Of a stretch of DNA of 32,024 bases, positions 1 through 32,024 are shown piece after piece. Each line of letters opens with the position of its first letter. The stretch's first letter is position 1. A program made the translations under genes and the position numbers. The notes under the pieces were generated by a model. That model searched no databases, had not been told where the DNA came from, and saw only the letters and a list, made by a program, of their open reading frames with translations. The stretch comes from Komarekiella atlantica HA4396-MV6 (GTDB lineage Bacteria > Cyanobacteriota > Cyanobacteriia > Cyanobacteriales > Nostocaceae). The stretch lies in assembly GCA_019359395.1 (NCBI GenBank), contig JAHHHK010000053.1, positions 1 through 32,024 on the forward strand, read 5' to 3'.

Positions 1-37
1 GCTGGCAATAATGAACCCGCACATCCAAATTAACAAT

Positions 38-235
38 CTACAAATTTGTGACATTTTTCTCCTGTTTCGTCTGCTGTGGCTGATGTCTTTTTGCTTCTAG
101 AACAGCACCAGAAACTATTCCTCCAAACCCAATTAGGGAAGTGGCTGTGGCCCCAATTATTTGAGTGCTGAAGTACCCAAAAGCTACTAATCCTAAAAAT
201 CCAGTCACTAATGAGGTCAATTGTTTGGGTGTCAT
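38..235 (-). CDS. Small two-helix membrane protein, unknown function
   Basis: This 65-residue protein has two hydrophobic, Gly/Ala-rich stretches (about residues 8-27 and 31-47) followed by a short polar, Lys/Gln-rich tail, so it probably forms a membrane hairpin. Its ATG overlaps the TGA of the upstream 222-residue gene in an ATGA arrangement, which implies translational coupling and is the main reason to accept it over a competing 85-codon frame covering the same bases. I do not recognise a family. It is the last gene of the leftward run visible here; the run may continue past the window edge. Confidence 0.6.
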   Translation of the reverse strand: MTPKQLTSLVTGFLGLVAFGYFSTQIIGATATSLIGFGGIVSGAVLEAKRHQPQQTKQEKNVTNL

Positions 236-900
236 TGGGCGCTCCTAATTCTTTGTGTAATTCCAGGTGTTCCAGAGTAACGAGCATTCCTCAGTTCTTG
301 GAACCGAGTCACTAAATTACTGGTTTGTTCTTCGTAAGGGGTCGGTTCTTTTTGGGTTTTTTCAACTTGTAGCTTCTGTTGCTTCTTAGCTTTACTTTCT
401 GAATACTGGTCAGCAATCTTACCTAAGCTAATTTCTAAATCATCCTGAATACCTGCAATTGCTGAACGAGAACCCCCAACTATTTGCCTGAACTTGGACT
501 CTAGGTTAGCCAGAGATGTAGACAGGTTTTTCTCTAGCTCGGCATGTTGCACTCTAGCTTCAGCGACATGTTCACTAACTTCCGCCTGCTTTTCACGGAC
601 TTTGTGCAGAGCTTTGAGGTAGCGGCTAGTAGCTGTCGAGTATTCAGTCCAGTTTTTTTGCTGAAACTCTGCACCTTTGGCTTTATCTAAGGCATCAGCA
701 ACATCTGCGTCTGTTAAGTCGCCAAATACTTTAATATCAACAGGCAGCATATCAGCAATCCGCTGTGCATTTGCCCATACTGCTGACTCTAAGCCAAAAT
801 GAGAGTCAGGAAATACCAGAGTTTTGCTAACATCGCCGCTAAAATCGGACAGATTTAACGCTCCATCTTTGGGAGCTTCTGACTTAGATCCTCTGACCAT
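232..900 (-). CDS. Coiled-coil protein of unknown function
   Basis: This 222-residue, highly charged protein has a folded-looking N-terminal part (residues 1-80) followed by long heptad-like helices (about 85-185) rich in Glu, Lys, Gln and Ala. The C-terminus is basic. A GAGG ribosome-binding site lies 6 bases before the ATG. It follows the 133-residue gene by only two bases and is coupled to the downstream membrane peptide, so the three are probably one operon. The layout of soluble head, coiled coil and neighbouring membrane peptide would suit a membrane-tethered complex, but that is inference. No enzyme motif is visible. Confidence 0.7.
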   Translation of the reverse strand: MVRGSKSEAPKDGALNLSDFSGDVSKTLVFPDSHFGLESAVWANAQRIADMLPVDIKVFGDLTDADVADALDKAKGAEFQQKNWTEYSTATSRYLKALHKVREKQAEVSEHVAEARVQHAELEKNLSTSLANLESKFRQIVGGSRSAIAGIQDDLEISLGKIADQYSESKAKKQQKLQVEKTQKEPTPYEEQTSNLVTRFQELRNARYSGTPGITQRIRSAQ

Positions 901-902
901 AG

Positions 903-1304
903 CTACCTCACGTCTATTAACGAACTACAGGGCTGATATTCTACAAATACGTCATCTTCAAATTCAAACCACTCTCCATTAAGAGGGCGAAAAAAACGAG
1001 TATTCTGCTCTAATTTGACTTCTAAATTAATCTCAGGAAATTTAAAAATATTCTCCTTTTCAATCACCCTTGTTAATTCAGTATCGATACCGACTCTCAT
1101 CCCTAGATGCAAAGTTATCCCTGCTTTTTTGTACTTCTGCCAGTAGTAGGAGAACTCGTTCTTATCCAGGAAATTAACGTTAATCTTGGGGATACCACCT
1201 TCAAACAAAATTGCAAAAATTCCTAGTGGCTCGTAATGAATCTTGGCTATTCCCAAGTTGTTTTCGTAACACCAATAGGCTCTGTGGAAGTAGGCTGTTT
1301 GCAA
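903..1304 (-). CDS. Hypothetical protein, TTG start
   Basis: This 133-residue protein is rich in aromatics (many Phe, Tyr and Trp) with alternating hydrophobic strands, so it is probably a small mixed alpha/beta fold. The start codon is TTG, preceded by GGAG at about 9 bases. It overlaps the 3' end of the upstream 210-residue gene by 58 bases in another frame, an unusually long overlap. A later start is possible, but no in-frame ATG occurs until mid-protein. I do not recognise the family. It sits in the same leftward operon as the coiled-coil gene that follows. Confidence 0.55.
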   Translation of the reverse strand: MQTAYFHRAYWCYENNLGIAKIHYEPLGIFAILFEGGIPKINVNFLDKNEFSYYWQKYKKAGITLHLGMRVGIDTELTRVIEKENIFKFPEINLEVKLEQNTRFFRPLNGEWFEFEDDVFVEYQPCSSLIDVR

Positions 1305-1879
1305 AACTTTTTCTCCAACTTTTTAATCAACATCTTTGCTAGTGACTGCCATACCAATGACCAAGCGCGTCCATTTCGCATCTTTAATTGAGCAGCTAAA
1401 ATGTCTGATTGCGACGGGATGATACTGCCATATCTTTCAAGGTTGTCAATTGCCTGACGAAAGCTTACAACTTCATCTTCCGTTGTCGGTAAATCGGGAG
1501 CAACAGCTGCACTTAATCTTTCCATCACCCCGCTGAGTGTTGCTGACTCTGATTTTATCCTTTGCAACTCCTCACTCATTGCATCTATCGCAGCTAAATT
1601 GGAATCGGCGATCGCTGTTTGAAATTCCATCAACTGAGTTTCAATTTGTCGTTGTACTTCTTCACTGATGATTTGGGTAATCTCAGCAAATCCTCGCCCC
1701 TGTTTAAGCGTGTCAATAAACTCCTGAATCTCAGGCGACAGAGAAGAGGCAGGGGAGGAATTGGGAGAAAGAAAATTATTATAGAATAGCTCTTTTTCTC
1801 CAAGAGCTCCTCTTCTCCCCCTGCCCCCCTTGCTTTCTTCTTCAGGCGATGCTTGGGGTGCACTCGAATTTTCCATCAT
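1247..1879 (-). CDS. Hypothetical coiled-coil protein
   Basis: This 210-residue protein has a low-complexity N-terminus (Ser/Glu/Gly, about residues 1-50). Helical, coiled-coil-like sequence follows from about 55 to 125, and the C-terminus is basic with aromatic residues. Two consecutive ATGs begin it. Its first 38 bases overlap the end of the 174-residue gene, so its translation is probably coupled to that gene. The Ser/Gly-rich N-terminal segment may be poorly ordered, and a later start is possible. No catalytic motif or known domain is recognised. Together with its neighbours it resembles a set of interacting helical proteins. Confidence 0.6.
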   Translation of the reverse strand: MMENSSAPQASPEEESKGGRGRRGALGEKELFYNNFLSPNSSPASSLSPEIQEFIDTLKQGRGFAEITQIISEEVQRQIETQLMEFQTAIADSNLAAIDAMSEELQRIKSESATLSGVMERLSAAVAPDLPTTEDEVVSFRQAIDNLERYGSIIPSQSDILAAQLKMRNGRAWSLVWQSLAKMLIKKLEKKFCKQPTSTEPIGVTKTTWE

Positions 1880-2366
1880 CTAAATCCTTCCACTCCAGTT
1901 TCACACCTACTTGGGCTGCAAATCCATCAATCGTTTGTTTCATCGTTTCATAAGGCAAATAGTCACAACTATCAATCAGTTTTTCGAGGTCTACGTCGAT
2001 GAACTGTTTTCGGATAGCTGCTAATTTCTCTGTTTTTCTTTGTGCTATCTCTTTTCTGGCTGATTGTTTCCCCTTTTCTTTTGCCTGTTCAATTGCCTCT
2101 AACCTAGCGATTTCAAATGCCTTAGTAACTTTTTCCTCTTGCGTTGCTTGTTGAGCAATCTGCTGCTGCTCTCGTACTAATCGCTCAAAAATTGCTAGGC
2201 GCAAGTCGTCGTCAAAAGCTATTTCCAGTTGCTCAATCATCAGTGAAAAAGCACTTGGCACTGGCACTAACTTTTGTTCTGTGCCCTTAATTATTTTTCT
2301 CGACTGTGACTCTATTGATGTTTGTACTTCTGTTCCTTGTACTGTCAATTCACCTTTGCGTACCAT
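1842..2366 (-). CDS. Hypothetical helical protein
   Basis: This 174-residue protein is dominated by one long charged helix (about residues 60-125, rich in Glu, Lys, Gln and Arg) between a Thr/Gln-rich N-terminus and a compact C-terminal segment ending in Asp/Trp-containing turns. A GGAG ribosome-binding site 5 bases upstream supports the ATG. It begins the overlapping chain 174 aa, 210 aa, 133 aa, 222 aa, 65 aa on the minus strand, so a promoter in the 2367-2490 gap is plausible. Family not recognised. Confidence 0.65.
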   Translation of the reverse strand: MVRKGELTVQGTEVQTSIESQSRKIIKGTEQKLVPVPSAFSLMIEQLEIAFDDDLRLAIFERLVREQQQIAQQATQEEKVTKAFEIARLEAIEQAKEKGKQSARKEIAQRKTEKLAAIRKQFIDVDLEKLIDSCDYLPYETMKQTIDGFAAQVGVKLEWKDLDDGKFECTPSIA

Positions 2367-2490
2367 ATTTTCTCCTTAATGATTAGAACTCAGAAAATTC
2401 TGACCTCTTAGCTGAAATTGCAATATTCTCCGCACAACAAGAAATTAATTGTGGAGCTGAAAACGTTATTGAATCCGTCTAATAGTCGAA

Positions 2491-3306
2491 TCATGCAACC
2501 CTCCTGTTTGATGCGATCTTTCTCCACTGTCCCAGTTCAGAAACCGAATAATGCTTGCGCTGACTAAAATCGCCCCACTTATATAAAGTACGAATTGAAA
2601 CTTTATAGCCACACATCGCCAAATATCTGTGTAAGTCTTTTCCCTTACACCCTCTCATCTGCCAAGAGTGCCACATCTTGGCACTGGATGCTGTTTCCAT
2701 CGTCATCACCCGACGTGATGCACTCGTCATCATTACTATCAATTGACGCACCAATGGAAACTTTTTTGTCGGATTATCATGCCTCCAACAAGCCATATAT
2801 GTTAACAACGAGGCCTTACCCTCATCCACAAAGCGTTCATACTTGGGGATACCTAAATACTGCTTCCAACTAGCCCAACAATTTCTTGATATTTCCCGGT
2901 TTAGAATCCGGTCACAGCACTTTTTCACCTCACTTAACGCTATCTTGGGGGGTTGTTGTTTAACTTCATCTGCTACAAAAGCCTCACCGGAGTTTACCTG
3001 ATTACAGTACTTGTCAAATACTTCCTCCAACTTATATTCGTTAGCTTTGTAGTACTCCCTCAAACTTCGATAAGTCACTTTGCAACGTGGATAATGCTTA
3101 CGTAACCAGGCCAAACACAACAACATTTGCGTTTGTTCTTGTGTGTATTTTCGTGCTTTTACTTTCTTGCCTTGGGCATAACAAGCACCTGCTAATCGCT
3201 CCCATTCATACCATGTGCGATTGCTGATTTGGCATCCGCGAATCTTTTCACATTGGTTTCTCAAATTGATTGATTGGCTTATCCAATCTTCTATGACTAC
3301 TGGCAT
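2491..3306 (-). CDS. Putative DNA-binding protein with three repeated helix-turn-helix-like units
   Basis: This 271-residue basic, Trp/Tyr-rich protein contains a repeated motif of the form (I/V)S-x-R-x-x-(Y/W)-x-W: ISNRTWYEW near residue 27, ISRNCWASW near 139 and VSIRTLYKW near 236. Each is followed by a Lys/Tyr-rich segment and a short helix containing a conserved Trp. The motif resembles the recognition helix and first wing of MerR-type or similar HTH domains, so I infer three tandem DNA-binding units. No ribosome-binding site precedes the ATG. Its 5' end overlaps the 73-residue gene by 59 bases. It could regulate the small-gene operon, but this is not demonstrated. Confidence 0.6.
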   Translation of the reverse strand: MPVVIEDWISQSINLRNQCEKIRGCQISNRTWYEWERLAGACYAQGKKVKARKYTQEQTQMLLCLAWLRKHYPRCKVTYRSLREYYKANEYKLEEVFDKYCNQVNSGEAFVADEVKQQPPKIALSEVKKCCDRILNREISRNCWASWKQYLGIPKYERFVDEGKASLLTYMACWRHDNPTKKFPLVRQLIVMMTSASRRVMTMETASSAKMWHSWQMRGCKGKDLHRYLAMCGYKVSIRTLYKWGDFSQRKHYSVSELGQWRKIASNRRVA

Positions 3307-3469
3307 GGTTAAACGAGTGCAAAATCAAAGTGGCTGTCAAAATTGAAAGAGTAATTGCCATAACGGCTGTACAAAATTCTAACAAACCTGACGAATTTCT
3401 TTCTTCGGTTTCTATTGTTTCAGTTGTTCCATCAAAAGATGTTTTGGTGTATTTCTCTTTCTTGTACAC
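3248..3469 (-). CDS. Small single-pass membrane protein, GTG start
   Basis: This 73-residue protein has a charged, Thr/Glu-rich N-terminus, one hydrophobic helix (about residues 28-51) and a basic, His/Arg-containing tail, which suggests a single-pass membrane peptide. The start is GTG with GGAAG about 9 bases upstream. It overlaps the start of the downstream HTH-repeat gene by 59 bases in a different frame, so one of the two starts may be misassigned. Function unknown. Confidence 0.45.
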   Translation of the reverse strand: MYKKEKYTKTSFDGTTETIETEERNSSGLLEFCTAVMAITLSILTATLILHSFNHASSHRRLDKPINQFEKPM

Positions 3470-3801
3470 ATTGCGTTACTTCCGTATATATGGATACCTG
3501 TACTCGTTCTTGCCGTACTACACTCAACGCCACCTCAAGAAAAATGTGTACCCATTTTTCGGTATTTGAGAATCGAATTATCTACACTTCACTTGCTAAC
3601 GTTCTGCTGAATCGGCTCCTGGCAAAGATTTCAGTTTTGTAGTTTTACAGTAACACGTTACTCGATAATTCTTGGTAATCTCTGACAAGCCTATTTTTGG
3701 TAAATTCAGCAGAATGAATGTAGTCTGTCATTAAAGGCAAAAAGCTATTAAATGCTTGCACTGTAGTTGTATTAGGCTGTAATCACCAGGAAATCAGTAG
3801 T
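3470..3801. other. Gene-free gap with inverted repeats
   Basis: No convincing gene lies in these 332 bases. Two symmetric features stand out: TTCTGCTGAAT (3602-3612) is repeated in inverted orientation at 3704-3714, and AGTAAC-AC-GTTACT (3649-3662) lies between them. These could be operators, or the ends of a small decayed element of about 113 bp. I cannot tell which from this sequence alone. Confidence 0.35.
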
Positions 3802-4134
3802 TCATTTTTTTGAGCAACTCGACGCATAGACTGGTTTTTGCTGTACTGAGCCTCTATGTATTTTTTGTAAGGCTGCTAGCCTGGCATCTACATCGACTCC
3901 ATAGCTTTTGAATGTCTCGTCTAGTTGCTGGCGTGTCATTTGACAGAAGCGTGATTTGCTGTTTCTTCCATGTTTTAGTCCTAAGAAAATCTGTAGCTCT
4001 AAAACTTGTTTAATCTCCTGCCAACTTAGGTAAGCCTGTCCAAATAAATCCAGAGCCTTCAGATACTTATTTATTGTGTCTTTGGATTGAATTCTTAGTA
4101 AATCTCGGCATTCTTTAACGCTTAGATACTCCAT
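3802..4134 (-). CDS. Hypothetical protein, possibly DNA-binding
   Basis: This 110-residue basic protein begins with a segment (residues 1-40) resembling an excisionase/MerR-like HTH: an LSVKECRDLLRI helix, a turn and a second helix, then YLSWQEIKQVL as a possible wing. The middle is rich in Lys/Arg and the tail is Gln/Ser/Lys-rich. No ribosome-binding site is obvious before the ATG. It stands alone between two gaps on the minus strand. A small regulatory DNA-binding protein is the best guess. Confidence 0.5.
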   Translation of the reverse strand: MEYLSVKECRDLLRIQSKDTINKYLKALDLFGQAYLSWQEIKQVLELQIFLGLKHGRNSKSRFCQMTRQQLDETFKSYGVDVDARLAALQKIHRGSVQQKPVYASSCSKK

Positions 4135-4228
4135 TGGTTAGTCGAACTGTTGAACCATATTTTTAGAATAATAAAAGCACTCTCAAAGCGCCATTAACTT
4201 AGTAAATGATTTAGTTATTGCTTAGCAA

Positions 4229-4438
4229 TTAATCAAAAAAAAGGGGTTTGGGTGGTTCCTGCCCGTTCTCTCTGATGAAATCTAGTAACTGTGATATTCT
4301 GCACGCCATTGCTGATGGATTTGTTTTGTTACTAGTCGCTAATTTTTGCCTACGATAGCCTACCTCACTCATGCAGTGTTCATAGGCTACTGCGATCGGT
4401 TTGAGTTTGTATTTGGCTTCATACTCTTGAGGTGTCAT
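4229..4438 (-). CDS. Small hypothetical protein
   Basis: This 69-residue basic protein has mostly helical propensity and ends in a Pro-rich tail. A HIP1 octamer (GCGATCGC) lies just upstream of the ATG and no ribosome-binding site is evident. The composition (MTPQEYEAKYKLKPIAVAYEH start) looks like a real small plasmid/phage protein rather than a random frame, but no family is recognised. Confidence 0.45.
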   Translation of the reverse strand: MTPQEYEAKYKLKPIAVAYEHCMSEVGYRRQKLATSNKTNPSAMACRISQLLDFIRENGQEPPKPLFFD

Positions 4439-4608
4439 ACTGCGATCGCTCTCCCGTTAAAAACCTAGACAGGGGGTAGTCCTCCGGTGGTCACACACTG
4501 GGGGCATTTTGCTGAATCCTATCATATTTACCTTAAAACTGTGGCAATGTGAGATAGAATTATGGTTATTGCAACTAAAACTAGCATTCTTATGAAACTC
4601 CAAAAATA

Positions 4609-5124
4609 ATGGCTTATCAGTTTCCTCTCTCCTACTATTACGTCACAGAGCAAGACGATAAACGGCTTGAAAAATTCAGTGAAGCTTCTGGTGATTCCAG
4701 GCAGACTTTGATTATGCAATATGTACGGGGATGGCTCGGACGCCATCGCCTATACTATGTAGCATTATCAAGGTTAGATATTGCACATAGGCAAATCAAT
4801 GAGGATCAATGGGTAGAGACAGTTGTCAATCAAGGATTTGATGCTTTGCCTGAATATAAAACACCCATAGTAGATGGCGAAATTCCACCAAACCCATTAG
4901 CTCATATTGTTTTGCCGGGAAACATGGTCAGGAGAGACATCAACTACATTGCACTAACCAAACAAAACTATCTACTTCTTAGAACCGCAATTTACTTTGA
5001 TACATCCAAAATCGCTCAGTACATTTCCAAAATTATCTACGAACAACTAGCGCGAAACTGGGATAATCTTTATGCTGCTCAAGTTGCGGCGGAAAACTCT
5101 AACGATTGGCTCCGAGGTGAATAA
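4609..5124 (+). CDS. Hypothetical protein, first gene of a two-gene operon
   Basis: This 171-residue protein contains two similar helical blocks, each built around aromatic-rich sequence followed by an Ile/Leu-rich helix (roughly residues 8-45 and 110-155). Phrases such as TEQDDKRLEKF and LTKQNYLLLRTAIYF appear in equivalent places, so it may be an internal duplication of a small helical or ribbon-helix-helix-like module. The next gene starts two bases after its stop. The family is not recognised. The opposite strand carries the preceding genes, so 4439-4608 is a divergent promoter region. Confidence 0.65.
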   Translation: MAYQFPLSYYYVTEQDDKRLEKFSEASGDSRQTLIMQYVRGWLGRHRLYYVALSRLDIAHRQINEDQWVETVVNQGFDALPEYKTPIVDGEIPPNPLAHIVLPGNMVRRDINYIALTKQNYLLLRTAIYFDTSKIAQYISKIIYEQLARNWDNLYAAQVAAENSNDWLRGE

Positions 5125-5126
5125 CT

Positions 5127-5453
5127 ATGCAAGCAGTATCCACAGAACTAACATTAGAACGGGTTAATCAAGCTGTCAGCGCTATCCTTGAAGTCTTAGG
5201 AACTCCCGAAACTGAACTACACATCAAAGCCCTAGCTGCTTTCAAAAGTGGTGATCATCAGACTGTCAAGCGTTTGGCTTCAACTAATTTGTCTGATTAT
5301 TACGTTAAGTCTTTGGGATACTTGGGCGGGGCGCTCAAATTGACTCCCAACACCGACACCATCCTGGCTGAGTCAGCACGTTCCGCAGCTGATTTTGTAA
5401 AAGACAGAGCATTAAAACAGCTTGGGGAAGCGATCTCCACCGCACTTGATTAA
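5127..5453 (+). CDS. Hypothetical helical protein, second gene of the operon
   Basis: This 108-residue, probably all-helical protein has a GAGGTG ribosome-binding site lying inside the end of the preceding gene, about 7 bases before the ATG, so the two are translationally linked. It is Ala/Leu/Thr-rich with no Cys and no membrane segment. It ends shortly before a hairpin terminator. The partner relationship with the 171-residue protein suggests a two-component small complex, but no function can be assigned. Confidence 0.65.
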   Translation: MQAVSTELTLERVNQAVSAILEVLGTPETELHIKALAAFKSGDHQTVKRLASTNLSDYYVKSLGYLGGALKLTPNTDTILAESARSAADFVKDRALKQLGEAISTALD

Positions 5454-5472
5454 AATCACTTGCTCATTTACG

Positions 5473-5512
5473 ATAGCCCTCGCCTCTATAAATAAGATGG
5501 GGGCTATTTTTG
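5473..5512 (+). terminator. Rho-independent-type terminator
   Basis: ATAGCCC (5473-5479) pairs with GGGCTAT (5501-5507) around a 21-base loop and runs straight into TTTTT. It lies 20 bases after the stop of the 108-residue gene and closes the two-gene plus-strand operon. Confidence 0.65.
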
Positions 5513-5810
5513 TGCTTCCCTAATTGCTTGTTTGGTTGTATCCGTAATGGTTGCTATATTTCTCTTGCTTTTGGCTAATCGTATTGAGGGTAGGGGAAAC
5601 TGGGGAAGCAGTATGAGGTAAGAAAATGATTAAGTTCTAGTTAGATCAGCAAAAAAAATTAGCTGGAAAAAGAATCTACACATTTTTTGTGCAATTTTCC
5701 TAACTTCAAGACCCTTTTATCTTACGAAAACGCATTACTGCAATCCAATTCTTCCCCTACCAAATATTTCTAGAAGTTATATAAAATGCTTCATCTTCGT
5801 ACTATTTGTT
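5513..5810. other. AT-rich intergenic gap
   Basis: I see no gene here. The gap lies between a plus-strand terminator and the 3' end of the minus-strand RTX gene. A GGTAGGGGA near 5590 has its complement TCCCCTACC near 5752, which is too far apart and too short to interpret. Confidence 0.3.
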
Positions 5811-6974
5811 TTAAACCAGTTGAATGTCTAGAGCCGTTTGAAAACCAATAGGCTTGTTTTCAATGATGGCGAATCTAGATTCTTGGAAGAACAAAGAACC
5901 ATTTAAAGGATTATAACTGAAGTCGCTGATTCCTATAGCACCAAATCCTGCTTGAGAAATCTGAATTTTATCACCTTCAACAGCTTTGAAGTCTTTGATT
6001 ACGTCAACACCCTCTAATACATTGGTGAAAACAAATTTATCTGCCCCTAGCCCACCAGTAAGAATATCGTTACCTAGCCCACCAGAAAGACTATCATTAC
6101 CACTCTTACCAGAAAGTGTATCATTCCCGCCATTGCCAAATAAAAGGTTATTTTGCCTGTCTCCAACAATGGTGTCACCTTGATTTGTACCTTTGACATT
6201 ATCAAAATTGATAAATGTAAATGTCACTGTGCCTATGTTAGGAACATCCTTAATTATGAAACTTTGAGTTTCAAGGTTAACATTGACTGATGCATCTCCA
6301 ACTAACAAGGGTGCTGAAGGAGCAATTGAGGCATCTATAGTGTTATTTACTGCACTAGCATCAGCAACAAGCTTTTCAAAATTGACAAGTAAATCTGTAC
6401 CTAGCCCACCTCCTTTTTTAAGAGTTCCATCAATGAAGATAGTAGAGCTTACACCTATTCTGCTGTAATCAGCTGTATCAGTACCATCTCCGCCATTCAA
6501 GGTATCATTACCTGCGCTGGCTCTAATAATGTCATTGCCACCACTGCCAGATAATTCATTATCTTGAGCATCACCAGTAATCCTGTCATTTTGATTTGTG
6601 CCAATTACATTGACAAAATTTTTCACCTTGACTACCACTGGCGGCAAACCTACAGGTCTGATCTCTAATCTTTCTTTTGATAAATCAGCGACTATTGATA
6701 CATTTGTATTGTCAGAAGTAGCATCAATGCTGTTAGCCTGTCCAGTCGCACCAATCACGCTCTCAAAGAAATCTCTAAACGTGTCAGTTCCAATCGCACC
6801 TTTTTGGATAAGTACTGGTTGAATAATTACAGCTTGTCCTAAACCACTGTAGTCAATAACATCGCGACCATCTCCCCCAGTAATAATATCGTTGCCTGCA
6901 CTGCCGATAAATCTGTCATTCCCAGCAGTTCCGACCAAAGTATCGTCTGCATCTGTGCCTATGATTGTTGCCAT
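5811..6974 (-). CDS. RTX (hemolysin-type calcium-binding repeat) protein
   Basis: This 387-residue protein carries Gly/Asp nonapeptides of the GGxGxDxUx type in three blocks: residues 15-42, 127-168 and 264-312. Such repeats form Ca2+-filled parallel beta-rolls after type I secretion. Between the blocks are two homologous beta-rich inserts of about 90 residues, each opening with DYS and closing with a GTNQ-D motif, so the protein is an internal duplication. The C-terminus (about 313-387, ADKFVF then VIKDF) matches the usual RTX secretion region. There is no N-terminal signal peptide, as expected for type I export. No protease or lipase domain is visible, and no HlyB/D/TolC partner lies in the window. 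Role: extracellular or sheath protein, inferred. Confidence 0.88.
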   Translation of the reverse strand: MATIIGTDADDTLVGTAGNDRFIGSAGNDIITGGDGRDVIDYSGLGQAVIIQPVLIQKGAIGTDTFRDFFESVIGATGQANSIDATSDNTNVSIVADLSKERLEIRPVGLPPVVVKVKNFVNVIGTNQNDRITGDAQDNELSGSGGNDIIRASAGNDTLNGGDGTDTADYSRIGVSSTIFIDGTLKKGGGLGTDLLVNFEKLVADASAVNNTIDASIAPSAPLLVGDASVNVNLETQSFIIKDVPNIGTVTFTFINFDNVKGTNQGDTIVGDRQNNLLFGNGGNDTLSGKSGNDSLSGGLGNDILTGGLGADKFVFTNVLEGVDVIKDFKAVEGDKIQISQAGFGAIGISDFSYNPLNGSLFFQESRFAIIENKPIGFQTALDIQLV

Positions 6975-7097
6975 AATTTAGCTGTCCTGGTATTAAAGTA
7001 ACTGCTGTATACTATCTTGTTATTGACCACTCTGTATTGAAAATACACAGCATAGAAGTTGATTTTTCAAGAAAGTGTAATTATTTTTACAGTTAAA

Positions 7098-7373
7098 TTA
7101 CGATGCTTTCCTTTGATTGATCAACAGACTTCGCAAATACCGCCGACACTCCGCCTCGCCCTTGTATATGAGAATGCGGAGGGCCTCGATTTCCTGCACT
7201 GAAGAAACACAAATTTCCGCGATCGCACTAATCAAATTCTGCTGTGAGCGCACATAACAGAGATGTTGCTGCTCTAGTTCAGCAACCTTGGATTTCAACT
7301 GCTGAATCTGCCGCAATGCTTTGGTCGAGGAAGATTCTCTGCGCTGAAAATCGTTGTCTACAGATAACCGCAT
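7098..7373 (-). CDS. Small coiled-coil protein
   Basis: I place the start at the ATG at 7373 because AAAGGAG sits 7 bases upstream. The open frame continues upstream to 7535 but overlaps another real gene there. The resulting 91-residue protein has a Ser/Arg-rich N-terminus, a coiled-coil segment with Gln/Leu/Lys heptads (about residues 20-45) and a Glu/Ile-rich helix containing two Cys. It is the last gene of the leftward run from 9884 to 7098. Family not recognised. Confidence 0.6.
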   Translation of the reverse strand: MRLSVDNDFQRRESSSTKALRQIQQLKSKVAELEQQHLCYVRSQQNLISAIAEICVSSVQEIEALRILIYKGEAECRRYLRSLLINQRKAS

Positions 7374-7440
7374 GTTGTAACTCCTTTGTATGTTTAGGTT
7401 AATACCTCGATTGTTGGGGTATTTGCTTCCTTCGGGTTCG

Positions 7441-7641
7441 TTAATTCTGTGCAAACTCTTCAACGCTATGCAATTCTCGTTTAATAATTTGTGCTCCCAA
7501 CTCCCGACGCTGGCCCTTAGAGTTTGTGAATACATATCGGGCTTGCTCTAGACACTGGCGCTCGTGGCTGTACCGTAGTTGATTGCCACGAAATAGGTAT
7601 AGCTTGCCCGTAGTCAGGGAGATTTTATTCTGCTTGAGCAC
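7441..7641 (-). CDS. Small basic hypothetical protein
   Basis: This 66-residue basic protein has alternating beta-like strands (TGKLYLFRGNQLRYSHERQ) followed by Arg/Gln-rich sequence and an acidic tail. It starts five bases after the stop of the upstream gene. The pattern 'K-L-Y-L-F-R-G' then 'A-R-Y-V-F-T-N' suggests a small beta-sheet domain. No family is recognised; its tight spacing within the minus-strand run supports it as a gene. Confidence 0.55.
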   Translation of the reverse strand: MLKQNKISLTTGKLYLFRGNQLRYSHERQCLEQARYVFTNSKGQRRELGAQIIKRELHSVEEFAQN

Positions 7642-7646
7642 GACTA

Positions 7647-7790
7647 TTACCTCTTCGGTGGTTCGTTTTGGGCTAATACTATTGCAAAGTCGTAAATCGT
7701 TACTTCTAGCTCTGGCTCTGGTTTTACCTCTGCTTCTGGTTGGAGTTGCGGATTACCCAGCCCTACCGCTTGTTTAATTTCTTGTTCCAC
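7647..7790 (-). CDS. Very small acidic peptide gene, GTG start
   Basis: The open frame could begin at a TTG at 7829, but GAGG lies 7 bases before a GTG at 7790, and using that start leaves only a 17-base overlap with the upstream gene. The 47-residue product is rich in Glu/Pro/Val with a 'PEAEVKPEPELEV' stretch and a short hydrophobic patch (IYDFAIVLA). It ends 5 bases before the next gene, consistent with operon packing. Function unknown. Confidence 0.45.
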   Translation of the reverse strand: MEQEIKQAVGLGNPQLQPEAEVKPEPELEVTIYDFAIVLAQNEPPKR

Positions 7791-8001
7791 TTGAAACCTC
7801 GATTTGTTGCATGTCTTCAATCGCCCCAATCACCTCAAATAACGTATCGACAGCATCGTTAAGTACCACGTCATTTGAGGTTGAGAAGTAAGGAGAAGAC
7901 TGAATCAGTCGATACTCTGTAGTACTTTGAACGAGCCGCAAAGTCTGTTGACATCCTTGGAGAATTGCTCGTATCTCTGCTGTGGTTAGTATGATTTCCA
8001 T
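7774..8001 (-). CDS. Small hypothetical protein
   Basis: This 75-residue protein appears mostly helical, with a Ser/Tyr-rich central segment. Its ATG overlaps the stop codon of the upstream Cys-rich membrane gene (TAATG), and a purine-rich AGGA precedes it, so translation is probably coupled. It is similar in composition to the Asp/Glu-rich small helical proteins found in phage and plasmid operons. No family assigned. Confidence 0.6.
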   Translation of the reverse strand: MEIILTTAEIRAILQGCQQTLRLVQSTTEYRLIQSSPYFSTSNDVVLNDAVDTLFEVIGAIEDMQQIEVSSGTRN

Positions 8002-8372
8002 TACCGCTTTCCTTTCTGGCTAAATTTCTCGTAATCTGGACAAAATTCGCCCTCTACGCCGCTTGGATGTATTCCACAAACGAGCATTACTCCTCCATAT
8101 TTAATCCCGTGAAAATTCTTGCAACCCCTGCAAGTTTTTGGTACAGATTTACGCTTTTCTTCTAAAGTTATTTCGATGTTTAATTCGATTTCTTTCTCGA
8201 TCTGAACTTGATACAAACGGCTGGCAGCTAACAAAGACCCTCCCCCAATCAATAATGAGCCAGCAATCAAACTTTTGGCACTTGTCCCTTTGAATAAAAT
8301 TGTGCCTCCGATAAGTGCTGCTGTCAGTCCCAACGCTCCAGCACAAATGTTGAGATATTTGAGGTTTAGCAT
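8001..8372 (-). CDS. Membrane-anchored Cys-rich (zinc-ribbon-like) protein
   Basis: This 123-residue protein has two hydrophobic Gly/Ala-rich helices (about residues 6-27 and 34-55), a charged linker (56-78) and a compact C-terminal module. The module has C81-x2-C84, H88, C99-G-I-H102 and C111-P-D, a pattern I recognise as a recurrent small cyanobacterial domain of the form CxGCxxFHG...LVCGIHP...GExCPD. The four Cys could bind zinc or an Fe-S cluster. The soluble part probably faces the cytoplasm. It lies in an operon with another two-helix membrane protein. Function unknown. Confidence 0.65.
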   Translation of the reverse strand: MLNLKYLNICAGALGLTAALIGGTILFKGTSAKSLIAGSLLIGGGSLLAASRLYQVQIEKEIELNIEITLEEKRKSVPKTCRGCKNFHGIKYGGVMLVCGIHPSGVEGEFCPDYEKFSQKGKR

Positions 8373-8381
8373 TTCTTCTTC

Positions 8382-8744
8382 CTATTTATAATCAACATCA
8401 TCGCTCAACATTCCGCCTAGAATTGCACTCCCTAAAAATACTGAAAATGCTACTGTCATTCCTCCCAGACAAACATTTGTCTGCGCCTTCCAATCATGCA
8501 AACGAAGTATCGTTAGTTCCGAGTTAGCGTCAATAATCGCAATCCCGTAACAGCCCAACGCTGCTACCCCTAAAAACCCAGTCGTCAATAATGAACCAGT
8601 TAATAATAACTTTAAAGCTCGGTCAATAAATTTGAGCATTTTATGACGTTTGATAGTACGGCGATCGCGCACGATTATTCTCCTTTGCTCTGTGTACTCA
8701 ATTTGTCTTTTTCGCCTAACTTGAACAAGTTCTTTACTAGTCAT
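8382..8744 (-). CDS. Two-helix membrane protein with basic N-terminus
   Basis: This 120-residue protein has a strongly basic N-terminus (residues 9-39, many Arg/Lys), then two membrane helices (about 45-70 and 91-112) separated by a short polar loop with Asp and Trp. By the positive-inside rule both ends should be cytoplasmic. A GGAA ribosome-binding site precedes the ATG. It is followed 9 bases later by the Cys-rich membrane gene, and the two could form a small membrane complex. No family is recognised. Confidence 0.6.
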   Translation of the reverse strand: MTSKELVQVRRKRQIEYTEQRRIIVRDRRTIKRHKMLKFIDRALKLLLTGSLLTTGFLGVAALGCYGIAIIDANSELTILRLHDWKAQTNVCLGGMTVAFSVFLGSAILGGMLSDDVDYK

Positions 8745-8811
8745 GTTGCTTCCTTAATATGTGTGAAAAAAAAAGAAAAGCAGCACTAAACTGCCTTTCT
8801 CAAATCTGATG

Positions 8812-9612
8812 TCAATTAGAACTGACTGCAACGGGCTGTAGAATTTGCTGCATCCAGGATTTAATAGCTGCAATTTCATCAGTGCGATCGCTAGCCACAC
8901 TTAGCACTTGTTGTTGATATGAAGATTCAGCAAATCGATGCTCGATTTTATCGTCCGCCCAAGCTAGACACATGATTTTCACCAGTTCGTCAACCTTGCT
9001 GGTATCAAGTTGGCTAGGGCACTCTACATCCTGAAATTGCAAATATTCTTTGACCAAATCAACTGGATAATTAAGCAAAGTGCGGATTTCTCGGATTCTT
9101 AAGTCTTGAGGATGTGGTGGAATTTTAAGTTGTGATGTTTGTCCAGTTATCCGAGATTGAAGGCTAGTAATGATTGTTGCCCAATCAGCATCTTTATCCC
9201 ACTCCCTGCGAAATCTAGTTTTAGTTTGTGCATTATATAGCCGACAAAAGACCACATTCTCTTCCCCAGGAGTAGCAGCAATTACTAAAGGTTTAGAGAA
9301 GTCCTCAACAAGTGAAGCTGCTAAAAGAAATGTTTTAGCGAAGTTGGTTTCTACACCTGTTCGGATAATATAAACTTCATCAGCAGCAACAACAATATCT
9401 AACTTAACGTTGTCCTTCCCTTTAAATTCCTTTGTTGTCAATCGCAGTTCAGATAAATAACCAGTTAATCCTGTTTGGGATACAGGAATCGTTTCATTAT
9501 TATTGATATCGTAACGATACCATAAATAAGATTCACCACTCAGTTCTCCATTTTTTACGTATAAATAAATGGGTTCAGATGGGTTACATAAACCTAATTT
9601 AATTTCAGTCAT
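8812..9612 (-). CDS. Hypothetical protein, possibly OB-fold nucleic-acid-binding
   Basis: This 266-residue protein has a beta-rich N-terminal half (residues 1-130) with the pattern GYLSELRLTTKEFKGKDNVK and then a strand with VEDF-type continuation. This reminded me of OB-fold ssDNA-binding-like proteins on cyanobacterial plasmids. The C-terminal half is helical with a conserved-looking Cys/Trp/Asp segment. The start is supported by GGAG about 11 bases upstream, and the gene follows the 89-residue gene by two bases. The OB-fold idea is a weak impression only. It probably participates in DNA metabolism of the element. Confidence 0.55.
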   Translation of the reverse strand: MTEIKLGLCNPSEPIYLYVKNGELSGESYLWYRYDINNNETIPVSQTGLTGYLSELRLTTKEFKGKDNVKLDIVVAADEVYIIRTGVETNFAKTFLLAASLVEDFSKPLVIAATPGEENVVFCRLYNAQTKTRFRREWDKDADWATIITSLQSRITGQTSQLKIPPHPQDLRIREIRTLLNYPVDLVKEYLQFQDVECPSQLDTSKVDELVKIMCLAWADDKIEHRFAESSYQQQVLSVASDRTDEIAAIKSWMQQILQPVAVSSN

Positions 9613-9614
9613 AA

Positions 9615-9884
9615 TTAAAAATTCTCCAATTCGTCGTGAGCTTGATTCTTGGCAGATTGTTTGTAAATTTTGGCTTTATTCATTTGATAAGCTGATTCTT
9701 TTATTACAGGTATAGCCGCTTCTTTTACTGAAGCTTTCGCTTGCTCAAATAAAAACTGAGTTGCGCCCTCTGCATCTTCTGCTGGGTCTATTTGCCCCCA
9801 CAGAGAACAACCTATTTCCAATGATTCGTAATCACCCAAATTGAATTTTCTCTGATATGTTACAGAGATTGTTTTGATTTCCAT
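9615..9884 (-). CDS. Conserved-looking small protein next to the OB-fold-like gene
   Basis: This 89-residue protein begins with a beta strand followed by YQRKFNLGDYESLEIG, an arrangement I have seen in small proteins of cyanobacterial plasmids and phages. An acidic loop (DPAEDAEGA) and a long C-terminal helix follow. It is immediately upstream of, and probably cotranscribed with, the 266-residue gene, so the pair may work together on DNA. No enzyme motif is visible. Confidence 0.6.
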   Translation of the reverse strand: MEIKTISVTYQRKFNLGDYESLEIGCSLWGQIDPAEDAEGATQFLFEQAKASVKEAAIPVIKESAYQMNKAKIYKQSAKNQAHDELENF

Positions 9885-9926
9885 ACGAGTTACTTCAAAT
9901 ATCTCACAAAGTTTAAGCGCAGCTTT

Positions 9927-10124
9927 TTATCTATTACGCTCGACAACTGATAACAAAAACCCGCATCCAGTATTCTGAACTTTTACCAGTCCACGATCTA
10001 CCAAAGATTGAATAACTGTCCTCGGAGAATGAATACTATGCAAAGGAACAGAACCACCATGACATCGAAGCGAATGCAACAAATTATCTGCTGTCAATTC
10101 AGAGCAGTTTTGTTTTTTAGGCAT
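9927..10124 (-). CDS. Small winged-helix-like protein
   Basis: I choose the ATG at 10124 because AAGGA lies 7 bases upstream, rather than a TTG at 10151. The 65-residue product reads as helix, turn, helix, then a strand pair (SPRTVIQSLVDRGLVKVQ, followed by GCGFLLSVVERNR), a pattern common in small winged-helix transcription regulators. It is divergent from the Rpn gene across about 85 bases and could control either side. The assignment rests on pattern only. Confidence 0.5.
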   Translation of the reverse strand: MPKKQNCSELTADNLLHSLRCHGGSVPLHSIHSPRTVIQSLVDRGLVKVQNTGCGFLLSVVERNR

Positions 10125-10208
10125 GGTTTTATCCTTCAATTTTTCATACAATATTCAATGATAAAGAAATCAAAAACTTCATCTACTAACTCCATCAATT
10201 TATGAGCA

Positions 10209-11000
10209 ATGTTTGACAATACTTGTAAATTTATTGCTGAACTGTATTCTCCTGATTTTGCGACTTGGCTATTAGGAGAACCTATCACTTTGACAAAGTT
10301 AAGCCCGACAGAATTATCAATAGAACCGATTCGGGCTGATGCTTTAATATTGTTGCAATCAGATGAAGTTGTTCTCCACATAGAGTTTCAGACCGAACCT
10401 GATAAAGATATGGGTTTTCGGATGGCTGATTATTACTTGCGGATTTATCGTCGCTTTCCCCATAAACGAATACACCAAGTTGTGATTTATCTAGATAAAA
10501 CTAAGTCCGAGGAAGTTTATAAAACTACCTTTACTACCGAAAAATTCCGGCATGAATTTGGCGTGATTCGTCTGTGGGAACAACCTACTTCAAATTTCTT
10601 GAGAACCCCAGGATTGTTGCCATTCGCTGTATTAAGTGCGACCGAAAATAAAGCTAGTACACTACAACAGGTGGCGGCGGCTGTTGATAAGATTAGTGAA
10701 AGACGAACACAAAGTAATATTTCTGCTGCTGCCGCAATTCTGGCTGGGTTAGTATTAGAACAAGAATTAATTGGGCGTTTATTCAGGAGGGACATTATGC
10801 GCGAATCAATCATTTATCAGTCAATTCTAAGCGAAGGTAAAGAAGAAGGGCGAGAAGAAGGAAGTCAACAAAAAGCTCGTCAAATCGCTCTCAACTTACT
10901 AGCAGAAGGCATGAGTGTTGACGCGATCGCACGGATAACTGGATTATCAGTAGAAATGGTGCAACAGTTGCAACAGCAAGAACCCGACAATCAAGATTAA
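10209..11000 (+). CDS. Rpn family PD-(D/E)XK nuclease / putative transposase
   Basis: This 263-residue protein has the layout of Rpn/DUF4351-type proteins common in cyanobacteria. The N-terminal nuclease core contains D44 (RADALILL) and E59-F-Q61 (HIEFQTEPD), the acidic and ExQ positions of a PD-(D/E)XK active site. The pattern continues with a YYLRIYRRFP segment and VVIYLDKT. The C-terminus is helical with a charged EGKEEGREEG stretch and a terminal HTH-like motif (GMSVDAIARITGLS). Rpn proteins of other bacteria are reported as DNA endonucleases that promote recombination; a defence role has also been proposed. It is the only plus-strand gene in this stretch, and its last bases overlap a remnant gene on the other strand. 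Confidence 0.85.
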   Translation: MFDNTCKFIAELYSPDFATWLLGEPITLTKLSPTELSIEPIRADALILLQSDEVVLHIEFQTEPDKDMGFRMADYYLRIYRRFPHKRIHQVVIYLDKTKSEEVYKTTFTTEKFRHEFGVIRLWEQPTSNFLRTPGLLPFAVLSATENKASTLQQVAAAVDKISERRTQSNISAAAAILAGLVLEQELIGRLFRRDIMRESIIYQSILSEGKEEGREEGSQQKARQIALNLLAEGMSVDAIARITGLSVEMVQQLQQQEPDNQD

Positions 11001-11090
11001 GCTGCTTCCAGTTCCACAGCTTTTTGTCTTGGCTTATCCGTAACCTTAACAAAACTCTCCAGCCTCACCTTATTTAACCAGTGCGTTAAG
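10977..11090. repeat. Diverged direct repeat, copy 1 (second copy at 11329-11444)
   Basis: The sequence running from CAAGAACCCGACAA through the Rpn stop, the convergent gene stop and its last 30 codons to CCAGTGCGTTA occurs again about 352 bases to the right. The copies start near-identical and then diverge. The second copy begins with the Rpn tail (encoding QEPDKQD-stop) although no Rpn gene precedes it there. Confidence 0.7.
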
Positions 11091-11092
11091 TA
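10997..11092 (-). pseudogene. 3' remnant of a paralogue of the 11349-11648 gene
   Basis: Read leftwards, this stretch encodes a fragment beginning YLTHW-N-V and ending RQKAVELEAA-stop, clearly homologous to the C-terminus of the intact gene whose tail reads LTHW-N-V ... RQEAVELEAA. Only about 30 codons remain. Its stop codon overlaps the Rpn stop, exactly as in the second copy of the junction near 11349. It is evidence of a duplication followed by decay. Confidence 0.65.
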
Positions 11093-11277
11093 TTCTCTGT
11101 TATGCCGTTAACTGCTTTCATCTCGGCTTTTTCGGCTTGTTCATGAAGCTGATTTTGTGCCACTTGTACAAACTCATAAATTTTATCTATTTCTTCGTCA
11201 TATTCATGCTCCTCACTGTACTGAGCTAACTTCTCAAGGGCTAGAGCCAAATTGTTACGTGCTGAGTCAATATTCAT
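11086..11277 (-). CDS. Small acidic helical protein
   Basis: This 63-residue, probably all-helical protein is rich in Glu, Ala and Asn, with YSEEHEYDEEIDKIYEFV at its centre. No ribosome-binding site is visible before the ATG. It lies between the two copies of the junction repeat, and its last codons run into the remnant gene, so it may be a survivor of the duplicated segment. Similar short acidic helical proteins occur widely in Nostoc plasmids. Function unknown. Confidence 0.45.
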   Translation of the reverse strand: MNIDSARNNLALALEKLAQYSEEHEYDEEIDKIYEFVQVAQNQLHEQAEKAEMKAVNGITENT

Positions 11278-11348
11278 CGCGCTTATTGTCCGTATTATTT
11301 TGTTATTCTATACTGCAACTTATTCGGTCAAGAACCCGACAAACAAGA

Positions 11349-11648
11349 TTAAGCAGCTTCCAGTTCTACAGCCTCCTGTCTTACTACTGCGTTCTCTGGC
11401 TTGGCGTACCTGATTTTGTCCACCTCATTCGACCAGTGCGTTAGATGCTGAAAAACCAAACCCAGCATTGAATTATCCTTGTACACGCGATAAACCCTAG
11501 GACAAGCTCCTTTTACGTACACCAGTTTGTAACCTGAAATCTTCAACACCTCTGCATTCGGGTCGGTTGGAGACAGAAGTATTTTCTCTTGGGATTCATC
11601 CAACTCGGCTTCTTGAAGGCAGTCCGTAATGATTGTATTGTGTGGCAT
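11349..11648 (-). CDS. Hypothetical protein, intact copy of a duplicated gene
   Basis: I place the start at the ATG at 11648. The frame is open to 11804, but the upstream 150 bases form several hairpins and read as low-complexity Ser/Thr-rich sequence. The 99-residue protein contains a beta-rich core (ISGYKLVYVKGACPRVYRVY) followed by a helix and the charged tail ending AVELEAA. A diverged C-terminal copy lies at 10997-11092. Family not recognised; a role with the neighbouring Rpn gene is possible because the pair was duplicated together at its junction. Confidence 0.55.
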   Translation of the reverse strand: MPHNTIITDCLQEAELDESQEKILLSPTDPNAEVLKISGYKLVYVKGACPRVYRVYKDNSMLGLVFQHLTHWSNEVDKIRYAKPENAVVRQEAVELEAA

Positions 11649-11669
11649 TATTTTAACTAATAAGGAAGA

Positions 11670-11800
11670 AGAAAGAGGGAAGACGGAAGAAGTTCTTCCC
11701 TCTGACGAATTGCGACCAGAGGGAGTAAGGGTCTGAGTCCCCGACTGAATCAAAGATTCAGTGGCATCTATTTGAGTGGGGTCAGAATCCCCATTCAAAT
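11670..11800. repeat. Cluster of hairpins in the leader of the 11349-11648 gene
   Basis: In about 130 bases there are at least four hairpins. GAGGGAAG pairs with CTTCCCTC near 11670-11700. CCCTCTG/CAGAGGG spans 11697-11723. ACTGAATC-AAA-GATTCAGT is at 11744-11762. An 11-bp stem with one mismatch, TTTGAGTGGGG/CCCCATTCAAA, is at 11771-11799. Two are alternatives of each other because they share bases. They may act as attenuators or be small dispersed palindromes. Confidence 0.5.
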
Positions 11801-11915
11801 TCATCCTTCTTCCTCCTTCCTCCGAACATCTTCCTTCAGTTTCAATTGTCAGAAATTTCGTTGTAGGGGCGATTGCATATCCTCTCGGTTAGCAATCGCC
11901 TTTCTCACCTTGGAA

Positions 11916-12491
11916 CTAAGCCGCGACTGCTACTCTTACTCCCAAGGATGCCACCGCTATCTCTGCGGTATGGGCAAACTGATTGCAGCCCAGTTGAGTA
12001 CGTCTGGCATACCACAAACCTTGAGCATTACACCCAACCAATCCAATGCATTGCCGGTCTTGATAAAGTTTGGTGCTGAACGATAGCCAATCAATTTGTC
12101 CTGTCTGAATCCCAAACTTGTTGCAAACTATTGATAATTCCTCATGCAGGCGCTCGTTGCGTTCCAGTGGGGTTTCGGGAAGACTGGCTTTGACCTGTTG
12201 CACTCTTGTAGCGAACCAGTTCCGATCAAAGGGTAGCCGTCCGCCATCCACGAATTGCACCCATACTGTAATTCCGCTTTCAATCCAGATGGTGCGGATA
12301 GTTTCGGGCTGTTCCTGAATAATCTCACCTATGATGCGGCGATCGCGAGATGTCAGGGGGTCTTGGGTGGGGACTATGGCTTCGGATTGGGTTATGGATT
12401 GCTCATCTTGAAAGGAAGGATTAGTAACTGTGGTTAACGTGTTGAACTTGAAGCTTGAAGGTGCTTGCTGTCTAGAGAGAACTTGGGTCAT
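11916..12491 (-). CDS. Hypothetical protein
   Basis: This 191-residue protein has a Ser/Thr/Gln-rich flexible N-terminus (1-45), then a folded region with strands and helices (about 50-190), including the pattern ETIRTIWIESGITVWVQFVDGGRLPFDRNW and a C-terminal Cys/Gly-rich portion. It is preceded by TAATAATAATCTCC, whose complement supplies a GGAG ribosome-binding site. A 14-bp perfect hairpin lies 27 bases upstream of the start. No family is recognised. Confidence 0.6.
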   Translation of the reverse strand: MTQVLSRQQAPSSFKFNTLTTVTNPSFQDEQSITQSEAIVPTQDPLTSRDRRIIGEIIQEQPETIRTIWIESGITVWVQFVDGGRLPFDRNWFATRVQQVKASLPETPLERNERLHEELSIVCNKFGIQTGQIDWLSFSTKLYQDRQCIGLVGCNAQGLWYARRTQLGCNQFAHTAEIAVASLGVRVAVAA

Positions 12492-12517
12492 AATAATAAT
12501 CTCCTTTAATTAGGGTA

Positions 12518-12563
12518 AAAAGGTAAGCGCTTGAGTTTTCCAGGCTATGAGCGCTTACCTTTT
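12518..12563. promoter_or_regulatory. Long perfect hairpin between divergent genes
   Basis: AAAAGGTAAGCGCT (12518-12531) pairs perfectly with AGCGCTTACCTTTT (12550-12563) around an 18-base loop. Each strand ends in four or more T residues, so it could terminate transcription in both directions. Because it lies between two divergent genes, not between convergent ones, an operator or attenuator role is at least as likely. Confidence 0.55.
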
Positions 12564-12602
12564 GTTGTCTATGTATTTATTGTATGGGCAAATAGCTAGT
12601 TT

Positions 12603-12624
12603 GTCAATACAAACAGTCAATACA
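12603..12624. promoter_or_regulatory. Tandem GTCAATACA repeats, possible RHH operator
   Basis: GTCAATACA occurs at 12603-12611 and 12616-12624, 13 bases apart, in the region upstream of the ribbon-helix-helix gene. A third TCAATACAAA is found at about 13074, ahead of the 46-residue peptide. RHH repressors commonly bind short direct repeats in their own promoter, so autoregulation is a reasonable guess. Confidence 0.35.
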
Positions 12625-12679
12625 GTTGTAAAGACACTTGAAATATGGTTAAGCTAGGAATGCAGAATCATTGAAAGGT

Positions 12680-12949
12680 ATGGCTAAAAGCAGAATTTTT
12701 ATATCGATTGAAACTACTGGTGAAATAAGGGAAGCATTAAAGCGCAAGGCTACTTCCGAGGGTAAGACCGTAACTGAAGTTGTCTCACAAATGATCAACG
12801 AGTACCTAAATACGTCGGTAACAAAAGAACCCCAAGGTACGAACGTGATTGATTTGCAGCAAAAAGTTCAGGAAATGCAGCAAATTATTGAGGAACATAC
12901 ACAGCTATTAAACAAGCACCAGCAATGCTTGGGGGAATTATCAGCCTGA
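12680..12949 (+). CDS. Ribbon-helix-helix DNA-binding protein with coiled-coil tail
   Basis: This 89-residue protein has an RHH-type N-terminus: the strand SRIFISIE, then helix A (TGEIREALKRKATSEG) and helix B (VTEVVSQMINEYL). A Gln/Leu-rich coiled coil (about residues 45-80) probably mediates oligomerisation. The family includes CopG/ParG/omega-type plasmid copy-number and partition regulators, so autorepression or plasmid maintenance is a sensible inference. A TTG at 12671 is an alternative start. It is followed by a hairpin and then a terminator at 13010-13040. Confidence 0.7.
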   Translation: MAKSRIFISIETTGEIREALKRKATSEGKTVTEVVSQMINEYLNTSVTKEPQGTNVIDLQQKVQEMQQIIEEHTQLLNKHQQCLGELSA

Positions 12950-12972
12950 GAGAACAAAACCAAGCTCTCAGG
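12945..12972 (+). other. Hairpin at the end of the RHH gene
   Basis: CCTGAGAG (12945-12952) pairs with CTCTCAGG (12965-12972), overlapping the stop codon. No T-run follows, so it is more likely an mRNA stabilising hairpin than a terminator. Confidence 0.4.
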
Positions 12973-13009
12973 CGTACTCATCAACAATTATTAAAACTTC
13001 TTAAGGACA

Positions 13010-13040
13010 AACCCGCTGACCATTCAGCGGGTTAAGTTTT
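13010..13040 (+). terminator. Strong Rho-independent terminator
   Basis: AACCCGCTGA (13010-13019), loop CCAT, and TCAGCGGGTT (13024-13033) form a perfect 10-bp GC-rich stem followed by AAGTTTTTTGG. It ends the RHH transcript. Confidence 0.85.
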
Positions 13041-13143
13041 TTGGAGAGAGTTATGTATGGAAAATGTATGTATAATCAATACAAAGGCTGATTATTATTA
13101 AGGCAATCATCTAAATCTCAACGAACTTTATAGTGCTAATGAA

Positions 13144-13284
13144 ATGAGGGATTTACGAATGGATGTTACTCAATTACAAGAGTTTCAACAAACAGTCACC
13201 ACTCGGCTTGACCGGATTAATGAAGTGTTGGATTACCTTATCATGCAATTCGGCAATGGAGCAGGAAACGAGCAATCTGAGTAA
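13144..13284 (+). CDS. 46-residue coiled-coil peptide
   Basis: An open frame from ATG 13144 to TAA 13284 encodes 46 residues with a clear heptad pattern (VTQLQEFQQTVTTRLDRINEV, then LDYLIM) and a short Gly/Asn/Glu tail. A second ATG five codons in could be the true start. TATAATCAATACAAA upstream could supply a promoter. The resemblance to the coiled-coil tail of the RHH protein upstream suggests it may pair with it, but that is speculation. It sits after the terminator at 13010-13040 and before a region with two HIP1 octamers. Confidence 0.5.
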   Translation: MRDLRMDVTQLQEFQQTVTTRLDRINEVLDYLIMQFGNGAGNEQSE

Positions 13285-13480
13285 TTATTACCCCTGCTAG
13301 CTAGTAAAAGCGATCGCCCGCCGGCAAGCTGTGCGATCGCCTGCTCAATCCGTTAACGACAAAGTGAGCTAACTATAATGCTGACATACTTTTGGTATGA
13401 CTTCCAGTTCAGCTAAAAACTCACTTTGGCGCTCATGAAACCCCAACTGTTTCCAGCATTTACCATAGTGGGCAATAAAT

Positions 13481-15115
13481 ATGCTGACACTAGAACCAGA
13501 AATAATTTCAACCCTTGACTACACTAATCTCAACATCAGCATCCAAGAAACATTTGCTGCCATAGACAGGTTCGAGTGGCAGGCATCCGATGAACTGCGG
13601 CTGATGCGAGATAACGGCTATTTCCAAGATGGTGCATACACTAGCTTTGAGGATTACTGCGAAAGTGAGTTGACCAAACACGGTGGATATCGCCGGGTCA
13701 AGGATCTATTTGCAGCAAAGCGAGTAGTTGATATTCTGCCCGACGATCTGAAAGATAAGATCACCAAACCTTCCCAAACTCGCCCCCTACTCCGACTGGT
13801 CAAAACTCCCGACAAGTTGGAGCAAGCTGTTGCGATCGCAGCCCAAGAAAAACCCTTTCCTACAGCTGCGGACTTCGCCAAAGCAGTACAACAGGTTGCT
13901 CCAACAGCTAAACGCACCACAAAAAAAGAAAAAAGTCAAACGCAATTGTGTAATTCGGTCACGGTTTCATCACAATCGCATCCTCGTTTTGGGGAATCGG
14001 GAGTGATTGAAGCAGATGCACCAAACGTTTGGCAGCAGATTGTCACATTTGCTGATGGTGAGAAGCTGCTGATCAATAATGAGGATTTAGATGCTGCCAG
14101 CGTTCCATTCCCCAGAGAAAGAACATATCCAGCCGAGTATGCCGAGGCGATCGCTGCTATTGAAGAACGCCATAAACAGGAACTAGAGCGACTTTCCCAG
14201 GAATTGAGGATTGGCTTGCAGGTAGAAGCGACTGCCAAAGCTGAGGAACAAGTACAAGAGCAAATCTCATCCTTGCAAAACCTGTTTCAGCAGCAGAAAC
14301 AAGAAAACATCCAGTTGCAGCAACGGCTTTTCGAGTTAGACGGATTGAGGCAGTTAGGACTTGAGAACCAACGATTGCAACGGCGTATTCAGGAATTAGA
14401 ACACTCTGTACAACAACATCCTAGCCAACAGTGGGAAAATACTCTCACCCAGCAGGCAACCAAGGCGCTAAACAAAGAAGTTAAACAAGCTCTGGATCAG
14501 ACAATCGACTTGCGATCGCTAGCCCAAGAACCGCCTAAAGAGAATGCTCAAGAATGCTTACGCTTGATGGGTCTGGCCTTGGGGAATCTCGCTAGCGCCA
14601 TGAATAACACCCAAGCGCTTGAAGCTGCGGCGATAATTCTGGGCAGTGAACCAACACCAAGTGCGATCGCTCAAAGAGCCGAACAATTACAACTGCTGCC
14701 CCAAGCGGTTAGTGAGATTCGGCGGGTGCTGTCAAAGCCAGAGCGTAGTTGGTGGGACTATTTAGAAGTGGCGCAGGAGTATGAGGCTATCAAAAATGAC
14801 TACTGGGCGGAGTTAACTACACAAGAGGCAGAGTTAATCACTGCTTTGGAGAAAGCCGAATTCTCCAAAATTAAGAAACCATCGGTTCTTCACGAAACCC
14901 CTGCCGAGTCCGGTTCTTCTAATTGCGCTCTTGTTATTGGACTTGGTTCTATCGTTGCCCATGCCGACCCATACCGTACTTTATATGTGGAACGCGGTGA
15001 AGTCGTGGAGGATTTGGGCGGGGAGTTGGTAGTTGCATGGGATTGCTGGCGAAACGAGTCCAAAAAAACTGACAGGTATTTCCGAGATGAATTGCGATTC
15101 TGGCAACCTCAATAG
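13481..15115 (+). CDS. DNA-binding protein with long coiled coil, possible plasmid maintenance factor
   Basis: This 544-residue protein has an N-terminal region (about residues 18-85: AAIDRFEWQASDELRLMRDNG then FEDYCESELTKHGGYRRVKDL) that matches the FEDYC-x-RW-type HTH domain found in many phage and plasmid proteins. A basic, Lys/Thr-rich linker (140-155) follows, and then an SH3/KOW-like segment (165-205). A long coiled coil (about 222-312), a helical region and a second KOW-like C-terminal segment (485-510) complete it. The architecture (DNA-binding head plus coiled coil) recalls plasmid partition or KfrA-type proteins. The partner gene downstream is the one interrupted by the transposon. 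Role inferred from architecture. Confidence 0.65.
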   Translation: MLTLEPEIISTLDYTNLNISIQETFAAIDRFEWQASDELRLMRDNGYFQDGAYTSFEDYCESELTKHGGYRRVKDLFAAKRVVDILPDDLKDKITKPSQTRPLLRLVKTPDKLEQAVAIAAQEKPFPTAADFAKAVQQVAPTAKRTTKKEKSQTQLCNSVTVSSQSHPRFGESGVIEADAPNVWQQIVTFADGEKLLINNEDLDAASVPFPRERTYPAEYAEAIAAIEERHKQELERLSQELRIGLQVEATAKAEEQVQEQISSLQNLFQQQKQENIQLQQRLFELDGLRQLGLENQRLQRRIQELEHSVQQHPSQQWENTLTQQATKALNKEVKQALDQTIDLRSLAQEPPKENAQECLRLMGLALGNLASAMNNTQALEAAAIILGSEPTPSAIAQRAEQLQLLPQAVSEIRRVLSKPERSWWDYLEVAQEYEAIKNDYWAELTTQEAELITALEKAEFSKIKKPSVLHETPAESGSSNCALVIGLGSIVAHADPYRTLYVERGEVVEDLGGELVVAWDCWRNESKKTDRYFRDELRFWQPQ

Positions 15116-15688
15116 GCTTTCAATGTATCGGTAACTTTTTAGACAAATAAGTGCAAGTACCAAGCCCCGCATCACAGTGGGGGAAATTTCCGTGCGTCAA
15201 TAAAAACAGGAGATTGTAAAATGACTACCAAATCTAAACAGTCCACTGGCTCAAAACTAAATCATCCTCACATAATTATCCCGTCAGAGGACACCACATG
15301 GGCAATCAGTCAAAAACCATTTGTACTGAGATTTTGGCAGCAGTGTTGGCTAGCTGACCCATTCGGCTCACGCTGGATGAAGTTAGTGACTAATTTGAGT
15401 GACTCAGCTTTTAGATTGGCCAGAAGAGTATTGGAAGCAGCTGGTTTGTTTGTATTTCGTCGTCTCAGCTGTGGCAGTGATGGCAGAACATCAGTTTGGG
15501 AAGTGAAAAATCTGCATGGTGCGCGAGTTAAAGATTTTTGGCAAAGCGAGAAAAATGAAGTGGATACCGCCTCAAATAAAGCGGATAACATTTCAATTAA
15601 AGCGAATACCGCAACTAATGAAACGAATATTATAACTCAAAACCAGTCAGAGCAAGGGTTTGGTGAACACTCACGAACTCCTCAGAAA

Positions 15689-15723
15689 CACCTAACGAAC
15701 TCTTCAAAAGAGTTCGTTAGGTG
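15689..15723. repeat. 16-bp perfect palindrome inside coding sequence
   Basis: CACCTAACGAACTCTT (15689-15704), loop CAA, then AAGAGTTCGTTAGGTG (15708-15723). It lies within the linker of the split gene and is followed by two more triloop hairpins at 15828-15856 and 15877-15891. Confidence 0.7.
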
Positions 15724-15827
15724 TGATTCTTCCACGCTTTTAGGAAATTCGCGTGTAGAGGTGACGGCTGACGCGTCTTTAGGGGGCGCGTCGCCTCCAG
15801 TAATCGAGGGCGTGGAAGAAGCGGAAA

Positions 15828-15891
15828 GTTTGAGCGCCGGAGACCGGCGCTCAAACCTTTTCAAGAGAGAGGAAGAGTCACCTGCGGTGAC
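15828..15891. repeat. Two further triloop hairpins in the same linker
   Basis: GTTTGAGCGCCGG (15828-15840), loop AGA, CCGGCGCTCAAAC (15844-15856) is a 13-bp perfect stem. GTCACC-TGC-GGTGAC at 15877-15891 is a 6-bp stem. A wider inverted pair TTGAGGCGAC (15972-15981) / GTCGCCTCAA (16016-16025) lies downstream. Their clustering in one gene suggests insertion of small palindromic elements. Confidence 0.65.
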
Positions 15892-16090
15892 GGACTGCAC
15901 ATCGCTGACGCTTGTAGATGCTGCACCAAGTCAATCTGCTTCGTTGTTGGGAGAAAAGCAGGATTCGGGTGTTGAGGCGACAGTCCCTCATGAAGACACT
16001 TTTTCCGCCGTGCCCGTCGCCTCAATTGTTGAAAATCCCAGTCAGCTCCAAAACCAAGCTCAACCAAACCTATCTGTTTCGTTAACGGCT

Positions 16091-16096
16091 GATAAC
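16091..16096. other. Target-site duplication, left copy (GATAAC)
   Basis: GATAAC immediately precedes the element's TGTAG end, and the same six bases follow its ACA end at 20013-20018. In both places they encode Asp-Asn in the same frame of the split gene, which fixes the insertion point. Confidence 0.85.
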
Positions 16097-16339
16097 TGTA
16101 GCGAACTGCAAACATAAATCATCAAAACTGCAATCAAGGCAAATTTGAAACCACATTAATCTGCAACTAGAGGTAGTCTCAAAACCACAATAATTGCGGC
16201 CCAAACCACAATAATTGCAACGAAACTGCAAACAAGCATTCTGAAACCACAATAAATGCAACTAAGCGCTCAAGCTATATCCAGAAGCAGTTTGAGGGGA
16301 TTATTGTCTAAAACTGTCTAGATTAAACGAGGAATTAAA
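16097..16339 (+). repeat. Left terminal inverted repeat, 243 bp
   Basis: This sequence is repeated in inverted orientation, without a mismatch that I can find, at 19770-20012. Inside it are four copies of AAACCACAATAATTGCAAC or close variants (16148, 16182, 16203 and 16244) and three copies of a GAAACTGCAAACAA-type motif (about 16102, 16124 and 16222). These are the probable transposase binding sites. Confidence 0.85.
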
Positions 16340-16442
16340 TCGAACACATATATTCATTTTTTGTGGTTTAATTTAAACTAATACCGTCCAGAAAAATATT
16401 GATTGCGGTTGAAAGTGGAACCCCCCTGTTTCTCCTCTTCTT
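16340..16442. promoter_or_regulatory. Possible recombination (res) site and promoter region
   Basis: About 100 bases separate the left repeat from the serine recombinase. In resolvase-bearing transposons the resolution site lies next to the resolvase gene, so it is expected here. I see no unambiguous paired binding sites, only AT-rich sequence with a TTTAATTTAAA stretch. Confidence 0.3.
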
Positions 16443-17060
16443 ATGGTTATTTATGCTTACTTGCGAGTTTCAAGTGATCACCAAGACCTCAACAATCAAC
16501 GGCATGGCATCTTGGAGTATGCCAATGTACACGGGTTAAGCCCAATCCTCTTTGTAGAGGATACTGTTTCTGGGCGGGAGAAATGGCAGTCACGAGCAGT
16601 GGGCAAACTAATTACTGAAACCGCAACAGCATCTGATGTAATCATTTTCTCCGAAGTCAGCCGCATGGCACGTTCCACACTGCAAGTGCTAGAAATGTTG
16701 GAATGTTGTGTACGTCGCTCAATTAATGTCCATATTGCAAAGCAAGGTATGGTATTAGACGGTTCCATGCAGAGTCGGATTACAGCTACTGTCCTGGGGT
16801 TAGCAGCAGAAATTGAGCGAGAATTGATTGCCCTGAGAACAACTGAAGCACTAGCCAAGCGTAGGGTTGAAGGTAAACCACTAGGGCGACCAAAAGGAAG
16901 GCAATCAGCACGACTGAAACTGGATGCTAAAGAAGCGGAGATTCGTAACTATCTGTCCCTTGGCATCAGCAAACGCTCTATAGCCAAACTGGTGGATTGT
17001 TCTCCCTCCACACTTTACGACTGGTTAGAGAAGCGGCATCTACATCCACATCGCTCCTAA
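16443..17060 (+). CDS. Serine recombinase (resolvase/invertase family)
   Basis: This 205-residue protein has the resolvase catalytic domain: a YLRVSS start with nucleophile Ser10, EVSRMARS near residue 70, and an AEIERELIALRTTEAL segment leading to helix E. The C-terminus is an HTH (GISKRSIAKLVDCSPSTLYDWL) that binds the recombination site. It resembles the Mpi/Hin-like branch more than Tn3 resolvase in my reading. In the transposon it should resolve cointegrates formed by replicative transposition. The first gene of the element, it starts 103 bases inside the left repeat and is followed 16 bases later by the transposase. Confidence 0.9.
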   Translation: MVIYAYLRVSSDHQDLNNQRHGILEYANVHGLSPILFVEDTVSGREKWQSRAVGKLITETATASDVIIFSEVSRMARSTLQVLEMLECCVRRSINVHIAKQGMVLDGSMQSRITATVLGLAAEIERELIALRTTEALAKRRVEGKPLGRPKGRQSARLKLDAKEAEIRNYLSLGISKRSIAKLVDCSPSTLYDWLEKRHLHPHRS

Positions 17061-17076
17061 ATGATAGAGGTGGATT

Positions 17077-18726
17077 GTGCCAAGTAGAAGAATACCGCCA
17101 GAAACAATAGTAGATTTGCGTCGCCGCCTAGATCTACTGCCACCGCGCAGTAGTGAGCGTCGCGCTCTGATTGAGGAAATAGCACAGCTATACGGTGTCT
17201 CACTTGATACAGTATATCGGGCATTAAAGCAAGGAAAACAGTTGCGGTCATTGCACCGAGTGGATTGTGGCATACCGCGTGTCATGCCCAGAAACAGTTT
17301 AGAGCGTTACTGTGAAGTAATTGCGGCATTAAAGATACGTACATCCAACCGCAAAGGTCATCACTTATCCACATCTGAAGCGATTCGCTTGTTAGAAGAA
17401 CACGGAATTCAAACTGCCGATGGTCATGTTCAAGCTCCACCGGGGTTATTGAAACCAACCACCGTCAACCGTTACCTCAAACAATGGGGCTATGACCACA
17501 ATACCCTGAGACGACAACCAGCCGCCGTCCGTTTTCAAGCCGAAGAAAGTAACCAATGTTGGCACTTTGACCTCAGCCAATCCGACCTCAAACACGTTAA
17601 AGCCCCAATTTGGATGGAATCAGGACGGGGACATCCCTTACTGATGCTCTATAGTGTCGTAGATGACCGAAGTGGTGTTACTTACCAGGAATATCATGGG
17701 GTCTATGGTGAAGACGTAGAAGCAGCATTACGATTTATGTTTGCTGCCATGTCGCCCAAACCCCAGTCCGACTTTTCATTTCAAGGCATTCCCCAAATGC
17801 TGTATATGGATAACGGGCCTATTGCCAAAAGCTTGGTATTTCAAAAAATTATGGGTTATTTGGGAGTAGAGATACGTACCCACTTGCCACAAGGAAAAGA
17901 CGGACGACGAGTGACTGCTAGGTCTAAAGGTAAAGTCGAGCGTCCGTTTCGCAGTGTCAAGGAAATGCACGAAACACTCTATCACTTGTATGAACCAGAA
18001 ACCGAAGCCGAAGCAAACTCTTGGTTAATGCGGTTTTTGCTCCATTACAACCGTCAATCCCATCGCAGTGAACCTCATTCCCGCATGGAAGATTGGGTGG
18101 CCAACTTACCCAAGGCGGGAGTTCGCCAAATGTGTACCTGGGAGCGTTTTTGTACTTTTGCACGCGAACCAGAACGTCGAAAGGTAGGCATTGATGCCCG
18201 GATTACTGTAGAAGGGGTGAGCTATGAAGTAGATCCTGATTTGGCTGGTGAAACTGTCATCCTCTGGTGGGGTTTGTTCGATAACGAACTGTATGTGGAA
18301 GCAGGCGAACGACGCTATGGCCCTTATACCCCCGTAGGCGCACCCATTCCCCTACATCGCTACCGCAGCTTCAAGAAAACCCGAACACAACAGCGTGCAG
18401 ATAAAATCGAGTCGTTAGCTAAAGAATTAGTATTACCTGCTAGCGCCATTGGTCAAGTAGACTTACTGAGTAGTCCCAGTGGTCAGATGGAATTAAGAGT
18501 TCAGTCGTTCGTAGATCCAGACCCGTTCCAGGAACTGACCTTCCCTACCGTCATTGCAGCCAAATTGGCGATCGCCGATTATTTGGGACAGCCCCTAGCC
18601 AAGCTAACACCACTTCAGATGGCTGATGTAGATGCAATTTTGGGCAATACACTCAATAAGCAAGCAGTGATGTCGCAGATTCGAGATTATTTTCATCCCA
18701 AAGGGGGGAGGCTCCATGCAGAGTGA
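17077..18726 (+). CDS. tniA: TniA-like DDE transposase
   Basis: This 549-residue protein starts with a GTG preceded by AGAGGTGG. An N-terminal HTH (VSLDTVYRALKQG, residues 41-53) and a second HTH-like region (about 95-140) precede the DDE core: D165 (HFDLSQSD), D245 (YMDNGP) and E288 (KGKVERPFRSVKEMHE). The C-terminal beta-barrel region (about 365-440) matches the Mu-type transposase C-terminal domain. It catalyses strand transfer with the TniB-like ATPase. Its 3' end overlaps the next gene by 11 bases. The gene symbol denotes family resemblance, not proven orthology. Confidence 0.9.
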   Translation: MPSRRIPPETIVDLRRRLDLLPPRSSERRALIEEIAQLYGVSLDTVYRALKQGKQLRSLHRVDCGIPRVMPRNSLERYCEVIAALKIRTSNRKGHHLSTSEAIRLLEEHGIQTADGHVQAPPGLLKPTTVNRYLKQWGYDHNTLRRQPAAVRFQAEESNQCWHFDLSQSDLKHVKAPIWMESGRGHPLLMLYSVVDDRSGVTYQEYHGVYGEDVEAALRFMFAAMSPKPQSDFSFQGIPQMLYMDNGPIAKSLVFQKIMGYLGVEIRTHLPQGKDGRRVTARSKGKVERPFRSVKEMHETLYHLYEPETEAEANSWLMRFLLHYNRQSHRSEPHSRMEDWVANLPKAGVRQMCTWERFCTFAREPERRKVGIDARITVEGVSYEVDPDLAGETVILWWGLFDNELYVEAGERRYGPYTPVGAPIPLHRYRSFKKTRTQQRADKIESLAKELVLPASAIGQVDLLSSPSGQMELRVQSFVDPDPFQELTFPTVIAAKLAIADYLGQPLAKLTPLQMADVDAILGNTLNKQAVMSQIRDYFHPKGGRLHAE

Positions 18727-19687
18727 GGTCATGAGCTTCTATAATCTCAAGCGCACCTTTGACTATGTAGGCTACTTTGAAACTGAGTATCAAACGCAAC
18801 TATTCAAAGAACTCAAAATCCTGATTCGTTCTGGTCGGCTGATTGCGATATCAGGGATTGTTGGTTGTGGGAAAACGACCGCCTTGCAAAGATTGCAATC
18901 AGAATTAGTCACAGAAAAAGAAATCATCATTTCTCGCAGTTTTGTGGTTGATAGAGAGAAAGTCAACTTGAACACGTTAATGACTGCTCTGTTTTGTGAC
19001 TTGACTACGGACAAGGATAATAAATTGCCGAATCAACCTGAGCAACGGGAACGTAAGTTAGCTTCTTTAATACACAAAAGCCGTAAACCTGTAGCATTAT
19101 TCGTGGATGAAGCTCATGATTTAAGTACCAAGACACTGGTTGGGCTGAAAAAGTTAATTGAAATGGCACGGTTCAACAACGGTACTCTATCTGTGGTTCT
19201 CGCAGGACACCCCAAACTTAAAAATGATTTGCGCCATCCCCGCACCGAAGAGATTGGTGCGCGGACGGATGTGTTTAGCTTAGAGGGTATTAAAGGACAG
19301 CAAAAGCAATATATTCAGTGGTTACTGAACCAGTGTCTTGAAGAGCCACACATCAGTGAAGACCTAATTGAAGATGAGGCCCTAGAAATGTTGGCGACTA
19401 AACTGGTAACACCATTACAAATTGAACATTACCTGGGGCTGGCGTTTGAAGAAGCTTATAAAATTGGGCAAAAACCAGTGACAGCAGGAATTATTGAAGC
19501 GGTGTTGACGGCTGGCATTAATGATTTGGAACCTCGCCTAATTCGGCAAGGTTACAACACCAAAATTTTAGCCAATTTGTTGAATATACGGACTGCTGAG
19601 GTTCGTTCTTTTCTCCAAGGTCAGTTACCTACCAGCCGTACTCAAGATTTGCGAGAGCAACTGCTTAAGGTTGGGATTCCTTTGTGA
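18716..19687 (+). CDS. tniB: TniB-like AAA+ ATPase
   Basis: This 323-residue protein has Walker A GIVGCGKTT (residues 47-55) and Walker B ALFVDEAH (127-134), followed by sensor-like VVLAGHPKL. It belongs to the ExeA/TnsC/TniB group that selects targets and activates the DDE transposase. GGGGAGG precedes the ATG, and the 11-base overlap with the transposase indicates coupled translation. The C-terminus (about 270-320) is helical and probably contacts the transposase. No TniQ/TnsD-type target selector is present, so target choice is presumably set by this protein alone. Confidence 0.88.
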   Translation: MQSEVMSFYNLKRTFDYVGYFETEYQTQLFKELKILIRSGRLIAISGIVGCGKTTALQRLQSELVTEKEIIISRSFVVDREKVNLNTLMTALFCDLTTDKDNKLPNQPEQRERKLASLIHKSRKPVALFVDEAHDLSTKTLVGLKKLIEMARFNNGTLSVVLAGHPKLKNDLRHPRTEEIGARTDVFSLEGIKGQQKQYIQWLLNQCLEEPHISEDLIEDEALEMLATKLVTPLQIEHYLGLAFEEAYKIGQKPVTAGIIEAVLTAGINDLEPRLIRQGYNTKILANLLNIRTAEVRSFLQGQLPTSRTQDLREQLLKVGIPL

Positions 19688-19769
19688 TTGTCAAATCATA
19701 CCTGATTATCAATTTTACTGAACGAGAAACGTCCAATTTATATCTAATAATTTGTACACACCTGTCTGC

Positions 19770-20012
19770 TTTAATTCCTCGTTTAATCTAGACAGTTTTA
19801 GACAATAATCCCCTCAAACTGCTTCTGGATATAGCTTGAGCGCTTAGTTGCATTTATTGTGGTTTCAGAATGCTTGTTTGCAGTTTCGTTGCAATTATTG
19901 TGGTTTGGGCCGCAATTATTGTGGTTTTGAGACTACCTCTAGTTGCAGATTAATGTGGTTTCAAATTTGCCTTGATTGCAGTTTTGATGATTTATGTTTG
20001 CAGTTCGCTACA
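19770..20012 (-). repeat. Right terminal inverted repeat, 243 bp
   Basis: This is the complement of 16097-16339. An open frame crossing it into the flanking gene is a chimera, not a real gene. Confidence 0.85.
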
Positions 20013-20315
20013 GATAACTTGTCTTCTGCTCAGGAACCAAAAAACCATCATGAAGGTGAAAGTTGGGCGTTGGCTGACTCAAATCCTGAAAAATGGTCGC
20101 ATGAGGCTGTCGTTGCTCGGTCTAAGGCACGACCAGGGCGGATGCAGAAACTGAAGATGGCAGAGAGATTGGGCGAAAATCCAGGGGATGAGTTTTTGAT
20201 GGAATGTTGGGCTGATGATCCAGCCTTGCGGATTGTGATCAAGGGGTTGCTAAGTAAGTTTCCACAGTGGGGTATCGCTTGTGTAGATGGGGTGTTGGTG
20301 AAAGCGAACGAGTAG
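20013..20315 (+). pseudogene. 3' part of the gene split by the transposon
   Basis: It starts with the duplicated GATAAC (Asp-Asn) and continues in the frame of the 15221 gene for a further 98 codons beyond the duplication. The segment is rich in Glu/Lys/Ala with ARSKARPGRMQKLKMAERLG, DEFLMECWADDP and a C-terminal FPQWGIACVDG. It looks like a compact helical domain. The mobile-element end upstream supplies no start codon in a suitable position, so it is probably not expressed as a functional protein. Confidence 0.8.
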
Positions 20316-20358
20316 CGATTGCTATTTCAACTACTGACATATTGTAGTACTTCCATTC

Positions 20359-20586
20359 TCAACGCCACGCTGTGTCTACCGTTATTTCTTTGCCGTTGGT
20401 GAATTTGATGAACTCTGTACCCTCGTCATCAGACACATCTGCAATAAAGCTGTAAAGTTCTTGAGGGGTGACGGTATCCACTTGAATATTAAGGGGAAAG
20501 CTATCACAGCAAAAGAGAGTTTGAGAATCGTGCTGCTTGCAATGCCCAAAATTTATTTTGTCGATCTTGGAATATTTGCGATTCAT
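20359..20586 (-). CDS. Small hypothetical protein
   Basis: This 75-residue protein has a Cys/His-containing N-terminus (GHCKQHDSQTLFCC) and a folded-looking C-terminus (LYSFIADVSDDEGTEFIKF). Its first codons overlap the conserved promoter-like element (20555-20610) that lies in front of the oppositely directed peptide gene, so its 5' end may be newly acquired. No family is recognised. The stop lies 43 bases from the split gene. Confidence 0.45.
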   Translation of the reverse strand: MNRKYSKIDKINFGHCKQHDSQTLFCCDSFPLNIQVDTVTPQELYSFIADVSDDEGTEFIKFTNGKEITVDTAWR

Positions 20587-20612
20587 TCTTCGTTATAAGA
20601 AATAGCAGATTG
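20555..20612 (+). promoter_or_regulatory. Conserved element copy 1 (GGAATA-N18-TTATAA)
   Basis: GGAATA at 20569-20574 and TTATAA at 20593-20598, 18 bases apart, followed by GAAATAGCAGATTG. It lies 65 bases ahead of the His-rich peptide gene. It is one of six full copies in the window. Confidence 0.6.
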
Positions 20613-20663
20613 AAACAGCATCTGGAACACAAAGCAACTTACATATAAGTAAGGTAATTAATT

Positions 20664-20870
20664 ATGTCAGCGCAAACAGTTGAATCTGAATTACTTGTGG
20701 ATTTATCTATAGAGCAGATGGAGCTTCTATCTGGGGGTAAGCAAAAGGATCATGATGATCATGATGATCATCATGATCATTGTCCTCTTAAATGGAATAA
20801 ATGGCATAAAAAGGGGAAACATAAGAAACATTGCCACTATATCCTTGATCCAAATGCGTCGCACACGTAG
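20664..20870 (+). CDS. GG-leader peptide with His/Asp-rich core
   Basis: This 68-residue protein has a leader ending LSIEQMELLSGG (residues 14-25) and a core of 43 residues. The core opens with a DHDDHDDHHDH run, has Cys40 and Cys57 and a KWNKWHKKGKHKKH segment, and contains ten His. Double-glycine leaders are cut by the peptidase domain of dedicated ABC exporters (PCAT). The His/Asp repeat would bind Zn, Cu or Ni, so a metal-loaded bacteriocin or metallophore-like peptide is plausible. AAGG lies 10 bases before the ATG and conserved element copy 1 is upstream. Confidence 0.75.
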   Translation: MSAQTVESELLVDLSIEQMELLSGGKQKDHDDHDDHHDHCPLKWNKWHKKGKHKKHCHYILDPNASHT

Positions 20871-21004
20871 GTTAAGCTATAGTCGAGCTAAAAATTCGCT
20901 AGCTTTAGTGTAAAAAAAGATTATTTTTTAAGTATTAATACTTAAACTGAATCCTTCTACTTACCTAAAACCTAGCCATATTAAAGATTTTCGCTTTTTT
21001 TAGT

Positions 21005-21021
21005 GCCATTAAGATAATGGC
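21005..21021. other. Hairpin beside the IS
   Basis: GCCATT-AAGAT-AATGGC, a 6-bp perfect stem just outside the left inverted repeat of the IS. Confidence 0.4.
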
Positions 21022-21136
21022 AGAAGGTTCTTTTCAGAAGGGGATTCAAACTAGGGTGTTGACTTTGGGTGTTTTGAGGTGATATTTCTTCATACAGAAT
21101 AGATGTCTCAAAATATCCCATGTAAATTGGTGGTTA

Positions 21137-21382
21137 ATGAAAGAATTAAAAAGTTCGTCCAGCCGATTGATTCGTCTGTTTAAACAAAGTCGAGAGAATT
21201 GGAAAGAAACAGCGCTTGAAAGACAAAAAAAGCTGAGAGCGCTGGAAATAAAGATTAGAGATTTATCGCTTTCACGGGAGAATTGGAAAAAGCGTGCTAT
21301 GAAAGCTGAAAAAGAATTACGTATACTTCGTGCCAACTCAGTTGATGCACAAAAAAAGGGGGAGAAGTTTCAGAACAAATAG
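21137..21382 (+). CDS. IS ORF A (coiled-coil N-terminus of transposase)
   Basis: This 81-residue, highly charged protein is almost entirely coiled coil, with two copies of SRENWK followed by helix. It ends at a TAG 24 bases after a slippery heptamer. Read alone it is a small DNA- or transposase-binding helical protein. With the -1 shift it becomes the N-terminus of the full transposase. Confidence 0.75.
   Translation: MKELKSSSSRLIRLFKQSRENWKETALERQKKLRALEIKIRDLSLSRENWKKRAMKAEKELRILRANSVDAQKKGEKFQNK
21352..21358 (+). promoter_or_regulatory. Programmed -1 frameshift site A_AAA_AAG
   Basis: In ORF A's frame the sequence reads CAA AAA AAG GGG. Slipping back one base puts ribosomes in the frame of the downstream transposase (AAA AAA GGG GGA GAA). 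The A AAA AAG heptamer is the classic bacterial IS slippery site, and the downstream frame is open from here without an earlier start. Confidence 0.75.
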
Positions 21383-22683
21383 AAGCTGTCACAGCTACTG
21401 GGCATCATTACAGCCTGAGAACAATACAAAAAACAGTAGAACAAGCAATTGATTCTGGAAGTAGTTTACGAGGAATTGAAAAAAACCTGAAGTGGGAAGT
21501 ATCGGACTCAGAAGATAAGAGTCCGAGTTTCAGCAGTGTGAGAAATTGGTTAGGAAGGATTGGGTTATATGAGCTTCAAAGAGTAAAAGAATATCGAACT
21601 GATTGGATTTTTATTATTGACCTAACAGTAGAATTAGGAAAGCAAAAATGCTTGGTGATTTTAGGAGTTGCTCAAGAATATCTGGAATCAGTCGTTTTTA
21701 GTTCAAAACGAGGGCTAAAACACCATGATGTCCAACTCTTAGCACTTGAAATTATGGACTCAACAAGAGGGGAACTAATTGAACAAAAGCTCTGTGAACT
21801 GACTGATATACTTGGTTGCCCAATACAAATAATAGCAGATCATGGTAGTGACCTCGAAAGAGGAATTAAACTTTACTCTTCAAAATATCCTTCTGTTATT
21901 TATACCTATGATGTAAGTCATGCAATGGCTTTATTACTTAAACATGAGTTAGCCACCTCGGAAAAATATCAATCTTTTATCCAAAAATGTAACCAGTGTC
22001 GACATCAACTACAACAAACAGAACTATCATTTCTCTCTCCTCCATCTCAACGTTCTGGATGTCGTTATTTTAATGTTGAAAAGTTAATTGATTGGGCGCA
22101 GAAGCTTTTGAATTGCCCAATCGATACTTTACTTAAGTTAGTACTAAATAGTGAAATAGAAATCCTCAATCAAAAATTAATTATGAAGTTTGGTTGGTTA
22201 AGAGATTATCTGGAAGTTATTTGCTTATGGGGTCAAATGGTTCTGATGACTAGGACTTTGGAGAAGCAACTTAAAATCAACGGAATTAACCAACAATCGA
22301 GAATTGAGTTTGAGAAGAACCAATTCTCAACGTCAACTAATTTTATTTCGGTTTTTCAAGACAATATTCTGGAATATATTACAACCGAAAGTTCTCTAAT
22401 TCCCACAGGAAAAGCTTTTTTGGCGACTTCTGATGTTATTGAATCTATTTTTGGTAAATACAAACATTTTTCCTCTAGATGTCCTCTCAAACAGATCGGC
22501 CAGATGGTTCTGAATATTTCTTTGTGTACGATGAATCTGGCAGCTTCTGTGGTTAAGGAGGCATTAGAAAATGTTCGCTATCTTGACCTTCAGTCTTGGT
22601 CATCTCAAGTTTTTGGTCAGTCCATGCTCTCAAAAAGAAAAACTGTATTTTCGACCTTCAATGAAGACACAGATATTGCATGA
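21358..22683 (+). CDS. IS ORF B, DDE transposase (fused to ORF A by -1 frameshift)
   Basis: From the slip site the frame is open to 22683. A GTG at 21538 would give a 381-residue product, but the real product is probably an ORF A-B fusion of roughly 515 residues. Numbered from 21538, candidate catalytic residues are D28 (IFIIDLTVEL), D101 (IIADHGSDLE) and E302 (SDVIESIFGKYK), the last in a helix as expected. The long stretch between D101 and E302 would be an insertion domain. It moves the 1.7-kb IS. Confidence 0.75.
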   Translation, partial: GGEVSEQIEAVTATGHHYSLRTIQKTVEQAIDSGSSLRGIEKNLKWEVSDSEDKSPSFSSVRNWLGRIGLYELQRVKEYRTDWIFIIDLTVELGKQKCLVILGVAQEYLESVVFSSKRGLKHHDVQLLALEIMDSTRGELIEQKLCELTDILGCPIQIIADHGSDLERGIKLYSSKYPSVIYTYDVSHAMALLLKHELATSEKYQSFIQKCNQCRHQLQQTELSFLSPPSQRSGCRYFNVEKLIDWAQKLLNCPIDTLLKLVLNSEIEILNQKLIMKFGWLRDYLEVICLWGQMVLMTRTLEKQLKINGINQQSRIEFEKNQFSTSTNFISVFQDNILEYITTESSLIPTGKAFLATSDVIESIFGKYKHFSSRCPLKQIGQMVLNISLCTMNLAASVVKEALENVRYLDLQSWSSQVFGQSMLSKRKTVFSTFNEDTDIA

Positions 22684-22743
22684 AGTTTTCTCGGCAATTT
22701 CCCTACAAAGTTAACACCCTAGATTCAAACCCCTCCTGAAAAG

Positions 22744-23380
22744 AAAGCACTAAATTCAGTAAATCGCAAAGTTTTCCCAAGGAGCGATCACTAACTTTGA
22801 CCTGCGTAAACTTAAGTAACAAAAGCTACTACTGATATAATTAAAATTTATATAAAATAGAAAGCGGTAAAAAAATAAAGAATGTAAGCCATGCCAAAGA
22901 ATTACCATTGACTTCATCAAAACAATTAGCCCTCACTGATTCAGAAACCCTTGATGAGGTTCTGAATTGCTTGACTGAAAATATTTCTATTACAACTCAG
23001 GGCAGGGCGAACGCACGGGATTTCTGAAACCCTTGCTGTATAAGGATATTGACGAAAAAATCGGCTAAATCAAAAACCGCCGAAACCCTTGTTACTAAAG
23101 GATTCTTATACTTTAGATGCGTTTGTCCTGATTGAAAGTATCAGTAGAAGCTTACCAGACTTACTTTGAAGGTATAAAATTTACGAATGCGATATTAGAT
23201 GAAGCATTGCACCAAGAAGAAGAATAAATCAGATATCACGTAACTCTCTATTATTTACAGTGTAATGCAGGCTTGTAGCTACCTTGAATACTTAAGCTTG
23301 GTCAAACAAATACTGGTATTTAAAGTTGCTTTGTTACGGACAAATATAAATATATAACAATTTTATTTTAATGCTCTAAA
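22744..23380. other. Gene-free gap with decayed coding fragments
   Basis: No intact gene. Besides the remnant at 22908-23027, a frame ending near 23226 reads VSVEAYQTYFEGIKFTNAI and then DEALHQEEE-stop, which looks like the C-terminus of another decayed gene. AT-rich sequence fills the rest. I infer an IS graveyard. Confidence 0.4.
22908..23027 (+). pseudogene. Remnant of a transposase N-terminus
   Basis: A 39-codon frame reads LTSSKQLALTDSETLDEVL and then NCLTENISITTQGRAN. This recalled the start of an IS4-like DDE transposase (LxLTExETLDEVLxxLPENIPxxxQG). No ATG begins it, and the downstream frames contain many stops. The assignment is tentative. Confidence 0.35.
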
Positions 23381-23382
23381 AC

Positions 23383-23440
23383 TTTTTGCTAGTTCCGGAA
23401 TATTTTGCATCAAGTCTTCGTTATAAGTAATAGCAACTGA
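23383..23440 (+). promoter_or_regulatory. Conserved element copy 2
   Basis: GGAATA at 23397-23402 and TTATAA at 23421-23426, 18 apart, preceded by TTTTTGCTAGTTCC and followed by GTAATAGCAACTG. No peptide gene follows; an IS630 remnant lies about 110 bases downstream. Confidence 0.6.
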
Positions 23441-23535
23441 AAAAGCTAAACAATCTATCTAGTCTATGAGGTAATGATTTACAGCAGATTGCAGGTTTAT
23501 GAAGTATAGTAACAGCAGTTTGTAAACCAGTTGTT

Positions 23536-23781
23536 TTAATGTTTGGGGTTAACCAAATCGAGTGCAGTAGCCATAAGAATATCAACCATTTTTGTTGTGG
23601 TTGGAGAAAAGGAGCGTAAAAAAGCTTTTAGTTGTGACCACCAATGTTTAATGGGATTAAAATCCGGTGAATACGGTGAAAAATATTGAACACTAGCACC
23701 AATGGATTGAATCAACGGTTCAATGGAAGCTACTTTGTGAGGAGGAACTTTATCCATAACAACGACTGCGCCTAGCCACAA
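23536..23781 (-). pseudogene. 3' remnant of an IS630-family transposase
   Basis: This 81-codon fragment has the IS630 C-terminal signature VVVMD...PPHK, YSPDFNPIK-HWW and LKAFLRS. The residue that should be the third catalytic acid (NPIE) is Lys here. The N-terminal half is missing. It is not functional. Confidence 0.8.
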
Positions 23782-23891
23782 CTAGGGAAGTAAACATTTC
23801 TCGACAAAGACCCTCAAAAGTATTTCCACTCATCGACTCAAGGTTTAGGGCTGCCAGTACTGCAAAAAATTTCTGCAACACCCTAAATTTC

Positions 23892-23947
23892 TTTTGTTAG
23901 TTTTGGAATATTTTGCATTGAGCTTTCGTTATAAAGAGTAATGACTT
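23892..23947 (+). promoter_or_regulatory. Conserved element copy 3, cut off by IS1
   Basis: GGAATA at 23905-23910 and TTATAA at 23929-23934, 18 apart, preceded by CTTTTGTTAGTTTT. Only 14 bases separate it from the left end of an IS1 element, so whatever it once drove has been displaced. Confidence 0.6.
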
Positions 23948-23986
23948 GGGCGTTGCATAATTGAAGTATGAATTAGAGCGATCACT

Positions 23987-24655
23987 ATGCAATGTCCAAG
24001 GTGTGCATCAACTCATATTCGCAAGAATGGCAAAAAAGCAAGTAAACAAAATTATATTTGCGTTCAATGTAGTCGTCAGTTTATAGATGCTTACGATTTG
24101 CAAGGTTATTCTGAAGAAATAAAACGTGAGTGTTTAGAAATGTATGTGAATGGTCTAGGTTTTCGAGCTATAGAGCGGCTAAAAAACGTGCATTATACAA
24201 CCGTAATAACTTGGGTTAAGAAAACGGGTAAAATTTTACCCAATTTACCAGAAGGTGATGAAATCCCTGAAGTTACACAAGTAGATGAATTAGAAACTTT
24301 TGTTGGTAAAAAAAACAAAATTTGGCTGTAGACAGCAGTAAATAAGCATTATCCAGGGATTTTAGCCTGGGTTTTGGGAGATAGAAGCTCTGAAACATTT
24401 AAATTGTTGTGGTTGATTATTAGATGTTGGAATTCATATTTTTATGTTACAGATGGTTATCCAGTTTATCCTTGTTTTATTACCAATGAAGACCACATTG
24501 TTAGCAAAACATATATGACAAGAGTCGAAGTGAAAATAGCCGTTTAAGGCATTATTTAGCTCGCCTACATCGGAAAACTTTCTGCTACTCTAAAACCGAA
24601 GAAATGCTGGAATATTCAGTTCGATTAGTAATATATTATCTTAAGTACGGTTCCG
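23987..24655 (+). pseudogene. IS1-family transposase with stop and frameshift
   Basis: The first 114 codons include the zinc-ribbon CPRCxSxxIRKNG start with a second CxxC, an HTH (LGFRAIERL) and QVDELETFVGKKNKIWL. A TAG at 24329-24331 stands where relatives have Trp (TGG). The frame then continues with TAVNKHYPGILAWVLGDRSS to YMTRVE, where a missing G shifts the frame. The homology resumes as GENSRLRHYLARLHRKTFCY and SVRLVIYYLK. Two inactivating changes make it a pseudogene. Confidence 0.85.
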
Positions 24656-24662
24656 TGGTGCT

Positions 24663-24681
24663 GCGGGCGCTGTGCGCCCGC
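24663..24681. repeat. Triloop palindrome at the IS1 3' end
   Basis: GCGGGCGC-TGT-GCGCCCGC, an 8-bp perfect GC stem with a three-base loop, followed by a HIP1 octamer. It is similar in form to the palindromes in the split gene. Confidence 0.55.
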
Positions 24682-24846
24682 AAGCTTGAGGCGATCGCTT
24701 GATTCATACTTCCATTCAGCAACGCCGTATCTTCATTATACTTTGCCTAAAATAAGACGAACTAGGCAAAGTTATCATTTGTATTTCTTATCAATCAAGG
24801 CTAAAAAAAGGGTAATTTTTACAGAATTTTACAAGGTTGCCCCTGG

Positions 24847-25296
24847 TTGCACGAACCTTCTATTTACGCCGGATTGCGAGTGGCAGAGGCGGCATCTTTG
24901 CGGTGGGAGCAAATAGATTGGAATGGTGGCACAATTTACGTGAAGCGAGTCAAAAAAGGAACACCCTCGGTTCAACCACTTTCAGGTTTGGAGATTCGTT
25001 CTCTCCGTCATCTGCAACGAGATTATCCTGCTAGTCCCTATATTTTCTAGTCTTCTCGACTTGGCCCGTTGGCACATGATACGCTCGCCGGCATTGTTGA
25101 ACGGGCTGGTGAATTAGCTGGTTTCCCTTTCCCTATTCATGCTCAGATGCTGCGGCATGGAACAGGTTATTATTTGGCGAATCGAGGCATTGATACCCGA
25201 ACAATTCAGAGTTACTTGGGGCATAAAAATATTCAGCATACTGTTCGTTACACCGAACTTACATCTACCAAATTTCAGGGGCTTTGGGATGATTAA
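24847..25296 (+). pseudogene. Tyrosine recombinase remnant with internal stop
   Basis: The frame encodes AGLRVAEAASLRWEQIDW (catalytic Arg box I region), then a TAG at 25048-25050. It resumes in the same frame with SSRLGPLAHDT and the box II motif MLRHGTGYYLANRGIDTRTI-QSYLGHKNIQHTVRYT, including the HxxR-type and nucleophile Tyr pattern of FimB/XerC-like integrases. The N-terminal half is missing. It is a relic of an integrase near the IS1. Confidence 0.8.
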
Positions 25297-25440
25297 TATT
25301 TAAACTCCTTGATTAAGGCTCGTCCATCTCCTCCGAAAAAAATCGCTCTCCTACAATAGGCGTAGGGGTGATTCTAAGGGGGTATTGGGGATAGATAGGA
25401 TGGATGATAGGGGGAGGATAAGAAACTTTTTTTTCAAAAT
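25297..25440. other. Short intergenic region
   Basis: I see no gene here. It contains G/A-rich sequence (GGGGGAGGATAAGAAAC) ahead of conserved element copy 4. Confidence 0.3.
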
Positions 25441-25503
25441 TCTTTTGCAATCCTGGAATAATTTCTTTACTTCATTCGTTGTAAAAAGTAGTAGTTGAGG
25501 AAC
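25441..25503 (+). promoter_or_regulatory. Conserved element copy 4
   Basis: GGAATA at 25455-25460 and TTGTAA at 25479-25484, 18 apart, preceded by CTTTTGCAATCCT. The ATG of the 84-residue peptide gene is only 24 bases beyond the second half, so a promoter here would give a very short 5' leader with the GAGG ribosome-binding site. Confidence 0.6.
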
Positions 25504-25508
25504 TAAAT

Positions 25509-25763
25509 ATGACATTTGTAGCCTTATATGAAGACTTGAATTACGATGCCTGTGAGAACCTTAGCGGAGGAGTTAGGAAATACGGGATAGAGGTACAAAA
25601 CGGCCAAGTAAAAAAGCAAACTTCTGACGAAAAAGCATTTGGAAAGTCTTTCAAAGGAACTGGCGGGCAATGCTTTATTCGGAATTATTTAGAGCCAGGT
25701 ACGATAATTTATCCCGACGACCCAAACGAATACCCGATCTTTGTATCTCCTAAACCATCATAA
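25509..25763 (+). CDS. GG-leader peptide, 84 residues
   Basis: The leader ends LNYDACENLSGG (residues 10-21), with GG 12 residues from Leu as in the other peptides. The 63-residue core is Lys/Gly/Pro-rich with one Cys (CFIRNYLEPG), an acidic Pro-Asp-Asp-Pro stretch and SPKPS at the end. Cys15 in the leader is unusual. GAGG sits 8 bases before the ATG. Its conserved element copy lies directly upstream, so it is the most compact promoter-gene unit of the set. Function: candidate exported peptide, modification unknown. Confidence 0.65.
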   Translation: MTFVALYEDLNYDACENLSGGVRKYGIEVQNGQVKKQTSDEKAFGKSFKGTGGQCFIRNYLEPGTIIYPDDPNEYPIFVSPKPS

Positions 25764-25810
25764 ATATGTTAAGTCTTCGTTATAAGAAGTAGGAGCTACT
25801 TTTTAAGAGT
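25764..25810 (+). promoter_or_regulatory. Conserved element copy 5, downstream half only
   Basis: GTCTTCGTTATAAGAAGTAG matches the TTATAA half (25780-25785) and its flanks, but no GGAATA lies 18 bases upstream. It probably served the 26180 peptide gene before mobile DNA entered between them. Confidence 0.45.
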
Positions 25811-25865
25811 AGGCTTACAGGGGATTCAAGGACAAGAACAGGTTAGAACAAAAGTAGCAAGCCTA

Positions 25866-26043
25866 AGCTCGACTTTATCCAAAATTAAGAACTCGGTTTT
25901 CTTTATGGAGCAAAAACCCTGACTTTTTGGCAAATACTTTTTCCACTTCACAGATTATCGATGAAGTTAAAAAGTAAAACTATCGTTCCACAGAGGCTTT
26001 AGCGATAGCGAGCGCGCTGCTGGAAAATGGATAAAGTCGAGCT
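25866..26043. mobile_element. MITE-like element
   Basis: AGCTCGACTTTATCCA (25866-25881) and its perfect complement TGGATAAAGTCGAGCT (26028-26043) flank a 178-bp segment without any open frame. The size and ends suit a non-autonomous miniature element. Confidence 0.6.
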
Positions 26044-26045
26044 AA

Positions 26046-26128
26046 GAGGATGTTTGAAAAGTAATGAGAGGTGAGATTTTATGCCAAACGCCTCACCATG
26101 ATGCGGATCATAGCAAGACTGAAAAAAT
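26046..26128 (-). pseudogene. IS5-like transposase 3' remnant
   Basis: Read leftwards, codons at 26079-26120 give SLAMIRIMVRRLA-stop, the typical end of IS5-family transposases of cyanobacteria. Beyond the stop is GAGGATGTTTGAAAAGT in plus orientation, a likely IS end. Only the tail of the element remains. Confidence 0.5.
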
Positions 26129-26179
26129 ATAAATTAATTTGTCTTAACATTTTTAAAAAATGATAAGCGAGGTTTAATA

Positions 26180-26539
26180 ATGACTGAACAGACCCAAAAA
26201 AGCTTTAAAAGGGGCACTAAGCTTTCTTTTATTGAGGAACTTTCTAGAGAAGAAGCTGCTAATGTTTCTGGTGGTACTTCACAAAGCCTACAGAACCCTT
26301 ACGGCTACGGTTTAAACTTAAATTCTTACTGCAAACAAAAGTATGGCAGTTCATCTAAGGAAGTTTTAATAGAGAACAATGCTTACGGTTGGAGGTGTCT
26401 TGTCCAAGGAGGAAACTTAGTGGGTATCAATATTGATGAAGCCTGCCAAATGCATTACGGTTACTCGGCAAAAAGCGCACTAGGAAATTACAACGATCCT
26501 AGTTCTTGGTATTGCAATGCAGAATATCTAAGACGTTAA
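26180..26539 (+). CDS. GG-leader peptide with duplicated Cys-paired repeat
   Basis: This 119-residue protein has a leader ending LSREEAANVSGG (residues 21-32), then an 87-residue core made of two homologous units: LNLNSYCKQKYG to GWRC (residues 45-73) and INIDEACQMHYG to SWYC (83-112). Cys51/Cys73 and Cys89/Cys112 are 22 and 23 residues apart, so one disulfide per unit is likely. Similar repeats with a YG core and an (N/D)xxxxW-x-C end appear, to my memory, in secreted proteins of actinobacteria and cyanobacteria, where some are lectin-like. GAGG precedes the ATG. A conserved-element half lies upstream beyond the mobile remnants. Confidence 0.7.
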   Translation: MTEQTQKSFKRGTKLSFIEELSREEAANVSGGTSQSLQNPYGYGLNLNSYCKQKYGSSSKEVLIENNAYGWRCLVQGGNLVGINIDEACQMHYGYSAKSALGNYNDPSSWYCNAEYLRR

Positions 26540-26674
26540 CAATTGAAATCGTGAATACTTAGTATTTTTTTGATAACACAATTAAGTGTAAAAACTTGAG
26601 AGCAATAAATAAACAATTTATTTCTTTTCTAAGCATGTTTGTAAAGTATTACCTTTTATAAGAGGTTTTTAATT

Positions 26675-26956
26675 ATGTTATATCAAAATATTACATCTGA
26701 TTTAATTTTAGAGTTATCTACAGCAGAACAGCAACTCTTCTCTGGAGGGCGAGAATTTAATGCAAGCAGAGAGCAATACCTGGCTGGTGCTGGACGATTA
26801 GGACTTTTAAACGAAAAACTTGAACTCAAATGGAATCAAGTGAACTATACCTGTTACAGAGGTTATTTAAGCTACCGCGAGTTGGGAATTACTCTGAAAA
26901 AGGGAGAAGAATCGCAAAAACAAGACTCTTATCATTTCTCTTGCTACAGTTCTTAA
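26675..26956 (+). CDS. GG-leader peptide, 93 residues
   Basis: The leader ends LSTAEQQLFSGG (residues 14-25). The core of 68 residues has Arg/Glu-rich helical sequence, a central NYTCYRGYLSYRELG and a Cys-containing end (FSCYSS), so a disulfide or thioether between Cys60 and Cys91 is possible. AGAGG lies 8 bases before the ATG. No conserved element directly precedes it, so it may be cotranscribed with the gene at 26180 (136 bases away). Candidate exported peptide. Confidence 0.65.
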   Translation: MLYQNITSDLILELSTAEQQLFSGGREFNASREQYLAGAGRLGLLNEKLELKWNQVNYTCYRGYLSYRELGITLKKGEESQKQDSYHFSCYSS

Positions 26957-26987
26957 TATTTTCACTTTTTGATAGGTTTCAAAATCC

Positions 26988-27046
26988 TTTGCTAGTTTTG
27001 GAATATTCTCTATTAGATCTTCGTTATAAAGAATAGAAACTATTCA
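26988..27046 (+). promoter_or_regulatory. Conserved element copy 6
   Basis: GGAATA at 27000-27005 and TTATAA at 27024-27029, 18 apart, preceded by TTTGCTAGTTTT and followed by AGAATAGAAACT. It lies 87 bases before the peptide gene at 27117. Confidence 0.6.
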
Positions 27047-27116
27047 TTATAAATAGTTTCACAACCATCTAAAACATAAAATTTTTACTCAGCTTTGTCA
27101 TAACGGAGGAAACGAA

Positions 27117-27476
27117 ATGTCAAGAGCTAAACAGACTATTAATCCCTACGCAGAATTAAATGATACCAAAGGATTTAGAGAACTATCTGATATAGAATCA
27201 TCACTAGTTACTGGAGGAGTTGCATGGTCTACTAGTTGGAAAGATACTTCACTTACTCAAAACGACTGCGAAAATACGGCAAGACTTGCAATATTACGGT
27301 CGGGACTTAATGCTCAATATGCTAACCCTCAGACTTGGTATGCATATAGTGGTGACAATGTAGTTTTTGCAAGATGTGTAGGCAGTAAGAATCTAGTATA
27401 TTTTACGGGAGCAGGTTCCTCATCTTTTAGTGACGTTAGTACTCTTAGGGAGAATGTTTCCAATAACTTCTTTTAA
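27117..27476 (+). CDS. GG-leader peptide, 119 residues
   Basis: The leader ends LSDIESSLVTGG (residues 23-34). The 85-residue core has Cys51 and Cys87, a Trp-rich beginning (AWSTSWKD), a helix (ENTARLAIL), a beta-like YFTGAGSSSF region and an Asn-rich end. GGAGGA is 7 bases before the ATG. Conserved element copy 6 lies upstream. The core looks like a small folded secreted domain rather than a short modified peptide, which suggests a bacteriocin or small effector. Confidence 0.65.
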   Translation: MSRAKQTINPYAELNDTKGFRELSDIESSLVTGGVAWSTSWKDTSLTQNDCENTARLAILRSGLNAQYANPQTWYAYSGDNVVFARCVGSKNLVYFTGAGSSSFSDVSTLRENVSNNFF

Positions 27477-27666
27477 AGTAAGTTAATTAACCTTCTTTCA
27501 TCTCTTTCACAAAACAATGATCAAAGCAGGAAACTTAAACTATGACTTAATAAAGTTTGAGGATTTATTTTCTAATAGAAATTCAAAAATTCTAGCTAAA
27601 ACTTGGGATACGAAGTTTCGTAAGCCTTGCAGCAATTGCTTTTTCCAAAGACTGATGCAAAAAGGT

Positions 27667-27692
27667 TAATAAGAAATAGAAACTGCTCATTC
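27667..27692 (+). promoter_or_regulatory. Conserved element copy 8, partial
   Basis: TAATAAGAAATAGAAACTG matches the downstream flank of the element (TAAGAAATAGCAACTG in the consensus), but GGAATA is absent at the right spacing. It lies upstream of the 62-residue peptide gene. Confidence 0.4.
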
Positions 27693-27713
27693 TTAACAAA
27701 GGAGTATTTAACA

Positions 27714-27902
27714 ATGATTAGCAATCTTCCTTATCTTGAAGAACTTACGTCTAAAGAAGCTGAAGTCATTAAAGGTGGATGGTTTTTTGATTCATGGTGG
27801 CCACAGGAACCTAAACCTCCTGCTCGTAAGCCTATAAATTCGCCGCCTATCGATCCATCAAAAGAGTTTATCTTGTACCCTGTAAAGGGCGTTGTTGCGT
27901 GA
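27714..27902 (+). CDS. GG-leader peptide with Trp/Pro-rich core
   Basis: The start at 27714 is chosen because GGAG lies 9 bases upstream; a longer frame from 27627 is possible but has no such site. The 62-residue product has a leader ending LTSKEAEVIKGG (residues 11-22) and a 40-residue core that opens WFFDSWWPQEPKPPARKP and is rich in Pro and Trp. The aromatic and Pro-rich core contains no Cys, so crosslinking would have to use aromatics or none. Candidate exported peptide. Confidence 0.65.
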   Translation: MISNLPYLEELTSKEAEVIKGGWFFDSWWPQEPKPPARKPINSPPIDPSKEFILYPVKGVVA

Positions 27903-28001
27903 ATAGAGAAAAATGGTAAATTTTACTCGCTTTTGAATTCGTTCATTGGTGGCGACTAAAGTTTCTAACCCAATTTCAATTTGACCCAATTTCCATAAAT
28001 A
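27903..28001. other. Short intergenic sequence
   Basis: I see no gene here. It lies between the Trp/Pro-rich peptide gene and a MITE-like element. Confidence 0.3.
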
Positions 28002-28184
28002 AGACTTACGCACTGTACGAATTAATCATGGTATGTATTCAAGAAAAGAGGTCGTTTCAGGTTTTTATTAATCGTTTTTTGATGATAGGTAAAGTCGCAC
28101 TGTAGGGGCACAGCAATGTTCCTGATGACAAATGTGGTTTTTCTAGCTATGCATACGTTGTATTTTGCGTCAATGCGTAAGTTC
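28002..28184. mobile_element. MITE-like element with ACTTACGCA ends
   Basis: ACTTACGCA (28004-28012) and TGCGTAAGT (28174-28182) are inverted copies about 160 bases apart, with no frame between. Similar AGACTTACGCA/TGCGTAAGT ends occur in small repeats of Nostoc-type genomes, in my recollection. Confidence 0.5.
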
Positions 28185-28370
28185 TAATAAAATTTTTTGC
28201 TGTTTTCCATAGGGCATATGTATATAATTAATTGCCCAACCTAGCTGTTTTTTAAATCCTTTACTACTAAGCCTTTCAAGACTTAACGGGAAAAGTCAGC
28301 TTTAGCTATTTAGTGTCATTTCTTTTGTGATATTTCTGTATACAACATGTATGTTGTAAAGTTCAGAATT

Positions 28371-28432
28371 TATTTTGTCAGTTTTGGAATATTTTCAATG
28401 GTTCATTCGTTATAAATAATAGCGACTGATAA
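28371..28432 (+). promoter_or_regulatory. Conserved element copy 7
   Basis: GGAATA at 28386-28391 and TTATAA at 28410-28415, 18 apart, preceded by TTTTGTCAGTTTT and followed by ATAATAGCGACTG. It lies 52 bases before a 19-codon frame (28468-28527). Confidence 0.6.
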
Positions 28433-28467
28433 GGCAGTGAATATAATCTAGTGGAGGTAGATATACC

Positions 28468-28527
28468 ATGACTATCAAAAAGCTATACATTAATAAACCA
28501 GTCTTCTCTAACTACTACCGACGATAG
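28468..28527 (+). pseudogene. Very short peptide frame, possibly a broken precursor
   Basis: ATG after GGAGG (10 bases) opens MTIKKLYINKPVFSNYYRR-stop. Immediately beyond, another frame stays open for 50 codons (SLTTTDDSGSQYRPNLYCL and on). A one- or two-base change would join them, so this may be a frameshifted small peptide gene under conserved element copy 7. A genuine 19-residue peptide is the alternative. Confidence 0.4.
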
Positions 28528-28672
28528 TGGAAGTCAATATCGACCTAACCTTTACTGCTTAATTACTGTTGGCTTGATTATTAAATCTCATAAAGAGAGC
28601 AGTAAAGTAAAATTGTCTTTTTTGCTTAGTAGTATCATAAGTATCTAGCTAAATTTGCAAGGAGATTTTCGT

Positions 28673-29125
28673 ATGAATTCTTTCCCCAATCAGTTATCAA
28701 CTCGTCTGTCTCTATTATTGATTATCGCAATATCTTTTTTACTCGACAATCCAGCCAGCGCAGTAAACTCTAGTCCTACTGTTCCTTCCCAAGAAGCTAT
28801 AAACTCTATACCTTCTATTGAATTTTCCCCGATTTTAGCTGAAAAACTAGAATCACTAATTGTCCAAGAAACAGAACTGCTGGCAAATTCAAACTCATTT
28901 CAGGACTTCAGTGGTGACCCTGGCTCATTTATACAATCTGTTCCAACAAGAAAAAGACGATATCCATGGGGACGATATCCATGGGGACGATATCCATGGG
29001 ATAGACCAATACCAAATCCAGGTAGTCCGATACCAAATCTAGGTAGTCCGATACCAAATCCAGGTAGTCCGATACCAAATCCAGGTAGTCCGATACCAAA
29101 TCCAAGACCTGACTTTCCCCGTTAA
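28673..29125 (+). CDS. Secreted RiPP precursor with RYPW(G/D) repeats (GrrA/OscA-like)
   Basis: The start at 28673 has AAGGAG 9 bases upstream. The 150-residue protein has a Sec-type signal (residues 10-30, ending NPASA), a Ser/Pro-rich spacer, a helical leader (about 51-72, SPILAEKLESLIVQE) and a core. The core has three tandem RYPWG/RYPWD units (96-111) and four PIPNPGS units. The leader resembles that of cyanobacterial GrrA/OscA precursors, which GRRM-type radical SAM enzymes crosslink at W-x-(N/D/R)-type motifs. Here the W-G-R and W-D-R triplets would be the targets. The core differs from the usual Gly-rich form, so it is a divergent member. The next gene downstream is the maturase. Confidence 0.75.
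   Translation: MNSFPNQLSTRLSLLLIIAISFLLDNPASAVNSSPTVPSQEAINSIPSIEFSPILAEKLESLIVQETELLANSNSFQDFSGDPGSFIQSVPTRKRRYPWGRYPWGRYPWDRPIPNPGSPIPNLGSPIPNPGSPIPNPGSPIPNPRPDFPR
28958..29110 (+). repeat. Tandem repeats in the precursor gene
   Basis: A 15-base unit CGATATCCATGGGGA occurs three times (28958-29002), and a 21-base unit CCGATACCAAATCCAGGTAG plus one base occurs four times from 29006, with a partial fifth. Near-identity of the copies points to recent expansion, a common way for RiPP cores to vary. Confidence 0.8.
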
Positions 29126-29815
29126 GTCGTAAAATTTTGAAAGAGTAAGGATTTCAAATGACAATAAATGACGAGAGAATAGAACTTTGAGATGATGAAA
29201 GGAGCGATCTCATCCGCTCAAAAGATAACAGGAAAAGTTAGATCCAAGACCGTATCGTTAGTATGTAAATCTCAAGTCATAGAAGCTTGTACTATCGGGA
29301 CTTAGACATTTTTGAGACAGAAACAAGCCTCAAAGGCATGTAGGGGAAGAAGAATATATCAAAAGCTCAAAAATGCTTGAAACTAGATATATTAAGAAAC
29401 TAGGTAAACCGATGTCAAAGTCCTTCTGTATATACGTTTGATGTTTTTTTCTAGCAGGTTTTTGTCTAAGTCCTACTATAGCTTTCTTAAAATAAATAAC
29501 AGATGTGTATGACTTCGCTCTTTTTGTGGACTCTAATAACAGACAAAATGGTCTTATAGGCTGCGTTATTTCAAGAGAATAGATTTTAAGGTTTTGAAAC
29601 TTCTTGAAAAAATGTTGGTTTCAATACCGTAGTACAAAGAGAGTAGTAGAATAGAATTTATGAATAGATTAAATATTAATTGAATATTTATAAGCATAGT
29701 TGTTAGTTAATCATAGCTTTATATTTTAAGTTAGATAATTTTTTAAAAATAAAAAAATCAATTTTTAAGACTTAAATAAATAATGATTAATTAAAAAAGG
29801 AGTAAATTAAAAGGT
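29126..29815. other. Gene-free gap before the maturase operon
   Basis: There is no convincing gene in 690 bases. A 37-codon frame beginning at 29192 (MMKGAISSAQKITGKVRS to stop) has no clear support. Sequence from 29640 is very AT-rich and probably contains the maturase promoter. Confidence 0.35.
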
Positions 29816-31012
29816 ATGGAAACCAAGACTAAGAAAGTTCAATTTGTTATTAAATCTTCTAAATTTTGTAACCTGCGATGTCGTTATTGCTATGAATTTT
29901 TAGAACTTGGTAATAGGGAAGCGATTACGCTAGATCAATTAAAGCAAATGTACAAGCATATTGCTAGCTATTATCTAAAATTGGAGCATCCTGTAGAAAT
30001 TGAGTTTATTTGGCATGGTGGAGAACCTCTCTTGCAAACGCCAGATTATTACTGGCAAACCTTTGATCAGCAACAACAAATTTTTGCTGAACTAAGAGGC
30101 AATATTACAAATAGTGTACAAACTAATCTAACTTTACTTAGTAAAAAACATATTCAATTATTAAGAAGTGGCTTTGATGGTGTTGGTGTTTCTGTAGATT
30201 TGTTTGGAGGCTTACGCGTCAATCAAGCTAATACTGATTCTCAGAAAATTGTGTTAAATAATATGAATCGTCTGAGAGAAGAAAATATTCTCTTTGCATG
30301 TATTACTGTTTTAACTAAATTGAATTTGCCTTATATTCGAGAAATTTATAAATTTTATGAAAGTAGAAATATTTCTTTTCGGATTTTGCCTTTATTTAAG
30401 GGCGCATTCGATGGACAACATACAGGATTTGAAATTGATGACAACGATGTATTAAAAGCTTTTTGTACTTTAGTTGACTTATGGATGGAGAGCGATCAAT
30501 TAGTTGCAGTTAGCCCACTTATCGAGTATATTGCACAGATTCTTCATTATTACACTCCAAATTGCGAGCCTTATTTTTATAATAAACTAGAATGGGAATC
30601 AGTTTATTTAGTAAATGTCAACGGCGATATTTACAGTTATGCAGATGCTTACAATTCTAATTTTTGTCATGGTAATTTATTTACTACAGCTATGGAAGAG
30701 ATAGTTTTGGGAATTGCTCATCAAAAAGCAATAGCAGCAGCAGAAGAACGTATAATCTCTACTTGTACATCATGTCGATTTTTTGGTAGCTGTAGTGGCT
30801 ACCCAGTTGCGGAATTAAGTATCCCAAACAATCAGATTGATAAACAAGGTAGAATTTATTGTCATAGAGAAAAAGAAGTTTTACAACATATCGAAATACG
30901 TTTAATACAAGCTGGAATTATTGATCCAATAAAAGGTAGTCTTAACAATATGGAACTTGGATCTTTGTCTAAATCTCTAGCTGCTATACCCACACTAGAT
31001 TCTCCTGTTTGA
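29816..31012 (+). CDS. Radical SAM/SPASM maturase, GRRM/OscB-like
   Basis: This 398-residue protein has the radical SAM motif C18-NLR-C22-RY-C25, GGEP at 68-71, and a C-terminal SPASM region. The SPASM region has NGDIYSYADAYN (269-280), C284, C317-x2-C320-x5-C326 and C349, enough for one or two auxiliary Fe-S clusters. This is the layout of GRRM/OscB/XyeB-type enzymes that form three-residue cyclophane links on precursor peptides. Its likely substrate is the RYPW-repeat precursor 690 bases upstream. An AAGGAG lies 15 bases before the ATG and another AAAGG just before it. The next gene follows after 50 bases, so both are probably one operon. Confidence 0.85.
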   Translation: METKTKKVQFVIKSSKFCNLRCRYCYEFLELGNREAITLDQLKQMYKHIASYYLKLEHPVEIEFIWHGGEPLLQTPDYYWQTFDQQQQIFAELRGNITNSVQTNLTLLSKKHIQLLRSGFDGVGVSVDLFGGLRVNQANTDSQKIVLNNMNRLREENILFACITVLTKLNLPYIREIYKFYESRNISFRILPLFKGAFDGQHTGFEIDDNDVLKAFCTLVDLWMESDQLVAVSPLIEYIAQILHYYTPNCEPYFYNKLEWESVYLVNVNGDIYSYADAYNSNFCHGNLFTTAMEEIVLGIAHQKAIAAAEERIISTCTSCRFFGSCSGYPVAELSIPNNQIDKQGRIYCHREKEVLQHIEIRLIQAGIIDPIKGSLNNMELGSLSKSLAAIPTLDSPV

Positions 31013-31062
31013 GTAAAATATAATTTTTCAAAATTGGACTAAATAACTACTAAATAAAATCA

Positions 31063-31950
31063 ATGTTAATTAAGAAGACTTTAGAATTACAGAAGGGAAT
31101 TAAAATTTTTTTTCAAACAGATATTGATTTTGAAAAACATAGAATTTTTCTAAGTTCAGGCACGTCAACAGAAGTTGAACAGACATTGGCTCAGATTAAA
31201 TATTGTAAAGGTGCTTTCGTGCCCAAAGAATCATGGAGAGAACCAAACATTGAAGAAAAAACCCTCTTGGGTATAAATGAACAGTTAGTAAATATTAACA
31301 TGTGGGACTTACATCAATATATAGGGTTAATTCGTATCCCTGATAAGGTTTTAGCACCACTGGAAGCAATACTAGAAAATGTTAGGAAGAGTCCTGCAAT
31401 TGCACTAGAAGAATGGCAAGCTGTTGTTACACATCCAGAAGTTGAAAATGTTATTGTAGAAGTTAGCAACTATCTAATGCCCTATTGTCTATTCAGACAT
31501 AGATTTAAAGTATTAGGTCTGTATATTAAGCCGCCTGGATTGAAAACAGTGACAGTTAATTCCGTCAACAATCAATCCGAAAATCTTTATATCGGTATGC
31601 ACTTAGATAGTTGGGATAGATATCCTCTCAGACGTAGACATAAATCAAGAAATCGCATATGTATTAATTTGGGTTGTGAAGATCGCTTCTTTTTGTTTAT
31701 CAATTTAACTTTGATAGATATGTTTTACGCTTTAGGTTTGTTAATTCCTAAAGACATTCATAAGCATTATCGAGGAACCGAATTAGGAAACGAGTTTATG
31801 AAACAATATCCTTCATACCCGGTAGTTAAACTTACAGTAAGACCAAATGAGGCATACATTGCCCCTACCGATAATTTAATTCATGATGCTTCTACAAGGG
31901 GTAGAGCTGGCGAAGCTGTGATGAAGTGCAAACTAAACTGTTTAGTTTAA
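31063..31950 (+). CDS. Putative Fe(II)/2-oxoglutarate-dependent oxygenase
   Basis: This 295-residue protein has the double-stranded beta-helix signature: H180-L-D182 (MHLDSWD) as the metal-binding HxD, a distal H274 (NLIHDAST) and R281 as a candidate 2-oxoglutarate anchor. Typical strands (NRICINLGC, FFLFINLTL) lie between. The metal-triad spacing fits the family. It follows the radical SAM maturase by 50 bases, so I infer that it hydroxylates or otherwise oxidises the same peptide after cyclophane formation. No ribosome-binding site precedes the ATG. The assignment rests on the motif pattern alone. Confidence 0.6.
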   Translation: MLIKKTLELQKGIKIFFQTDIDFEKHRIFLSSGTSTEVEQTLAQIKYCKGAFVPKESWREPNIEEKTLLGINEQLVNINMWDLHQYIGLIRIPDKVLAPLEAILENVRKSPAIALEEWQAVVTHPEVENVIVEVSNYLMPYCLFRHRFKVLGLYIKPPGLKTVTVNSVNNQSENLYIGMHLDSWDRYPLRRRHKSRNRICINLGCEDRFFLFINLTLIDMFYALGLLIPKDIHKHYRGTELGNEFMKQYPSYPVVKLTVRPNEAYIAPTDNLIHDASTRGRAGEAVMKCKLNCLV

Positions 31951-32024
31951 CAACGGAGCATAATCATAGACGTTTCTCTCTTGGCTACGCATTTTGTATC
32001 TCAGATTCTAATTCTCAATAAATC
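31951..32024. other. Window-edge intergenic sequence
   Basis: No feature seen in the last 74 bases. An exporter or leader peptidase for the peptides may lie beyond the edge. Confidence 0.3.

What the first reader, a model, noticed from the sequence alone, without database searches (positions are those of the whole stretch)
28673..31950. Divergent cyclophane-type RiPP unit: RYPW-repeat precursor, radical SAM/SPASM enzyme and Fe/2OG-like enzyme
The precursor has a Sec signal, a GrrA/OscA-like helical leader and three exact RYPWG/RYPWD repeats instead of the usual Gly-rich core. The maturase has CX3CX2C and SPASM cysteines. A third gene has HxD...H...R. The combination of repeated W-G-R sites with a second oxidising enzyme looks unusual, and I know of no described system with this core.
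Basis: partly seen in the sequence, partly recalled or inferred. Interest (0 to 1): 0.85.

Follow-up and report, generated by a model that had tools for sequence, protein, structure and literature searches.

The report
Cyclophane peptide cluster, oxygenase cut
A cyanobacterium carries three genes that look set to make a small ring-linked peptide (a precursor, a radical enzyme and an oxygenase), but the striking repeats lie in a tail beside the conserved core, and a transposon end has cut off the oxygenase gene.

Summary
Three things change. (1) Precursor homology ends just before the RYPW repeats. The conserved core is SFQDFSGDPGSFIQ; its F-I-Q aligns with W-V-Q of Hassallia. In 27 related precursors 93 of 108 core F/W residues carry D/E/N/Q/R/K at +2 (shuffles 37%), the spacing of three-residue cyclophanes. 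The RYPW repeat was found in 1 of 388 genomes of the order, the window's own. (2) The maturase meets no NCBIfam cut-off and falls in an unnamed clade with cyanobacteria, Streptomyces, Nocardia and Polyangium. Like GrrM and FxsB/YhhB-like rows it lacks cysteines at two SPASM columns. (3) The third protein is homologous to the 2OG oxygenase MicC (PDB 9vkm). Homologues stand beside or fused to window-type maturases, beside GrrM/OscB, and near FxsB/YhhB-like maturases. In the window its C-terminus is replaced at nt 31898 by a Tn3-type transposon end, so that step is probably lost. New variant of a known kind; no chemistry is shown.

The parts
28659..28664 (+). ribosome-binding-like AAGGAG before the precursor start
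   Evidence: sequence
28673..29125 (+). precursor gene (P0001, 150 aa): Sec-like N-terminus, leader with EAINSIPSIxFSxxLxEKLExL, core, repeat tail
   Evidence: ORF; 46.6% identity over 88 aa to the Hassallia precursor
28895..28939 (+). conserved core SFQDFSGDPGSFIQS with candidate cross-link motifs F-Q-D (28898-28906) and F-I-Q (28928-28936)
   Evidence: alignments with relatives; coordinates
28956..29002 (+). tail 1: (RYPWG)2RYPWD from three exact 15-bp copies; candidate W-x-R motifs
   Evidence: found in 1 of 388 genomes of the order, the window's own
29002..29104 (+). tail 2: 21-bp repeat, 4.9 copies, encoding (GSPIPNP)n; stands where 15 of 18 cyanobacterial precursors have a C-terminal SAV-type follower
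29816..31012 (+). radical SAM/SPASM maturase (P0002, 398 aa): C18-x3-C22-x2-C25; four SPASM cysteines C317, C320, C326, C349
   Evidence: Pfam PF04055; NCBIfam scores; tree; cysteine table
31063..31897 (+). MicC-type 2OG oxygenase, truncated: H180, D182 and H274 present, the C-terminal segment of relatives missing
   Evidence: PDB 9vkm_A E 6.4e-23; 58% identity to the Hassallia protein up to residue 278
31898..32024 (+). end of a Tn3-type transposon (GGGGTAGAGCTGGCGAAGCTGTG...); completes codon 279 and codes 280-295 of the ORF, stop at 31950; the contig ends inside it
   Evidence: 127-bp identity with contig C76 and two inverted copies in C72 around a Tn3 transposase

Best explanation
This is a three-residue-cyclophane-type RiPP unit of an unnamed radical SAM/SPASM clade. 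The maturase probably links an aromatic side chain (position 1) to the residue two places on (position 3) in the core F-Q-D and F-I-Q motifs, and possibly in the W-G-R/W-D-R motifs of the repeat tail. In relatives a MicC-type Fe/2OG oxygenase then probably oxidises the cross-linked peptide, most simply by hydroxylating the acceptor residue. In this strain that gene is cut at its 3' end by a Tn3-type transposon, so the oxygenase is probably impaired or dead, and the precursor tail consists of repeats. Shown here: gene order, homology, motif spacing, truncation. Inferred: cross-link chemistry, hydroxylation, order of steps, export.
For: In the cyanobacterial and several actinobacterial loci read, a small Sec-type or Nif11-type precursor lies directly upstream of the maturase (loci). 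Core F/W residues of 27 precursors have D/E/N/Q/R/K at +2 in 93 of 108 cases against 37% in shuffles, 0 of 5000 as high; in a less redundant 18, 59 of 71. The maturase has no cysteine at columns 275 and 330, as in 5 of 5 GrrM and 6 of 6 FxsB/YhhB-like rows; 4 of 4 other rows (one sulfatase maturase, one CbpB, two unnamed) have both. Of 25 loci fetched around oxygenase homologues other than the window's, 4 have a window-type maturase next to it, 4 a GrrM/OscB and 7 an FxsB/YhhB-like one within about 2.3 kb. In L073 two tandem genes fuse window-type maturase and oxygenase. MicC homology; the model resembles Fe/2OG dioxygenases.
Against: No product or activity is known to me for any member of the clade. 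10 of the 25 oxygenase loci have no such maturase in the stretch fetched; of these I read L033, L036 and L044, and in L036 the next gene is a TPR-sulfotransferase. 7 of 13 cyanobacterial maturase loci have no oxygenase in the stretch fetched. For several actinobacterial maturase loci (such as L082, L084, L085, L088) I saw no clear precursor upstream. NCBIfam scores for the cyclophane families are far under their cut-offs. The window precursor lacks the follower that 15 of 18 cyanobacterial precursors have. Foldseek hits are weak (none at E up to 0.001).
Confidence: 0.68

Rival explanations
1. The RYPW repeats are the true core: each RYPW(G/D)R gives one W-x-R cyclophane and the upstream F motifs belong to the leader.
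For: W-G-R/W-D-R fit the aromatic-x-basic rule; with them 6 of the window's 7 F/W fit (own count on the core printed). Published maturases link Trp, Tyr or His to Arg (XncB, YhhB; PMC11002830 passages). Tandem core repeats occur in relatives (L071 FVR x4; L113 W-x-D/E x3).
Against: Homology to relatives covers SFQDF..SFIQ and ends before the repeats; no RYPW pattern in the other 387 genomes of the order searched.
Confidence: 0.25
2. The locus is a decaying remnant: transposon-cut oxygenase, eroded precursor 3' end, no functional product.
For: Transposon junction at 31898; the C-terminal follower is absent and no remnant of it was found in the 690 bp between precursor and maturase, where Hassallia has about 200-300 bp; the one same-genus genome searched has no oxygenase at E up to 0.001 and no maturase at E up to 1e-60.
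Against: Precursor leader and core and the whole maturase are open and conserved, with the listed cysteines; two relatives with Nif11-type precursors (L065, L066) also lack the follower but keep both enzymes.
Confidence: 0.35
3. The maturase makes another bond (ether, thioether, epimer) or acts like a sulfatase maturase.
For: Second-best NCBIfam model is anaerobic sulfatase maturase (127.8 bits); best is dynobactin maturase DynA (159.9 bits).
Against: Two SPASM cysteines that the sulfatase-maturase row keeps are missing; the precursors' aromatic +2 pattern; no Cys in the window core.
Confidence: 0.15
4. The oxygenase does not act on the cyclophane but on the leader, a free amino acid or another peptide.
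For: The family also occurs without a maturase in the stretch fetched, in L036 beside a TPR-sulfotransferase, and in plasmids of Streptomyces and Methylocystis with no radical SAM gene listed within 5 kb (PLSDB gene tables are incomplete).
Against: Fusions to the maturase in L073 and recurrence beside GrrM/OscB and near FxsB/YhhB-like maturases.
Confidence: 0.2

Closest known systems
Triceptides: GrrM/OscB, XncB, YhhB and FxsB three-residue cyclophane maturases
   Same: Radical SAM/SPASM enzyme, small precursor, aromatic-x-acceptor motifs; no cysteine at columns 275 and 330, as in the GrrM and FxsB/YhhB-like rows.
   Different: Separate clade in the tree; NCBIfam scores far below cut-offs; F-x-E/Q motifs are common, while the acceptors named in the review passages read are Asn, Asp, Arg, Ser and Ala (PMC11002830).
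ChlB (fused radical SAM and aKG-HExxH), known here from passages and citations in PMC12636437 and PDB 9gm3
   Same: Cyclophane formation coupled to 2OG-dependent beta-hydroxylation; fusions also exist here (L073).
   Different: The partner here is an HxD...H MicC-type oxygenase with no HExxH motif (sequence), so the pairing with a hydroxylase is probably convergent (inference).
MicC, PDB 9vkm, alpha-ketoglutarate-dependent non-heme iron oxygenase
   Same: Homologous over residues 9-286, with HxD and distal H aligned.
   Different: 28% identity; the window copy lacks the C-terminus. MicC's organism, gene neighbours and substrate were not found with these tools.
Dynobactin maturase DynA (NF041298)
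   Same: Best NCBIfam model for P0002; all 5 members of alignment A1 match it.
   Different: 159.9 bits against a cut-off of 450.

Membership tests
GrrM/OscB (GRRM) system | TIGR04261 score at or above 310 bits | tested here: not met
   88.7 bits
GrrM/OscB (GRRM) system | Gly-rich repeat precursor (GrrA) | tested here: not met
   no NCBIfam match for P0001 at E up to 1; no Gly-rich core in the sequence
XyeB | TIGR04496 at or above 450 bits | tested here: not met
   37.1 bits
FxsB / YhhB | TIGR04269 at or above 370 bits, or NF041707 at or above 445 | tested here: not met
   46.1 and 67.8 bits
DynA (dynobactin) | NF041298 at or above 450 bits | tested here: not met
   159.9 bits
Anaerobic sulfatase maturase | SPASM cysteines at the columns of residues 275 and 330 | tested here: not met
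   Y275 and P330 in the window; C and C in the one sulfatase-maturase row and in 3 further rows (CbpB, two unnamed)
Triceptide (three-residue cyclophane RiPP) | aromatic-x-acceptor motifs in the core | tested here: met
   93 of 108 F/W in 27 precursors against 37% in shuffles; the window has F-Q-D and F-I-Q
Triceptide (three-residue cyclophane RiPP) | aryl-C to C-beta cross-link between i and i+2 | not testable with these tools
   needs MS and NMR
Triceptide (three-residue cyclophane RiPP) | radical SAM with CX3CX2C and SPASM cysteines | tested here: met
   C18/C22/C25 and C317/C320/C326/C349 in the window and in 19 of 19 clade rows, one of which (L123) repeats the locus of L064
MicC-type Fe/2OG oxygenase | sequence homology and HxD...H | tested here: met
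   9vkm E 6.4e-23; H180, D182, H274 invariant in the 19 aligned
MicC-type Fe/2OG oxygenase | C-terminal segment after the distal His | tested here: not met
   homology ends at residue 278; transposon sequence follows
aKG-HExxH hydroxylase (ChlB type) | HExxH motif | tested here: not met
   no HExxH in P0003 (sequence)
Nif11-leader precursor | PF07862/TIGR03798 match | tested here: not met
   none for P0001; relatives L066 and L079 do match PF07862

The most novel reading that the evidence does not exclude
One family of HxD...H oxygenases has been recruited to at least three lineages of cyclophane-type maturases, in one genome as fusions, and works on the strained ring. The window's maturase clade installs cyclophanes with Glu or Gln as acceptor (F/W-x-E/Q: 29 of 71 F/W against 12% in shuffles), a cross-link type that I did not see described in the passages read.
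Probability: 0.3. Interest if true: 0.7.

Novelty: new variant of a known kind. Interest (0 to 1): 0.5.

Why it matters
The clade gives a ready, testable set of substrates for cyclophane chemistry, with Sec-type and Nif11-type leaders serving closely related maturases. Relatives whose oxygenases read through to the end (Hassallia L089, Nostoc L079, Aphanothece L065) and the natural maturase-oxygenase fusions (L073) make the question of what the oxygenase does to a cyclophane directly testable. The window copy itself is a poor choice for the hydroxylation test because its oxygenase gene is cut.

Tried and rejected
Rejected: GrrM/OscB, XyeB, DynA and sulfatase-maturase membership; RYPW as the conserved core; the Arg of HxD...H...R.

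Led nowhere: a viral-contig scan with A1 (50 stretches matched a pattern, none encodes a relative); paper searches for MicC (0 papers hold MicC and cyclophane; 34 papers, none of the 20 listed holds MicC); a GrrM search (0 occurrences of GrrM in the 15 listed of 228) and a ChlB search, which led to the passages on ChlB; a search for MicC's own genome (386 genomes, best identity 35% over a part and 33% over the whole stretch; plasmids, 31.6% for the best row); a search for a remnant of the follower between precursor and maturase; P0004 was made but not searched with.

Limits: the core regions and the follower pattern used were set after seeing the sequences. The 27 precursors were picked by eye from ORF lists, some with a later start codon than the ORF list gives; the precursors of the distant W-type loci L115-L126 and of unclear loci (such as L082, L084, L085, L088, L090-L095) were left out. 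Related sequences inflate the counts; the less redundant 18 are given for that reason. E and Q were added to the acceptor set from the data: with D/N/R/K alone it is 30 of 71 against 25% in shuffles, 3 of 3000 as high. The tree has long branches whose deep joins may be false. Alignment A2 holds 19 of the 26 oxygenase loci in hand when it was made.
Full report
What is in the sequence. The window is the whole of contig C47 of a 7.78-Mb, 80-contig genome. Three genes lie on the + strand: precursor 28673-29125, radical SAM/SPASM enzyme 29816-31012, third gene 31063-31950. AAGGAG and AAAGGAG precede the first two starts; none is obvious before the third. The RYPW part is three exact 15-bp copies, followed by a 21-bp repeat of 4.9 copies.

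The precursor. The closest relative, upstream of a 70%-identical maturase in Hassallia byssoidea, matches window residues coded by 28688-28945 at 46.6% identity over 88 residues; the match ends at SFIQSVP, just before the repeats. F-I-Q of the window aligns with W-V-Q of Hassallia and lies opposite F-V-R of Petrachloros. Precursors of other relatives use either a Sec-like or a Nif11 leader in front of the same kind of core, for example PKFIDFSDEPLFIEVKK (Nif11, L066; Pfam), PFKEGFADFKEKPGFADF (Sec-like, L069) and WTDSWSDSWGES (Sec-like, L113). In 27 precursors, the window's excluded, F or W in the core is followed at +2 by D/E/N/Q/R/K in 93 of 108 cases; shuffles of the same cores give 37% and none of 5000 is as high. 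At +1 it is 43 of 109 and at +3 25 of 108. In 18 less redundant ones it is 59 of 71, made up of 30 D/N/R/K (shuffles 25%) and 29 E/Q (shuffles 12%). This is the spacing of three-residue cyclophanes, between residues i and i+2, as described in the review PMC11002830 (passages read). A C-terminal SAV-type motif (PSAVDTF and the like) is present in 15 of 18 cyanobacterial precursors and absent in the window, where the repeats stand. A degenerate, exact-match DNA pattern for RYPW(G/D)RYPW(G/D) occurs in 1 of 388 genomes of the order, the window's own.

The maturase. Pfam gives Radical_SAM (PF04055), above its cut-off. NCBIfam gives DynA 159.9 (cut-off 450), sulfatase maturase 127.8 (349.45), GrrM/OscB 88.7 (310), YhhB 67.8 (445), FxsB 46.1 (370) and XyeB 37.1 (450) bits; none of the 25 models listed of 61 meets its cut-off. 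A scan of 84,980 species genomes with alignment A1 found 32 loci: 13 cyanobacterial, 1 Polyangium, 11 Streptomyces or Streptantibioticus, 2 Nocardia, 4 alphaproteobacterial and 1 doubtful Christensenella hit. In the order, 16 of 388 genomes have a match at E up to 1e-60, 7 of them at 1e-180 or better; 5 of those 7 have the oxygenase next to a maturase and two (G003, G015) show none within the 1.5-kb flanks. In a 63-row tree the window falls in a 19-row set of cyanobacterial rows, itself included (support 100/95), inside a 48-row set (100/99) that excludes the GrrM and FxsB/YhhB-like rows; the tool warns that several long branches make deep joins unsure. All 19 clade rows (one of them, L123, the same locus as L064) and the window have C18, C22, C25, C317, C320, C326 and C349. 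The columns of residues 275 and 330 hold no cysteine in this clade, in 5 of 5 GrrM rows or in 6 of 6 FxsB/YhhB-like rows, but do in 4 of 4 other rows: one sulfatase maturase, one CbpB and two unnamed SPASM proteins. Which auxiliary cluster is thereby lost (AuxI, from my recollection of sulfatase-maturase structures) was not tested.

The oxygenase. Its only PDB sequence match at E up to 10 is 9vkm, 'Alpha-ketoglutarate-dependent non-heme iron oxygenase MicC', E 6.4e-23. Pfam and NCBIfam list no model for it at E up to 1. A model of mean pLDDT 71.3 resembles Fe/2OG dioxygenases (KdoO, KDO1, SnoK, SptF), none at E up to 0.001. 25 of 388 genomes of the order have a homologue, the window's own included. 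Of 25 loci fetched around homologues other than the window's, 15 hold a relative of the maturase: 4 window-type, directly upstream; 4 GrrM/OscB, each above its cut-off of 310 (437.3, 539.5, 452.7 and 412.9 bits); 7 FxsB/YhhB-like within about 2.3 kb, of which one was scored and fell just under both cut-offs (385.4 of 445 and 363.8 of 370 bits), five are in the tree, and two (L050, L051) were placed by their likeness to L049. The other 10 hold none in the stretch fetched; of these I read L033, L036 and L044, and in L036 the next gene is a TPR-sulfotransferase. Of the 32 named maturase loci, 8 have the oxygenase next to or fused to the maturase, 6 of 13 among cyanobacteria (up to 7 kb each side, less on short contigs). 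Two of those loci, L065 and L066, are the same places as L029 and L030. L073, a Thermosynechococcaceae genome, has two fused genes in tandem; G601 shows long frames of 722 and 769 aa around its two matches, which I did not read further.

The cut. Homology of the third gene to the Hassallia oxygenase runs from its start to nt 31897 (71% DNA identity over 839 columns; 58% protein identity to residue 278) and stops. From 31898 the sequence GGGGTAGAGCTGGCGAAGCTG... is identical over 127 bp with the end of contig C76 and 86-92% alike to two inverted copies in contig C72, which enclose a Tn3 transposase in two frames. The last 17 residues of the ORF are therefore coded at or beyond the junction, while close relatives carry 18 to 32 residues of their own there. 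The 127-bp overlap suggests an assembly-graph join, so the junction deserves long reads.

How it probably works. The maturase would abstract a hydrogen from the side chain two places after an aromatic residue and bond the ring to it, giving -2 Da per motif. In relatives the oxygenase would then add +16 Da, by analogy with ChlB, where hydroxylation depends on a preinstalled cyclophane (PMC12636437 passage). Chemistry and order are inferences. In this strain the second step is probably lost.

Novelty. The pairing 'cyclophane maturase plus 2OG hydroxylase' is known in ChlB with a different hydroxylase fold, and the MicC entry shows that the oxygenase family has been studied. I saw no paper on MicC or on this maturase clade in the listings of ten searches of the open-access library; most subscription papers are not held, so this says little. 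I rate it a new variant of a known kind.

Noticed in passing
window 25509-27902: Five small ORFs in a row (84, 119, 93, 119 and 76 aa) carry double-glycine-like motifs (NLSGG, NVSGG, LFSGG, LVTGG, VIKGG), like leader-type bacteriocin precursors; none of the 5 matches Pfam at E up to 0.001, and 3 of the 5 were tested against NCBIfam without a match.
   Followed up: partly
window 16093-20016: 247-bp inverted repeats (99.6% identical) enclose a resolvase, a 549-aa protein that I take for a transposase and an AAA ATPase: apparently a transposon with long terminal repeats.
   Followed up: partly
L073:6983-11355: Two tandem genes each fuse a window-type maturase to a MicC-type oxygenase, behind a Nif11-like precursor with a W-V-N core.
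   Followed up: partly
L045-L047, L049-L052: MicC-type oxygenases near FxsB/YhhB-like maturases; in the two loci read (L047, L050) there are 58-aa peptides (..MGKEPIAW.DFSSH..) before the maturase and a ~415-aa protein after it: apparently a separate RiPP system. L044 has a related oxygenase but no maturase in its contig.
   Followed up: partly
L033 and L036: MicC-type oxygenase between a 220-aa protein ending in repeated C-x-H-C (CTHCTHCTH) and a ~398-aa TPR protein (a sulfotransferase by Pfam in L036, the one tested), with no relative of the maturase in the 13-kb stretches.
   Followed up: no
L086 and L087 (Nocardia): Precursors with six F-x-Q motifs each (such as PFHQ, PFRQ) next to window-type maturase and oxygenase: a clean set to test Gln as acceptor.
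   Followed up: no
P0002 residue 162: A cysteine outside the known clusters is present in 19 of 19 cyanobacterial clade rows plus the window, 5 of 6 Streptomyces/Polyangium, 5 of 5 second-group Streptomyces and 2 of 2 Nocardia rows, but in none of the W-type, GrrM, FxsB-like or alphaproteobacterial rows.
   Followed up: no
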